A DNA stretch of 64,000 nt from Paludibacter sp. (GTDB taxonomy: Bacteria > Bacteroidota > Bacteroidia > Bacteroidales > Paludibacteraceae). A model generated the notes under the pieces. The model worked only from the letters and a program-made list of their open reading frames with translations, was not told the origin of the DNA and did no database searches. The stretch is from assembly GCA_019163375.1 (NCBI GenBank), contig JAFLKK010000008.1:124001-188000 (forward strand). The letters run 5' to 3'. Made by a program: the position numbers and the translations under genes. Positions 1-64,000 of the stretch are shown piece by piece (positions within the stretch are counted from its first letter, which is position 1; each line of letters begins with the position of its first letter).

Positions 1-924
1 ATTTGAATCAATATCAATATGAAAAATTGTTCGATTACTAAAAAAATCAACGTTTGCACCAGTTTGTCGAATATCTAGCCGACTTCCAAGTACAATTATC
101 AAATCACTTTCACCAATTAAGATATTTGACCATCTATTCCCATATGTTCCAATAAAACCAACACGCAACGGGTGATTATAGGGTATTACATCAAGTGCAT
201 GTAACGAAGTGACAATTGGTATTCCATTTTTTTCTGCAAAATTTATCAACAAATTTTTTGAAGCCGAAACTTGTATTCCTCTTCCTGCTAGGATTAATGG
301 TCTTTTTGAACTATTCAACTTTTCATTTAACAAACCCCAATTTATATCACTTAAATATTTCTTTTCTATAAGTTCTACTTTGGGTTCAGAAAAATCTATT
401 TCAGTTATTTCTACTTTTTGAAAATTCATAGGCACATCAATCAGAACAGGACCAGGTCTACCACTCAGTGCAACTTTAAAAGCTTCTTCAATAATAGCGG
501 GAAACTCCAGAGCAGATTTAACTTCAAATACAGCCTTACAGATAGGTTTTGCCATTGATAGAATATCAGTTTCCTGAAATCCAAATTGACGTACATTTCG
601 GTCACCTTTTTGCTCATAAGAATTAACTTGTCCAGTAATGAATATTGCTGGAACAGAATCAAAATAACAATTCCCGATCCCAGTTAACAAATTAATTGCA
701 CCAGGTCCACTGGTCGCAAAAGCTACACCTGGTAGATTCGAAATTCGTGCAAATCCATCAGTAGCAAATGATACAGCTTGTTCATGGTGCATAGTCACAA
801 CTTTTATCTTCTCGAATTGATAAAAAGCGTTTAAAAAATTAGCAACCATCCCACCAGTCAACTCAAAGATATGTGTTATACCTTTTTTATATAAATATTG
901 AACTAAATATTCACTTAATGTCAT
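1..924 (-). CDS. Thiamine-pyrophosphate-dependent enzyme (acetolactate synthase-like; possibly YerE-like), 3' end truncated by window edge
   Basis: Minus-strand reading from ATG at 924 gives MTLSEYLVQYLYKKGITHIFELTGGMVANFLNAF...HHEQAVSFATDGFARISNLPGVAFATSGPGAINLLTGIGNCYFDSVPAIFITGQ..., a typical TPP-enzyme N-terminal and central domain. It is open to the window edge. Confidence 0.85.
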   Translation of the reverse strand, partial: MTLSEYLVQYLYKKGITHIFELTGGMVANFLNAFYQFEKIKVVTMHHEQAVSFATDGFARISNLPGVAFATSGPGAINLLTGIGNCYFDSVPAIFITGQVNSYEQKGDRNVRQFGFQETDILSMAKPICKAVFEVKSALEFPAIIEEAFKVALSGRPGPVLIDVPMNFQKVEITEIDFSEPKVELIEKKYLSDINWGLLNEKLNSSKRPLILAGRGIQVSASKNLLINFAEKNGIPIVTSLHALDVIPYNHPLRVGFIGTYGNRWSNILIGESDLIIVLGSRLDIRQTGANVDFFSNRTIFHIDIDSN

Positions 925-928
925 AATA

Positions 929-1849
929 TTATTTATTATTTAAAAACCATGTAACCGTGCTTTCTAATCCTTCACTTAATTGTACACTTGGATTCCAGCC
1001 TGTATCAAGTCGTAATTTTGTATTATCAGCTTGAAGTACCATTATCTGATTCTGAGCATAGCTTTTTGTTCCAAAAACAAGCGACATTGCAGGATTAATT
1101 ATATCTCTTATATTTTGTATAACAGATTTCAGTTGATAACCAGTCCCAGAACCTAAATTATAAATCCCAATGGTCTTATCATTCTCGCCACAACTAACTA
1201 TGGCACTTACAACATCATCTATATAAATATAGTCCCAAATTTGCTCTCCCTTAGTTAATTCTGGAGTAACCCCTTCAGATAATGATTTAATCAAATATGG
1301 TATTAACCAATTTTCGTTATCGGCAGGTCCATAAGACGAAAATAACCTCAACCAGACAAACCTGATATTGTTTTGCCTGAAGTTATAATTCATTATATTA
1401 TATGCAGTCAGTTTGGCAATTCCATACAAAGTTGTTGGATTTGTTTGTTGTTTTTCGCTAATTACACAATTACATGGTCCATATTCAGCCTGAGAACCCA
1501 GTCCTATAAATGTTTTCACATTTCCTTTAAGAATAATATTTACCAATGATAACGTTGATTGAATATTCACATTAAGTATATTCTCATTATTATGCATTGT
1601 GTTGTCAACGCCTGCCCAACCTAAATGATAAACAATTTCTGGGTCAAATTTTAATATTTCAGATTCACTTTCATCAAAATTAGTATAGTCTGAATAAATA
1701 ATTTGTACACGCTCAAGACTTTCTATAATTCTTTTGAAAGAACTCTCTTTTCTAACTATGATTGCAATCTGATAACTAGAATCTAAAAGATTCTTTAATA
1801 AGAATGATCCAATAAAACCAGTTGCACCAGTAATTAAGACTCTTTTCAT
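929..1849 (-). CDS. NAD-dependent epimerase/dehydratase (extended SDR, nucleotide-sugar)
   Basis: MKRVLITGATGFIGSFLLKNLL Rossmann motif and YGIAKL (YxxxK) active site. Overlaps rfbG by 4 nt. Confidence 0.88.
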   Translation of the reverse strand: MKRVLITGATGFIGSFLLKNLLDSSYQIAIIVRKESSFKRIIESLERVQIIYSDYTNFDESESEILKFDPEIVYHLGWAGVDNTMHNNENILNVNIQSTLSLVNIILKGNVKTFIGLGSQAEYGPCNCVISEKQQTNPTTLYGIAKLTAYNIMNYNFRQNNIRFVWLRLFSSYGPADNENWLIPYLIKSLSEGVTPELTKGEQIWDYIYIDDVVSAIVSCGENDKTIGIYNLGSGTGYQLKSVIQNIRDIINPAMSLVFGTKSYAQNQIMVLQADNTKLRLDTGWNPSVQLSEGLESTVTWFLNNK

Positions 1850-2994
1850 ATTTTATAACTTAAGTACTTTACTATATTTTCAACACATAAATTATGGATA
1901 TTCTTAGATTTATATCGCTTATACCAATCAACTGTCAATTCAACTGTTTGGTCTATATTTAACCGTGGTTCCCAACCCAGTTGAAATTTCGCTTTGGAAA
2001 TATCTAACATTAATAGCTTGGCTTCATGTAAGTCGTTGGGGTTCGATAAATCACGTAAATGAGTTGATAGTTGATAGTTGATAGTTGATAGTTCATCATC
2101 TCCATCTTCCTTAGTTCCCTTTAACGTAGGGGCAAAATAATTCTCCACTACCTTGGTTGCAACATTCCATACAGTAGCTATAGATTCGGCATGCGGTCCG
2201 AAATTCCATCCTTCACAATACTCGGTAGGTTCGTTCCACATTTTGCTAGCCAACAACATATAACCGCTTAATGGCTCCAACACATGTTGCCATGGCCGTA
2301 TGGCTTTGGGGCTACGAATATCAATGGTTGTATCAGCTTCCAATGCTTTGATACAGTCAGGGATAATACGATCTAATGCCCAATCGCCACCACCAATAAC
2401 ATTACCGGCACGTACACTGGCAATAGACTTACCGTGAATAGCATGTTTATCCGGGTGAAAGAACGAACGCCTCCAGGAAGCAATAGCAATTTCAGCTGCA
2501 CCCTTGGAAGAAGAGTAAGGATCATATCCACCCATGGCTTCATTTTCACGATAGCCCCATATTTGTTCACGGTTCTCATAACATTTATCAGTGGTAATCA
2601 TAACTGCTACTTTCACACTATCCGTTATACGAATAGCTTCCATTACATAAATACTACCCATTACGTTTACTTCGTAGGTTTTCACCGGAATATCATACGA
2701 AAGTCGCACCAAAGGTTGCGCTGCTAAATGAAAAACAATCTCCGGTTGGTATTTATGAAAAACATCTTTCACTAATTGACCATCCCGTATATCTCCTCTA
2801 AGGTCAATAATTTTATCGTGAATACCTGAAAGCACATAATTATCCCGTTCTGAAAATGGGTCTAATGCAAGACCTATAACTTCCGCTCCCAATTCATACA
2901 ACCAGATAGCTAACCACGAACCTTTAAAGCCGGTATGTCCGGTTATCAAGACTCGTTTACCACGGTAAAAGTTGTCAAATATATCGATATTCAT
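1846..2994 (-). CDS. rfbG: CDP-glucose 4,6-dehydratase
   Basis: MNIDIFDNFYRGKRVLITGHTGFKGSWLAIWLYELGAEVIGLALDP...TTDKCYENREQIWGYRENEAMGGYDPYSSSKGAAEIA is characteristic of RfbG. Confidence 0.95.
   Translation of the reverse strand: MNIDIFDNFYRGKRVLITGHTGFKGSWLAIWLYELGAEVIGLALDPFSERDNYVLSGIHDKIIDLRGDIRDGQLVKDVFHKYQPEIVFHLAAQPLVRLSYDIPVKTYEVNVMGSIYVMEAIRITDSVKVAVMITTDKCYENREQIWGYRENEAMGGYDPYSSSKGAAEIAIASWRRSFFHPDKHAIHGKSIASVRAGNVIGGGDWALDRIIPDCIKALEADTTIDIRSPKAIRPWQHVLEPLSGYMLLASKMWNEPTEYCEGWNFGPHAESIATVWNVATKVVENYFAPTLKGTKEDGDDELSTINYQLSTHLRDLSNPNDLHEAKLLMLDISKAKFQLGWEPRLNIDQTVELTVDWYKRYKSKNIHNLCVENIVKYLSYKI
2063..2093. repeat. 7-bp tandem repeat (gttgata)x4 plus partial, inside rfbG
   Basis: gttgata at 2063-2069, 2070-2076, 2077-2083 and 2084-2090, then gtt. 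Translated on the minus strand as ELSTINYQLST. Confidence 0.95.
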
Positions 2995-3046
2995 TTTTAA
3001 ATGTTTAACTGTGAATCTTTGAATTAAAAACTACTCACTGATAACT

Positions 3047-3091
3047 GTTTATGGAGCTTGCGACATCCCGATCCTTCGGGACTGATAACTG
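3047..3091 (-). repeat. Dispersed hairpin repeat (tcccga-NNNN-tcggga), copy 1
   Basis: atggagcttgcgacatcccgatccttcgggactgataactg; its reverse complement matches 12062-12113. Confidence 0.8.
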
Positions 3092-3094
3092 AAT

Positions 3095-3868
3095 TTACCA
3101 CACTTTCCATGGAGCTTCCCCTTTATCCCACATTTCGTTTAATTCTACATTATCTCTAAGTGTATCCATTGGCTTCCAAAATCCATTGTGCTTAATAGCT
3201 GACATCTTACCTTCTCCTGCTATTTTTTCTAACGGTTGACGTTCAAATATTGTTTTATCTCCTTCGTTTATATAATCAAACACTTCGGGTTGGCACACAA
3301 AGTAGCCGGCATTAATCCAGTTGCCATCTCCAGCTGGTTTCTCCATAAATGAGTTAACCTTACCGTCATGGTCAATGTCCAAAGCCCCAAATTTACCACT
3401 CGGTTTGTAGGCAGTTACGGAAAGTAATTTTCCAGAGGCTTGATGCAAATCTATAGTTTCCCTAATATTTAAATCAGCCACTCCATCGCCATAAGTAAGT
3501 AAAAAAGGTTCGTTACCTACATATTTCTGAATGCGTTTTATACGCCCCCCTGTCATTGTATTGAGTCCTGTATCTATCAAGGTCACTTTCCACGGCTCAG
3601 CATGATTGTCCAAAACTTCTATATTATTATTTGCCAAATCGATAGTCAAATCACTGTTATGCCGGAAATAATTAGCAAAATACTCTTTGATAATATAGCC
3701 TTTGTACCCACAGCAGATAATAAATTCATTGATACCATAATGACTATAGGTCTTCATGATATGCCAAAGAATAGGTTTACCACCAATTTCAACCATTGGC
3801 TTTGGTATCAAATTGGTGGCTTCACTCAGTCGTGTACCTAAGCCACCGGCTAAAATAACTGCTTTCAT
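3095..3868 (-). CDS. rfbF: Glucose-1-phosphate cytidylyltransferase
   Basis: MKAVILAGGLGTRLSEATNLIPKPMVEIGGKPILWHIMKTYSHYGINEFIICCGYKGYIIKEYF is characteristic of RfbF. Confidence 0.96.
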   Translation of the reverse strand: MKAVILAGGLGTRLSEATNLIPKPMVEIGGKPILWHIMKTYSHYGINEFIICCGYKGYIIKEYFANYFRHNSDLTIDLANNNIEVLDNHAEPWKVTLIDTGLNTMTGGRIKRIQKYVGNEPFLLTYGDGVADLNIRETIDLHQASGKLLSVTAYKPSGKFGALDIDHDGKVNSFMEKPAGDGNWINAGYFVCQPEVFDYINEGDKTIFERQPLEKIAGEGKMSAIKHNGFWKPMDTLRDNVELNEMWDKGEAPWKVW

Positions 3869-3913
3869 AATTAATTATTATTTATAGAAGTGTACTTATA
3901 TATTAAATAGAAT

Positions 3914-3988
3914 TTACTTATTGACCACAACATGAGAACCTATGAATCCGGTTCCATCGGTGATTAGGATATTACATTTGAACTCCAT
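3914..3988 (-). pseudogene. Vestigial N-terminus of a dTDP-glucose 4,6-dehydratase-like extended SDR
   Basis: Minus-strand reading from ATG at 3988: MEFKCNILITDGTGFIGSHVVVNK*. This resembles the RmlB-type N-terminus (ILVTGGAGFIGSHVV) and stops after 24 codons. Confidence 0.65.
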
Positions 3989-4000
3989 TCAAAATTTCTT

Positions 4001-4573
4001 TTATTCGTAAAGCTTATCACTATGATTAAAACAAGACTCGAAATTGCTCAACTTATTATGTAATTTATCTTTCTCTGAAAGAATGATTTTATCCACAGGA
4101 ATCTTCCAATTAATTGCCAGGTCAGTATCATCCCATGCTAATGCTCCTTCGTGTTGTGGAGCGTAATAATTGTCGCATTTATATTGAAAGATCACTTCAT
4201 CGCTTAATACTACAAATCCATGTGCAAAACCTCTGGGAACAAAAAACTGACGTTTATTTTCGGCTGATAGTTCTACTGCTACATGCTTCCCATAGGTTGG
4301 TGAGCCTTTTCGTATATCCACTGCAACATCCAAAACAGCACCTTGTACTACTCTTACCAGTTTGGATTGTGCATAAGGTGGCTTTTGAAAATGTAAGCCT
4401 CTTAAAACACCATAACTGGATTTTGATTCATTGTCTTGTACAAAACCGGTTTTACAAACTTGTTCCTGAAAGTTTTTTTCGGAGAATGATTCAAAAAAAT
4501 AACCCCGATCATCCTTAAAGATACGAGGTTCTATAATGACTACTCCTTCTATCTCTGTTTTAATTATTTCCAT
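4001..4573 (-). CDS. rfbC: dTDP-4-dehydrorhamnose 3,5-epimerase
   Basis: [30 protein letters not shown]...SSYGVLRGLHFQKPPYAQSKLVRVVQGAVLDVAVDIRKGSPTYGKHVAVELSAENKRQFFVPRGFAHGF. Confidence 0.96.
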   Translation of the reverse strand: MEIIKTEIEGVVIIEPRIFKDDRGYFFESFSEKNFQEQVCKTGFVQDNESKSSYGVLRGLHFQKPPYAQSKLVRVVQGAVLDVAVDIRKGSPTYGKHVAVELSAENKRQFFVPRGFAHGFVVLSDEVIFQYKCDNYYAPQHEGALAWDDTDLAINWKIPVDKIILSEKDKLHNKLSNFESCFNHSDKLYE

Positions 4574-5442
4574 TATTTTCCGATATTCAATAAATACTGA
4601 CCATATTGGTTTTTTTCCATTGGTCGGGCTAATTCTATCAGTTGTTCTTTGCTAATCCAGCCCTTTCCGAAGGCAATCTCTTCGAGACAAGCAATTTTTA
4701 GACCCTGGCGTTTCTCTATTACTTCTACAAAAGTGGAAGCATCAGAAAGTGAGTCGTGTGTACCGGTATCCAACCAGGCAAAACCACGGCCTAAGAGCTG
4801 CACTTTAAGGTTACTTTCTTTCAAAAATTCCTGATTAACGGTAGTAATTTCTAACTCTCCACGTTCGGAAGGTTTTATTTGCTTGGCTACTTCCACTACT
4901 TTGTTCGGGTAAAAATACAACCCAACTACCGCATAATTTGACTTCGGATGCAAGGGTTTCTCTTCAAGGTTTAAAACATTGCCATTTTCATCAAATTCGG
5001 CTACACCATATCGTTCCGGGTCGTTTACAAAATAACCAAAAACAGTTGCTTTATCTTGTTCTGCATTGGCTACTGCCTCTTTCAGCATCTTGCCAAAACT
5101 CTGTCCGTAAAAAATATTATCACCTAATACCAAACAAACCGAGTCATTTCCGATAAATTCTTCCCCAATAATAAAAGCTTGCGCCAATCCATCGGGTGAA
5201 GGTTGCTCGGCATATTCCAATTTAACACCATAATCAGACCCATCACCTAACAACCGGCGGAAACAGGGAAGATCTTGAGGAGTTGAAATAATTAATATTT
5301 CACGAATCCCGGATAACATTAATACAGATAAGGGATAATAAATCATCGGCTTATCATACACCGGTAAAATTTGCTTGCTCACCCCTTTTGTAATCGGGTA
5401 TAAACGGATTCCGGATCCTCCGGCTAATACGATTCCTTTCAT
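4573..5442 (-). CDS. rfbA: Glucose-1-phosphate thymidylyltransferase
   Basis: [90 protein letters not shown]. Confidence 0.97.
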
Positions 5443-5478
5443 TTAAGTATTTTCGGTTACAATTAATGTCATATTCAT

Positions 5479-5751
5479 CCTCTTCGAACGTTCTGCTATG
5501 CCTTTCGAAGTCTCTGCTAGGTCTTTCGAAGTCTCTGCTAGGTCTTTCGAACGTTCTGCTAGGCCTTTCGAATGCTCTGCTATATCTTTCGAATCTTCTG
5601 CTAGGGCTTTCGAATGCTCTGCTAGGGCTTTCGAATGCTCTGCTAGGGCTTTCGAACGCTCTGCTAGGGCTTTCGAACTCTCTGCTATGCCTTTCGAATG
5701 CTCTGCTATGCCTTTCGAACGTTCTGCTAGGGCTTTCAAAGCCTGGTTTCA
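5479..5751. repeat. 21-bp tandem repeat array (about 12-13 units, consensus gctttcgaatgctctgctagg)
   Basis: Twelve ttcgaa cores exactly 21 bp apart starting at 5483, plus a degenerate 13th unit. The array is open in four of six frames; the minus frame 5443-5739 reads (ALAEHSK)n and its TAA abuts the rfbA ATG. Confidence 0.95.
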
Positions 5752-5855
5752 CCGTGTAACACAGTGGTTACTCAGTGTAACACGGTGTAATTTTAGTTTC
5801 ACAGAGTAATTTTCACAGTGTAACACGGTGATTACTCAGTGTGACACAGCGTTAT
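5752..5855. repeat. Dispersed repeat, cagtgtaacac(g/a)gtg family, copy 1
   Basis: ctcagtgtaacacggtgtaattttagtttcacag...tgtaacacggtgattactcagtgtgacac; near-identical text at 7752-7822. Confidence 0.8.
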
Positions 5856-5903
5856 TATAGTGATTGAAAAAAAGTCTTTCTATTTCCCCTCTTCATATCC
5901 TAT

Positions 5904-6641
5904 TTACTTCTCTGTAGGTAGAGTTGTATTGTCGTCCGCTGATGACTTTCTACCCGTCTGTTTTACATTTTTGAGAATTCGTGTAAAAGTATAATCTGCT
6001 AATTTTGCAGGATTAGAACTTTTATACAAAATTTTGCCTATCGAAGATATCTCGGCCGCTTGCCGGTATGCTTCGTTCAGCAACAACACATTATCCTGAA
6101 CAATAGCTCTGCGATGGCTGGTTATTTCGATTTGCTGTTGCTTATCGGCTGCCATCGTACTAAAAGCGGCAGTCAAAAAAGCAATTTGCTCGTCGGTTAA
6201 ACCTTTCTCGGCCAATGGAGTCTTATAGGTACGAATATTTTCTATGACTACATGCAGATTGTCAATAACTCCTTCTACATTGTGGAAACGGATGCTTTGA
6301 CGCAAAGCCGTCAATCCAAAGGCAGTAGGTGTAATGTTCAAATTTTTCTTCGCCAGGTTAAGATAACCCGTTACACGATTTATCGGTTGAATAAGTCCGG
6401 TCATCGTATTCGTGTACCTTTCGGTAATGATCGATTTTGCCAGGGTCTCGGATTGAGGTTCCAGCAAATCACAAACAGTTGTAACTCTTGTTTCAAAGTC
6501 GGTAGCATACGCTTCGATAAACGTGGGCGAAAAAGCAGAAAAATCTGCCAGGTCGCGTCTGAAAGCAAATGCAACAGCTTTTAAAACAACAGGTAACTCT
6601 TCATCCTTACAGTTGAAGAGTCGTTGATTCACACTTTTCAT
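5904..6641 (-). CDS. Hypothetical protein, helical (possibly DUF6261-like)
   Basis: 245-codon ORF from MKSVNQRLFNCKDEELPVVLKAVAFAFRRDLADFSAF. An upstream start at 6761 is possible, but 6641 is more plausible. Family assignment is from recollection only. Confidence 0.65.
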   Translation of the reverse strand: MKSVNQRLFNCKDEELPVVLKAVAFAFRRDLADFSAFSPTFIEAYATDFETRVTTVCDLLEPQSETLAKSIITERYTNTMTGLIQPINRVTGYLNLAKKNLNITPTAFGLTALRQSIRFHNVEGVIDNLHVVIENIRTYKTPLAEKGLTDEQIAFLTAAFSTMAADKQQQIEITSHRRAIVQDNVLLLNEAYRQAAEISSIGKILYKSSNPAKLADYTFTRILKNVKQTGRKSSADDNTTLPTEK

Positions 6642-6996
6642 TTTAGTTGATTTTAAATAATTAGGTATGAATATAAAGAGTTGAGATAGAAAGACCGCAT
6701 TCCTTTGGCTGTATTTACACAGCTTAACCCCATTTGTGTTCAACTGAACATCAATTATCATTTTCAGTTAGCGGCCTTCTCAACACTACTGATTGTATTA
6801 TATCTATTTGTAATTCTTACTTTAAATTTGCAACTAAACGGGTGTGATTCGTTCTTGCAGAACAACCCACGCGAGGGCTATCCTATCGGGCTACAAAAGT
6901 AACACATTATTTTCACAATAGTGATAGAAATTAAAATAAAAATACCCCGAAATTCCCAATTCATTAACACTCAATAATTTGAAAATCAAAAAAAGA

Positions 6997-7238
6997 CTAC
7001 ATAAATAGTTGATAACGATAGATGATTCCGTTTAGTATGCCAGGAATTAAAACGAGGAAATAAACAAGTGAATACGACAACAAAAGCTTAAAATACTGTT
7101 AACCACATCCATTACCCTCGTCGCTTTAGCCCATAAAATCAGAAGAATTGGCGAACAAGCTGTAATAATTGCCACGCAAAAAAACAGTTGCACTACATGC
7201 AATACTGCCTCCAATTGTATTAAAAAACGAATTCATAA
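6997..7238 (-). pseudogene. Frameshifted remnant of a small membrane protein
   Basis: Minus strand reads ...IRFLIQLEAVLHVVQLFFCVAIITACSPILLILWAKATRVMDVVN, then after a frame change YFKLLLSYSLVYFLVLIPGILNGIIYRYQLFM*. Both segments are strongly hydrophobic. Confidence 0.4.
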
Positions 7239-7446
7239 AGTGCCGGCGTTAACAAAAAAGTACTACATAAAAGTTTTTTTCAAAGACAATTGGTAGAAGG
7301 GTGAAAAGGTGGAATTATGTAACGGAGTAAGAGTGTAGAGGTGTAAGAGTGTAAAGGTGTAATTCCGAAGGTAAAGTATTAATCTGTGGAAATCAGTTTA
7401 ATCAGTGAACAATAAATAGTTGGAAAGGTGTAAGAGGGTGTATTTA

Positions 7447-7476
7447 GCCTCGTAGAGGCGACAATATGGTAGAAAA
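7447..7476 (+). repeat. GTA-loop hairpin repeat, copy A
   Basis: GCCTC-GTA-GAGGC followed by GACAATATGGTAGAAAA. Confidence 0.75.
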
Positions 7477-7496
7477 GAAATCACAGAACATCCCGA

Positions 7497-7527
7497 GCAC
7501 CGTAGGTGCGACATTACATACAAAAAA
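7497..7527 (+). repeat. GTA-loop hairpin repeat, copy B
   Basis: GCACC-GTA-GGTGC followed by GACATTACATACAAAA. The stem differs from copy A but still pairs. Confidence 0.7.
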
Positions 7528-7751
7528 AGATGTTAGATATAAACCACAAATGACGCGAATGATACGAATTATAAAAACACACTATCTTAAATTCGTACAA
7601 TTAGGGAAATTCGTTGTTTAAATTTAGATCAGGGGAACCATCTGTGGAAATCCGAATAATCTGTGGACAATGAAAGAAGGTGAAATTGGTGTCAGAGTGT
7701 AATGGTGTAATGGTGTAAATTGGGGGCAAAAACCATCAGCGGGAGATAATA

Positions 7752-7822
7752 GCTCAGTGTAACACGGTGTTATTTTAGTTTCACAGTGTTACACAGTGAT
7801 TACTCAGTGTGACACGGTGTTC
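7752..7822. repeat. Dispersed repeat, cagtgtaacac(g/a)gtg family, copy 2
   Basis: gctcagtgtaacacggtgttattttagtttcacagtgttacacagtgattactcagtgtgacacggtg; direct-orientation match to 5752-5855. Confidence 0.8.
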
Positions 7823-7925
7823 CCCATCTGTGCATATCACCCGACAGGCCGACTATAGCGGCCGTTCGGTTGAAATAATAGCTTAGTGAATCTCTGTTAT
7901 CTTAGTGACTTAGTGGTGAAATTTA

Positions 7926-7956
7926 GCCTCATAGAGGCGGCAGCATGGTAGAAAAA
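7926..7956 (+). repeat. GTA-loop hairpin repeat, copy C (ATA loop)
   Basis: GCCTC-ATA-GAGGC followed by GGCAGCATGGTAGAAAAAA. Confidence 0.7.
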
Positions 7957-8022
7957 AAAAGAGACCCTGCACACAAGCAAGATCCCTTTAATTATGAATT
8001 GTGAATTATAAATTATGAATTA

Positions 8023-8067
8023 CTTGTACTGAGCGTAGTCGAACTTGTACTGAGCGTAGTCGAAGTA
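8023..8067 (+). repeat. Dispersed ctgagcg(t/a)agtcgaa repeat, double unit
   Basis: cttgtactgagcgtagtcgaacttgtactgagcgtagtcgaagta; near-identical copy at 12152-12196 and inverted at 9195-9250. Confidence 0.85.
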
Positions 8068-8071
8068 TTAA

Positions 8072-9160
8072 TCAGTCTTTCATTGCATTTTTCAAAAACA
8101 ACGCCCCCAATAAATAGAACACAATCAGGAATCCACCCAATATACCGCCGGTAGCCACCGCCTTTACTTTACCGAGCTTTTCTTTCTCCAACGGGAAACG
8201 GGGAGTATCCACAATTTGTACAATCGGTGTTTCGCGCGCCATGTCAAGTTTCAGTGATTCCAGGTTCTTTAGCACCTCGGTATATATTGTAGCGTAAAGT
8301 TGCGCATTATTCTGTTGTTTTAGCCCCGGTACTGCAGCTACCTGAAGCGCAGGATTGATATTTACCTGAGAAAAACTAGCACCTTTGTATAGCGACGATT
8401 CGTAGAGACGCTTTACCGAATCGGCTTTTGCCTCCATCATCTTTATATTCGCACGACTTTGGGCAGTACGGGTATCGCTGTAAAACTGATAGGTTTCTTT
8501 CATCAATGTTTCTACAAACAATTTCGCAAAAAGTTCATCCTTGCTTACAAAGTCAAGGTTCACCAAACTAAGCTTTTTATCTTTACGAGCCACAGTCAAC
8601 GCATTCGATTTGACGATAGCACTATAAATAGAATACAACACACTGTCCTGCGTACGGGTGAGCGTCTCACGTTTTTGACCGATAGGAAAAGTCAGGGTTT
8701 GTAGTTCCTTGTTCTTTGTTTGCTCTTTCCAATCTTCTCTCAACTCATTTACCTGCGCATATACATCTACCAGGTTTTGTTTTTTACCGTAATAGTCTAC
8801 CGGCGAGAGCAAGGTCTGTTCTACAGAGTGGCGCGACTGAATAATTTCCAGTAGGTTATCACCACTAAAAGTGCCACTACTCCCACCACCCATAAGACCA
8901 CTAATACCAAAGGAAGAAGCCAAATCGGCCAATCCACCTCCTCCGGCAGATTTTTCCACCAGGGCAAACGAAAGATGAGCGGTATATTTAGGTTTGGTAA
9001 GCAAAGAAACTACTAAACCAATGGCTGCACCCCCCAATCCAAAAATAAGGATAATAAGCCATTTGCTCAACAGGTATTGCCACCACTCGCGGGCTTTTTG
9101 CATTAATTCTTTTAGCGATATCTCGTCGTCTTGTTGCGCTACTTTAATTTGTTCGGACAT
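8072..9160 (-). CDS. Wzz-type polysaccharide chain-length determinant (no C-terminal kinase domain)
   Basis: N-terminal TM (WLIILIFGLGGAAIGLVVSLLTKPKYTAHLSFALVEKS), coiled-coil region, PRFPLEKEKLGKVKA and C-terminal TM. Confidence 0.85.
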   Translation of the reverse strand: MSEQIKVAQQDDEISLKELMQKAREWWQYLLSKWLIILIFGLGGAAIGLVVSLLTKPKYTAHLSFALVEKSAGGGGLADLASSFGISGLMGGGSSGTFSGDNLLEIIQSRHSVEQTLLSPVDYYGKKQNLVDVYAQVNELREDWKEQTKNKELQTLTFPIGQKRETLTRTQDSVLYSIYSAIVKSNALTVARKDKKLSLVNLDFVSKDELFAKLFVETLMKETYQFYSDTRTAQSRANIKMMEAKADSVKRLYESSLYKGASFSQVNINPALQVAAVPGLKQQNNAQLYATIYTEVLKNLESLKLDMARETPIVQIVDTPRFPLEKEKLGKVKAVATGGILGGFLIVFYLLGALFLKNAMKD

Positions 9161-9194
9161 ACTTACAATAATGATAAATTATTAATGGTTAATG

Positions 9195-9250
9195 CTTCGA
9201 CTTCGCTCAGCACAAGTAGTTTGTACTTCGACTTCGCTCAGCACAGGTAG
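9195..9250 (-). repeat. Dispersed ctgagcgaagtcgaag repeat, double unit, inverted
   Basis: cttcgacttcgctcagcacaagtagtttgtacttcgacttcgctcagcacaggtag. Confidence 0.85.
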
Positions 9251-9392
9251 TTAGTCGTTTTTAGTATGTAGTTAGTACTTCAACTAGTTCTGTACAAATA
9301 GTCACTAAATTCTTTACTATTAGTACTACTTCTCACTACCTACTACTTACTTATTTACTGATTACTGTTCACTGATAACTGATAACTGATCC

Positions 9393-11810
9393 TTATTTTA
9401 GCATCGAATAAATCAGTGCTACTACCGATGTAACAGATGTCAACACAGCGATATTCTCACCTGGAGATAGTTTGGCTTTCAGCTCAGCCGGTTTTTCCGG
9501 AACGATAATACGAGCACCCGGTTGAATCTTAGGATAGAAACGAATCCACATAAACCGATTGGTACTTTTAGCTGTTCCGTTGGCGTAGAGAACAAATACT
9601 TTCTTTTTCTCGGCCTGTATGCTAAAACCACCTGCATTATTAATGTATTTACCCAGGCTCATACCTTTTTGATAGCCCACATAGGTTGGGAACAACACCT
9701 CACCTACGACTCGTACCGTTTGCAATTCGCGGGGAACATAGATATTGTCACCTTCTTCAAGGAAGAAATCTTTCTTTCCACCCGGGTTTTTCATAATCTC
9801 ATCCAGATTAATACCTACCACACCTTCGTTTTTAAATATTTTTTCCACCTGATTGGCTTTCTGAATGGAATCCATTGCTGTTACTCCGGTAGAAGCCATA
9901 CCCGCTGTTTTAAGCAGTGTAGCGTCCAACTTGTTATCGTTTTTGGATTGAAGTTGCTTTTTGGTATTATCTTTTGTCAACTCGTTCATGCGTTGCTCTA
10001 TGCCCGTAGTCTTTTCGGTACGAATAAGGAATGCACCTAAGGGGTAAGCATAACGTGTAAAACCACCCGCACGTCTGATAACATCCGATATACGCTCGGC
10101 TTTATTTGTAATATTATAAGCACCCGGACGTAATACTTCGCCTTCAACCTTCACCATACGTACATCTTCGTAACCGGCAATAGTGCGGACAATAATACGG
10201 TCCCCATTTTGAAGTACCATATCACTCACTCCTTTTTTGAAGTTCAACTCTTTATCCAATGCAAATTTGAATACAATCGTTTTTTCGTTGGTATTCAACA
10301 GCTGTTCAGGATCACGGATAACACGCACCAACTCTACTGAATCGGTCATGGCCATCGCTTTAAATCCATTTGCTTTGAAAATGACATCCTTCAGGGTTAT
10401 ATTTTCAACAAATTTGAATTTTCCGGGATTATTTACAGCACCCATTACTTCCACTGCCTGCTCCTCACGATAGTCGAACAAACTTTTAATTACGAGCGAG
10501 TCATCTTTTTGAAGCAAAATGTCGTTCGCAGTTCCTTTCAACACTTCACCCAAATTGAATCCGATGATTTCGGGAATTTGGTTCAATTGTTTACGGTTAA
10601 TATAAGCCATGTTCAGGAACGCATCATCTTTCAAACCACCTGCTTTTTCAACCAGTTGTTTCACGGTAAGACCCGATTCCAATGCATACGTACCCGGGTG
10701 AAGAACAGCTCCGGTCAAATCTACGCGGTTATCATATTTATTAATGGCAGTAGTCGAAACAAAACAAGAATCACCCGACATCAATTTAAAGGAAGACAAT
10801 TGTTTATCGGTCACATCAACCACTGTTTTGCCGACAGCATTCAATCGCAAAACAGTCAACTTTAATTTGTAAGCATTATCGGCAAACCCACCGGCATAGC
10901 GAACCAGTTGTTGCAATGTTTCATTTCGGGTTGTTTCAAAAACAGCAGGGTGCTTTACAGCTCCACTTATGGTTACTTTGTTTACATACGGTTCAACTTT
11001 GATAATATCACCATCGTGGAGTCCTACATTTTCAGACAAAACGCCATCGAAAAGATAACTATACACATCTAAATTGGCAACTACTTTATTTCCACGAATC
11101 ACCTTAATGTCACGCATAGAACCAATAGCGTTAGGTCCACCACAAGCATACAAGGCATTAAATGCAGTAGCAAGCGAAGGAAGAGTATATGATCCGGGGC
11201 GGGTAGCTTCACCCACCACGCTCACACGAATACTACGAATATTGCCAAGGCTTACATTTACATGCGTTTCGCCGGAAGAAACACCCATATAAATTTTGCC
11301 TACCTGATTGCGAATGGCGCGGGTAGCATTTTCTATCGTAGACCCTGCTACTTTTACCGGACCCACATTAGGAATACGGATAGTACCTTCGGGTGAAACT
11401 TTGAGTTTATAACTTGCTTCGTACAAACCGGAAATATCAACCATCACCTCGTCATACGTTCCCAATACATAATTGGTAGGGGTAGCAATGTTCAACTTTG
11501 GTTCAAATGTAAGATTTTCCTTGCTAAATAACTGCGAACCAAAAACGGTGCTAATCTCAGTTGGGGTAGCCGGTGCAATCGTCTTTTTTACTTTTTGATC
11601 GGCTTCTGCTATTTTAGGCTTTTCGCCATCCTCGTTTATCAATGTACGCTCTTCAAATTCTGCAGGAGCATTGGTAGTAGTTGTAGAAGCTTTACCTGAA
11701 GTATATTTCTTATAGGCTTCGAGTTGTTGAGGAGTAAGTTTACTTAAATCCTGAGCGGCTAAGCTACTCACCATAAGCAAAGTTAGGAAGGCAAGTTTAA
11801 TTCTGTTCAT
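9393..11810 (-). CDS. Polysaccharide export outer-membrane protein with multiple SLBB domains (Wza-like)
   Basis: MNRIKLAFLTLLMVSSLAAQ signal peptide, YVLGTYDEVMVDISGLYEASYKLKVSPEGTIRIPNVGPVKVAG export motif, then repeated SLBB motifs (VSVVGEATRPGSY, VTISGAVKHPAVFE, VDLTGAVLHPGTYA, VEVMGAVNNPGKF, VKVEGEVLRPGAY, VRVVGEVLFPTYV). Confidence 0.93.
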   Translation of the reverse strand: MNRIKLAFLTLLMVSSLAAQDLSKLTPQQLEAYKKYTSGKASTTTTNAPAEFEERTLINEDGEKPKIAEADQKVKKTIAPATPTEISTVFGSQLFSKENLTFEPKLNIATPTNYVLGTYDEVMVDISGLYEASYKLKVSPEGTIRIPNVGPVKVAGSTIENATRAIRNQVGKIYMGVSSGETHVNVSLGNIRSIRVSVVGEATRPGSYTLPSLATAFNALYACGGPNAIGSMRDIKVIRGNKVVANLDVYSYLFDGVLSENVGLHDGDIIKVEPYVNKVTISGAVKHPAVFETTRNETLQQLVRYAGGFADNAYKLKLTVLRLNAVGKTVVDVTDKQLSSFKLMSGDSCFVSTTAINKYDNRVDLTGAVLHPGTYALESGLTVKQLVEKAGGLKDDAFLNMAYINRKQLNQIPEIIGFNLGEVLKGTANDILLQKDDSLVIKSLFDYREEQAVEVMGAVNNPGKFKFVENITLKDVIFKANGFKAMAMTDSVELVRVIRDPEQLLNTNEKTIVFKFALDKELNFKKGVSDMVLQNGDRIIVRTIAGYEDVRMVKVEGEVLRPGAYNITNKAERISDVIRRAGGFTRYAYPLGAFLIRTEKTTGIEQRMNELTKDNTKKQLQSKNDNKLDATLLKTAGMASTGVTAMDSIQKANQVEKIFKNEGVVGINLDEIMKNPGGKKDFFLEEGDNIYVPRELQTVRVVGEVLFPTYVGYQKGMSLGKYINNAGGFSIQAEKKKVFVLYANGTAKSTNRFMWIRFYPKIQPGARIIVPEKPAELKAKLSPGENIAVLTSVTSVVALIYSMLK

Positions 11811-12061
11811 AGGTTTGTTCGTAGTTTTATTTTGATCAATAAACGTATTCAATATACAAGTATACTTTTCTGTTAATTAGAGCACAAAAGTACTCAAAAA
11901 TGCTATTCTACACAAGCTAAATGTAAAAAAATAGACTTTTGGCTTTAATTTTGGATTTTATTAATATTTATCTTACAAAAAACAGACCAAAATGAAGTGA
12001 ATAGTTAGTAGTTAGTAGTAAGTAGATAGTAGCTAGTTGGTAGTTGGTAGTTATCAGTAAG

Positions 12062-12113
12062 CAGTCCCGATAAATCGGGATGTCGCAAGCTCCATAAACA
12101 GTAAGCAGTTGTA
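12062..12113 (+). repeat. Dispersed hairpin repeat (tcccga-NNNN-tcggga), copy 2
   Basis: cagtcccgataaatcgggatgtcgcaagctccataaacagtaagcag; reverse-complement match to 3047-3091. Confidence 0.8.
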
Positions 12114-12151
12114 AGATTGATTATGAATTATGAATTATCAACTATGAATTA

Positions 12152-12196
12152 CCTGTACTGAGCGAAGTCGAACTTGTACTGAGCGTAGTCGAAGTA
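12152..12196 (+). repeat. Dispersed ctgagcg(a/t)agtcgaa repeat, double unit
   Basis: cctgtactgagcgaagtcgaacttgtactgagcgtagtcgaagta. Confidence 0.85.
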
Positions 12197-12429
12197 TGAA
12201 CTGAACACATGGCTTTCAAAACAATACTATCTGCTCTTAATTTAAATAAAACTGTCAAAAATACAAGATTAAAAATAACTAATTGCCAATCACTTACATT
12301 CTCGCATTATGAAATTTTGTTTTTTTAAGAAAAATAGTCGTGAAATAATTTTGTAATTACAAAATTATGCACTACGTTTATTGCAGTTTTAAAGATCACT
12401 ATTTTATAAACATTCTAATACTTAATGTC

Positions 12430-12684
12430 ATGACGAAAACGATAACATTCAACGAGCTACGTAAAGTAAAAGATGCGCTTCCAAGCGGTAGTATGACCAA
12501 GATTGCAGAGCAGCTTGGTCTGGAAAAAGAAACTGTGCGCAACTATTTTGGTGGACATGATTACAAAGATGGTAAAAGTTGTGGAGTACATATTGAACCG
12601 GGACCTGATGGCGGTTTGGTAATGTTAGATGATACACAAATATTGGATTTAGCATTTCGAATACTTGATGATAGTAAGTCATAG
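12430..12684 (+). CDS. Small helix-turn-helix DNA-binding protein
   Basis: MTKTITFNELRKVKDALPSGSMTKIAEQLGLEKETVRNYFGGHDYKDGKSCGVHIEPGPDGGLVMLDDTQILDLAF contains an HTH-like MTKIAEQLGLEKETVRNYF. Followed by a terminator. Confidence 0.8.
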   Translation: MTKTITFNELRKVKDALPSGSMTKIAEQLGLEKETVRNYFGGHDYKDGKSCGVHIEPGPDGGLVMLDDTQILDLAFRILDDSKS

Positions 12685-12708
12685 ACAAATAATATTTAAA
12701 AATATAGT

Positions 12709-12744
12709 AAGAAAGCAGTGATCCCCATTCACTGCTTTCTTTTT
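12709..12744 (+). terminator. Rho-independent terminator
   Basis: agaaagcagtg-atccccatt-cactgctttcttttt. Confidence 0.9.
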
Positions 12745-12893
12745 GATAACAATTTGAATGATGGGATAATGTATTGATGTGATGATGTGGTAATATAATA
12801 ATGTGGTAATATGATAATGGGAGAATTAAGAAATTAAAAGATTAGAAATGAATGACATTATGGTAACAACACAATCATAACACATACAAATAA

Positions 12894-12936
12894 AATGCCG
12901 TAGGGATGACATTATGGTAGAATGACATTATGGTAA
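12894..12936 (+). repeat. GTA-loop hairpin repeat, copy D (imperfect stem), with duplicated tail
   Basis: ATGCC-GTA-GGGAT, GACATTATGGTAGAA, then TGACATTATGGTAAA. Another tail-only copy at 12851-12866. Confidence 0.6.
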
Positions 12937-13000
12937 ACCGATATTATAAACAATTGAAAAATAAAACAAAATAATTAGAATCAACAATCAAAAAAGACAA

Positions 13001-13423
13001 ATGGAAAAAAATCCCGACTGCTTGTATTGCCAACGCAACGAATTACAAAAAAGTTTAATGATAGAAATATGCGACCTGCAGGTTTCTACACTCTTCTTAT
13101 TCAAAGAACAAAGTCACCCCGGACGCTGTGTTGTAGCTTACAAAAACCATGTGAATGAGCTATTTGAACTTTCGGAAAGTGATAGAAATGCTTTTATGGC
13201 AGATGTTTGTCAGGCTGCCGGCGCCATGCAAAAAGCATTCGCCCCTACGAAAATTAACTACGGAGCTTATTCCGACAAATTAGCACATCTACATTTCCAT
13301 TTGGTACCCAAACACGAAGGACAATTTGGATTTGGAGGTACTTTCGAGATGAATCCTCAAAAAGTATATCTTACTGATGCTGAATATGCTGAAACCATTG
13401 ACAGAATTATAAAAGCGTTGTAA
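13001..13423 (+). CDS. HIT family protein
   Basis: Histidine-triad motif HLHFHLVPKH and N-terminal CLYCQRNE. Confidence 0.93.
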   Translation: MEKNPDCLYCQRNELQKSLMIEICDLQVSTLFLFKEQSHPGRCVVAYKNHVNELFELSESDRNAFMADVCQAAGAMQKAFAPTKINYGAYSDKLAHLHFHLVPKHEGQFGFGGTFEMNPQKVYLTDAEYAETIDRIIKAL

Positions 13424-13638
13424 AATGTAGATTTAGAGTTTAAGGGTGAATTGTTGGAATCGTGTAACTCATTTACTCATCCGCAAATTCACCATTTATC
13501 ATTCACAATTAACTACATCCTATTGTCAATTGAACTTTAATTGTTTAACTTTGAGCCTCAATTACTTTAAGAAGTTGTTTACACCTTACACTTTTACACC
13601 TTAAACAATTAAATCGTTTACCTTTAAACCAAACAAGA

Positions 13639-14970
13639 ATGATTCTCCCGGCTCCCTTCAAAGAACGCACACAAAGACTATTAGGCAATGAATTTCAAGC
13701 ATTTGAAAAGGCGCTGGAGGACGTACCACCCACCAGTATTCGGGTGAATGATAAAATGGAATATGCACCATCCAATGAACATGTGGCGTGGTGCGAGAAA
13801 GGACTTTACTTAAGTGAGCGACCACTTTTCACTGCTGATCCGTTTTTGCATGCAGGTGTTTACTATGTGCAGGAGGCCAGCTCGATGTTTTTATATCAGG
13901 CTGTGAAGCAGCACTTTCCTACTGCCCAAACGGTATTGGATTTATGTGCAGCACCGGGTGGAAAATCGACCTTACTCTCGCAGGCATTACCCGAGAGCAG
14001 CTTGCTGGTAAGCAATGAAATCATTCGTTCGCGCGCCTATATCCTGGCCGAGAACCTTATCAAATGGGGAAATCCCAATGTGGTAGTGAGCAATAACGAA
14101 GCAAAAGATTTTGATGCTCTACCCGGTTATTTCGATGCTATCGTCATCGATGCACCTTGTTCGGGCGAGGGAATGTTTAGAAAAGATGCAGGAGCCATAC
14201 AGGAATGGTCGGAATATAACGTGATACTTTGTGCCCAACGACAACGCGAGATACTTTCGTCGGTATGGGAGGCGCTGAAACACGATGGTGTTTTGGTGTA
14301 TAGCACTTGCACTTTTAATCGTGAGGAAAACGAAGAAAATGTGCAGTGGATATGCGATGAGCTGGGAGCTGATATTTTGCAAATTGACTTAGAGGGAAAT
14401 ACAGACATTACCAAATCTGATATTGGGTATCGGTTTTATCCACACAAAACAAAAGGAGAAGGATTTTTTATGGCCGTTCTACGAAAGAACTCCCACCCTA
14501 CCCGCAGTTTGAAAAATAAAAGTGAAGGAAAGAAATCCGGAAAAACAACAACTAAAAACTTCAATCCACCCTTATCATTACTGCATCCCGAGCGTTGGGA
14601 AATAGTGATGGATAACACTCAAATAAATGCCTACGACAAAAACCGATTAGACGATTTTTTGTTACTCAATAAACACCTGAAATGTATGCATACCGGCATC
14701 TTATTGGGAGAAATGAAAGGAAAAGACTTTATACCTGCTACTTGCGTGGCCTTATCAAAAATGCTCGATAAAGAATCGGTGGAGAACGTGGAGGTGGATT
14801 ACGAAACAGCTATCGCATTTTTGCGAAAAGAAGCCATTCAACTGCCCGAAACCGGTCGCGGCTATATTATAGTTTGCTACAAACAGCAAGCTCTTGGTTG
14901 GGTAAAAAATGTGGGAAACAGATGCAATAATCTCTATCCGCAGGAATGGAGAATAAGAATGAAAATTTAA
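13639..14970 (+). CDS. RsmF/RsmB-type (NOL1/NOP2/sun) rRNA cytosine-C5 methyltransferase
   Basis: YYVQEASSMFLYQAV, VLDLCAAPGGKSTLLSQAL, IDAPCSGEGMFRKD, VYSTCTFNREENEENV motifs. Confidence 0.93.
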   Translation: MILPAPFKERTQRLLGNEFQAFEKALEDVPPTSIRVNDKMEYAPSNEHVAWCEKGLYLSERPLFTADPFLHAGVYYVQEASSMFLYQAVKQHFPTAQTVLDLCAAPGGKSTLLSQALPESSLLVSNEIIRSRAYILAENLIKWGNPNVVVSNNEAKDFDALPGYFDAIVIDAPCSGEGMFRKDAGAIQEWSEYNVILCAQRQREILSSVWEALKHDGVLVYSTCTFNREENEENVQWICDELGADILQIDLEGNTDITKSDIGYRFYPHKTKGEGFFMAVLRKNSHPTRSLKNKSEGKKSGKTTTKNFNPPLSLLHPERWEIVMDNTQINAYDKNRLDDFLLLNKHLKCMHTGILLGEMKGKDFIPATCVALSKMLDKESVENVEVDYETAIAFLRKEAIQLPETGRGYIIVCYKQQALGWVKNVGNRCNNLYPQEWRIRMKI

Positions 14971-15078
14971 TGATTAATGATTAGTGGTTAATGATAAATG
15001 GCTAGTGGCAAACTCTTATTTCTTGCCTCTTACTTCTTGCTCCTTGCCTCTATTATTTACTGATAACTGATAACTGAA

Positions 15079-15840
15079 ATGAGAATTGTATTTTTGGGCT
15101 CAGGTACTTCTACAGGCATACCACAGATTGGGTGTAAATGTAAAGTATGCAGTTCGACGAATAAAAAAGATAAACGGTTGCGTGCTTCGGTTTTAATAAG
15201 CGTGGAATCAACAAAGATCCTTATCGACTGTGGACCTGATTTACGTCAGCAACTCCTTGAAAATAATATCGACAGTCTATCGGGAATTCTACTCACGCAC
15301 GAACATTATGATCACGTGGGAGGATTGGACGATGTAAGACCACTCGGCAAAGCGCAGGTGTATGCCGAGAAAAAAGTATTGAACGTCATTCAGCGAAATA
15401 TGCCCTATTGTTTTGGAGAAAACAGATATCCGGGAGTACCCAGAATTCAGTTAAACGAAATTAACGAAAGCCCTTTCTATATTGAGAACATATTTGTTGA
15501 ACCGATACGGGTTATGCACGCAAGATTGCCTATTTTGGGATTTCGAATTAAAAACATGGCGTATCTGACCGATGTAAAAACCATTGAGCAGACATCTATC
15601 GACAAATTACAAGGACTCGACATACTAATTATCAATGCCTTAAGAATTGAAGAGCATATATCGCACATCTCATTGAGTGAAGCACTGGATATTTCTAAGA
15701 AAATAGGTGCTAAAATGACTTACTTCACGCACATGAGTCATGATATGGGATTACACGATGATATAAACGAAATTTTACCCAAAAATGTGCAATTGGCTTA
15801 TGATCAGCTAATAATAGAATGTGATAATATGGTGATGTGA
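15079..15840 (+). CDS. MBL-fold metallohydrolase (PhnP-like)
   Basis: MRIVFLGSGTSTGIPQIGCKCKVCSS, LTHEHYDHVGGLDDVRPL, TYFTHMSHDMGLHDD. Confidence 0.92.
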   Translation: MRIVFLGSGTSTGIPQIGCKCKVCSSTNKKDKRLRASVLISVESTKILIDCGPDLRQQLLENNIDSLSGILLTHEHYDHVGGLDDVRPLGKAQVYAEKKVLNVIQRNMPYCFGENRYPGVPRIQLNEINESPFYIENIFVEPIRVMHARLPILGFRIKNMAYLTDVKTIEQTSIDKLQGLDILIINALRIEEHISHISLSEALDISKKIGAKMTYFTHMSHDMGLHDDINEILPKNVQLAYDQLIIECDNMVM

Positions 15841-15950
15841 TGATGTGGTGATAAAAAGACAAAATAATAAATAAACAAATAGAGAAATTCCGTATCATTG
15901 TCTTACGGTTGCTTCATAAGTTATAAAAAATAAACCTTTACACTTAAAAT

Positions 15951-15958
15951 TACTTTTG
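15951..15958 (+). promoter_or_regulatory. TAnnTTTG-like -7 element abutting the 15960 start codon
   Basis: tacttttg immediately before atgaaaac. Confidence 0.4.
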
Positions 15959-15959
15959 C

Positions 15960-17009
15960 ATGAAAACTTTCAAACTGAAAATCATAACACTGGCTTTTGG
16001 AACAGTTTTCCTATCATCTTGTACAAAGCTACTATACACGAGTCTGGATGTACTACGTCCGGCAAAAGTGGCCTTTAACAGCGATGTCAACAACATTCTG
16101 ATTATCAACAATACAGTCCCACAACCCGCAGACATTGGGCACAGCACTCAGTTTGCATTCGAAGGACTTAAAAAGGAAACTTTCAATACCGATAGTCTGT
16201 CGATATTTTGTTTGGGTGCTTTGAAGGAAGACATCGAAAGTAAAGACTTTTTTGCGTCGGTACAGTTATCGCCCAACAGTATCAACACCAATACCGATTT
16301 TGGGTCAGCCAATTATATATCTGATGAAACTGTGCAGGCGATGTGCAACTCCACTCAGGCCGATGCTATCATTTCTCTCGACAAAATAAAGGTAAAAGAT
16401 GAAGTTACCGAGATGTTCGATGAAATCACCAGCTCATATATTTCTACTTTGGAACTAAATTTTGAGTCGTACTGGAGTATTCACTACCCAAACAAAGAAG
16501 AGTTCTACGCCTTACAATTTAAAGATACTGTTTACTGGGAAGCACAATCGGTTTCGAAAAAAAGAGGAATTTTGGTGCTGCCAAAAAGAGAGGATGCGTT
16601 GGTAGACGGAGCCTTGTATGTGGGACAAAACACAGTTAACCGACTTGTGCCGTACTGGGACAAAGTGGACCGATATTTCTTTAACCCGAACAAGAAATAC
16701 TTTAAACAGGCAATGGACTCGGTATACGTAAAAAACTGGAATTCGGCCATTGCCATTTGGCAAATAGTAATGGATCAAAGTAAAAGTAACTGGACGATAG
16801 CACAAGCAGCTAATAATATAGCCATTGCTTATGAAATTACCGGTAATATTGACAAAGCATTAGAATTTGCATCGGTAGCGTTCTACAACATCCAGGAACT
16901 TGCTTTTGCCGATTATAATTCATTTGTTCGTATTACAGATTATGTCACCGAATTAATACAACGAAGAAAAGACATGATAGCATTGAAAAAACAGCTTGGC
17001 GAGAAATAG
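15960..17009 (+). CDS. Lipoprotein, DUF6340-like, with C-terminal TPR-like region
   Basis: MKTFKLKIITLAFGTVFLSSC lipobox; helical repeat-like region IAQAANNIAIAYEITGNIDKALEFASVAF. Confidence 0.75.
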   Translation: MKTFKLKIITLAFGTVFLSSCTKLLYTSLDVLRPAKVAFNSDVNNILIINNTVPQPADIGHSTQFAFEGLKKETFNTDSLSIFCLGALKEDIESKDFFASVQLSPNSINTNTDFGSANYISDETVQAMCNSTQADAIISLDKIKVKDEVTEMFDEITSSYISTLELNFESYWSIHYPNKEEFYALQFKDTVYWEAQSVSKKRGILVLPKREDALVDGALYVGQNTVNRLVPYWDKVDRYFFNPNKKYFKQAMDSVYVKNWNSAIAIWQIVMDQSKSNWTIAQAANNIAIAYEITGNIDKALEFASVAFYNIQELAFADYNSFVRITDYVTELIQRRKDMIALKKQLGEK

Positions 17010-17095
17010 AATTCAACTGGCATGAAGGCTGATGATTGAAAATTTCCAAAATAACTTATTTATTCCAACATAAACTCACTAAAAAATTACGCATT

Positions 17096-18610
17096 ATGTT
17101 TTCACCAAACGACGAAGTCATCTTAGAAAAAAGAGGAATAACCACCAAACAAATTGAAGAACAACTCCAATCATTTGTAACCGGATTTCCTTATTTAGAA
17201 ATTAAAAGTGCAGCCGAGATAGGCAGTGGCATAGTTCAGGTATCAGAAGGTGAAATAAACAATTTCCTTACCGAATGGGAAAATTATTTGCGATCCGAAG
17301 CTGCTATTCAGAAATTTGTACCTGCCTCGGGAGCTGCAAGTCGCATGTTCAAAGACCTTTTTGAATTTTTGGAAAAGGATGCTACAGTACCGGAAAATGC
17401 TTTTGAAAAGAAATTTTTCGCTGAACTTGAAAAATTTGCTTTTTACAACGATTTAAACGAGGTATGCAAAAAAAATAACGGCAAATCTATTTCGGAACTT
17501 ATTGCTGAAAAATCATTTAAACCGGTGTTTGAAAATTTGCTTTCGGACAAAGGACTGAACTATGGTGCATTGCCAAAAGGCTTGCTTAAATTCCACTCCT
17601 ACCCTGCCGAAAAGCGGACTCCAACTCAAGAACACCTGGTAGAAGGTGCCTTGTATGCGAATGCTTCCGGCAAGGTGAATATTCATTTCACCGTTTCGAA
17701 AGAACATCGCGTTCTATTCGAAAAGCACATAAACGACTGTATCGGTTTTTATGAAAAAAACTTCAATGTGAGCTACAATGTTAGTTTCTCCGAGCAAAAA
17801 CCATCCACCGACACGATTGCTGCCGACGCTGACAACGCACCGTTCCGCGACAAAGGCGAGTTACTTTTCCGTCCGGGTGGACATGGTGCGCTTATCGAGA
17901 ATCTAAACGACCTGAATGCTGATGTTATCTTCATCAAAAATATCGATAATGTAGTACCGGACTCGTTGAAAAGCAGCACTGTAAAATACAAGAAACTTAT
18001 TGCGGGTTTACTGGTTCATCTTCAGCAACAAAGTTTTGCTTACTTGCATGAACTTGAAAACGAAGCAATATCCAATGCCAAACTATCCATTATTGCACAG
18101 TTCTGCGAAGTGCGCCTGAATAATCATCATTCGGATATTCATTCGCTGTCGCAAACTGAATTGAGAGACTATCTTTACACCAAATTGAATCGCCCTATTC
18201 GTGTATGCGGAATGGTAAAAAATGTTGGTGAACCCGGTGGTGGTCCTTTTCTAACGGTTAATGCCGATGGCACCGTGTCACCTCAGATTTTGGAAAGTTC
18301 GCAAATAGATATGAACAATGCGGTGGATAAACAAAAAATGTTAGGTTCTACCCACTTCAATCCCGTTGATTTGGTGTGTGGCGTAAAAAACTACAAGGGA
18401 GGTAAATTTGATTTGCTGAAACATGTTGATAAAAAGACAGGGTTTATTTCTATCAAATCAAAAAGCGGAAAAGAACTGAAAGCATTAGAATTGCCTGGTC
18501 TTTGGAATGGAGCTATGAGCGACTGGAACAGCATTTTCGTGGAAGTACCTATCGACACCTTCAACCCCGTAAAAACAGTGAATGACCTGTTGAGACCTGA
18601 ACATCAATAA
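17096..18610 (+). CDS. DUF4301 family protein
   Basis: MFSPNDEVILEKRGITTKQIEEQLQSFVTGFPYLEI...KFVPASGAASRMFKDLF; recognised family pattern. Confidence 0.82.
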   Translation: MFSPNDEVILEKRGITTKQIEEQLQSFVTGFPYLEIKSAAEIGSGIVQVSEGEINNFLTEWENYLRSEAAIQKFVPASGAASRMFKDLFEFLEKDATVPENAFEKKFFAELEKFAFYNDLNEVCKKNNGKSISELIAEKSFKPVFENLLSDKGLNYGALPKGLLKFHSYPAEKRTPTQEHLVEGALYANASGKVNIHFTVSKEHRVLFEKHINDCIGFYEKNFNVSYNVSFSEQKPSTDTIAADADNAPFRDKGELLFRPGGHGALIENLNDLNADVIFIKNIDNVVPDSLKSSTVKYKKLIAGLLVHLQQQSFAYLHELENEAISNAKLSIIAQFCEVRLNNHHSDIHSLSQTELRDYLYTKLNRPIRVCGMVKNVGEPGGGPFLTVNADGTVSPQILESSQIDMNNAVDKQKMLGSTHFNPVDLVCGVKNYKGGKFDLLKHVDKKTGFISIKSKSGKELKALELPGLWNGAMSDWNSIFVEVPIDTFNPVKTVNDLLRPEHQ

Positions 18611-18626
18611 TCAATTGTCAAAACAA

Positions 18627-18672
18627 AAGAAACGCAAAGTCTGAATTTATATTCAACACTTTGCGTTTCTTC
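18627..18672. terminator. Terminator hairpin
   Basis: agaaacgcaaagt...actttgcgtttct inverted repeat downstream of 18610. Confidence 0.85.
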
Positions 18673-18720
18673 TATATGTATTCTTAGAGAATAAAAAAAC
18701 TATATCTCTTCCACTAATCA

Positions 18721-19572
18721 CTACTTATTGCTTTGCTTATTGCTTACAACCTCTTTAATCACTTCAGCTTTGATCACAACAATGTTTTCAACAGGTCTGT
18801 TGTTTTCGGCTGTTTGAGCTTTCGATATTTTCTCTACAACATCCAATCCTTCAATCACTTCACCAAACACTGTATAATTACCATCTAAATGCGGAGTTCC
18901 TCCAATAGTGGTATAGTCCTTGCGTTGCTGTTCTGTAAATTTATACGTTGGATTTTTTATAATCATGTTACGAACTTCATTTAAAAGGCTATCACGCATT
19001 GCATCCAATTTTGCAGGGTTATTTTCAATTTTAAGTTTATTGAATTGCACTTGGTTTGTTTTTACGGTTTCCTGATATAATTTCTCAGTCAGGTTCAGAT
19101 AATTGGTTTTCTCCATTTCTTGCAACTCTTCTGCAGCAAACACCCGTCCCTGTACAATATAAAACTGGCTCCCTGAGGAAGCCTTTAGCGGGTTGCGTTT
19201 ATCGGACTCGCGAGCAGCAGCAAGTGCACCGCGTTTATGATAGTATTGCGGATAAACAAACTCGGCAGGAATAGTATAACCTACATTTCCGGCGCCCAGT
19301 GTTGCATTGCCAACAGCAGTCTTAGATTTCGGATCGCCGGTCTGAACCATGAAATTAGCGATTACCCGGTGAAACAAAACACCATTGTAAAAACCCTGGT
19401 TCAGCAGTTTCAAAAAATTATCGCGATGCTTAGTCGTTTCGGGATATAATTTCAGGGTTATCCTTCCATAAGTTGTTTCCAAAGCAACAATGGGAGTTGC
19501 GTCATTACTTATGGCATGTGTTTTGCTCAGACTTGCTAGCAACACCAAAATAAAAAAAAATGTTTTCTTCAT
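18721..19572 (-). CDS. Cyclophilin-type peptidylprolyl isomerase (exported)
   Basis: VALETTYGRITLKLYPETTKHRDNFLKLLNQGFYNGVLFHRVIANFMVQTGDP and FGEVIEGLDVVEKI. Confidence 0.95.
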   Translation of the reverse strand: MKKTFFFILVLLASLSKTHAISNDATPIVALETTYGRITLKLYPETTKHRDNFLKLLNQGFYNGVLFHRVIANFMVQTGDPKSKTAVGNATLGAGNVGYTIPAEFVYPQYYHKRGALAAARESDKRNPLKASSGSQFYIVQGRVFAAEELQEMEKTNYLNLTEKLYQETVKTNQVQFNKLKIENNPAKLDAMRDSLLNEVRNMIIKNPTYKFTEQQRKDYTTIGGTPHLDGNYTVFGEVIEGLDVVEKISKAQTAENNRPVENIVVIKAEVIKEVVSNKQSNK

Positions 19573-19818
19573 ATGCGTATAATTACAGTTTATTAAACAG
19601 ATAAATCATCTTTGAATGTAGATGCAAATATACAAAATATAGCTTTAATAAAAAATAACTGAATGAAATCAGAAAAAGCGAGGGGTGTTAATAAATAATT
19701 ATTACATTTGTGGAAATTATACAAAATCTTCCAAATATTATCCATACTTCATTTGGATATGAAAAAATAACTACAGCTTTGAAAGCATAACTACAAAAAA
19801 AATAAATATTACTGATAT

Positions 19819-21171
19819 TTGATTATGTCCGATAAATATGAAATTCCATTTTCGCTAAATGCATTAAAAAGATATGTTATTTTCTTTTTTAAAAAATTTT
19901 ATGGTGAATATATCGTGGTTGGGCGCGAAAACATCCCTACCGATTGTCCACTACTATTTGCTCCGAATCATGTTAATGCTTTAATGGATGCTCTTGCGGT
20001 TCATTCCGTAGTTCCCTCAAATCTACCTGTCACCTTTCTGGCACGTTCCGACATGTTCAATAATAAGTACATAGCCAAAATGCTTTATTTTGTAAAAATG
20101 CTACCTGCATTCCGAATGCGTGATGGTGTTGAGAACCTGGGCAGAAACGCAGAGATTTTTGATAAATGTGTAGATATTCTTCACCATAACAAAGCCCTTG
20201 GTATAATGCCCGAAGGAAATCAGGGCGAGGATCATAAGCTTCGTCCACTCGTAAAAGGTATTTTTCGCATTGCATTTGCAGCCCAGGAAAAGTATGGAAC
20301 CACTCCGGCCGTGAAAATCATTCCGATTGGTATTGATTTTGGACATTTGGTGAAGTTTGGCAAACATATTATTATCAATATCGGAAAACCGATTGAAGTT
20401 TCAGACTACATGAAGGCTTACGCCGAGAATCCTGTTAGTGCTACGAATGATATTCGCGAAAAGCTACGCATTGATTTGAATGCCTCAACACTTGACCTGG
20501 CAACCGACACCTATAACAAGTGTTTTGAAACGGCAGTAGAAGTTGCGTATACCACTGTTCAGAAACATCAGAAACTGCCGAACAGTACGGTTTTCAAATT
20601 TGTAGCAAAACAAAAGGTCGCATCTAAATTGGTAGAAATTGAAAATACGGATTCAAAAAAGATAGTCGAATTAGCCATCCTTTGTTCGGAGTATAAAGCC
20701 AACTTAAAAAAGCTGAAGCTACGTTCATGGTTATTTGAACACACTAATTTCAACAAAGCTCTACTCCTTCTCGATGGTTTATTACTGCTTTGCACATTGC
20801 CAATATTCTTACAGGGTTTTATGCTCAACGCTCTTCCGTTTTTCACTCCGGTTTGGATTCGAAAAGCAATGAAAGTAGAATACGGAGGCTTCAATAGTTC
20901 GCTGCATTTTACGTTCAGTCTTTTTTCATTCCCAATTTTTTATATGCTTCAAACGCTCCTTTTTGCTTATTTTGTAGTATCAACATGGTGGATCGTTATT
21001 TCATTTTATATTAGTCAATATATTCTTGGGAAATGGTCGCTAGCTTGGTACAACGAGTTTAGAAAACATATTGCAAAACTTCGCTTTAATGTATTTAAAA
21101 GAAGAAAAAATCCTGTTTTTGAAAAAACACAGGATCTCCACAAAATAATAATCCAATTGATTAATGTTTAA
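19819..21171 (+). CDS. Lysophospholipid / 1-acylglycerol-3-phosphate acyltransferase-like protein
   Basis: PLLFAPNHVNALMDALAV (NHxxxxD-like motif), LGIMPEGNQGEDHKLRPLVKGIFRIAF; C-terminal TM segments. Confidence 0.85.
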   Translation: MIMSDKYEIPFSLNALKRYVIFFFKKFYGEYIVVGRENIPTDCPLLFAPNHVNALMDALAVHSVVPSNLPVTFLARSDMFNNKYIAKMLYFVKMLPAFRMRDGVENLGRNAEIFDKCVDILHHNKALGIMPEGNQGEDHKLRPLVKGIFRIAFAAQEKYGTTPAVKIIPIGIDFGHLVKFGKHIIINIGKPIEVSDYMKAYAENPVSATNDIREKLRIDLNASTLDLATDTYNKCFETAVEVAYTTVQKHQKLPNSTVFKFVAKQKVASKLVEIENTDSKKIVELAILCSEYKANLKKLKLRSWLFEHTNFNKALLLLDGLLLLCTLPIFLQGFMLNALPFFTPVWIRKAMKVEYGGFNSSLHFTFSLFSFPIFYMLQTLLFAYFVVSTWWIVISFYISQYILGKWSLAWYNEFRKHIAKLRFNVFKRRKNPVFEKTQDLHKIIIQLINV

Positions 21172-21183
21172 TCAATTGGATTA
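21150..21183. terminator. Strong hairpin spanning the 21171 stop codon, without a clear T tract
   Basis: aatccaattgattaa-tg-tttaatcaattggatt inverted repeat. Confidence 0.5.
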
Positions 21184-21208
21184 CAAATAAATAATTGTCA
21201 ATTTAAAA

Positions 21209-22045
21209 TTAAACTGTATCCATAAAACTGCGTTGCACTTTATTGAAAATCACAATCCCAATCACCATCAGCACCACCATAAACCCAAAACTATAACCCA
21301 GTTGCGCCCAACTGAAGGTACCAACACCCATAGTTCCGTATTTAAAGGTTTCTACAATTGAGGTTACCGGATTAAGTGCCATTATCCATTGTCTTTTGGG
21401 CGACATACTACTTAGCGGATAAATAATAGGCGTAACATACATCCACAGCTGAACAATAAAGGTAAATAATATCGTCAAATCGCGGTATTTTGTTGTCATC
21501 GACGAAATGATAATTCCAAATCCCAACGATAAACCGGCCAACATAAGGATAAGCAGTGGTATCAAAAGAATATAGATATTCGGCGCTACCTCTACTCCTA
21601 CTATAACATAATAAATATAGAAGGCCAGGAACATCAAAAACTGAATACCCATACGCACCAAACCGGAGGCAACAGTAGATAGCGGCACAATTAAACGTGG
21701 AAAATAAACCTTTCCAAATATAGCCTGATGAGTGGTAAACGTTGACGATGTTTTATTTAAACAATCGGCAAAATACTGCCAGCAGACGATTCCTGCCAGG
21801 TAAAACATCGGTTGGGGTAAACCATCGGTTGGAATACCTGCAATTCCTCCAAAAACAATCATGTACATGATAGTGGTAATGGCAGGCTGAATAAAAAACC
21901 AGGCAGGTCCAAGAATTGTTTGTTTATATTGCGTGATAATATCACGTTTTACAAACATCGAAAACAAATCGCGGTATTGCCAAAGCTCTTTAAAATCTAT
22001 ATCAAAAAGTTTATTCTTGGGCTTAATGATGGTGGTATATTCCAT
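21209..22045 (-). CDS. ABC-2 type polysaccharide export permease (Wzm-like)
   Basis: KELWQYRDLFSMFVKRDIITQYKQTILGPAWFFIQPAITTIMYMIVFGGIAGIPTDGLPQPMFYLAGIVCWQYFADCL. Confidence 0.93.
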   Translation of the reverse strand: MEYTTIIKPKNKLFDIDFKELWQYRDLFSMFVKRDIITQYKQTILGPAWFFIQPAITTIMYMIVFGGIAGIPTDGLPQPMFYLAGIVCWQYFADCLNKTSSTFTTHQAIFGKVYFPRLIVPLSTVASGLVRMGIQFLMFLAFYIYYVIVGVEVAPNIYILLIPLLILMLAGLSLGFGIIISSMTTKYRDLTILFTFIVQLWMYVTPIIYPLSSMSPKRQWIMALNPVTSIVETFKYGTMGVGTFSWAQLGYSFGFMVVLMVIGIVIFNKVQRSFMDTV

Positions 22046-22075
22046 TTTTCTGAATTATTGAAGCTTTGAATTAAA

Positions 22076-23413
22076 TTAGCCTATTGCCTCGTACTCAAAA
22101 CCCGAATCAAGCAGTTCGTTTTTATCATAGATATTTCTTCCATCGAGAATCAATGAACCTTTCATTGTTTTCTTCACTACTCCCCAACTTGGCATACGAA
22201 ACTCTTTCCATTCGGTAACCAACAACAAAGCATCGGCTTCCAAAGCTGCATCGTAAATATCGGTGGCGAAATAAAGTGCTGAATTATCAATCAAATCGGC
22301 CATTTTCGACTGAATTATTTTTTTAGCTTCGGGCATAGCTACCGGATCAAAAACCCGAACATGACAGCCCGCTTCCAGCAATTTTTCAATCAAAACCAAT
22401 GATGGAGCTTCACGCATATCGTCAGTGTTGGGTTTAAAGGATAAACCCCAAATAGTAACTGTCTTTCCTTTTAAATCCTTGTTCCAACGTTTTTGTAATT
22501 TATGAAAAAGCACTTGTTTCTGGAATGCATTTACTTCCTCAACGGCTTTAAGCACTTTCAATTCGTACCCATTTTGCTCGGATGTTTGAATCAAGGCTTT
22601 TACATCCTTTGGAAAACACGAACCACCGTAACCACAACCGGCATAAAGAAACTTACCGCCAATGCGCTGATCGGATCCAATGCCTTTACGCACCATGTTG
22701 ACATCCGCACCTACCAATTCACACAGATTTGCCATATCATTCATAAAACTTATACGGGTAGCCAGCATCGCATTGGCTGCATATTTGGTCATTTCAGCCG
22801 ATAGAATATCCATAAAAATAACCCTGAAATTATTCAACAAAAACGGACGATACAGTCTGGTGATCAACTCTTTTGCTTTATCACTTTCCACACCTACCAC
22901 TACTCTGTCGGGACTCATAAAATCTTTTATAGCATCACCTTCTTTCAAAAATTCAGGATTAGAAGCCACATCAAATTCGATTACTACTCCACGTTTATCC
23001 AACTCACTTTGAATAGTTTGACGCACCAGAGTGGCAGTTCCAACGGGAACAGTACTTTTGGTGACCAGCAATACGTATTGTTGCATGTGCTGTCCAATGG
23101 TTCTGGCTACCTCTAACACATATTTCAAATCGGCACTTCCATCTTCGTCAGACGGAGTACCCACCGCACTAAAAACCACCTGTACATCAGGCAAAACTGC
23201 AGTTAAGTCTGTACTGAAATGTAAACGTTCCGCCTTTACATTGCGCAACACCATATCTTCAAGTCCCGGTTCGTAAATTGGAATGATTCCCTTCACAAGA
23301 TTCTCAATTTTCTGAACATTAACATCCACACAAGTAACATCAACACCCATTTCGGCGAAACACGTACCCGAAACCAACCCAACGTAACCTGTTCCTACAA
23401 TTGCAATTTTCAT
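22076..23413 (-). CDS. ugd: UDP-glucose 6-dehydrogenase
   Basis: MKIAIVGTGYVGLVSGTCFAEMGVDVTCVDVN...GGSCFPKDVKALIQT...WGLSFKPNTDDMREAPSLVLIEKLL. Confidence 0.96.
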   Translation of the reverse strand: MKIAIVGTGYVGLVSGTCFAEMGVDVTCVDVNVQKIENLVKGIIPIYEPGLEDMVLRNVKAERLHFSTDLTAVLPDVQVVFSAVGTPSDEDGSADLKYVLEVARTIGQHMQQYVLLVTKSTVPVGTATLVRQTIQSELDKRGVVIEFDVASNPEFLKEGDAIKDFMSPDRVVVGVESDKAKELITRLYRPFLLNNFRVIFMDILSAEMTKYAANAMLATRISFMNDMANLCELVGADVNMVRKGIGSDQRIGGKFLYAGCGYGGSCFPKDVKALIQTSEQNGYELKVLKAVEEVNAFQKQVLFHKLQKRWNKDLKGKTVTIWGLSFKPNTDDMREAPSLVLIEKLLEAGCHVRVFDPVAMPEAKKIIQSKMADLIDNSALYFATDIYDAALEADALLLVTEWKEFRMPSWGVVKKTMKGSLILDGRNIYDKNELLDSGFEYEAIG

Positions 23414-23506
23414 TATTTTTCTTTTTGTTGAATTAGCAAAAAGTTGGTCATCAATGGATAATAATCATGAACCACTGACAACCAACTATCTATTTTTGTA
23501 CTATTT

Positions 23507-24559
23507 TTAGTATGCAGCTACTACTTTTTTAATTCCCTCTTCCAGTGAGATAGAAGGTTTCCAACCTAAATTATTTAATTTGGAAACATCCATAAGTTTA
23601 CGAGGAGTACCATCAGGCTTCGTTGCATCCCAATTAATTTTACCAGTATAACCTACCGTTTTTTGAACCATTTCCGATAATTCTTTAATAGAAACATCGC
23701 TCCCACAACCGGCATTTACATGCGATGGCAAGGTATCCGGAGCATCATAGTTCAAAAGCAGATAAACGCTTGAGTCGGCCATATCATCTACATGCAGAAA
23801 CTCGCGCAAGGGTGAACCCGAACCCCAAAGGGTAATAGCCACTTCTCCCTTATCATTGGAAATACCATATTTGTTCAATATCTTCAATATCGCTTCATCA
23901 GATGCTGAACCAACCACTCCTTCGATCGGACGTTTGTTTAAATCATTGCGCAAAGCTGCCCAATCATTTTCCAAAAGGCTTTTCCCTAATACCATCTTAC
24001 GAATCAAAGCAGGTAACACATGCGATTTTTCTAAATCGTAATTATCGTTTTGTCCATATAAATTGGTAGGCATAATGGAGATAAAATTGCAACCGTACTG
24101 CGCATGGTAGGCTTCACACATTTTGATACCCGCAATTTTAGCAATAGCATAAGGTTCATTGGTGCTTTCCAAAATACCTGTCAACAATGCACTTTCGCTC
24201 ATTGGTTGAGCAGCATCACGCGGATAAATACACGATGAGCCCAGAAACAGAAGTTTCTTCACCCCATTCAAATAGCTTTGATGAATGATATGATTCTGTA
24301 TCATCAAATTCTCGTAAATAAACTGCCCACGATAGGTATTATTTGCAACAATACCACCTACTTTAGCAGCAGCTAGTATTACAAATTCAGGTTGCTCAGC
24401 TGCAAAAAAAGCGGATACAGCTTGCTCACTGAGCAAATTGAGTTCATCTTTTGAACGGGTAACTATATGTGTGAATCCTTTTGCTTCGAGATTACGCTTA
24501 ATGGCCGACCCAACCATTCCATTGTGACCGGCAATATATATTTTTGAATCTTTGTTCAT
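23507..24559 (-). CDS. fcl: GDP-L-fucose synthase
   Basis: KIYIAGHNGMVGSAIKRNLEAKGF...FLGSSCIYPRDAAQPMSESALLTGILESTNEPYAIAKIAGIKMCEAY. Confidence 0.96.
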   Translation of the reverse strand: MNKDSKIYIAGHNGMVGSAIKRNLEAKGFTHIVTRSKDELNLLSEQAVSAFFAAEQPEFVILAAAKVGGIVANNTYRGQFIYENLMIQNHIIHQSYLNGVKKLLFLGSSCIYPRDAAQPMSESALLTGILESTNEPYAIAKIAGIKMCEAYHAQYGCNFISIMPTNLYGQNDNYDLEKSHVLPALIRKMVLGKSLLENDWAALRNDLNKRPIEGVVGSASDEAILKILNKYGISNDKGEVAITLWGSGSPLREFLHVDDMADSSVYLLLNYDAPDTLPSHVNAGCGSDVSIKELSEMVQKTVGYTGKINWDATKPDGTPRKLMDVSKLNNLGWKPSISLEEGIKKVVAAY

Positions 24560-24721
24560 TCGTTTGTTATGTGAGATTGATGTAATGGTGTGTAAGGATG
24601 CAAATTTTGTCTATTCATTTTTTATACGCTAAATCAAAATAACATTTTATTTTAGTTGTTTCAAAAAACTAACTATTAAACCTTTACACCTTACACTATT
24701 AAACTATTACACCATTTTGGG

Positions 24722-25870
24722 TTATTCGAAATAATTCAACACATTGTATCCACCTTCTTTCAGATAGGTTTCTTTTTTCATTAGATGAACATCAGACCGC
24801 ATCATATCTTCAACCAACGCTTTTAAATCATATTCAGGGATCCAGTTAAGTTTCGTGCGCGATTTTGTAGCATCTCCAATCAATAAATCCACTTCTGTAG
24901 GACGGAAGTAGTTTGCATCAACTTCAACAATCGGACCTTCGATAGCGCGAATTGCAGCTAAGAACTCGGCTCCGATTTGAGCTGTAAATACTTCCTCATT
25001 TATTTCGGAGATATATCCTTTTTCATCAATTCCTTCGCCTTTGAAACCAATAACAATACCAATTTCGGCAAAAGCCATGCGCACGAACTCACGAACTTCG
25101 GTAGTAATACCGGTAGCAATTACATAATCACTCGGTTCGTCTTGTTGAAGAATGAGATACATGGCACGTACATAATCTTTTGCATGTCCCCAGTCGCGTT
25201 TTGACGATAAATTACCAAGAAATAACTTACCCTGCATACCCATAGCAATACGAGCTGCTGCACGGGTAATTTTACGAGTTACAAAGGTCTCACCACGCAA
25301 AGGCGATTCGTGATTAAATAAAATACCGTTGCTTGCATGCATTTTATACGCTTCGCGATAATTGACTGTAATCCAGTAGGCATACATTTTAGCTACAGCA
25401 TAAGGCGAACGTGGGTAAAAAGGAGTTGTTTCCTTTTGTGGAACTTCTTGTACCAAACCGTAAAGTTCAGAGGTAGAAGCCTGATAAACGCGGGTTTTCT
25501 CGGTTAATCCAAGTAAACGAATTGCTTCTAACAAACGTAATGTACCAATACCATCAGCATTCGCCGTATATTCGGGGGTATCGAAACTTACTTTTACGTG
25601 ACTCATTGCTGCCAGGTTGTAAATCTCATCCGGCTGAGTTTCCTGAATAATACGAGTCAGGTTCATCGAGTCGGTCATATCACCATAATGCAATACGAAA
25701 TTACGATTATCAACGTGTGGATCCTGATATAAATGGTCGATACGTTCGGTATTGAACATCGACGAACGACGTTTCAATCCGTGTACAATATATCCTTTTT
25801 TTAATAATAATTCGGCTAAATACGCGCCGTCTTGCCCGGTTACTCCGGTAATCAATGCTACTTTTTTCAT
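24722..25870 (-). CDS. gmd: GDP-mannose 4,6-dehydratase
   Basis: [49 protein letters not shown]...[20 protein letters not shown]. Confidence 0.97.
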
Positions 25871-25999
25871 CTTGTTTCTTTTAAATCAATACAAATTTTT
25901 CTTCGTTACTTTACTTTTTTCTCTAAGTATATAATGATAATTATACACAAAAAGTTTTATATTTGTCATTTAAAAGTTTTTACATCTGTCATTTATACA

Positions 26000-28399
26000 T
26001 TAAAGTTCACTATCATCCTCGTAATATTTAGCATATTGCTCATTGGCTTGCTGCTTCTTTTTCTTTGAGGTATATTCAAAACCGTATGAATAGCGGTAAC
26101 CGTATGAATTATATTTAGAATAATGCGATCCATCATTACTTCCAACATCATTCATCACCGTATACATATTTTTAATATTATCAAACTTAAGCTGAGTGCT
26201 TAGTCGTTTATAAAGGCCTTTATTTGTTTTTCCGCTACGTACCACAAAAATGGTAGCATCCACCAATGCAGCCAGAGAGTAAGCATCTGTCACAATACCA
26301 ATCGGACTTGAATCGACAATGATAAAGTCATATCGCTTGCGAAGCTCGGTAAACATTTCAATCAATTTCTCGGAACGAATCAATTCACCCGGATTGGGGG
26401 GAATGGTGCCTGCCGGTAAAATATCAAATTCGGCTCCAGGAAATCCCTGTATAATAATTTCGTCGAGTGTACATTGGTTGATCAAATAATTACTCACACC
26501 ATTTGTCTGAACAATCTCAAACCGCTGATTTATACTCGGTTTACGAATATCCATATCTACCAAAATTGTTTTGGGACTTACCATAGCATAAACTGCTGCC
26601 AGGTTTATACAGAAATAACTCTTACCATCCCCCGACTCGGTAGAAGTGGCCATCACCATGATATTCGTTTTACGCTTAACAATAAATTCGATGCGTGTGC
26701 GAATAACCCGGAACATTTCGGTAAATGTTGAGCGTGGATTTTTGGGAACCAGCGCCGGGTCGGTACTGGTAGTGTGACGTACCGAACCAATTAATGGGAA
26801 GGACGAATTCTTCTCAACATCTCTTGTTGATCTGACAGTATTATTCAACAATTCAATCACAATAACGATAACGGACGGAATCAACAATCCCAGTATCAAA
26901 AACATCATAGTAGTTTTTGATTTTTTATCGGAGTTCGTAATTTGCACAATTCTGGCTTTATCCAAAATAATATTATCAGGCGAGTTTGAAGCCTTTAGAA
27001 TATCAGATTCAGCTCTTTTTTGAAGGAAAAACGTAAAATAATTATCATCCATTTTATATTTTCGTTCAATGGCAATCATCTCTAATTCTTTTTTGGGCAG
27101 CTCTTTAATTTCTTCATTGACCTTGCCATAACGCCTTTTAAAATCAGTCTTCTCAATATCCATGGATATTCTCATACTCTTCATCATCTCCAACACAGCA
27201 GCTTTCGCTGTATTTATCTCCTTAGTATATTTAGCGTAAAAAATATTTTTTTCACTCACATCACTGCGCTTGGTATATAATTCATTGATCTTTTCGACCA
27301 TTGTAATTAAGGCCTGATCATTTACTCCCATACTCGTTGGGGCAATAACCGTTCCTGATTCCATATTGGTTTTCAGGTATTTGGTCAAATAATTAAGGTA
27401 AGTTTCTCGCAATTTAAGCTCAGATTCCTGTACATCATACTTGGAAGCTTTCCCTAGCAGGTCGGCAGTATGACTAGCCACATCCACAATCTGGTTCTCT
27501 TGTCTGAAACGCGTCATTTCATCTTCAGACACCGAAAGGTTCTTAGAAACTTCCTTCAACTGACTGTCAATAAATTTTATAGTTTTATTAGCAGCTTCGT
27601 TTTTACGTTCTAGATTTTCAGACAAAAAGCAATCGCAAAGTTTATTTATAAAGTCAATATCTCTGTCGGGTGTTTCGCTTTCCAGTGATACCTGTAAAAC
27701 AGATGACCCTTCAACTTCGTACCCAAACTTCAGTCGTGAAGAGAAATCAGATACCAATGACTCCTTTGATCTAAACTGGAAGAAAAATTCGGAGTTAATA
27801 TAGTTCTTATTCAGGTAATGAACCGTCAGAAAAAATAAGTTATCCTGCAAAGGCTGCTCAAAACGTCCATTAACACTAAACTTTTCATAATACTTATTAT
27901 CGTCGACAGTTATAGTGTACGTACCATTTGAATGAAGGTTTATTTTAAACAACAAATTGTACGCCTCGGGGGCAATATAGTCCGTTTCTACATAGATTGG
28001 CGAATTATTATACAAATTTCGGGTTTTAAAATTCCCCTTTGAAATATAGTCTACTTTTATAAACGGCAAACTATCTACAACCTTGCTAATCAAGTCATAA
28101 GAACCAAACATAATAACCTGATTACGTGCATTACGGTATCCCGATTCCACACCAAAACCTTGCATTAAGCCCATGGCGTTGGCCGAAGGAGTTCGCGATT
28201 CTTCAATCATAACCTTTCCGGCAGTTTGATAGCTTGCCAGCCAGGTTCTGTTTTCGAGCGATGCCAATCCTAACGACAACACAACTCCGATAACAAACAG
28301 ATACCAGAAATGAAGGAAATAATTCACCCATTCGATTATATCAAAACCTGATTCCTCTTCCTCTGTAAATGCCTGTTTTTCGTAATTATTTGGTTCCAT
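26000..28399 (-). CDS. Polysaccharide biosynthesis tyrosine autokinase (Wzc/Ptk-like)
   Basis: N-terminal Wzz domain; C-terminal kinase with Walker-like VMATSTESGDGKSYFCINLAAVYAM, TILVDMDIRKPSINQRF, FIIVDSSPIGIVTDA; Tyr-rich tail YSKYNSYGYRYSYGFEYTS. Confidence 0.95.
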   Translation of the reverse strand: MEPNNYEKQAFTEEEESGFDIIEWVNYFLHFWYLFVIGVVLSLGLASLENRTWLASYQTAGKVMIEESRTPSANAMGLMQGFGVESGYRNARNQVIMFGSYDLISKVVDSLPFIKVDYISKGNFKTRNLYNNSPIYVETDYIAPEAYNLLFKINLHSNGTYTITVDDNKYYEKFSVNGRFEQPLQDNLFFLTVHYLNKNYINSEFFFQFRSKESLVSDFSSRLKFGYEVEGSSVLQVSLESETPDRDIDFINKLCDCFLSENLERKNEAANKTIKFIDSQLKEVSKNLSVSEDEMTRFRQENQIVDVASHTADLLGKASKYDVQESELKLRETYLNYLTKYLKTNMESGTVIAPTSMGVNDQALITMVEKINELYTKRSDVSEKNIFYAKYTKEINTAKAAVLEMMKSMRISMDIEKTDFKRRYGKVNEEIKELPKKELEMIAIERKYKMDDNYFTFFLQKRAESDILKASNSPDNIILDKARIVQITNSDKKSKTTMMFLILGLLIPSVIVIVIELLNNTVRSTRDVEKNSSFPLIGSVRHTTSTDPALVPKNPRSTFTEMFRVIRTRIEFIVKRKTNIMVMATSTESGDGKSYFCINLAAVYAMVSPKTILVDMDIRKPSINQRFEIVQTNGVSNYLINQCTLDEIIIQGFPGAEFDILPAGTIPPNPGELIRSEKLIEMFTELRKRYDFIIVDSSPIGIVTDAYSLAALVDATIFVVRSGKTNKGLYKRLSTQLKFDNIKNMYTVMNDVGSNDGSHYSKYNSYGYRYSYGFEYTSKKKKQQANEQYAKYYEDDSEL

Positions 28400-28448
28400 A
28401 ATGCTTTCTCAATTTTTTAGTATAAAATAAGGAATTGGCCTGCTATAA

Positions 28449-29198
28449 TTATTTACTATAATTCAAAACATTGAATAATAACGACATAGAGAATGTAATT
28501 ACTCCCAAAAGCGTTGAATAATTAGTCACTTTATAGAAACTTGAGAACTCGCGTTTCACATAAATAATATCGTTTGGATAAATGTAGTAGTATTTCGAGT
28601 CGATAATGCTTTTCGGACGTATATCGAACTCCAAAATCTGAGTTCCGCTATTTACCTCGCGAATAATTCGAATATGTCTTCTATCGCTGGATTCATTAAA
28701 GTCGCCGGCTAGCGACAAGGCCTGAAAGATGGTCAGTTTTTCTTTATAAATAGGGAAAACACCATAACCGGCATCACCGAATACGGAGAATGTTTTGTTA
28801 GCAAGACTAAGCTTAATAGTAGCTTTAGGGATAAGTTCTCTGAATCTTTTTTCAACTGCCAGAGAAGCCTCATTGAGAGTAAGTCCTTTTACTTGTATAT
28901 TCGACACAAAAGGCAAGTCAATAGTGCCATCGGTATATACACGATAAGAAATTTGATTTTGGCCGCCCGAACCGGTTTCGGGAGATATTAATTTTGAAAG
29001 TCCGGTTTCGTCGTCTGAAATGAGTCGATAGATAATTTCATCATTTACACGAATCTTGTAGTCGGAATAATCCGTTTTTTGGTAGTTAGGTAGCGAAGTA
29101 TTGCCGTCCTGAAGCAGTCGCATACTTTTATAATTGTAACACGATGAGAGAAAGAGCAGAGCCAAAAACAACGAGAGTAGTTGAGTTTTATTTATCAT
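28449..29198 (-). CDS. Polysaccharide biosynthesis/export lipoprotein (small Wza-like)
   Basis: LSLFLALLFLSSC lipobox; VNDEIIYRLISDDE, TDGTIDLPFVSNIQVKGLTLNEAS; FSVFGDAGYGVFPIYKEKLTIFQALSLAGDF. Confidence 0.88.
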   Translation of the reverse strand: MINKTQLLSLFLALLFLSSCYNYKSMRLLQDGNTSLPNYQKTDYSDYKIRVNDEIIYRLISDDETGLSKLISPETGSGGQNQISYRVYTDGTIDLPFVSNIQVKGLTLNEASLAVEKRFRELIPKATIKLSLANKTFSVFGDAGYGVFPIYKEKLTIFQALSLAGDFNESSDRRHIRIIREVNSGTQILEFDIRPKSIIDSKYYYIYPNDIIYVKREFSSFYKVTNYSTLLGVITFSMSLLFNVLNYSK

Positions 29199-29245
29199 AT
29201 GAGCTATACATCGAGTTAATATTAAGGACTAAAAAAAAATCACAA

Positions 29246-30061
29246 CTAGTTCTCAACAGGTGTGGTTGTTGCACTTTTTTCGAGAAAAGTTTTATAAATA
29301 ATAACGCCAAACGAATAGGTAGTAACAACTGTCGAAAGAGCTGTCCAAAAGGTTGATACTCCGAAGAACTGCGATTTCATTGGCTGCAGGAATATCACAT
29401 CATTTGGTTCCAGATAATAAAACTCCGAGTGCATAATGTCAACACTTCGTGCATCAAAAACTTTGATCTGATTTCCTTTATTGGTTTCGCGCAGAATTTT
29501 AATCGTGCTTCTATCGGTATAATAACTAAAATCGCCTATCATGGCCAGTGCCTGAAATATATTTACTTTCTCGCGGGGGAAGGCAAACCGGCCTGATTTT
29601 CCGGAGCCTACGATGCTGAAATATCGGCCAACCATCCGAACATCAACCGAATTGATCTTCAATATCGGCTCGATTGATTTTTCCAAATGCCCCTTTGCTT
29701 CTCTGATAGTTTTACCGCGTAAAATAACTGCGCCAATAAGCGGTAGCTTTATTTCACCATTTTTATCAATTGTATAGGTATATAAATCATTGCTTTCACC
29801 ACCTGATCCGCCCATCGTTTGCGAACTCATGTTCGAAGATCCATTGAACAATACATTTGTTTTTTCATCAATAGAATACACCTGAATAAACAATTTATCG
29901 CCGTCTCTTAAACGATAATCCTGATATTCAACCGTGTCTCTGTACGAAGGAATAAAATTTTTTGTAGTCTGCATATAATTCGTCTCATGAGTAGTAATAC
30001 AGGATGTAAACTTCATAGTTAACATAGTGATACACAAAAGTTGAATAAATCGTCTACGCAT
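29246..30061 (-). CDS. Polysaccharide biosynthesis/export protein (small Wza-like), tandem paralogue
   Basis: YRLRDGDKLFIQVYSIDEKTN, IDKNGEIKLPLIGAVILRGKTIREAKGHLEKSI, FSIVGSGKSGRFAFPREKVNIFQALAMIGDFSYYTDRSTIKILRETNKGNQIKVFDARS; same layout as the 28449-29198 product. Confidence 0.88.
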   Translation of the reverse strand: MRRRFIQLLCITMLTMKFTSCITTHETNYMQTTKNFIPSYRDTVEYQDYRLRDGDKLFIQVYSIDEKTNVLFNGSSNMSSQTMGGSGGESNDLYTYTIDKNGEIKLPLIGAVILRGKTIREAKGHLEKSIEPILKINSVDVRMVGRYFSIVGSGKSGRFAFPREKVNIFQALAMIGDFSYYTDRSTIKILRETNKGNQIKVFDARSVDIMHSEFYYLEPNDVIFLQPMKSQFFGVSTFWTALSTVVTTYSFGVIIYKTFLEKSATTTPVEN

Positions 30062-30473
30062 ACTTGTTGTATTTATTAATGAATTCGAAGCAAAGATAAA
30101 CAAAAAATGTAAAATAGTTGCAGAAATGGCTAAAAATGGAGACTATTACTCTTAATTTTTCGTTTGAAAAATGGACGTTAATATTAAGATTGGATTTATA
30201 CAAATCTAAAATAGCATACCGAACACTATTTTCTCAGATTTTCAGTTATAGCTTCAGCAGTTCTACCCACATGCTATCTTGTTACAGAACATATTTCATC
30301 GTCAAACGACAAGTTGATTTTTTCATTATTTTAAATCATAATCAAAGAATGACGAAATTATAAATTAAATCCATTATTTTTGCACTGATTTTTGCTTTTT
30401 AGGTTTGAACGCTGATTTTAGTTTTTAAAATAAAACACACTAAACCGGATATCATATAACAAATAACACCATT

Positions 30474-31301
30474 ATGACTAAAATAAATTCATGTATTTTT
30501 ACGCTACTTGTATTTTCACTTTTTACTTCGTGTGACTCACGTAAAGAGCAGGAAAAACAAGCAGATATACGCTTAAAGCACATTGAACAGCTTATTAGCC
30601 AAAATACCTTGAATGCAGCCAAAATTGAAATCGATAGTATACATTTATTATTTCCGAAACTGGTTGAAAAACGTAAAATTGCTGCCGCTTTCGAAGATAC
30701 CATTGTACGCAGAGAAAGCTCCCGCACATTGGCGTATTGCGACAGTATTTTACCAAAAAAACAACTCGAACTGGATTCTATTCAACGCAATTTCAGATTT
30801 GAGAAAGATTTATCATTTCAGGAATTTGGGAACTTCGTGTACAAAACTCAACTGACCGAGAGTAATTCCAACAGAATTTACATAAAATCATATGTGGACG
30901 AAAACAGTGATTTATATCTGATTAGCAATTATTGTGGCCCAAAAATCGATCACACGTCCATCGAAGTTTCGGTGGGTGATTTGATAGCCAGAACGGACAC
31001 TCTGGCTACGACGAATGCTGCTAATCACAGTTTTAACGACGGAGGAATGCACTGGGAAAAACTGACGTACAAAAACGATGCAGCGAACGGAGTGGCAGGT
31101 TTTATTACGCAAGAAGCTTCAAAACGGATTAAGGTATCGCTGCATGGAAAAAAATCCTACGTTTACTATCTTGCCGATTCCGACAAAAAAGCCATCGCCG
31201 AAACCTATCGTTTATGGGTGGTAAAAAAAGACCTTACCCAATTGGAAAAGGAAATAAGAAAAGCCAGGATAAGAATTGCCCGAATAAATAAATTCCGCTA
31301 A
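30474..31301 (+). CDS. Hypothetical lipoprotein
   Basis: MTKINSCIFTLLVFSLFTSCDSRKEQEKQ lipobox; 275 codons. Confidence 0.75.
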   Translation: MTKINSCIFTLLVFSLFTSCDSRKEQEKQADIRLKHIEQLISQNTLNAAKIEIDSIHLLFPKLVEKRKIAAAFEDTIVRRESSRTLAYCDSILPKKQLELDSIQRNFRFEKDLSFQEFGNFVYKTQLTESNSNRIYIKSYVDENSDLYLISNYCGPKIDHTSIEVSVGDLIARTDTLATTNAANHSFNDGGMHWEKLTYKNDAANGVAGFITQEASKRIKVSLHGKKSYVYYLADSDKKAIAETYRLWVVKKDLTQLEKEIRKARIRIARINKFR

Positions 31302-31396
31302 TAAGTTTAAGCTTTGTTTTACAACAAAAACCACTGTTGCTTGTTTAATAAAGAAATTCAGCTATAAAATATAATCCAAAAGTTATTTAGAACAAC

Positions 31397-31828
31397 ATGA
31401 AAAAAACCTTTCAATTGCTAGTCATCTGCCTTGTAGTAAGTGCTACAGCAATGGCACAACAGACGTCAAAATTTCAAATCATAGAATTAACTGCAAAAGA
31501 GTTCAAACAAAAAGTATGGAACTTCGAAAAGGACAAGTCTATTAACCGTTTGAGTAAACTTCCGGTAATTTTGGATTTTCATGCCACCTGGTGTCGTCCA
31601 TGCAAAATGCTGGCACCACATTTACAAGCTATTCAAAATAAATACAACACCAAACTGATTATTTACAAAATCGATGTAGACAAAGACCCTGAAATAGCCC
31701 GACTTTTTAAAGTAGAAGCAATGCCGACAATTGTATTTATCGGTGCTAAAAACAAATACACCTCAGAACTTGGATACAGAGACTATCCCGAATTCGAAGC
31801 ATTGGTAAAATCTAAATTCGGACTGTAA
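31397..31828 (+). CDS. Thioredoxin family protein (exported)
   Basis: Signal peptide plus VILDFHATWCRPCKMLAPHLQAIQNKYNTKLIIYKIDVDKDPEIARLFKVEAMPTIVFIG. Confidence 0.94.
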   Translation: MKKTFQLLVICLVVSATAMAQQTSKFQIIELTAKEFKQKVWNFEKDKSINRLSKLPVILDFHATWCRPCKMLAPHLQAIQNKYNTKLIIYKIDVDKDPEIARLFKVEAMPTIVFIGAKNKYTSELGYRDYPEFEALVKSKFGL

Positions 31829-31831
31829 AAA

Positions 31832-32905
31832 TCAGTAAACCGAATCTTCTAGAAATAACTCCATCAATCGCGAAACAGCGAATTGGTCTATTTCGGAGAT
31901 TGGGGTTTTAATCCTTTCTGACAATATTGCATTTTCGTCCGAAATTTTTACTGTGACAAACTGCGCATATATAACCCGATGACTCAAAACATGTTTCATC
32001 GGGTTTGATATTTTCACAATTCCCACTTCGCCAATTCTACTAAAAAGTTTTTTGAAATCATCAGTTTCCATCAATTCTTCAACTGTGAGTAATTGATCGG
32101 CTTCAACTAATGGAAATTCGAACAGGTTTTGCCAAACATCTTTCCCCACTCTTTTTTGCAAATACGTCTGCCCACCCAATTCAATAAAAAAGTAATTGAA
32201 AAATCGGTTGGACACTTTCGTTTTTTTCGATTTAATCGGCAATTTATCCACACTATTCAATTCATAGGCACGACAATTAGGTTGTAACGGACAACTTAAG
32301 CAATCCGGTGATACAGGCACACATTGCAACGCCCCAAATTCCATAATTGACTGATTATGAATCCCGGGATGCGACCTCGATATCAATTCCTGCGCTAGAC
32401 TTGCGAATTCTTTCTTACCAATACCTGAATCAATGGGCGTTTCAATGCCAAACAGTCGCGACAACACACGATACACATTTCCATCCACCACGGCAAAGGG
32501 CTGATCGTAGGCAAAAGAGCAAATAGCCGCGGCTGTATAATCGCCTATCCCGGCCAGTTTCAGCACATCGGCATGTTCTATAGGGAACACGCCTTCAAAA
32601 TCGGTCATCACCTGTCGGGCAGCCTTGTGTAAATTGCGAGCCCGCGAATAATATCCCAACCCCTGCCAGTATTTAAGCACCTCATCTTCTTCCGAACAAG
32701 CTAAGTCGGCTACAGTTGGAAAGCGTTCGATAAAACGAAGGTAGTAACTCATGCCTTGATTTACACGTGTTTGTTGCAGAATAATTTCCGAAATCCAAAT
32801 TAAATACGGATCGGAAATATCCCGCCAGGGTAATTCACGTTTATTAGCCAAATACCAAGCAGAAAGTGTATCGGAAATATCTATTAAATTGCGATTATAA
32901 CTCAT
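31832..32905 (-). CDS. mutY: A/G-specific adenine glycosylase
   Basis: WRDISDPYLIWISEIILQQTRVNQGMSYYLRFIERFPTV...VVDGNVYRVLSRLFGIETPIDS...CVPVSPDCLSCPLQPNC (Fe-S cluster). Start at 32905 preferred over 32968. Confidence 0.95.
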   Translation of the reverse strand: MSYNRNLIDISDTLSAWYLANKRELPWRDISDPYLIWISEIILQQTRVNQGMSYYLRFIERFPTVADLACSEEDEVLKYWQGLGYYSRARNLHKAARQVMTDFEGVFPIEHADVLKLAGIGDYTAAAICSFAYDQPFAVVDGNVYRVLSRLFGIETPIDSGIGKKEFASLAQELISRSHPGIHNQSIMEFGALQCVPVSPDCLSCPLQPNCRAYELNSVDKLPIKSKKTKVSNRFFNYFFIELGGQTYLQKRVGKDVWQNLFEFPLVEADQLLTVEELMETDDFKKLFSRIGEVGIVKISNPMKHVLSHRVIYAQFVTVKISDENAILSERIKTPISEIDQFAVSRLMELFLEDSVY

Positions 32906-33115
32906 ATTATAGAAAATGTATAAAAATACCTTATTTACACTATTGCAAAGTATGTGAATAAATCGCATCTTTGCCCCGCAAAAGTAAGACCGATAAATTG
33001 AGCTACAAAATCTGAATTATTAAAACTCAACATCAACATAAAAGTGCTTCTGTGTTAATTGCTAAATTCCATTCTTTTTTTTGTTTTTTTTGATGAGAGT
33101 GCTATACTAATTTAT

Positions 33116-33123
33116 TACCTTTG
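33116..33123 (+). promoter_or_regulatory. TAnnTTTG -7 element with no ORF immediately downstream
   Basis: tacctttg, with tttg about 23 bp upstream (33089-33092). Confidence 0.4.
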
Positions 33124-33462
33124 CTTGAAAATATTCACAATATACCTTCAGCTTTAATAGTAGAATATCAGAAGGCTCATTCTGCGGAAATAAAACTGTA
33201 AACAACTCAACACGAACCATACAGCTAATTAGCCCGAAACTTGCACTAAGCATAATATATTGAAAATCAGAGATAATACACCTAAATAATTAAAATTAGA
33301 TTTTAGAAATCAATTCGGTTAACATATTTTATCAAATAGGCGATAAAATTATAAGTAATACTGAAATTGAAAAGCTACTGAGGACTAAGCTTATAAAAAA
33401 ATAAAGTTTTGAAATTTCAGAAAAAAAAGACCGCAATTGTTTTTTAATCAGAATAAAAGCTA

Positions 33463-33470
33463 TATATTTG
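33463..33470 (+). promoter_or_regulatory. TAnnTTTG -7 element upstream of HU
   Basis: tatatttg with ttg about 22 bp upstream. Confidence 0.5.
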
Positions 33471-33530
33471 CAGTCCGTTTTGAAAAGCATAAAATATTAA
33501 TAATTTATTAACATATAAAAATTTACTCAA

Positions 33531-33803
33531 ATGACTAAGGCAGACATTGTAAACGAGATTGCAAAAAATACAGGCATTGACAAAGTAACTGTATTAACAA
33601 CTGTTGAAGCTTTTATGGAAACTGTAAAAGACTCACTTTCAAAAAATGAAAACGTATATTTGAGAGGCTTTGGTAGCTTCATCATCAAACAAAGAGCAGA
33701 AAAAACGGCTCGTAATATTTCAAAAAATACTACGATTATTATCCCAGCTCACAATATACCTTCGTTTAAACCTGCAAAGACATTTGTAAGCGTAGTAAAA
33801 TAA
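33531..33803 (+). CDS. HU family DNA-binding protein
   Basis: MTKADIVNEIAKNTGIDKVTVLTTVEAFMETVKDSLSKNENVYLRGFGSFIIKQRAEKTARNISKNTTIIIPAHNIPSFKPAKTF. Confidence 0.97.
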   Translation: MTKADIVNEIAKNTGIDKVTVLTTVEAFMETVKDSLSKNENVYLRGFGSFIIKQRAEKTARNISKNTTIIIPAHNIPSFKPAKTFVSVVK

Positions 33804-33828
33804 TTTTTCACACAATAAATCAATCGAG

Positions 33829-33918
33829 ATGCCAAGCGGTAAAAAAAGAAAAGGACATAAAATGTCGACTCACAAGAGAAAAAAGAGACTTAGAAAGAAT
33901 AGACACAAGAAGAAATAG
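33829..33918 (+). CDS. 29-aa highly basic protein resembling the AURKAIP1/COX24 (mS38-like) domain; absent from the supplied ORF track
   Basis: ATG at 33829: MPSGKKRKGHKMSTHKRKKRLRKNRHKKK*, followed by a terminator. Confidence 0.75.
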   Translation: MPSGKKRKGHKMSTHKRKKRLRKNRHKKK

Positions 33919-33948
33919 TCTTACTGGTCTTTAGTTATAAAGTCCAAG

Positions 33949-33993
33949 AAAACAAACTTATAAGCTAAATTCTTGGCTTTAAGTTTGTTTTTT
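33949..33993 (+). terminator. Rho-independent terminator
   Basis: aaaacaaacttataagc...gctttaagtttgttttttctt. Confidence 0.85.
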
Positions 33994-34033
33994 CTTTATA
34001 AAAAACAATCAAAAAACCAAAAATCAAAAAAAA

Positions 34034-35608
34034 GTGAATAGCGAACTAGTAGTTGATGTGAAAGCATCCGAAATTTCTATTGCGCTGCTCGAAGACAAAC
34101 GCCTTGTAGAGATAAACCAGGAAGGACGAGAAGAACAATTCGCCGTTGGAAATATCTATATGGGCAGGGTAAAAAAAATAATGCCCGGTTTAAATGCAGC
34201 TTTTGTAGACGTAGGTTACGAAAAAGATGCTTTTCTACACTATCTTGATTTAGGTTCCAATTTCAACACCCTTACACAATTTACAACGCAGGCACTTAGC
34301 GACCGTAAAAAGACGCCTGCTATTCAAAAAACAAAACTGCAACCGGAAATTGAGAAAAACGGTTCAATTAACGACATCCTTAAGACTGGTCAGGAGATTT
34401 TGGTTCAGGTTACCAAAGAACCCATCTCAACCAAAGGACCGCGATTGACTGCTGAAATATCCATAGCCGGGCGGTTTTTAGTTCTTATCCCGTTTGCCGA
34501 GAAAGTGTCGGTATCGCAAAAAATAAAAACGGAGGAAGAGCGTTTACGACTGAAACAACTGATTCAAAGCATTAAACCAAAAGGATTTGGAGTAATTGTA
34601 AGAACTGTTGCCGAGGAGAAAAAAGGAGCTGAACTCGATAACGAGTTGAAGATTTTGGTAAAACGCTGGGAAGAAGCTGTCGCCAAAACACAACAAGCCA
34701 AAGGAGTTTCGCTTATTTTAGAAGAATTAGGTCGCACGGTGGGAATAATTAGAGATTTATTCAACCCAAATTTCAAGCATATTCATATCAATGATGCTAC
34801 AGTGTACACAGAAGTGCGTGACTACGTAGAACTGATTGCACCCGAACGAAAAGATATTGTAAAACTATATCAGGAAGAAATGCCTATTTATGATAGTTTT
34901 GGTATTACCAAACAAATTAAATCGGCTTTCGGCAAAACCGTTTCATTTAAAAACGGAGCTTATCTGATTATAGAACATACCGAAGCACTTCACGTTGTAG
35001 ACGTGAATAGCGGAAATCGTTCGAAAGCAGGCAATGGGCAAGAAGACAACGCCCTTGATGTGAATTTAGCTGCTGCCGACGAGATAGCCCGTCAACTTCG
35101 CTTACGCGATATGGGTGGTATTATCGTGGTAGATTTTATAGATATGCACGAGACAGAAAACCGTCAGAAGCTATTTGACAGAATGCGTGAAAACATGGCC
35201 AACGATAGAGCCAAACACAATATTCTTCCGCTTAGCAAGTTCGGTTTATTACAAATGACGCGTCAGCGTGTTCGTCCGGTAATACATATCGATATCGAAG
35301 AAACCTGTCCTACCTGCTACGGCAAGGGACGCACCAAACCATCTATCCTCTTTACCGACCAGCTGGAAAGTAAAATAGATTACCTGGTAAATCAATTAAA
35401 TATTAAAGAGTTTGTATTACATGTTCATCCTTATGTAGACGCCTATATCTCTAAAGGTTTTCTATCGATGAAATGGCAATGGAAACGAAAATTTGGAAAA
35501 GGTTGTAAAGTAATTCCCGAACAAAAATTGGGCTTCTTACAATACAAATTTTATGACAAAAAGGGAATTGAAATTGACCTACAAGAAGAAATAGAAAAGA
35601 TCTCGTAA
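34034..35608 (+). CDS. rng: Ribonuclease E/G family protein
   Basis: GTG start; GNIYMGRVKKIMPGLNAAFVDVGYEKDAFLHYLDLG, GGIIVVDFIDM, MTRQRVRP, ETCPTCYGKGRTKP. Confidence 0.95.
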   Translation: MNSELVVDVKASEISIALLEDKRLVEINQEGREEQFAVGNIYMGRVKKIMPGLNAAFVDVGYEKDAFLHYLDLGSNFNTLTQFTTQALSDRKKTPAIQKTKLQPEIEKNGSINDILKTGQEILVQVTKEPISTKGPRLTAEISIAGRFLVLIPFAEKVSVSQKIKTEEERLRLKQLIQSIKPKGFGVIVRTVAEEKKGAELDNELKILVKRWEEAVAKTQQAKGVSLILEELGRTVGIIRDLFNPNFKHIHINDATVYTEVRDYVELIAPERKDIVKLYQEEMPIYDSFGITKQIKSAFGKTVSFKNGAYLIIEHTEALHVVDVNSGNRSKAGNGQEDNALDVNLAAADEIARQLRLRDMGGIIVVDFIDMHETENRQKLFDRMRENMANDRAKHNILPLSKFGLLQMTRQRVRPVIHIDIEETCPTCYGKGRTKPSILFTDQLESKIDYLVNQLNIKEFVLHVHPYVDAYISKGFLSMKWQWKRKFGKGCKVIPEQKLGFLQYKFYDKKGIEIDLQEEIEKIS

Positions 35609-35620
35609 ACCGAGAACCAT

Positions 35621-35659
35621 AAAAAGAGGCTAACCGAAATGGTGTAGCCTCTTTTTTTG
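35621..35659 (+). terminator. Rho-independent terminator
   Basis: aaaaagaggcta...tagcctcttttttt. Confidence 0.9.
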
Positions 35660-35752
35660 TATTTAAACCCTATGGCTAAACCATCCGTTATGCATCATAT
35701 AAATAGTATACTATAGCTATGAATATTTATAAAATCTTTATAACTAAAAATA

Positions 35753-35760
35753 TACCTTTG
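35753..35760 (+). promoter_or_regulatory. TAnnTTTG -7 element upstream of kdpE
   Basis: tacctttg, 45 bp before the start codon at 35805. Confidence 0.55.
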
Positions 35761-35804
35761 CATGAATAAAACGAACAGAAAAACATACGCTAACACCCAA
35801 AGAC

Positions 35805-36488
35805 ATGGATACAAAGCAAACCATTCTGATAATTGATGACGAAGTCCAGATACGCAGGCTTCTTGAAATAAATCTGACCGCGAATGGGTATAAAGTTGCC
35901 GAAGCCGATACAGCCAAAGATGGTTGTCTGTTGGCAGCCTCAGTGAATCCTGTACTTATCATTCTTGATTTAGGATTGCCCGATATGGATGGATTGGAAG
36001 TATTGAAAAAAATACGCGAGTGGTATACCGCCCCAATTATCATTCTATCCGTCCGAAATTCGGAGGAAGACATTGTCCGTGCACTTGATAATGGAGCTAA
36101 TGATTACCTGACCAAACCTTTTCGAACCCGTGAGTTACTGGCAAGGATACGCGTTGCCTGTCAACGGAGTATTCAGCAGCAAGAAGTATCTATGGTATTT
36201 GATAACCTAGTGATTGATCTGGCAAAGCATATTGCCACCAAGAACAATGAAATAATCAAACTTACCTCAACTGAATTTTCGTTGTTAGCGCTTTTGGCCA
36301 AAAACGAAGGACGTGTGCTTACCCATGTTTACATCCTTCAGGAAGTTTGGGGATATGGGTATACCAAACAGACACAATACCTACGGGTTTTCATTGCACA
36401 GCTTCGAAAAAAAATAGAAGACGATCCTTCCAAGCCTAAATTGTTGATTACAGAATCGGGCATCGGGTATAGGTTTAGTGGAGTATAA
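35805..36488 (+). CDS. kdpE: OmpR-type response regulator, KdpE
   Basis: TILIIDDEVQIRRLLEINLTANGYKVAEA, LDLGLPDMDGLEVLKKIREWYTAPIIILSVRNSEEDIVRALDNGANDYLTKPF; winged-helix C-terminus. Confidence 0.94.
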   Translation: MDTKQTILIIDDEVQIRRLLEINLTANGYKVAEADTAKDGCLLAASVNPVLIILDLGLPDMDGLEVLKKIREWYTAPIIILSVRNSEEDIVRALDNGANDYLTKPFRTRELLARIRVACQRSIQQQEVSMVFDNLVIDLAKHIATKNNEIIKLTSTEFSLLALLAKNEGRVLTHVYILQEVWGYGYTKQTQYLRVFIAQLRKKIEDDPSKPKLLITESGIGYRFSGV

Positions 36489-36530
36489 AAAAAGTTCCAT
36501 AACTACGATTGTAGTTATGGAACTTTTTTT
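36487..36530. terminator. Bidirectional terminator between convergent kdpE and kdpD
   Basis: aaaaaaagttccataactac-gatt-gtagttatggaacttttttt, near-perfect with A and T tracts on both sides. Confidence 0.92.
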
Positions 36531-36537
36531 ATACTAT

Positions 36538-39219
36538 TCATTGCTGTTGCAAATTCATTTGTTTAGACGGGATTTTGATAGTGAAAACAGCCCCTCCTTT
36601 TTCTCCGTTTGAAGCGGAGACAGTACCTTGGTGAGCCTCAACAAACCCTTTTACGATGGATAAACCAAGTCCGGTACCACCTGCCTTTGCATCTTTACCC
36701 CGATAGAATTTATCAAAAACAGAAGACAATTCCGCTTCGGGAAACCCATGTCCATGATCAACAACTTTAATGATTAGATTCTGATCAGAACTTTGAATTT
36801 TCAAATCAATAGTGCTTCCTTTGGGTGAGTGCTGGGTGGCATTCAGAATAAGGTTATGTAACACCTGCTCTATCAGTCCGAAATCTACATAAATTAAAGG
36901 AAAATCATTCGGAATGTGTGTTTTAAATGTAAAGGATTCCAATTCGTATCTAAGCGATTCCGAAACTGAATTTACTAAGTCCTGAGCATCGCACCAATCG
37001 GGATGCGGAGTAATCCTACCCGATTCGAGCCGCGACATGTTCAATAAATTCTCGACCAATCTGTTCAATCGGATAGATGCAATATTGATTTCGGAATACA
37101 GTTCCTTTTGAATTGTTTCGGGAAGTTGTTGCTCCAGCAATGTTTCGGATGATCCCATGATAGTAGCCAGCGGGATGCGTAATTCGTGCGAAATAGAATT
37201 GAACAGTGTCTTATACAGTTTTTCCGATTCACTTATCATATAGGTTTTCTTCGTTGCATTGCGCAACAACTCGCGCTCATATTTACCTATAATCTGCGAA
37301 AGCGACGATTCCCAAAACTGTTCTTCACCATAGGTAAAAACAGTAGTTTGTTTTATTACGATCACACCCAGTGTACTGCTACTGCCTATCAAAGGATAAA
37401 ATGTATACTCGTTAGAAGGCAAAGTATTGGTGAACTTTCCGGCTTTCAGTGAGTTTTTCTCAACCCAGTTGATGATACTCATTTCGCTTTCGGTTAACTG
37501 AATCGTGGAATTCTCAATCGTCATAATTTCCAGTTGATTCAAGTCGTTTTTAATAACAATACAACATTCCAACTTAAAATAGCGATTGATATAATCGTAA
37601 GCAATCTTAATCACATCGTCGAAACCTGATACAGAGTTCAAATCCTTGGTTAATTGATACAAGGCATGGGTGCGTTCTTCGCGTATGCGTATTTTCTTTT
37701 CTTGACGGCGAACGCGTGACGTTAATGTACCGTTGACAAGCGCCACAATAAAAAACATGACCAATAGCAGTATATCAAGCGGCTTCTGAATAAGCAGCGT
37801 AAATTGCGGTGGAATAAAAAAATAGTCCCAGATCAATGCACTCACTGTTGCTGCAAACAAAACCGGACCGGTGCCATAAAACAATGCCAGCAACGATATC
37901 ATAAACAAAAGAATAACAGAAATAACCTGATAACCGACAATATCCCTGACCTGATAACTCAATAGCGACGTTAGGGCTACAATCAACGAAACGGTGAGGT
38001 ACTGACGGCTGTGCGATGTAAAAGGGGGAATCGAAGATTTGGGATTAAACTTATCGTCAACAGGCGTGTCGGAGCCCAGGATATAAACATCAATATTACC
38101 ACTGTATTTAATCAAGCGATTTACAAAATTCCCTAGCTTCAATAGAGATTTAACACTACTAAACCTTGATTTTCCTACGATAATATGCGTAATATTTTCT
38201 TTCTGTGCATAATTTACAATCGCTTTTACCAGGTCATCGTTGGTTACAATGCGCACTTTAAATCCTAATTGTTTGGCAAGATCAATATTCAAATCAAGTT
38301 GCTCGTGATCTTTCGCTGTCAGTCGTTGAGTAGTTTCCACGTAAAGGGCTTCGACATTAGCTCCCATGGTGTAGGCCAGGTTTTTAGCCCACTTGAGCAA
38401 ACCGGCCGAAGAGGGACTCACACCAATTGCCACCAGAAAATGCGATCCCGATTTCCATGGGCCACGGATGCGTTTGTCCTGCATATAATCATGCAACTGA
38501 TTATCAACACGGTCGGCAACAATACGCAGCGACATCTCACGCAATGCGGTGATATTTCCTTTACGGAAAAAATTATTCACCGCTTCTTTGGAGCGTTCGG
38601 GTGTATACACTTTTCCATCCAAAAGTCGTTGAAGTAGCTCGTCGGGGGTTATGTCGACCAATTCCACATCGTCGGAATTTTCGAATATAAAATCCGGTAA
38701 CGTTTCGCGGATAATTACGCCTGTAATTTGTGCCACCGTGTCGGTGCGACTTTCAAGATGCTGTACATTGAGCGTGGTGAAAACATTTATTCCATTTTCC
38801 AGCAATTCCTGAACATCCTGATATCGCTTGTTATGACGACTTCCGGGGGCATTGGTGTGTGCCAACTCATCCACCAGTACTATTTGTGGCTGTCGTGCTA
38901 TAATAGCGTCTAAGTCCATCTCCTGCACGGAGGTGGACTTATATTCTATACTTTTACGGGGAATTATTTCAAAACCATGCACCAAAGCGACAGTTTCTTT
39001 GCGGTTGTGCGTTTCCACATAACCAACAACAATGTCATTTCCCTTCTTCTTTTCATCATGTGCTGCCTGAAGCATGGTGTAAGTTTTACCCACACCGGCA
39101 CACATCCCGAAGAAAATCTTCAGCTTACCTCGTTTGCTTTTTTCTTCTTCTTTGGCTAATGCTGCCAAAAGTTCGTCGGGATTGGGTCTTTCAATTTCGA
39201 AGTCGCTCATTTTAATCAA
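36538..39219 (-). CDS. kdpD: Sensor histidine kinase KdpD
   Basis: GKLKIFFGMCAGVGKTYTMLQAAHDEKKKGNDIVVGYVETHNRKETVALVHGFEIIPRK, USP-like domain, four TMs, HELRIPLATIMGSSETLLEQ, GTGLGLSIVKGFVEAHQG. Confidence 0.97.
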   Translation of the reverse strand: MIKMSDFEIERPNPDELLAALAKEEEKSKRGKLKIFFGMCAGVGKTYTMLQAAHDEKKKGNDIVVGYVETHNRKETVALVHGFEIIPRKSIEYKSTSVQEMDLDAIIARQPQIVLVDELAHTNAPGSRHNKRYQDVQELLENGINVFTTLNVQHLESRTDTVAQITGVIIRETLPDFIFENSDDVELVDITPDELLQRLLDGKVYTPERSKEAVNNFFRKGNITALREMSLRIVADRVDNQLHDYMQDKRIRGPWKSGSHFLVAIGVSPSSAGLLKWAKNLAYTMGANVEALYVETTQRLTAKDHEQLDLNIDLAKQLGFKVRIVTNDDLVKAIVNYAQKENITHIIVGKSRFSSVKSLLKLGNFVNRLIKYSGNIDVYILGSDTPVDDKFNPKSSIPPFTSHSRQYLTVSLIVALTSLLSYQVRDIVGYQVISVILLFMISLLALFYGTGPVLFAATVSALIWDYFFIPPQFTLLIQKPLDILLLVMFFIVALVNGTLTSRVRRQEKKIRIREERTHALYQLTKDLNSVSGFDDVIKIAYDYINRYFKLECCIVIKNDLNQLEIMTIENSTIQLTESEMSIINWVEKNSLKAGKFTNTLPSNEYTFYPLIGSSSTLGVIVIKQTTVFTYGEEQFWESSLSQIIGKYERELLRNATKKTYMISESEKLYKTLFNSISHELRIPLATIMGSSETLLEQQLPETIQKELYSEINIASIRLNRLVENLLNMSRLESGRITPHPDWCDAQDLVNSVSESLRYELESFTFKTHIPNDFPLIYVDFGLIEQVLHNLILNATQHSPKGSTIDLKIQSSDQNLIIKVVDHGHGFPEAELSSVFDKFYRGKDAKAGGTGLGLSIVKGFVEAHQGTVSASNGEKGGAVFTIKIPSKQMNLQQQ

Positions 39220-39231
39220 GATTAAGAATAA

Positions 39232-39318
39232 CCACTAAGGCACTAAGAACACTGAGAAACACTAACGAGAAGATAATACATTTCTTAGTGACTCTTAGTG
39301 GCCTAAGTGTCTTAGTGG
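39232..39318. repeat. Imperfect inverted repeat, cactaag family, between kdpC and kdpD
   Basis: ccactaaggcactaagaacactgagaaacacta...tagtgactcttagtggcctaagtgtcttagtgg. Confidence 0.7.
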
Positions 39319-39328
39319 TAAAAACATT

Positions 39329-39901
39329 TTATTTTAGGTTGTCTAAAGCAATATTCAGTAATAATACGTTCACCCTGCTTTCACCTAAACAAGTTAGTTG
39401 AGGTGCTTCACTTATCTTTTCAACAAGTGATTTCATCTTTTGTTTCTGCACATTGCTAAAACTCCGTGCTTTTGCTATTCGATCAATTTGTAGCTCAGCA
39501 GCTTCAGGTGATATATGCGGATCGAGACCACTTGCCGAAGCGAAAAGCATTTCGGACGGCACTTCCACATTTTTATCCAGCTGATTGAAAGTTATAAATT
39601 TATTTTTTCGTTCAGCAACCTGAGCTTTCAGCTTTGCACTGGTCAGTCCTAAATTACTACCGCCCGAAGGTAACGGATTATTTCCAATTGCCGAAGGACG
39701 CGACGAAAAATAAATAGTACTATCGAATTGTTGTCCAATCAATTCGCTCCCGATTATTTTATTGTCTTTTAAAATAAGACTACCATTAGCTTGGTGTGGA
39801 AAAACCACCTGTGCAATTCCGGTAACTAAAAGCGGATATATTATCCCGGTAAGAATGGTAAAAACCAGGAATATTTTTAATGCGATACCAAATGTTTTCA
39901 T
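39329..39901 (-). CDS. kdpC: Potassium-transporting ATPase subunit C
   Basis: TILTGIIYPLLVTGIAQVVFPHQANGSLI...GSELIGQQFDSTIYFSSRPSAIGNNPLPSGGSNLGLTS...ASGLDPHISPEAAELQIDRIAKAR. Confidence 0.97.
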   Translation of the reverse strand: MKTFGIALKIFLVFTILTGIIYPLLVTGIAQVVFPHQANGSLILKDNKIIGSELIGQQFDSTIYFSSRPSAIGNNPLPSGGSNLGLTSAKLKAQVAERKNKFITFNQLDKNVEVPSEMLFASASGLDPHISPEAAELQIDRIAKARSFSNVQKQKMKSLVEKISEAPQLTCLGESRVNVLLLNIALDNLK

Positions 39902-40101
39902 TTTTCAATTATTTTTGAATGTTCATAATATGTAATCATTTCGTTGATAGAATGTAGCAGAAAATCAATTTCAATAATTCTTCCTGAAGAAATCAGCGTG
40001 AGTTCATTGATATCATCTTTATTATACTGCTGCATCCTTTCATACTCTTTTTTTCTTCTATTCAAAAGCTTTTCTTTTAAATCTCTAACGAGCAGTTCCA
40101 T
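39898..40101 (-). CDS. Small hypothetical protein (67 aa) between kdpB and kdpC
   Basis: MELLVRDLKEKLLNRRKKEYERMQQYNKDDINELTLISSGRIIEIDFLLHSINEMITYYEHSKIIEK; 4-nt overlap with kdpC suggests translational coupling. Confidence 0.65.
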   Translation of the reverse strand: MELLVRDLKEKLLNRRKKEYERMQQYNKDDINELTLISSGRIIEIDFLLHSINEMITYYEHSKIIEK

Positions 40102-40112
40102 GAGTGCTGAAT

Positions 40113-42191
40113 TTATAAATTTATCAACAAATCAATAATCTTGATTCCGATAAATGGGGCAATCAAACCGCCTAATCCATAAATCAGCAAATTTTTCGTC
40201 AGTGCCCTATTGGCTGAAATTGGTTTATAAGCCACACCTTTCAACGCGAGTGGAATCAGTGCAATGATAATTAATGCATTGAAAATAATGGCACTCATTA
40301 TGGCACTTTCCGGTGAACCAAGCCTCATGATATTGAGTGCCGACAAAGGTCCTTGTCCGTTGCTTCCGGCATACAGTGCAATGGAAATGGCCGGAATAAT
40401 GGCGAAATACTTGGCCACATCGTTGGCAATACTGAAGGTAGTCAGCGCGCCTCGGGTCATCAATAACTGCTTACCTACTTCCACCACTTCAATCAATTTC
40501 GTAGGGTTACTATCCAAATCCACCATGTTACCGGCTTCACGAGCTGCCTGAGTTCCTGAATTCATAGCGATACCAACATCAGCCTGCGCCAAAGCAGGTG
40601 CATCATTTGTTCCATCTCCAATCATTCCCACCAAGTGTCCTTTTTCCTGTTCTTCACGGATACGACGTAACTTATCTTCGGGAGTGGCTTCTGCCATAAA
40701 ATCATCCACACCTGCTTCGGCAGCAATCGCTGCAGCAGTCAACGAGTTATCTCCGGTAATCATCACCGTGCGAATTCCCATTTGTCGAAGTTCGGCAAAA
40801 CGTTGTTTGATACCACCTTTTACAATATCTTTTAAGTGGATTACACCCAATACTTTATTATCTTCGGCTACTACCAGAGGCGTTGCTCCCAGTCGTGCCA
40901 ATTCCGATACTGCATCAATAACTTTTTGAGAGAAAACACCATTGTTTTCTTCGATAAAAGCACGAATAGCTTGCGACGAGCCTTTACGAATCTGATGCAC
41001 CTTACCTTCCGGGGTTTTCAAATCCACACCACTCATGCGCGATTGTGCGGTGAAAGGAATAAAGGTTGCATGCAAATGGGTAATATCACGTCCACGAATA
41101 TTGAATTTTTCCTTTGCCAGTATAACAATCGAACGTCCTTCGGGCGTTTCGTCAGAAAGTGACGAGAGTTGCGCAGCGTCGGCAAGTTCTTCTACCGTTA
41201 CATTTTCAGCCGGAATAAAGTCAGTTGCCATACGGTTTCCAAGGGTAATAGTCCCTGTTTTATCGAGTAACAATACGTCCACATCACCTGCAGCTTCAAT
41301 GGCACGTCCGCTGGTTGCTATTACGTTTCGTTGGATAAGTCTGTCCATTCCACTGATACCGATAGCACTCAACAAACCGCCAATGGTAGTTGGGATAAGA
41401 CATACAAGTAATGCAATTAACACCGGTATAGATAAGTTATGCGACTGTGATATTCCCGACGCATTTAAGCTGTATCCGAAGAAAGCCGGAAGTGTAACTA
41501 CTGCCAAAAGGAAGATAATAGATAAGCCCGAAAGCAAGATCGTCAGGGCAATTTCGTTAGGTGTTTTCTGACGTTTAGCTCCTTCCACCAAGGCAATCAT
41601 ACGGTCGATAAAGGTATCACCGGCATCTGCTGAAATACGGATCAGAACACGATCGCTCAATACTTTTGTACCTCCTGTAACTGCTGAACGGTCGCCACCA
41701 CTTTCGCGAATTACCGGAGCCGACTCGCCCGTTATGGCTGACTCATCGACACTGGCAATTCCTTCAATCACTTCTCCATCCGATGGGATTACATCATTCA
41801 CTTCGCAAACCACAATATCGCCTTTGCGTAAATCGGGAGCCAATACTTCTGTTTCTTTATCCCCAACCATTTTACGGGCAACGGTTTGGGTACGGTTTTT
41901 ACGCAAGCTTTCGGCTTGGGCTTTTCCACGCCCTTCGGCTATTGCTTCAGAGAAATTGGCAAATAGCACCGTAAACCACAACCATATAGATATTTGTAAA
42001 TTGAAAGACGAATATCCTCCCTGAAAAATTTCAAGAAAAACAATGATAGTCGTCAATAGTGCTCCGATACCAACTATAAATATAACCGGATTTTTTATCA
42101 GTAATGCGGGACTTAATTTTTTTACGCTGTCTTTTAGAGCCCGTGCAAGTAGCTTTTTATTAAAGATACTTTTATTTGATTTTGTTGTCAT
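40113..42191 (-). CDS. kdpB: Potassium-transporting ATPase subunit B (P-type ATPase)
   Basis: [96 protein letters not shown]. Confidence 0.98.
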
Positions 42192-42230
42192 AATGCAAAG
42201 TATTTAGTCCCCTTTAGGGGATTTATGGGT

Positions 42231-43925
42231 TTAAAATGTAATTCCATTATTCATTAATAAATGTTCCACAATCGGTCCAAATGATAAGGCAGGGAAATAG
42301 GTCAAGCCGCCGACGATAAGAATAACACCAATTAATAAGGCGACAAATAGCCAATTGTCCGTTTGGAAAGTTCCCGTAGATACCGGTGTAATTTTCTTCT
42401 TAGCCATATTTCCGGCAATGGCCAGAATAGGTATAATCACTCCGAAACGTCCTATCAACATTCCAAATCCAAGAAGCAAATTATAAAAAACCGTGTTGGC
42501 ATTTAATCCTGCAAAAGCGCTACCGTTGTTACCGGCTGCAGAACTGAAAGCGTATAACATTTCAGAGAATCCATGCGGTCCTGCATTATTTAAACTGGAC
42601 AGTCCGAGGCTACTTACCGACGCCCATGCGGTAAATAATAGAATGACAAATGATGTTGCCAGATTGGCTATTATCGCCATTGTAACTTCAAATGCTTCCA
42701 CTTTTTTGCCCAGATATTCTGGTGAACGACCTACCATCAATCCGGCAATAAATACCGTGAGAATAATGAATACAACCATACCGTATATACCTGCACCTAC
42801 CCCACCGAAAATTATCTCGCCAAGCATTATATTAATCATGGCAACCATTCCTGCTAATGGAGATAAACTATCGTGCATGGCATTTACTGATCCGTTGGAA
42901 GCTGCCGATGTGGAGGTAGACCAGAGCACGCTGTTGGTGATTCCTAAGCGGGTTTCTTTCCCTTCCATCAATGCTGAATGACCGAGAATAGGATTGGCAG
43001 AATACTCGCCATACAAGGATATGGCTAAACCACTGAGCAGTAATATTAGCATAACAATAAAAATTGTCCAACCCTGACGTTTAGACCCTACCATTTTACC
43101 ATACGTAAAAGTGAGTCCTGCCGGGATTAATAACAAAGCCAACATTTCAAGCAGATTACTCAACGGAGTTGGATTTTCGAACGGATGGGCACTATTGGCA
43201 TTAAAAAAACCACCACCATTTGTACCGAGTTGTTTGATGGCTTCCTGCGATGCCACCGGTCCCATCGGAATTACTTGAGTAGTACCCTGAAGTGTCTGCG
43301 CTGTTTGATAGGTATCGAAGTTTTGAATAACTCCTTGTCCAACAAGAAAAACAGCAAATAATAGGGAAAGTGGCAAAAGAACATACAAGGTAGAACGGGT
43401 TAAATCCACCCAAAAATTACCCAACTTGTCAGTTGTCTTACGTGAAAGTCCTTTGGTTAGCGCCAATAAAACCGCTATTCCGGTGGCTGCACTTACAAAG
43501 TTCTGAACGGTAAGCGCCAGCATTTGTACCAAATAACTCAATGTAGTTTCACCCCCATAGCCTTGCCAGTTGGTGTTGGTCATAAAACTCACAGCGGTAT
43601 TAAATGCCGAATGCCACGACACATTGGGTAAGTTTGTCGGATTTAGTGGAAGATACGCCTGCGTAAGTTGAAGCAGGAATACAAACATAAATCCGATGAT
43701 GTTGAACAGCAACATCCCGAAAGCATAGCTTTTCCAGTTTGTTTCTTCTTTAGCGTCAACCCCTACAAACCTGTAAGTCAATCGTTCGAGCCAACCAAGC
43801 GGTGCAGCCATCAAGTGTTTCTTGCCTGTAAACACCTTGTACATGTAATTTCCCAGAACAGGCGTTAAGCCTATCAGTAATCCGAGAAAGATGATAATCT
43901 GTAAAAAATCATAAGTTGTGAACAT
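42231..43925 (-). CDS. kdpA: Potassium-transporting ATPase subunit A
   Basis: TPVLGNYMYKVFTGKKHLMAAPLGWLERLTYRFVGVDAKEETNWKSYAFGMLLFN; TNGGGFFNANSAHPFENPTPLSN; GNNGSAFAGLNANT. Confidence 0.98.
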   Translation of the reverse strand: MFTTYDFLQIIIFLGLLIGLTPVLGNYMYKVFTGKKHLMAAPLGWLERLTYRFVGVDAKEETNWKSYAFGMLLFNIIGFMFVFLLQLTQAYLPLNPTNLPNVSWHSAFNTAVSFMTNTNWQGYGGETTLSYLVQMLALTVQNFVSAATGIAVLLALTKGLSRKTTDKLGNFWVDLTRSTLYVLLPLSLLFAVFLVGQGVIQNFDTYQTAQTLQGTTQVIPMGPVASQEAIKQLGTNGGGFFNANSAHPFENPTPLSNLLEMLALLLIPAGLTFTYGKMVGSKRQGWTIFIVMLILLLSGLAISLYGEYSANPILGHSALMEGKETRLGITNSVLWSTSTSAASNGSVNAMHDSLSPLAGMVAMINIMLGEIIFGGVGAGIYGMVVFIILTVFIAGLMVGRSPEYLGKKVEAFEVTMAIIANLATSFVILLFTAWASVSSLGLSSLNNAGPHGFSEMLYAFSSAAGNNGSAFAGLNANTVFYNLLLGFGMLIGRFGVIIPILAIAGNMAKKKITPVSTGTFQTDNWLFVALLIGVILIVGGLTYFPALSFGPIVEHLLMNNGITF

Positions 43926-43956
43926 ATCGTTATGTTATTATGAGAATGATTCGTTG

Positions 43957-44088
43957 TTAGAATTTCTCCGGTTTAATCAGTGAATAGATTAAATATCCCA
44001 GTATAGCCAATGCTATAATTGCTCCAATAATATACCCGGTAGGAGTACTCGTTTCGGTAGCTGCTACCATTAATAATTTTGTTTCCAT
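43957..44088 (-). CDS. kdpF: KdpF-like small membrane subunit (43 aa), absent from the supplied ORF track
   Basis: Minus strand: METKLLMVAATETSTPTGYIIGAIIALAILGYLIYSLIKPEKF*, directly upstream of kdpA. Confidence 0.85.
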   Translation of the reverse strand: METKLLMVAATETSTPTGYIIGAIIALAILGYLIYSLIKPEKF

Positions 44089-44146
44089 TTTTGAGTTCGT
44101 TTTTAATATCTAATTATCTAGATTTTCAGCTTAAACTGTGAATGTA

Positions 44147-44836
44147 TTATAGTGTAACACCTGCTACGAAGAATGTGGTTTTTGCGTAAGGATTAGCTCC
44201 AACAACTGCATAAATAGGTAGACTGAATTTGTCGGTAATAGCTATTGATTTGCTTACTTTAATACCCAGGTTGGTAATACCGAAGCCCGTTGTTGCATAT
44301 GTTTGACTTTCGCCAAGTGAACCTCCAATGAAGATTTTAGCTACCGGTGCAATTTGGTAACCCAACTCAACATATGTTGATAAAGCATTGTCGCCGCTTA
44401 CTTTTTTGTCGGCTCCGGCAAACATCGTGTTTACCGATGCACTAAAGGCAGAACCTGTATAAGCTAATGTACCCTCAAATACGTGACCCGTACCATTATT
44501 GTATTTGAAATAATTAGGTTGACCTGCAAAGTTGTAGTAATAATCGGTAAGAGTAATAGCGAACTTGCTTGAAACTGCTAAAGAAGCATATAAGTCAACT
44601 TCTTTAACTGCTCCGGTAAAGCTACCTGAAGCCCACGAACCCAAAGTTAACTTGCCAGTTGTAAATGCTGCGTAAGGTTGAATGTTTGGAGTTCCCCCTA
44701 GAGAAGTGCCATCTTGTGGTATACCACGCCATACATATGAGCTTACGATGTCGGCTCCGGTTGCGAACTGTGCTTTTACACTTGAAACTGTCAAAACCAT
44801 AATTGATAAAACTGTTGCTATTCTAATAATTCTCAT
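44147..44836 (-). CDS. Predicted outer-membrane beta-barrel / porin-like protein, kdp-associated
   Basis: Signal peptide MRIIRIATVLSIMVLTVSSVKA; alternating beta-strand pattern (ADIVSSYVWRGIPQDG, VDLYASLAVSSKFAITLTDYYYNF) and terminal TTFFVAGVTL. Confidence 0.75.
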   Translation of the reverse strand: MRIIRIATVLSIMVLTVSSVKAQFATGADIVSSYVWRGIPQDGTSLGGTPNIQPYAAFTTGKLTLGSWASGSFTGAVKEVDLYASLAVSSKFAITLTDYYYNFAGQPNYFKYNNGTGHVFEGTLAYTGSAFSASVNTMFAGADKKVSGDNALSTYVELGYQIAPVAKIFIGGSLGESQTYATTGFGITNLGIKVSKSIAITDKFSLPIYAVVGANPYAKTTFFVAGVTL

Positions 44837-44910
44837 AATTGTAAATATTTTTAAAATTGTTTTGTAATAAATACCTATTTTTGTTTTATATTTTCTAAAG
44901 GAACAGTCGG

Positions 44911-45012
44911 GTTAAATAGCGAAGCTATAATTGCTCCAATGATTTACCCCGTCGGGATTCCTTTCGGGAGTTAATACCATTAATAGCTTTGTTTACATTT
45001 TGAGTTTGTTTT
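44911..45012 (-). pseudogene. Degenerate duplicate of the kdpF region
   Basis: gctataattgctccaatgatttaccccgtcgggattcctttcgggagttaataccattaatagctttgtttacattttgagtttgttttt parallels gctataattgctccaataatatacccggtaggagtactcgtttcggtagctgctaccattaataattttgtttccatttttgagttcgttttt in kdpF. Confidence 0.75.
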
Positions 45013-45243
45013 TTTTATTGATTTATGATGAATCATAATGTTATCTTTATTATTCTCAATACCCTTTTTATTGTTATTGTTATCGCTTTCGTTATCATAA
45101 ATTGTCGTTTTCGAAACATCCCCCTCTAGCATCTTGTCATAATATTTACCGTAGCCCGTAAAATGAACAAATGCCCATACTACAGCAAAAAGAAGAATCA
45201 GGTATCCTGCCATTTCCAGTATGAGTTCGATTATTGTTTTCAT
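44980..45243 (-). CDS. Small membrane protein (up to 87 aa), partly overlapping the kdpF remnant
   Basis: MKTIIELILEMAGYLILLFAVVWAFVHFTGYGKYYDKMLEGD, one clear TM; low-complexity Asn/Lys-rich tail. Confidence 0.5.
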   Translation of the reverse strand: MKTIIELILEMAGYLILLFAVVWAFVHFTGYGKYYDKMLEGDVSKTTIYDNESDNNNNKKGIENNKDNIMIHHKSIKKTNSKCKQSY

Positions 45244-45465
45244 AATAATTGTCTATTAAAAAATTCTTATCCATTTTATTTATTTCGTTGTCCTATTTGT
45301 TCGATGCAAAAATACAATGGAAGTTATAAGGAGAAAATCAAAAAAACAGGGTAAGGTATAAGGATTTTATAAGGAAGAAACAACAAAAACATAAACACTT
45401 ATAAAACAACAACATAATCCAATATAAAATTGTTATATTTATATCATTTCGATTGATTTGGATGC

Positions 45466-45499
45466 AAAAAAGGCTACTCCGCTTCGGAGTAGCCTTTTA
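45466..45499. terminator. Terminator hairpin
   Basis: aaaaaaggctactccg-ctt-cggagtagccttttat. Confidence 0.9.
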
Positions 45500-45574
45500 T
45501 TTAATTCTTGAAAAAACGATTATTCTCCCTAATTCGAATAGGAAAGTCAGCAGCTTATCTCAAACTCACTTTAA

Positions 45575-46852
45575 TCAGGGCCTTTTTGTCACCATAATTT
45601 TATCAATGCGTTGCCCATCTTTATCTATAATTTCCAGTCGGTACGCATCAATGTTGAGTTTATCGCCTATATTTGGTAAGTTATTGAATTTATGAATAAA
45701 GAAACCGGCAATTGTAACAAAATTTCCATCCATTTCTTCTTCCAGGTCTATGTCGAAGTAATGTAAAAACTCGGTGAATGAATATTGTCCATCAACAAAC
45801 CAACTGTTTTCATCGCGTACGGTAATCTGATATTCATGTTGATTGTGCTCGGTAACATCACCAATCAGCGCATCCACCACATCGTCCATGGTTACAATTC
45901 CTTTTGTAGAACCGTATTCATCCACCACAATGGCATAATGCATCCTTACTGTTTTAAATTTTTCCAAAAGGCTGTATGCAAAGGTACTTTCGGTTAGAAA
46001 CAGTGGTTCTTTTATAAAGTCACGTAGATTAAAATTATCCTCTATCGAAGGGGTAAATAAATCTTTGAGCAACACAATACCAACCACCTTATCAATATCA
46101 TTATCCGTACAAACAGGATAAGCCGAGTGCTTTTCGGCAGTAATCTTTTGGCGGACAGTTTGCAAATCGTCTGTTTCGTCAAAGAATACAATGTCATTTT
46201 TATGCGTAAACAAGGAGTTTACCTTTTTATCTCCAAACTCGAAAACCCGTTCAACAATATCCTGTTCTATATCCTGAATTTCACCACCTTCGGCACTTTC
46301 TTTAATTATTGATTTAATTTCTTCTTCCGACACTTTACTGTCCATCGTACTTGTTATACCCAGTATTTTTATAAGAATATCGTTAGAAATAGTCAAAAGC
46401 CACACAAACGGGGAAGTGATAACCGAAAGCATTTTCATGGGTTTAGCCAAGAAAATGGCTATAGGCTCGGGGAATGTAAGTCCCAAGCGTTTGGGCAGCA
46501 GCTCGCCAAGAACTATGGATAGATAGGTAACCCCAATGACAATTATAACCACGGCAAGGTTGTGCGCGTATGGACTCAGCTGCTCGAAATGAGCCAGGTA
46601 TTGCTCTACGTCCTTGGTCATGTTCTCACCACTATAAACCCCCAGCAATATACCTATGAGGGTAATGCCTATTTGAACCGTTGAAAGAAATCGGGTAGGA
46701 TTTTCCGAAAGATCCAGTGCTGTTTTAGCTCCTTTACTTCCTTTTTTCTTTGCACTTTCCAGTTTGAATTTTCGGGCAGAAACCAAGGACATTTCCGACA
46801 TCGAGAATATACCGTTGAGAAGGATAAGTGCAATGATAATAATAATTTCCAA
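45575..46852 (-). CDS. CNNM/CBS-domain membrane protein (hemolysin family, CorC-like)
   Basis: DUF21-type TM region, GELLPKRLGLTFPEPIAIFLAKPM, CBS pair (AYPVCTDNDIDKVVGIVLLKDLF; MHYAIVVDEYGSTKGIVTMDDVVDALIGDV), C-terminal CorC domain. Confidence 0.94.
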   Translation of the reverse strand: MEIIIIIALILLNGIFSMSEMSLVSARKFKLESAKKKGSKGAKTALDLSENPTRFLSTVQIGITLIGILLGVYSGENMTKDVEQYLAHFEQLSPYAHNLAVVIIVIGVTYLSIVLGELLPKRLGLTFPEPIAIFLAKPMKMLSVITSPFVWLLTISNDILIKILGITSTMDSKVSEEEIKSIIKESAEGGEIQDIEQDIVERVFEFGDKKVNSLFTHKNDIVFFDETDDLQTVRQKITAEKHSAYPVCTDNDIDKVVGIVLLKDLFTPSIEDNFNLRDFIKEPLFLTESTFAYSLLEKFKTVRMHYAIVVDEYGSTKGIVTMDDVVDALIGDVTEHNQHEYQITVRDENSWFVDGQYSFTEFLHYFDIDLEEEMDGNFVTIAGFFIHKFNNLPNIGDKLNIDAYRLEIIDKDGQRIDKIMVTKRP

Positions 46853-47376
46853 AATTAAATAGTTTTAGTTACACGAATCATCTGCGTGGTTGCCAATAGA
46901 CGTCCCACGGCAGACTGTTTTGATAAAATAAATACAGGTCAAAGATACGAACAAAAATGCAAACAATAATTACTGCTGTCATTCGTTTTGACGCATAAAC
47001 GAATGATTGGGGTGTATTTATCATTAAGTTACAGTTACAACATAAAAGTGTAGAATTTCGGGGAGTTGCCCCGCACGGAATTAGTAGCATTAAAACGCAC
47101 CCACATATTTTATAAAACAACAACAAAACAACTCTAAAAAGTCGCAAAACTACCGGTAAAGGGAATAATACCGATTGTACAAACAATATAGCCCAATTTC
47201 GACAAAGTCTCATTGTTCTATTTGTTTGTAGACATCGGCATTAACAACAGTAGACATAAAAATGACTTTGGGCCATTTTATATGTACAGTTGGTATAAAA
47301 GCGGTAGTACCGAAAATCCATCTTAAAACTTAGCTATCCGAAAGTAATACATAACAGGAAGCTGTGCAGGAAATGT

Positions 47377-47413
47377 AAAAGAGGCTACTCCAAACCCGGG
47401 TAGCCTCTTCTTT
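47377..47413. terminator. Terminator hairpin
   Basis: aaaagaggctactccaaacccgggtagcctcttcttt, downstream of the OPT transporter gene on the minus strand. Confidence 0.75.
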
Positions 47414-47439
47414 ATATATTTTTCTTTTATGTGTAATAA

Positions 47440-49431
47440 TTATTTCTCCAACTTAGCTCTTAGTGAATCCCAGATAAGATAGCCGATAACTGCACCATAC
47501 ATTACCAATGCCAACCATTCGGCTCCGGCACTTTCCATCCACGCTTCGTTCATCACATTAATTCCACCAAAGCGCAACGAGGCGCTTACCACACCCATCA
47601 ACGCACCACCGGCAATAAATCCGGAAGCAAGCAGCGTTCCTTTCTCGTGGCGAGCCGTGTTCAACGCTTTATCTTTACTGCGTGTAGACACATACCAACT
47701 GATAGCTCCACCTACTACTAAAGGCGTATTTAATTCCAGCGGAATAAACATTCCCAAGGCAAATGCCAGGGCAGGAACACCAAAATAGGTAAGCACTAAC
47801 GAAATGATGGCTCCGACGATATACAAATACCAGGGCGCACCGGCACCCGACATTAAGGGTTCAATAACCGCAGCCATGGCATTGGCCTGTGGAGCCACTA
47901 AAGCATTATCGCCTGTAAAACCGTATGTTTTATTCAAAATCATGATCACACCACCAACGGTAGCTGCCGAAACAAGTGTTCCCAAAAACTTCCATGTTTC
48001 CTGTTTGGCCGGCGTAGTTCCAACCCAGTATCCGATTTTTAAATCGGTGATAAACCCACCCGCCATTGATAACGCAGTACATACCACACCACCAATAACC
48101 AATGCAGCCACCATGCCTTCGGTACCTTTCAGTCCTACCGCCACCATCACTACTGAGGCAAGAATAAGCGTCATGAGTGTCATTCCCGATACCGGGTTTG
48201 TACCCACAATGGCAATAGCATTAGCCGCCACGGTGGTAAATAAAAATGCAATAACTGCCACTACAATGATTCCAACCACCGCGTGAAGCAAGTTGGTTAC
48301 CACCCCGAAATAGAAGAATATAAAAGTAGCCACCAATGCCAGAATAACACCAATAACGATTATCTTCATCGAGATGTCTCGTTGAGTACGTTTAACCTGC
48401 GCACTCACTTCGTGACCCTTGCCTTTAAACTCTTTCGAAGCCAGTCCGACAGCACTTTTTATAATGCTGCGCGAGCGAACAATACCAATAATACCGGCCA
48501 TGGCAATACCACCAATACCAATATGACGGGCAAAAGTTTTGAAGATAAGCTCAGGAGCCATATCGGTTAATGAACCTGTGAAACCGGGATTCAATACTGC
48601 CAGCAGGCTTTGATCGAGCAAAGGTAAAACCGGTACAATCAAAAACCATATAAGCACAGAACCGGCGCAAATAATGGCGGCATATTTGAGTCCGACAATG
48701 TACCCCAGCCCTAAAACCGCTGTGCCCACGTTTACTTTAAAAACCATTTTTGCTTTATCGGCCAACTCATGCCCGTAAGGCAATACGCGTGAAGTAAAGG
48801 TTTCGGCCCAGGTACCGAAAGTAGCAATGATAAAATCGTACAAACCTCCGATAATACCGGCAACGATAAGGGGCTTAGCCTGATCGCCGCCTTTTTCGCC
48901 CGACACCAGCACCTGCGTGGTGGCAGTTGCCTCGGGGAATGGATATTTACCGTGCATATCGGAAACAAAATACTTGCGGAAAGGAATCAGAAACAAGATA
49001 CCCAGCACACCACCCAACAGGGAACTTAGGAATACCTGCAAAAAGCTAACCGTTATCTCGGGATATTTAGCCTGCAAAATGTATAAAGCCGGCAAGGTAA
49101 AAATAGCACCCGCCACGATAACACCCGAACTGGCGCCAATGGATTGAATAATCACATTTTCGCCAAGGGCATTTTTGCGCTTACCTGCACTCGAAAGGCC
49201 TACCGCTATGATGGCAATAGGAATGGCAGCTTCAAAAACCTGACCTACTTTTAATCCTAAATAAGCTGCAGCTGCCGAGAATAACACAGCCATCAGCAAA
49301 CCTATTACTACCGAACGGAAATTTACTTCGGGATAATTTTTATCGGGTGAGAGTAGTGGTTTGTACTCCTCTCCTTCTCGCAATTCGCGCGATGCATTTT
49401 CGGGTAATCCCGTGATTTTGTCTTCTTCCAT
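47440..49431 (-). CDS. OPT family oligopeptide transporter
   Basis: PEVNFRSVVIGLLMAVLFSAAAAYLGLKVGQVFEAAIPIAIIAVGLS; many TMs; PFPEATATTQVLVSGEKGG. Confidence 0.94.
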   Translation of the reverse strand: MEEDKITGLPENASRELREGEEYKPLLSPDKNYPEVNFRSVVIGLLMAVLFSAAAAYLGLKVGQVFEAAIPIAIIAVGLSSAGKRKNALGENVIIQSIGASSGVIVAGAIFTLPALYILQAKYPEITVSFLQVFLSSLLGGVLGILFLIPFRKYFVSDMHGKYPFPEATATTQVLVSGEKGGDQAKPLIVAGIIGGLYDFIIATFGTWAETFTSRVLPYGHELADKAKMVFKVNVGTAVLGLGYIVGLKYAAIICAGSVLIWFLIVPVLPLLDQSLLAVLNPGFTGSLTDMAPELIFKTFARHIGIGGIAMAGIIGIVRSRSIIKSAVGLASKEFKGKGHEVSAQVKRTQRDISMKIIVIGVILALVATFIFFYFGVVTNLLHAVVGIIVVAVIAFLFTTVAANAIAIVGTNPVSGMTLMTLILASVVMVAVGLKGTEGMVAALVIGGVVCTALSMAGGFITDLKIGYWVGTTPAKQETWKFLGTLVSAATVGGVIMILNKTYGFTGDNALVAPQANAMAAVIEPLMSGAGAPWYLYIVGAIISLVLTYFGVPALAFALGMFIPLELNTPLVVGGAISWYVSTRSKDKALNTARHEKGTLLASGFIAGGALMGVVSASLRFGGINVMNEAWMESAGAEWLALVMYGAVIGYLIWDSLRAKLEK

Positions 49432-49469
49432 TGTTGGGGATTGGGAAACTGGTTAATTGGCTAACTAGT

Positions 49470-49503
49470 TAATTGGTTGATTGGTTGATTGGTTGATTGG
49501 TTG
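49470..49503. repeat. 8-bp tandem repeat (ttgattgg)n between the OPT gene start and pulA stop
   Basis: attggttgattggttgattggttgattggttgg. Confidence 0.85.
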
Positions 49504-49510
49504 GTATCAC

Positions 49511-51508
49511 TTATTTTGTATACAGGATACTTGCTGATGATGGAGCAACTGTAAAGATGGTGTCGCTTACTTGCGCGATACCGCTCAAATTGATAACTCC
49601 ATCGTGGCAAACCACATTCCATTCGCCGGCAGGAATACCTACTCTCACCGGTTTTCTATTTCCATTATACAACACCAGTACATCTTTCCACACTTCGCCA
49701 TTTACATGATTGTTCAGGGTAAAGCCCACCACATTCGGAACCAGGAGGTTTAGAAACTTCAAATGCTCTTGCGTCAGTTCCTGAGTAGGAATGCGGAATG
49801 CCGAGTGCCCTTTTCGCAGTGCTATCAAACCTTTGTAATAATCAAATACATCCCTGTGAGTTGTTTTGAAATTCCAGTCTATCCTGTTGATTGAATCAGG
49901 CGATTGAAAGGTATTGTGAATGCCTTTTTTAGTACGATAAAGTTCTTCCCCGGCATAAATAAACGGAATGCCCTGCGAAGTAAACACGACAGTTTGTGCC
50001 AGTTTGTTGAAACGTACCAATTCGTCATCGGTAGCATCGGCAGGCTTCGACTCGCGCAATTTGTCCACCAGACACATATCGTCGTGACACGATACATAAT
50101 TGATAATTTGAGTAGGATTATTCACATAAGGTGCTTTTGAATACAGCGCTTTCGAATAATCCACCTGTGGATGTTGGGTTGCTCCCACCACACCGAATTT
50201 TACGGCTTCTTCCAAACTATCAATCCCCGACACAAAACCGGGAATTTGAGAATGCATCCAGCTTCCTTTTAAGGCATCGCGAATATCATCGCTGAATACC
50301 GCTATATTATCAAGCTCTTTTGCATTTTTCTTTACTGCCCGAAGTCCTTCGTCAAGTGGCGATGCGGCAGCTGTCCAGCCTTCACCATAAATAAAAATGC
50401 TTTGATCCACTTTATCAAGTGCCGCACGAACAGCGTTCATGGTTTCAATATCATGTATACCCATTAAATCGAAACGAAAACCATCCACGTGATATTCGGT
50501 TGCCCAATACACTACCGATTCAACGATGAATTTACGCATCATACCACGTTCCGAAGCCGTTTCGTTACCACATCCCGACGCATTCGACAAAGTACTGTCG
50601 GCATTATGACGATAGAAATAACCCGGAGCCAATAAATCGAGATGCGAATTTTTGCCGATAGCGGTATGGTTATACACCACGTCCATAATAACACGAATGC
50701 CGGCCTGATGCAAGGATTGTACCATTTGCTTGAATTCTTTGATACGCGTTACCGGATTATTGGGATCGGTAGAGTAACTTCCTTCCGGCACATTGTAGTT
50801 GAGCGGATCGTAGCCCCAGTTGTATTTATTGTCCTTTGGTTTTGTCTCATCCACCGAAGAAAAGTCAAAAGAAGGTAATAAATGAACATGCGTAATTCCG
50901 AGTTCTTTTAAATGGTCGATTCCTGTCGGTTCTCCGGCAGTATTCTTCGTCCCGCGTTCGGTAAATGCAAGAAACTTTCCTTTGTATTTCATTCCCGAGT
51001 TTGGCGAAACCGAAAAATCACGCGCGTGTACTTCGTACAGCATAATGTCGGTGAAGTTCTTCAGTGGCGGACGTACATCATTCTCCCACCCTGCCGGATT
51101 GGTTTCGGCAAAGTCGATTATAGCAGCGCGATTCCCGTTTACACCAGTGGCTTTTACCCACATGCCCGGCGTTTCATCCAACCATTTTTCGTCTATCTTT
51201 AGTTGAAATGTATAGAATTTCCCTTTTAGGTTTTCGTCTACCTTCAAGGTCCATGTCCCTTTTTCCGATCGATCCATATCAAGGGTCTGATAGGCACCAC
51301 CTTCGTTTCCGTTTTCGTAGATAAGCAATTTTACCTGCGAAGCAGTAGGTGCCCAGACTCTGAATTTACACGACTGTTTTGAATATGTTAGTTCTAAATC
51401 CGAACCATCGTAAACAGGATATTCATCATAGGATGCGTACTTTGGAACTTTGTTACAAGCACTGAATATGGATGAAATCAGCAACATAAAGAAAAAATAC
51501 CTTTTCAT
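49511..51508 (-). CDS. pulA: Type I pullulanase lipoprotein (GH13)
   Basis: LLISSIFSAC lipobox; YNWGYDPLNYNVPEGSYSTDP, VIMDVVYNHTA, VDGFRFDLMGIHD, IFIYGEGWTA, YVSCHDDMCL. Confidence 0.93.
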   Translation of the reverse strand: MKRYFFFMLLISSIFSACNKVPKYASYDEYPVYDGSDLELTYSKQSCKFRVWAPTASQVKLLIYENGNEGGAYQTLDMDRSEKGTWTLKVDENLKGKFYTFQLKIDEKWLDETPGMWVKATGVNGNRAAIIDFAETNPAGWENDVRPPLKNFTDIMLYEVHARDFSVSPNSGMKYKGKFLAFTERGTKNTAGEPTGIDHLKELGITHVHLLPSFDFSSVDETKPKDNKYNWGYDPLNYNVPEGSYSTDPNNPVTRIKEFKQMVQSLHQAGIRVIMDVVYNHTAIGKNSHLDLLAPGYFYRHNADSTLSNASGCGNETASERGMMRKFIVESVVYWATEYHVDGFRFDLMGIHDIETMNAVRAALDKVDQSIFIYGEGWTAAASPLDEGLRAVKKNAKELDNIAVFSDDIRDALKGSWMHSQIPGFVSGIDSLEEAVKFGVVGATQHPQVDYSKALYSKAPYVNNPTQIINYVSCHDDMCLVDKLRESKPADATDDELVRFNKLAQTVVFTSQGIPFIYAGEELYRTKKGIHNTFQSPDSINRIDWNFKTTHRDVFDYYKGLIALRKGHSAFRIPTQELTQEHLKFLNLLVPNVVGFTLNNHVNGEVWKDVLVLYNGNRKPVRVGIPAGEWNVVCHDGVINLSGIAQVSDTIFTVAPSSASILYTK

Positions 51509-51596
51509 AATTTATTTTATTGAATATTCCAAAACGAATTTTAATCAAAGCCGGAGAATTATAAATTCAGATAGTATGAGGAAACATACATTTTAT

Positions 51597-53687
51597 TTAT
51601 TTTATTCCGTTACGTTTCAACAATGCATCAATCGTAGGTTCCTGGCCACGGAAACGTTTGTAAAGCGTCATGGGATGTTCGGTACCACCACGCATCAATA
51701 TATTTTCGCGGAATGAAGCTGCTATTTTCTTGTTGAAAATACCATTTTTGACAAAAACCGAGAAAGCATCAGCATCCAATACTTCAGCCCATTTGTAGCT
51801 ATAATAACCGGCAGCATAACCTCCCGAGAAAATATGACTAAAGGTTGGACTCAATCCCACAGTTGAGATTACGGGAAGAATTTGAGTAGACTCCATGGCT
51901 TCTTTTTCGTATGCAATAACATCCCCTTCGAATGGTTTTTCGATTGAATGCCAAGCCATATCCAAATATCCAAAGCTTAATTGACGTAAGCAAAGGTTAG
52001 CATTATTGAAGTTTTCCGAAGCCTTTATTTTTTCGATTAATTCGGCAGGAATTTTTTCATTTGTAAGATAATTTACAGCAAAACCATCCAGGAATTCTTT
52101 TTCAGAACCCCAATTTTCCATTACCTGCGATGGAAGTTCTACGAAATCGCGGTAAACATTTGTTCCCGACAATGATTCGTAAGTACATTTTGTAAGCATA
52201 CCATGCAATGAATGTCCGAATTCGTGCAAGAAAGTAGTCAATTCATCGAATGTCAACAAGGCAGGTTTAGTGGATGTAGGACGGGTAAAGTTCATCACAA
52301 TGGTAACATGCGGACGACTATCCGTTTTTCCAATCATATGTTGTCCTTTGAATTCGCTCATCCATGCACCGGCACGTTTGCCATCGCGTGGGTGAAAATC
52401 GGTATACAGAACGGATAGAAATTTACCATTTTCGTCAGTAACATCGTAGGCATCCACTTCGGGATTATATACCGGAATGCTTGGGTTTTTCGTAAATTTG
52501 ATACCGTATAAACGGGTAGCAAGTCCAAAAACACCTTTCTTCACGTGCTCCAATTCAAAATACGGCTTGGTCATTTCATCGTTTACCGCATATTTTTCAT
52601 TCTTTAGCTTTTCAGAATAATAGGCCCAATCCCAGGCTTGTAGTTTAAAATAGGCACCATTGTTATCGGCATAGGCTTGCACTTCGGCCAATTCTTTCTC
52701 GGCTGTAGGTTTGTAAGCCACCAGTAATTTGTTTAATAAGTCATATACATTTTTCTTATTTTCGGCCATGCGATGCACCAATTCATAATCGGCAAATGAT
52801 TTATGTCCTAACAAGTTAGCAATCTGCAAACGGATATTTACGATTTTCTTTATGTTTTCGCGGTTATCAAACTCCCCACCCAACATACATTTTGTGCTGT
52901 TGGCAAGGTACAACTCACGGCGTAAATCGCGATTATCGGCATATTTCATAACCGGAACAGTGGTGGTAGCTTTCAGATTAAGTAACCAACCGGCTTTTCC
53001 GGCTTTCTTGGCATTGCCGGCCAACATATCCATTACATCATTCGGTAAACCCGACAATAATGATTTGTTGGTAATCAGCATGCTGTATTTATTGGTTTCT
53101 TTCAATACGTTTTGACCGTAAACAAGTGTCAGCAAGCTGATGTCTTTTGTCAACTGTCGGTAGGTTACTTTGTCGGCTTCCGATAAATTAGCACCATTAT
53201 CGGCAAAACCATCATAGCTTTCTTTCAAAAGCATTTTTTGCTCGGTATTGAGGTTGAGCTTATCTTTTTGTTCGTACACTGCTTTTACACGGGCAAACAA
53301 TTTTTCGTTCAGGCGAACGGAATTAGAGTGTTCACTCATTACCGGCGAGATTTGTTCAGCTATCTTTTGCAGTTCGTCCGAAGTTTCCGAACTTAACAGA
53401 TTGTAGAATGGAGCACTCACTTTATTGAGCATTTTACCCGAATTCTCTAACGCAACGATCGTATTATCGAATGTTGGTGCCTGAGGATTATTGATAATTG
53501 CATCCACTTCTTTGTTGTGTTGCTTTATTGCTTCCTCAAAAGCAGGGAGATAGTGTTCTGATTTAATTTCACTGAATGGGAAAGTCTGATGAGGTGTCTT
53601 AAAGGTCTCGAAAAACGGATTACCTGCAGACACTGTTGCAGCAAAAGTCAATGCAGTCATAAGTAAAGAAAGTTTTGATTTTCTCAT
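51597..53687 (-). CDS. M3 family peptidyl-dipeptidase (Dcp-like)
   Basis: TFLHEFGHSLHGML (HEFGH zinc motif), FVELPSQVMENW, SGGYAAGYYSYKWAEVLDADAFSVF. Confidence 0.95.
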   Translation of the reverse strand: MRKSKLSLLMTALTFAATVSAGNPFFETFKTPHQTFPFSEIKSEHYLPAFEEAIKQHNKEVDAIINNPQAPTFDNTIVALENSGKMLNKVSAPFYNLLSSETSDELQKIAEQISPVMSEHSNSVRLNEKLFARVKAVYEQKDKLNLNTEQKMLLKESYDGFADNGANLSEADKVTYRQLTKDISLLTLVYGQNVLKETNKYSMLITNKSLLSGLPNDVMDMLAGNAKKAGKAGWLLNLKATTTVPVMKYADNRDLRRELYLANSTKCMLGGEFDNRENIKKIVNIRLQIANLLGHKSFADYELVHRMAENKKNVYDLLNKLLVAYKPTAEKELAEVQAYADNNGAYFKLQAWDWAYYSEKLKNEKYAVNDEMTKPYFELEHVKKGVFGLATRLYGIKFTKNPSIPVYNPEVDAYDVTDENGKFLSVLYTDFHPRDGKRAGAWMSEFKGQHMIGKTDSRPHVTIVMNFTRPTSTKPALLTFDELTTFLHEFGHSLHGMLTKCTYESLSGTNVYRDFVELPSQVMENWGSEKEFLDGFAVNYLTNEKIPAELIEKIKASENFNNANLCLRQLSFGYLDMAWHSIEKPFEGDVIAYEKEAMESTQILPVISTVGLSPTFSHIFSGGYAAGYYSYKWAEVLDADAFSVFVKNGIFNKKIAASFRENILMRGGTEHPMTLYKRFRGQEPTIDALLKRNGIK

Positions 53688-54069
53688 TTTTATAAATAAT
53701 AAATCTGATTAATTAATTGATTACTAACACTAAATATGGGTGGCAAGTTTTTAAATCTTGTCCTGAAAAATTGATGATTCTCTCTGTTTGAATGTTGTAA
53801 GTAGCTGAGTATAGTCCGGTTTATTCTACCTTGAATTTCCATCCAGTTAGGGCACTGCTCTCAGCAATAAGAAAGGATAGTAAAACCAAAAGTAAAGCAC
53901 TAAGGAGTGTTTCAAATTCGATTTCAAGTATCTTTCAAAAAAATCTGTCAAAAATACAAATAAATATTCATCCAGCAAATATATATTTAATATCGTAGTA
54001 GATTACAAATAAAAGTAAAACACAATATATTTTATGACACAAACGATTGCAATGCCTCATCTACCGTAA

Positions 54070-54108
54070 AAAAAAACATCGCCGGGATTTTACTCAGACG
54101 ATGTTTTT
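54070..54108. terminator. Terminator hairpin
   Basis: aaaaaacatcg...cgatgttttt downstream of mgsA on the minus strand. Confidence 0.75.
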
Positions 54109-54131
54109 AAAATATAGTTAGTATTGTGATA

Positions 54132-54575
54132 TTATCTTTCGAACTTGATATAACGCGGCTCGCTGGGAACATATTCATTGTTATCCCATAGCGTACTGGT
54201 TATCATTAAGTCGGCACTATAACGGTTACAAGCAATTGGCACATTGTGTACACGGCATTGACGTAGAAGCATTTGAATGTCAGCTTCGTGTGGCTGCGCA
54301 TTTAAATCATCAATTAAAAAGATAGCCAGATTTACTTGTTTGCGAACTACTAATGCTGCAATTTCGGCATCACCACCAAGGGGACCGGAATTCATACAAG
54401 TAATATCAACTTCTACTCCTTTATCTTCTAAGGCTTTCTGAATTAAGCCACCTGTTGTTCCGGTGCAAATAAGTTTATGCTTGGACAACATATCGGCATT
54501 AAATACAGCCCACTCAACCATATCTGCTTTTCGCTTATCGTGAGCTACTAATGCAATTGTCAATTGTTTATTCAT
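54132..54575 (-). CDS. mgsA: Methylglyoxal synthase
   Basis: TIALVAHDKRKADMVEWAVFNADMLSKHKLICTGTTGGLIQKA...CMNSGPLGGDAEIAALV. The ORF extends to 54599. Confidence 0.95.
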   Translation of the reverse strand: MNKQLTIALVAHDKRKADMVEWAVFNADMLSKHKLICTGTTGGLIQKALEDKGVEVDITCMNSGPLGGDAEIAALVVRKQVNLAIFLIDDLNAQPHEADIQMLLRQCRVHNVPIACNRYSADLMITSTLWDNNEYVPSEPRYIKFER

Positions 54576-54694
54576 ACTCTCGTTATTTTCATTATTCATT
54601 GTGCAAAGTTAAGAATTATACACATTAAACAAAGCATTTAGTACAAAAGTTCTTCAAATAATACTATCGCGTTGGTAGGTAAGTAGATTTTGCT

Positions 54695-54702
54695 TACTTT
54701 TG
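54695..54702 (+). promoter_or_regulatory. TAnnTTTG -7 element upstream of 54723 CDS
   Basis: tacttttg, 28 bp before the start codon. Confidence 0.5.
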
Positions 54703-54722
54703 CGTTAAATAATTAAAAAGTT

Positions 54723-56246
54723 ATGATCAGAAAAACCACCATCCTTCTTTGCTGTTTGTTTGTGCTATTAAACCTTAAAGCACAACAACATAAACGCGAA
54801 ATGCGTGCAGCGTGGATTGCCACAGTTGCCAATATCGATTGGCCAAGTCAGCGAAATTTAAGTAGCAAAGCCCAACGCGAAGAAATGCGCGCTATGCTCG
54901 ATGGACTTGCCAAAAATAACATCAATGCTATCGTGCTTCAAATTCGCCCAACGGCGGATACTTTTTATCCTTCGGCTCTTGAGCCCTGGTCGAACTGGCT
55001 CACCGGCCGTCAGGGTGTAAAACCCTCGCCTTTCTACGATCCCTTGCAGTTTATAATCGACGAGGCTCACAAACGCTGCATCGAAGTGCATGTGTGGTTG
55101 AACCCTTATCGCGTTACCAACTCCGACAATCTGGATATTCTGAGTCGTGATCACTTGTATTACAAAAACAAAGATTTGTTTGTAAAATATGGCGACAAAT
55201 ACTACTTCAACCCAGGACTGGACGAAACGCGTGAGTTTTTGAATTTGGTGGTGCAAGATGTAGTGGAACGGTATGATATTGACGGCGTTCATTTCGACGA
55301 TTATTTTTACCCTTATCGTGTTGCCGGACAAGAATTTCCCGACGAAGCGGCTTTCCGCAAATATCCTCGCGGCTTTGCTCCCAACCAGAAAGAAGACTGG
55401 CGTCGGAACAACGTAAATATGGTTATTGAAGAACTCCAAAAAACCATCAAAAGCGTTAAGCCATGGGTTGAATTCGGCATCTCGCCTTTTGGTGTGTGGC
55501 GCAATGATAATGTAGATCCACGCGGTTCGGCTACCCGTGCCGGTGTGCAAAATTACGACGACCTGTATGCCGACATTCTGAAATGGCTGAAAGAAGGTAG
55601 TATCGACTACGTGGTACCCCAACTGTATTGGGAAATAGGCAAAAAAGTGGCCGACTATGAAGTATTAGTAAAATGGTGGAGTGAAAACTCGTACGGAAAA
55701 AATCTGTATATCGGCCTTTATAATTCGCAATTGGGATCGCCCGATGCAAACATTGCATGGCGCAAAGGCAATGAACTGGCTCGACAACTGAACATGAACC
55801 TTCGCTATCCACAAATTGATGGAGCAGTATACTTCAGCGCCAAGCCTTTCCTTAAAAATAAACAAGGACTCAACGACACGCTACAAAGCAATTATTATAA
55901 GTACCCGGCTCTTTGCCCTATCAACCGCAACATTGTGGGCGAACCGTCGGCACAACCTCAGAACCTGCGCATCGTGAAGGATGGTGGCGAAGCCTATCTT
56001 CTTTGGGATAAAGTGGACGAAGAGGGTGGTTGTCAGGTGGCTTACTACGTGGTATATGCTTTCAAAGGCAAAAAAGTGGGCGACATGAACGATCCTGCCA
56101 ACATAGTAGTTCGCACTACCGAAAACTGTGTGGATTTGCGGGAAATTGACCGCAAGTTCAAAGGGCATTGTGCGTTTGTAGTGACGGCCGTAAACCGATA
56201 TAAACACGAAAGTGTGCCTACCGAAGGAGCCACACGACGACTGTAA
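54723..56246 (+). CDS. Glycoside hydrolase-like family 10 (GHL10/DUF187) exported protein
   Basis: REMRAAWIATVANIDWPSQRNLSSKAQREEMRAMLDGLAKNNINAIVLQIRPTADTFYPSALEPWSNWLTGRQG; YDIDGVHFDDYFYP; C-terminal FN3-like region. Confidence 0.94.
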   Translation: MIRKTTILLCCLFVLLNLKAQQHKREMRAAWIATVANIDWPSQRNLSSKAQREEMRAMLDGLAKNNINAIVLQIRPTADTFYPSALEPWSNWLTGRQGVKPSPFYDPLQFIIDEAHKRCIEVHVWLNPYRVTNSDNLDILSRDHLYYKNKDLFVKYGDKYYFNPGLDETREFLNLVVQDVVERYDIDGVHFDDYFYPYRVAGQEFPDEAAFRKYPRGFAPNQKEDWRRNNVNMVIEELQKTIKSVKPWVEFGISPFGVWRNDNVDPRGSATRAGVQNYDDLYADILKWLKEGSIDYVVPQLYWEIGKKVADYEVLVKWWSENSYGKNLYIGLYNSQLGSPDANIAWRKGNELARQLNMNLRYPQIDGAVYFSAKPFLKNKQGLNDTLQSNYYKYPALCPINRNIVGEPSAQPQNLRIVKDGGEAYLLWDKVDEEGGCQVAYYVVYAFKGKKVGDMNDPANIVVRTTENCVDLREIDRKFKGHCAFVVTAVNRYKHESVPTEGATRRL

Positions 56247-56334
56247 ATTTAATTCGTCGACAGACAGCTACTTTCCTTTTATTCAGAAGCTACTTTCGAT
56301 TTGTTACTAAAAGTTGGATAGAACTAGTAAACAG

Positions 56335-56372
56335 AAACCGTTATTCGATTTTTTCGAATAACGGTTTTTTTG
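56335..56372 (+). terminator. Rho-independent terminator
   Basis: aaaccgttattcga-ttttt-tcgaataacggttttttt. Confidence 0.92.
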
Positions 56373-56438
56373 GCAGTAAGATATTGAAATAAGAATAAAA
56401 AAAGAACAAATAGTTCGTATTCAATGCGATATATTCCG

Positions 56439-56446
56439 TACCTTTG
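56439..56446 (+). promoter_or_regulatory. TAnnTTTG -7 element upstream of 56529 CDS
   Basis: tacctttg. Confidence 0.5.
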
Positions 56447-56528
56447 CGCCCGATTTGGAAAAACACAGTGCTACTGTGTTTGAAAAAACAGCAAAGCAAC
56501 CATCAATTAAAACTTTTTAGATCCATTT

Positions 56529-56978
56529 ATGAAGCGTATTAACGAATACAAGAAATTATTTAATGTTGAACCTGACACTGATCTTAGAAAATTAAAAACT
56601 ACTTATAGAAATTTGGTAAAAGAATGGCACCCTGACAAATTTCCAAATGGAGATGAGCAAAATGAAGCAGAACTAAAAAGTCGCCAGATTATTGATGCCT
56701 ACCATTTCTTAGTGAGCATTGCTCCCGAAACAAAAGAAGCCAACCTCGAAGAATACACCACCGTTACTGCCGAATCGGGTATTGCCGATTTCAAACACAA
56801 AGGGCTGACTCTCGAAATTACCTACATGGATGGTACCACTTACGAGTATTTTGGCGTAACAAAAAACATGGTTACCAAATTGGCAAATGCCGATAAACCA
56901 ATGCGTTTTGCCAAAAGAAACATTATGAGTTCATACCTGTATCGCAGAGCGAAAAAAGGTGCTGAAGTAATGGCTTAA
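56529..56978 (+). CDS. J-domain protein with C-terminal KTSC domain
   Basis: YKKLFNVEPDTDLRKLKTTYRNLVKEWHPDKFPNGDE (HPDK) plus GLTLEITYMDGTTYEYFGVTKNMVTKLANADKPMRFAKRNIMSSYLYRR. Confidence 0.85.
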   Translation: MKRINEYKKLFNVEPDTDLRKLKTTYRNLVKEWHPDKFPNGDEQNEAELKSRQIIDAYHFLVSIAPETKEANLEEYTTVTAESGIADFKHKGLTLEITYMDGTTYEYFGVTKNMVTKLANADKPMRFAKRNIMSSYLYRRAKKGAEVMA

Positions 56979-57033
56979 TAGCCGATAGATATACACCGGT
57001 CAACTATCACGACTGTCTGTTTTTGAATAAAAT

Positions 57034-57068
57034 AAGATTCCCGCTACAAATTTCGTAGTGGGAATCTT
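57034..57068. terminator. Terminator hairpin
   Basis: aagattcccgctac...gtagtgggaatctttt. Confidence 0.85.
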
Positions 57069-57078
57069 TTGTTTTTGG

Positions 57079-57400
57079 GATCTGACCTTTTTACGAAACA
57101 TCAACTCTGTTTTACCAAGCGTTCTGACAATTTTACCAAGGTCTCCAACAACTTTACCACGGCTTCTGACAATTTTACCAAGCTCCATATAATAAAAATA
57201 TCAGGCTCTGACGATTTTACCTTCGGTTCTGACAGTTTTACCACGGCTTCTGACGATTTTACCGAGCATTCTGACAAGTTTACCGAGGTATCTGACAGTT
57301 TTACCACGGCTTCTGACAAGTTTACCAAGCTCTAAAACCATTTTACCGAGCATTCTGACAAGTTTACCGAGGTATCTGATAATGTTACGAAGCATTATGA
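57079..57400. repeat. 21-bp tandem repeat array (about 14 degenerate units, consensus tctgacaattttaccaaggct)
   Basis: Successive tctgac(a/g)(a/g)ttttacc units at 21-bp spacing, one spacer interruption near 57185-57205, and an 84-bp higher-order duplication (accgagcattctgacaagtttaccgaggtatctga at about 57261 and 57345). Confidence 0.93.
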
Positions 57401-57468
57401 CAAAATAGAAATTGCTTTGATAAAAAAGAAAAACGAACTTAAACTTTGTATATCGCATCTTAAAAAGC

Positions 57469-57476
57469 TACCTTTG
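57469..57476 (+). promoter_or_regulatory. TAnnTTTG -7 element upstream of 57544 CDS
   Basis: tacctttg. Confidence 0.5.
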
Positions 57477-57543
57477 CACTACGAAACAAACCACACCTAC
57501 CGTGCAGCTCTGCACTCTATTTATACAAAAAAAACATCAAAAT

Positions 57544-58680
57544 ATGAATCGATTATTGACCATAATCTCCGGGCTGCTGCTTCTGACAACCAATGCGTTT
57601 GGACTCCGAACGCTCAACGTAACCGAACAAACAATAAAGATAGACGCCCTTAAAGAAGAAAAACTTTACTATGGATTTGCGGCAGGCGATAAGATTACGT
57701 TCACGCTTGCGGTGGCCAACAATGATTACCTGAGCGAAGTAGAGGTTCTCGAATATCCCGGCACATCGAAGTTTTCGGATATGAACATCACAAAGGTGAA
57801 TGTAAGAACGATTGTTGTTCCCCAAAAAGGAGTTTATGTTTTTCGGTTTAAAAACCTGGCTCCCACAAGCAGGGTTATCAAATTTAAGGTTCAACGAACT
57901 CCGGCCGGCGAAGCAAGCACTAATTTCAATTCAACCGTCAACTGGCAACCGCAACAGGTGACCACGTACAAAACGTACACAAAGGATGTGATTGTGGGTT
58001 ATGACACCATTTACACGCAAAAAAACAAAAAAGAGATCATTAAAACAGAATTATCCGAAGATATGATAATGGATAAAACCGAAAGGGTGAATTCTACCGG
58101 CAGCATTGGAAACAAAAATAGAAAAACGCTGGTTATTCATCTTCCTAAAAATGAAATTACAGAAGAGAAATCCCGCAAAGTGGTATCGTGGGTGTACTGG
58201 ATAGGCGTAGGAAAAGAAGCGAGCGATGCCTGGAAAAAAAATGTGAGTATCTTTAGAAACATCACTTCGGGAGCGGTCACCATACTTGGAGGCGGTCCTC
58301 TTGCCGGATTCGCCATTGGCACCGTGGCCGGTTTTGCTATGCCTTCGATGGGAGAAGACGTAGCCTATTGGTTTATCCCCGATTATAAAAACTCGGAGTT
58401 ATTTATGAACAGTAAGACCTTTATGCAGTTCGACAAAGGAAAAGGTGTGGCTGCTTATGGAAAGAATATGAACAGAACGCAAGGCACTTTTTACGTTGGA
58501 TTGCTAAACGATAACACGCTTCAGGGAATTGATGCTAACGTAAAAATTTCCGTTCTGTGGGAAACAAAGTACTTCGCAGACAAAACTTACGTGGAAATGA
58601 GCATAGCACCCCGTTATGAAAAGAAAACGTTTACCGACCCGGAAGTAAACACGTATACCGTGCCTGTAACCGGAGAGTGA
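57544..58680 (+). CDS. Exported hypothetical protein
   Basis: MNRLLTIISGLLLLTTNAFGLRTLNVTEQTIKIDALKEEKLYYGFAAGDKITFTL; glycine-rich hydrophobic segment ITSGAVTILGGGPLAGFAIGTVAGFAMPSMGEDVAYWFI. Confidence 0.75.
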   Translation: MNRLLTIISGLLLLTTNAFGLRTLNVTEQTIKIDALKEEKLYYGFAAGDKITFTLAVANNDYLSEVEVLEYPGTSKFSDMNITKVNVRTIVVPQKGVYVFRFKNLAPTSRVIKFKVQRTPAGEASTNFNSTVNWQPQQVTTYKTYTKDVIVGYDTIYTQKNKKEIIKTELSEDMIMDKTERVNSTGSIGNKNRKTLVIHLPKNEITEEKSRKVVSWVYWIGVGKEASDAWKKNVSIFRNITSGAVTILGGGPLAGFAIGTVAGFAMPSMGEDVAYWFIPDYKNSELFMNSKTFMQFDKGKGVAAYGKNMNRTQGTFYVGLLNDNTLQGIDANVKISVLWETKYFADKTYVEMSIAPRYEKKTFTDPEVNTYTVPVTGE

Positions 58681-58759
58681 TGATAGGCATTAAGTGGTGG
58701 CACGTTATATTATCTTAAATTTACTCACCTGCATGGCTACAAAGCGCTGGCTTATTTAG

Positions 58760-58767
58760 TACCTTTG
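58760..58767 (+). promoter_or_regulatory. TAnnTTTG -7 element upstream of MATE transporter
   Basis: tacctttg, 31 bp before 58791. Confidence 0.5.
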
Positions 58768-58790
58768 CACCTGAATAGTTATCAAAAAGA

Positions 58791-60152
58791 ATGCGAATGG
58801 AACAAAAAGGATCGCCTATCGCGCTGGGCACAGAGAATGTAGGGAAATTACTGATGCAATACGCCATTCCGGCCATTATTGCCATGACGGCTTCGTCGTT
58901 GTACAACATTACAGATAGTATTTTTATCGGGCACGGTGTAGGTCCGCTAGCCATTTCGGGTTTGGCACTTACATTTCCATTAATGAATCTGGCAGCCGCT
59001 TTCGGATCGTTGGTGGGTATTGGAGCTTCCACGCTTATGTCGGTACGCCTGGGTCAAAAAGACTACGAAACTGCCAATAAAATTCTCGGCAACGTATTTA
59101 TTCTGAACATTATTCTGGGATTGGCTTACACCGTAGTGATGCTACTGTTTCTGGATCCTATCCTTTATTTCTTTGGTGCAAGTGCTGCCACCCTACCCTA
59201 CGCCCATCAATACATGGTGGTGCTTCTGCTGGGCAATGTGGTTACCCACATGTATCTTGGGCTGAATGCTTTGTTGCGCTCCACAGGGCGCCCACAAAAA
59301 GCCATGTATGCCACACTCCTATCGGTACTCATCAACATTATTCTGAATCCTCTGTTTATTTTTGTCTTCAAATGGGGCATTCAGGGCAGTGCCTTTGCCA
59401 CCGTCATTTCGCAAACCCTTATGCTGATATGGCAAATCAATATCTTCAGCAACAAGAAACATTTTATTCATCTGAAAAAAGGCGTATTCAAGTTACAACG
59501 CAAGATAGTAGTCGATTCGTTGGCCATTGGGCTCGCACCATTTATGATGAATGCAGCTTCGTGTGTTATCGTGGTTATTATCAATCAGGGCCTTATCCGC
59601 CATGGTGGCGATTTGGCAGTTGGAGCATACGGCATTGTCAACCGGGTGGTTTTTCTTTTTATGATGATCGTAATGGGATTCAACCAGGGCATGCAACCCA
59701 TTGCCGGATATAATTTTGGTGCAGGACATTACGAGCGGGTAACCGAAGTACTCAAAAGAACCATCTTTTGGGCTACGGGCGTCACCACTTTTGGATTCAT
59801 GATCGGACAATTATTTCCGCACGCTGTGGCTTCGATCTTCACTAACGACACAAAACTGATTGACTTAGCATCCGATGGATTACGCATTGTGCTGATCTTT
59901 TTCCCTATTATCGGCTTCCAAATGGTGACGTCCAACTTTTTTCAAAGCATTGGCATGGCCGGTAAAGCCATTTTTCTGTCGCTAACCCGTCAGCTTTTAT
60001 TCCTACTGCCTTGTTTACTGATTCTTCCACATATATTTGGAGTAAAAGGAGTTTGGTACAGCCTGCCTTCAGCCGATTTAGCATCCAGTATCGTGTCGGC
60101 TTTCATGCTAATATCGCAATTCCGAAAATTCAAAAAATCAGCGATAGCTTGA
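58791..60152 (+). CDS. MATE family efflux transporter
   Basis: AIPAIIAMTASSLYNITDSIFIGHGVGPLAISGLALTFPLMNLAAAFGSLVGIGASTLMSVRLGQKDYETANKILGN. Confidence 0.95.
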   Translation: MRMEQKGSPIALGTENVGKLLMQYAIPAIIAMTASSLYNITDSIFIGHGVGPLAISGLALTFPLMNLAAAFGSLVGIGASTLMSVRLGQKDYETANKILGNVFILNIILGLAYTVVMLLFLDPILYFFGASAATLPYAHQYMVVLLLGNVVTHMYLGLNALLRSTGRPQKAMYATLLSVLINIILNPLFIFVFKWGIQGSAFATVISQTLMLIWQINIFSNKKHFIHLKKGVFKLQRKIVVDSLAIGLAPFMMNAASCVIVVIINQGLIRHGGDLAVGAYGIVNRVVFLFMMIVMGFNQGMQPIAGYNFGAGHYERVTEVLKRTIFWATGVTTFGFMIGQLFPHAVASIFTNDTKLIDLASDGLRIVLIFFPIIGFQMVTSNFFQSIGMAGKAIFLSLTRQLLFLLPCLLILPHIFGVKGVWYSLPSADLASSIVSAFMLISQFRKFKKSAIA

Positions 60153-60202
60153 TAACTCTTTAATCTTTTGTCTTTGCTCTTTTGTCTAAAAAACATATCA
60201 TC

Positions 60203-60823
60203 ATGAATGAAAAATTTGTAATAAATATCGGTCGACAACTCGGAAGCGGTGGTCGGGCAATTGGCGAAAAGCTGGCTGCAGAATTTGGAATCAGCTTTTA
60301 CGATAAAGAACTGATACAGATTGCTTCGAAACAAAGTGGATTGGGAAAAGAATTCTTCGAGAAAGCCGACGAAAAAGAAAGTCATAGCTTTTTTGGAGGA
60401 TTGCTGGGTCTGCGCGCCAACGTCAACAGCGAAATTTACGGGAATAATTATTTGTGCAACGAAACTTTCTTTAAAATACAAAGCGACGTTATTCGTGAAT
60501 TGGCAGAAAAAGAATCCTGCGTATTTGTGGGACGCTGTGCCGATTATATTTTACGCGACAATCCACGCATTATCAACGTTTTTATTACTGCCAATACCGG
60601 CGATCGTGTTAAGCGCATTGCTCAAAGCCATGAGCTATCGCTCGAAAAAGCACAATTGCTTATTTTAAAAACAGATAAGAAACGTGCCGAGTATTACAAT
60701 TTTTACAGCAATAAAGTTTGGGGAGCTGCAGAGTCCTATCATTTATGTATCAACACGTCGATACTTGGCATTGACGAAACGGTGGCTTTTATTCGTCGTT
60801 TTATTGAGCAAAAATTGGGATAA
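60203..60823 (+). CDS. Cytidylate kinase-like family protein
   Basis: MNEKFVINIGRQLGSGGRAIGEKLAAEFGISFYDKELIQIASKQSGL...ESCVFVGRCADYILRDNPRIINVFI. Confidence 0.92.
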   Translation: MNEKFVINIGRQLGSGGRAIGEKLAAEFGISFYDKELIQIASKQSGLGKEFFEKADEKESHSFFGGLLGLRANVNSEIYGNNYLCNETFFKIQSDVIRELAEKESCVFVGRCADYILRDNPRIINVFITANTGDRVKRIAQSHELSLEKAQLLILKTDKKRAEYYNFYSNKVWGAAESYHLCINTSILGIDETVAFIRRFIEQKLG

Positions 60824-60869
60824 GTAAGTGAATTCAAGCAATGTTGTATACAATTATTTTTTAGTAATC

Positions 60870-60903
60870 GAGCCACTCAAGCAATTGAACGGCTCTTTTT
60901 TTT
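60870..60903 (+). terminator. Probable rho-independent terminator
   Basis: gagcc...ggctctttttttt. Confidence 0.7.
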
Positions 60904-61039
60904 GCCGATAAATTTCATTTTAAAGTTTTACTATCAATCAGTTGAACCAAAAACAAAGATTGATTGTTACAGTAATTCCTATTAAATTGTAATTATTCCA
61001 AATAAACATTACTACGTTTCATTTAAAATCAAAAAGCGT

Positions 61040-61882
61040 ATGTCAACACAAGTTATACTCCACGAACGAATATTTAATGCTCCAATAGTAAAAGTATGGA
61101 ACGCAATTTCCGATGTTTCTGAAATGAGAAACTGGTACTTTGATATTGAAGAGATGAAGCTGACAACAGGTGCAAAATTCAAATTTATTGCAGGCGAAAG
61201 CAATGACAAATTATATCAGCATAATTGTGAGATAACAGATATTGACATTCTCCACAAACTCAGTTACAACTGGTGTTACGACGGTCATCCGGGTGTATCG
61301 AATGTTACGTTCGAACTATCGGAAATAGAAAACAAGACTTTGTTGAAGTTCAAGCACATTGGGATAGATAATTTTCCGAAAGACAATTCCGATTTTGCCT
61401 TCGATAATTTTGTAGAGGGATGGTATTACATTATCCACGTTGCCCTCAAAGACTACCTGGAGAAACCTAATAAATCGACAATCACTGTTGAGACAACTGT
61501 AAATGCCCCACTCCAAAAGGTATGGCAATGCTGGAGCGAACCTGAACATATCACCCAATGGTATTTTGCTTCGGATACCTGGCATGCTCCTTTTGCAGCC
61601 AACAACCTACGAGTAGCCGGAAGATTTAAAACAACCATGGCAGCAAAAGACGTGAGTCATAGTTTCGATTTTGAAGGAATCTATTCGCACATAATAAACT
61701 ACCAGTTAATTGAATACATTATCAACGACGGAAGATATGTGAAGATAATTTTCACTGGCAAGGCTGGTAAAACACATGTATCGGAAACTTTCGAAGCAGA
61801 AGAGATTAATCCGCTTGAGAAACAAAAAGAAGGTTGGCAAGCCATCCTCGACAACTTCAGAACTCATGTAGAATCCAATTAA
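61040..61882 (+). CDS. Protein with two tandem SRPBCC/AHSA1-like domains
   Basis: First half: ERIFNAPIVKVWNAISDVSEMRNWYFDIEEMKL...; second half: ETTVNAPLQKVWQCWSEPEHITQWYFASDTWHAP...KEGWQAILDNFRTHVES. Confidence 0.88.
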   Translation: MSTQVILHERIFNAPIVKVWNAISDVSEMRNWYFDIEEMKLTTGAKFKFIAGESNDKLYQHNCEITDIDILHKLSYNWCYDGHPGVSNVTFELSEIENKTLLKFKHIGIDNFPKDNSDFAFDNFVEGWYYIIHVALKDYLEKPNKSTITVETTVNAPLQKVWQCWSEPEHITQWYFASDTWHAPFAANNLRVAGRFKTTMAAKDVSHSFDFEGIYSHIINYQLIEYIINDGRYVKIIFTGKAGKTHVSETFEAEEINPLEKQKEGWQAILDNFRTHVESN

Positions 61883-61907
61883 AAAATTCACTAACCATTA
61901 AAACCTT

Positions 61908-62765
61908 TTAATCAATGAGTCCTAACTCATTAAACTCCACTGCTTTCCATTTCCCATAGCATAGTTGATGCATGGTTTTAAATCCTATATCCTGAAGCGT
62001 TTTAAAGGCCTGGTCAAAACCAATAATCACATTGGGAAGGTGGTGACAGTCGGAATTGACCACAACAGGTATTTCCAGTTCCTTTATCAAAGAATAGAAC
62101 TGTTGGTGAGGGTAGGTAATGCCTTTATCCAACAATGATTTGGTGTTGAGCTCTATTATCAATCCATTGTCTTTGACCAATTGAAGTGTGTCGCCCACTA
62201 ATTGATTGTACCACCGGCTGGTCATATCAAACTCCGGGCAATGACAGGCATTGAATGAGATTTTGTCAAAATGACCCACTATATCAAAACCACCGATTTT
62301 AATCATTTCGGATGTCAATTCAAAGAAACGTCGGGTTGCGAATTGAATGTCACCACCGTAAAGCAGGTGAAGACCTTTATTAAATTCTTCGAAATTACCA
62401 TCAATACACCAAAAGCCACCATCGGGTAATTTATCCAGATAGTGGAGAGAACCAATGAGATAATCGAATGATTTATCACGAAAAAAGTCATTCTTGACAT
62501 TAGAACAATTGTGGATATAGTCTACTTCCAATCCGAAGTATAACTCTATTTGATCATTGTATTTTTCTTTTAACCGATAAAATTCCGACTCATAATGGGG
62601 GAAATTGCGCTCCTCCATATTCCATTTTGTAGAAAACGGAAGCGGGGCGTGTGAAGAGAAACCATATTTTTTAATTCCTTTGGAAATGGCGCAGACAACA
62701 AATTCTTCCATGGTACTACGTCCGTCACAAAATGTACAGTGACTGTGATAATTTGACCAATACAT
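61908..62765 (-). CDS. PHP-type histidinol-phosphatase
   Basis: YHSHCTFCDGRSTMEEFVVCAISKGIKKYGFSSHAPLPF; VGHFDKISFN; VVNSDCHHLPNVIIGFDQA. Confidence 0.92.
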   Translation of the reverse strand: MYWSNYHSHCTFCDGRSTMEEFVVCAISKGIKKYGFSSHAPLPFSTKWNMEERNFPHYESEFYRLKEKYNDQIELYFGLEVDYIHNCSNVKNDFFRDKSFDYLIGSLHYLDKLPDGGFWCIDGNFEEFNKGLHLLYGGDIQFATRRFFELTSEMIKIGGFDIVGHFDKISFNACHCPEFDMTSRWYNQLVGDTLQLVKDNGLIIELNTKSLLDKGITYPHQQFYSLIKELEIPVVVNSDCHHLPNVIIGFDQAFKTLQDIGFKTMHQLCYGKWKAVEFNELGLID

Positions 62766-62897
62766 ATTCTTCGTAGTTAAAGTTTTTCTCAATTCTTAAA
62801 TTCAAGGTTACACAAAAATATAAAATTCTTTAGAAATAACAATGCACAAATTCGTAATAATTATTAATTGTCTTCTTGTTGCAAACTCCGGATTGCG

Positions 62898-62905
62898 TAT
62901 CTTTG
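62898..62905 (+). promoter_or_regulatory. TAnnTTTG -7 element upstream of 62929 CDS
   Basis: tatctttg with ttg about 19 bp upstream. Confidence 0.55.
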
Positions 62906-62928
62906 CCTGCAAAAACAAACTAAAATAA

Positions 62929-63846
62929 ATGAAAGCCCGTTACCTAAATTATAATCAAGTACTTAAAACAGAGTTCGCTGAGCGGGTACAAAAAATATCC
63001 ATCAATGCCGGCTTTACCTGCCCCAACAGAGATGGCAGCAAAGGCACCGGTGGATGTACGTATTGTAACAATCAGACTTTTAGTCCCGAATATTGCAAGC
63101 CAAGCAGAACCGTAAGTCAGCAGGTAGAAGAAGGTATCGCCTTTTTTCATCATAAATACGCCGCACAATATTACCTGGCTTATTTTCAATCGTATACCAA
63201 CACCTACGACAAAATAGAAAACCTGAAAGCTATTTACGAGGAAGCACTCTCCTACCCCAATGTTCGTGGTTTAGTGATTGGCACACGCCCCGATTGCGTG
63301 AGCGACGAATTGCTCGATTATTTTGCCGAACTGGCAAAAAGCTATTACGTGATGATTGAGTATGGCATTGAATCAACCTGCGACAAAACCCTGGAATTTA
63401 TCAATCGTGGACATGATTTTGCGTGTGCCGAACATGCCATTCGCGAAACCGCCCGACGAGGCATAAATACCGGAGCACACATTATCCTGGGTTTACCTAC
63501 CGAGGACAAAGCTACGATTATCTCGCACGCTCAAAAGCTATCGAAATTACCACTTACCACTCTGAAAATACATCAGTTACAGCTGGTGCGTGGAACAAAA
63601 ATGGCGCATCAATTTGCAGAACATCCCGAATGGTTTAAGCTCTACACAGCCGAAGAATACTGCGATTTGGCGATTGATTTTATTGAACACCTGCGTCCTG
63701 AAATTGGCATAGAACGTTTCGTGTCGCAATCGCCTAAAAAGCTGCTTATTGCACCCGAATGGGGCTTAAAAAACTTTGAGTTTCTGGCTAAAATAGAAAA
63801 ACGACTGGAAGAAAGAGATACATGGCAAGGGAGACTTTTCAGTTGA
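62929..63846 (+). CDS. TIGR01212/YhcC-family radical SAM protein
   Basis: KISINAGFTCPNRDGSKGTGGCTYCNNQTFSPEY, QSYTNTY, GTRPDCVSDELLDYF, GAHIILGLPTE. Confidence 0.95.
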   Translation: MKARYLNYNQVLKTEFAERVQKISINAGFTCPNRDGSKGTGGCTYCNNQTFSPEYCKPSRTVSQQVEEGIAFFHHKYAAQYYLAYFQSYTNTYDKIENLKAIYEEALSYPNVRGLVIGTRPDCVSDELLDYFAELAKSYYVMIEYGIESTCDKTLEFINRGHDFACAEHAIRETARRGINTGAHIILGLPTEDKATIISHAQKLSKLPLTTLKIHQLQLVRGTKMAHQFAEHPEWFKLYTAEEYCDLAIDFIEHLRPEIGIERFVSQSPKKLLIAPEWGLKNFEFLAKIEKRLEERDTWQGRLFS

Positions 63847-64000
63847 CAGCTGGCAGTAAACAGTTATCAGTTTCATCGCCAATGAATATGGTTACTAAAT
63901 TTTAATTTCAATCTAAACTCTTTTTACTTATTGAGCGTTTAATTATTCAACAATGAAAATATAAATATCTAAAAAAAACGTTCAATGCATTTATTTCAAA

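Follow-up and report, generated by a model that had tools for sequence, protein, structure and literature searches.

Dispersed two-hairpin repeats in a Paludibacter genome as probable REP/REPIN-like elements of a TnpA_Y1 subclass 1.2 transposase

Hairpins and tails in the Paludibacter window

The window that we analyzed, a 64-kb stretch of a Paludibacter genome (C3:124001-188000), contains four short hairpins, A to D (Table 1). Hairpins A, B and C have perfect 5-bp stems closed by 3-nt loops, with stem sequences as described in an earlier note on this DNA, and each has a DNA fold energy of about -3.2 to -3.5 kcal/mol (z -2.8 to -3.6). Hairpin D, which begins one position later than the 12894 given in that note, forms four of its five pairs and is essentially unstable (about -0.1 kcal/mol). 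The same note proposed that every hairpin is followed by a common tail, GACATTATGGTAGAAAA. This holds for A, C and D, which carry the tail with one, three and two mismatches, respectively, but B has its first 7 nt only (GACATTA), followed by CATAC. At up to three mismatches the tail occurs four times in the window compared to 0.43 expected, a number that none of 100 shuffled sequences reached. We also confirmed that it is duplicated by itself near 12851-12936, with two extra tails.

Although A and B had been listed as separate copies, we found that they belong to one composite unit with a start-to-start spacing of 50 bp, in which a first hairpin (HPa) is followed by a 9-nt linker, GTAG, a spacer and a second hairpin (HPb). 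The other copies are decayed. Copy C is an HPa with a decayed HPb, and D sits in the HPb place behind a tail whose HPa hairpin is lost, which explains the apparently solitary tail at 12854. A and B form a single covariance model match (7447-7517, 71.9 bits), a score obtained by construction as the A+B row was in the training set. Model R1 matched copy C at 7926-7995 (36.7 bits, E 6.4e-6) and the arm containing D at 12841-12915 (35.3 bits, E 1.2e-5). There is no tnpA gene close to copies A-D, and a literature search for the tail sequence returned unrelated matches only.

Table 1. Hairpins, tails and spacer of the repeat in the 64-kb window
Feature	Position	Strand	Basis
Copy A, first hairpin HPa, GCCTC-GTA-GAGGC	7447..7459	+	sequence; DNA fold -3.2 kcal/mol, z -3.6
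Tail of HPa, GACAATATGGTAG (9-nt linker, then GTAG)	7460..7472	+	recurrent 9-nt GTAG spacing near tnpA genes
Spacer from HPa tail to HPb, 24 nt	7473..7496	+	start-to-start 50-51 commonest in relatives
Copy B, second hairpin HPb, GCACC-GTA-GGTGC	7497..7509	+	DNA fold -3.5 kcal/mol
HPb short tail GACATTAC, without GTAG	7510..7517	+	relatives' HPb tails conserved for ~8 nt only
Copy C, HPa GCCTC-ATA-GAGGC (7926-7938) with tail GGCAGCATGGTAG; HPb decayed	7926..7951	+	model R1 match
Tail GACATTATGGTAA, HPa hairpin of its arm lost	12854..12866	+	tail scan; model R1 match
Copy D hairpin ATGCC-GTA-GGGAT, 4/5 pairs, HPb position	12895..12907	+	sequence, model, fold
Copy D tail GACATTATGGTAG	12908..12920	+	tail scan
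Further duplicated tail GACATTATGGTAA	12924..12936	+	sequence

Other repeats were observed in the window. ACTTGTACTGAGCGTAGTCGA is present as an exact tandem duplicate at 8022-8063, and its core has five genomic occurrences at up to two mismatches, of which four are on contig C3, inside the window or close to it. A degenerate 8-bp-phased repeat of the GGTGTAAGAGTGTAA type occupies 7292-7363 and 7688-7719, and the stretch near 12770-12830, before copy D, resembles a repeat of this type.

Two-hairpin arms at TnpA_Y1 subclass 1.2 genes

In relatives, similar sequences occur as arrays with a 52-bp period adjoining an ORF that starts with MANxYTQ. This ORF encodes a Y1/HUH transposase of ~150 amino acids (Pfam Y1_Tnp; NCBIfam IS200/IS605) with profile matches to the TnpA structures of ISDra2 (E 7e-10) and IS608 (E 6e-7). 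It contains the DHVH or DHIH, WQ and Y---Q--HH motifs, the last of which is the signature of TnpA_Y1 subclass 1.2, a subclass entered as REP = "no" by Quentin et al. 2018 (PMC6006769). The HUH histidines, WQ and Y---Q--HH are conserved in 79 of 79 aligned locus proteins. The REP-type tyrosine transposase suspected in the earlier note was therefore right in kind (Y1) and wrong in family, as the enzyme is an IS200-like subclass 1.2 protein and not a canonical RAYT. The 4.66-Mb genome that contains the window has a single subclass 1.2 gene, at C2:646895, whose product has 153 amino acids with DHIH and YISNQENHH. A second Y1 transposase in this genome (L011, C1:218832) is RAYT-type (NF047646) and is without these hairpins nearby.

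We assessed the association of hairpins with tnpA using 80 loci from GTDB genomes, 79 of which entered the counts of units and arms, and 51 matched distal stretches. In an unsupervised scan for 5-bp-stem hairpins up to 800 bp from the gene, the commonest triloops near the 80 genes were GTA/TAC (99 + 67 in 119 kb vs 11 + 10 in 370 kb of distal sequence), followed by GAA/TTC; the tetraloop GTTA/TAAC was enriched too. Of 973 GTAG words near tnpA genes, 103 were preceded by a hairpin at a distance of exactly 9 nt. Distal sequence showed no enrichment of this offset. The next hairpin followed ~25 nt downstream of GTAG. Defining a unit as a hairpin with any 3-4 nt loop and RTA after 9 nt, and a complete arm as a unit plus a second hairpin 44-58 bp on, we found a unit at 73/79 tnpA loci compared to 4/51 distal controls, and a complete arm at 63/79 compared to 0/51 (a detectable unit was absent at 6/79 loci). 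A separate order-wide sample gave a unit at 12/16 subclass 1.2 genes outside the window's genome (13/17 when its own gene is included); among eight genes sorted as other Y1 types, a unit was present only at L220, itself 1.2-like with a degenerate HH.

The geometry of these arms is fixed. HPa, with a 5-bp stem of free sequence and a 3-4 nt loop, is followed by a 9-nt linker, GTAG, ~25 nt and HPb, and the commonest start-to-start spacing of 50-51 in relatives includes that of A and B. HPa tails are conserved through GTAG and HPb tails for only ~8 nt, ending before GTAG; at the 5' foot of the hairpin only an A is conserved, with GTAG or ATAG located 9 nt 3' of the hairpin. On both flanks of the gene the hairpins are oriented inward, the first within ~5-25 nt of the gene and the second at 55-75 nt, such that HPb lies ~5-25 nt ahead of the tnpA start codon and directly past the stop. 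Two arms placed back to back make a four-hairpin cassette of ~145 bp.

The differences between the stems of A-C had been taken as compensatory change, a claim that became strong once many loci were compared. Since selection by pairing had to be avoided, we picked sites by tail score alone, leaving out one locus at a time, and observed perfect pairing with a 3-nt loop at 63/102 sites, compared to 9.4 (maximum 18) for shuffled arms. Pairing with a loop of 3 or 4 was found at 91/109 sites at a tail-score cut-off of 8 and at 82/93 at a cut-off of 10; the distal controls gave 1/27 at a cut-off of 8. Some stems are unpaired. The covariation test over many copies that the earlier note had called for gave the same answer. 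In an alignment of 66 rows, one of them (D) mis-aligned, 91.7% of cells were paired compared to 66.4% after shuffling, with a covariation score of 0.725 (shuffled: 0.241) that fell to at most 0.16 when the partner column was slid by 1-3. Cells changed on both sides of the stem numbered 87 vs 22.6 in shuffled alignments, although kinship inflates such counts. The freedom of the stem is visible even inside one arm, when A is compared with B.

Loops and tails, on the other hand, are typical of clades, with GAA accompanied by ATTATAG, GTA by ATGGTAG, and GTTA by TTGGTAG or TGGGTAG. Mutual information indicates that loop and tail change together, following the tree, and loop type requires 11 changes on the TnpA tree compared to 23.8 when shuffled (0/200 shuffles as low). 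As stems are free and loops and tails are clade-typical, we infer that the stem acts like a scaffold and the loop and tail like recognized letters.

Dispersed copies and other explanations for them

The genome-wide search suggested in the earlier note recovers few other copies when tail-based patterns are used, but a covariance model of the two-hairpin arm, trained on a set that included A+B, identified 22 arms in the window's own genome (E<=5). Most of these form back-to-back four-hairpin cassettes. At the tnpA locus, arms are present on both sides, with GGTGC-GTA-GCACC hairpins and tails ending ATTTGTAG. We observed six further divergent arm pairs (C1:75143, C1:442304, C2:260002, C3:40143, C3:356917 and C7:215987), and one divergent pair forms a long hairpin when folded (z -9.8). 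The HPb triloops at C1:75277, C2:646584, C3:356902 and C3:357047 (L234-L237) contain a palindromic insert of 23 bp, TGGTACATTCCGRCTTRACGGAA. We considered whether this insert is a foreign REP and rejected this, as it has just four occurrences genome-wide, always inside an HPb of this family. One of the four is at the tnpA locus, and its presence both there and in distant HPbs argues that copies have been exchanged between these sites, by movement or gene conversion. The tail type of the window copies (ATGGTAG) does not match that at the genome's only subclass 1.2 gene (TTTGTAG), so the window copies are probably orphan relics of a lost or foreign enzyme.

Some cassettes have clearly spread by another enzyme, as passengers in unrelated miniature transposons. 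In genome G024, a miniature transposon with ends ATTGTTGTCCG and target duplications of 9-10 bp encloses ~30 cassettes (L165-L190), and in the window's own genome the cassette at C3:40143-40309 (L006/L124) is similarly enclosed, with target duplication ATTACCCAAT. The enclosing element is ~235-245 bp long in both genomes and has terminal repeats ATTGTTGTCCGATAAA; in G014 and G033, cassettes are enclosed by a second family of outer repeats, CTTGACTTTTTATAATGTC. Given these terminal repeats and target duplications, many copies were spread by a transposase other than TnpA. A joined-flank search returned no clean empty site, as the species of the genus are too divergent and the ancestral site is occupied by different DNA. 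The same observations would fit a view in which all of the hairpins are the interior of DDE-type MITEs, spread by those transposases and functionally unlinked to TnpA. We consider this improbable, since it leaves unexplained the excess of complete arms at tnpA loci over distal controls, the loop types that track the TnpA tree and the inward layout around the gene, and since there is no flanking inverted repeat around A-C.

Hairpins kept by covariation could also work at the transcript level, serving for instance as an autoregulatory site or as a processing or terminator hairpin of the tnpA mRNA, and the positions of HPb before the start codon and just past the stop would suit such a role. The earlier note had allowed for selection on either folded DNA or RNA. 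We found no sign of RNA function: the window has zero matches to Rfam covariance models at gathering score, the hairpins lack a following T-run, and back-to-back cassettes lie at dispersed sites. Furthermore, the hairpins downstream of the gene are inverted, so an RNA would have TAC loops in place of GTA and no GTAG tail. As the inverted, inward-facing arrangement at both flanks of the gene favors DNA over RNA, we regard an RNA element as very unlikely.

Comparison with known Y1 systems and a proposed mechanism

We therefore propose, with a probability of roughly 0.78, that A-D represent scattered and in part decayed copies of a REP/REPIN-like repeat of TnpA_Y1 subclass 1.2, on the basis of gene association, fixed geometry, stem covariation, the distribution of loop types along the tree and the dispersed copies in the same genome. 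Like the REP/REPIN (BIME) repeats of TnpA_REP (RAYT) systems, or REPtrons, the repeats are short palindromes with inverted pairs and several kinds of stem, cluster around a single-copy Y1 gene and are mostly intergenic. Both the flanking Y1 gene of canonical REPs and the dispersed inverted palindrome pairs of REPINs have counterparts here, in the units at tnpA loci and the six divergent arm pairs, respectively. We conclude that the system consists of REP/REPIN-like repeats of an orphan subclass, 1.2, that differ from canonical REPs in the position of the tag (GTAG 9 nt 3' of the hairpin instead of GT[AG]G at its 5' foot), in arms with two hairpins 50 bp apart, and in an enzyme of class 1 (Y---Q--HH) instead of class 2.

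The enzyme agrees with the published description of subclass 1.2 (PMC6006769) in its length of ~150 amino acids, DH[VI]H, WQ and Y---Q--HH motifs, conserved C-terminal extension, low copy number and occurrence in Bacteroidota, but that listing has REP as absent and here almost every gene has hairpin arms. We found no later paper that uses the subclass name, in a literature search that excluded preprints and most subscription papers. The REPs of subclasses 2.6 and 3, reported there to have "atypical secondary structures", are likewise hairpins without a GTAG foot near Y1 genes, found manually; they belong to other transposase subclasses, and we compared them by description only. IS200/IS605 elements such as IS608 and ISDra2 share the HUH/Y1 enzyme, subterminal hairpins and short tetranucleotides at fixed distances, and NCBIfam names the protein an IS200/IS605 transposase, but ordinary insertion sequences of this kind, or the decayed ends of one, are a highly unlikely source of the repeats, given a single gene copy in the genome and no mobile copies, where several near-identical copies moving with both ends would be typical, terminal hairpins that are inverted rather than on the same strand, and dispersed arms without the gene that far outnumber genes.

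By analogy with characterized enzymes, the subclass 1.2 TnpA may cleave or move the arms. IS608 TnpA binds subterminal single-stranded DNA hairpins and cuts at tetranucleotides chosen by guides 5' of the hairpin (PMC5934647), and TnpA_REP cuts near REP hairpins using the GTAG tag (PMC8266576). A TnpA dimer would similarly bind the single-stranded hairpin through its shape, loop and tail, and the tyrosine would cut in or beside the tail and then rejoin the ends. A natural boundary for the cut would lie between ..ATTAT, where conservation of HPb ends, and GGTAG, where HPa continues. Arms would thereby be copied or moved and arrays lengthened with a ~50-bp period. We looked for a 5'-foot guide in the hairpin copies and found none, so target choice must differ from that of IS608 or use the 3' tail. 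A more tentative possibility is that this is a third kind of Y1 single-strand system, intermediate between IS200/IS605 and REPtrons. What moves would then be a module of ~50 nt with one hairpin, extending from each GTAG to the following one, the GTAG 3' of HPa would also be the 5' cleavage site of HPb, and the enzyme would multiply modules into arrays and cassettes.

In many Bacteroidota and related bacteria, the subclass 1.2 gene is bracketed by the two-hairpin repeat. This widespread class of orphan HUH transposases thus gains a candidate DNA substrate, and as its geometry is defined, binding and cleavage are testable at once. REP-like repeats would accordingly have emerged alongside an IS200-like enzyme of class 1 as well, carrying their tag on the opposite side of the hairpin; this is relevant to the co-evolution of domesticated single-strand transposases and their repeats.

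Subclass 1.2 genes are also present in MAGs labelled Ignavibacteriales, Chlorobiota, Anaerolineales, Phycisphaerae and Brocadia. Among plasmids only two encode a relative, and among phage records none does. At one locus (L071, JAUZOL010000178.1) the tnpA frame is disrupted and hairpins are still around it. At another (L026, G035:C308), tnpA is accompanied by an array unit identical to copy A and is flanked by a putative partial Cas12a and a putative Cas4-like ORF, both judged by eye.
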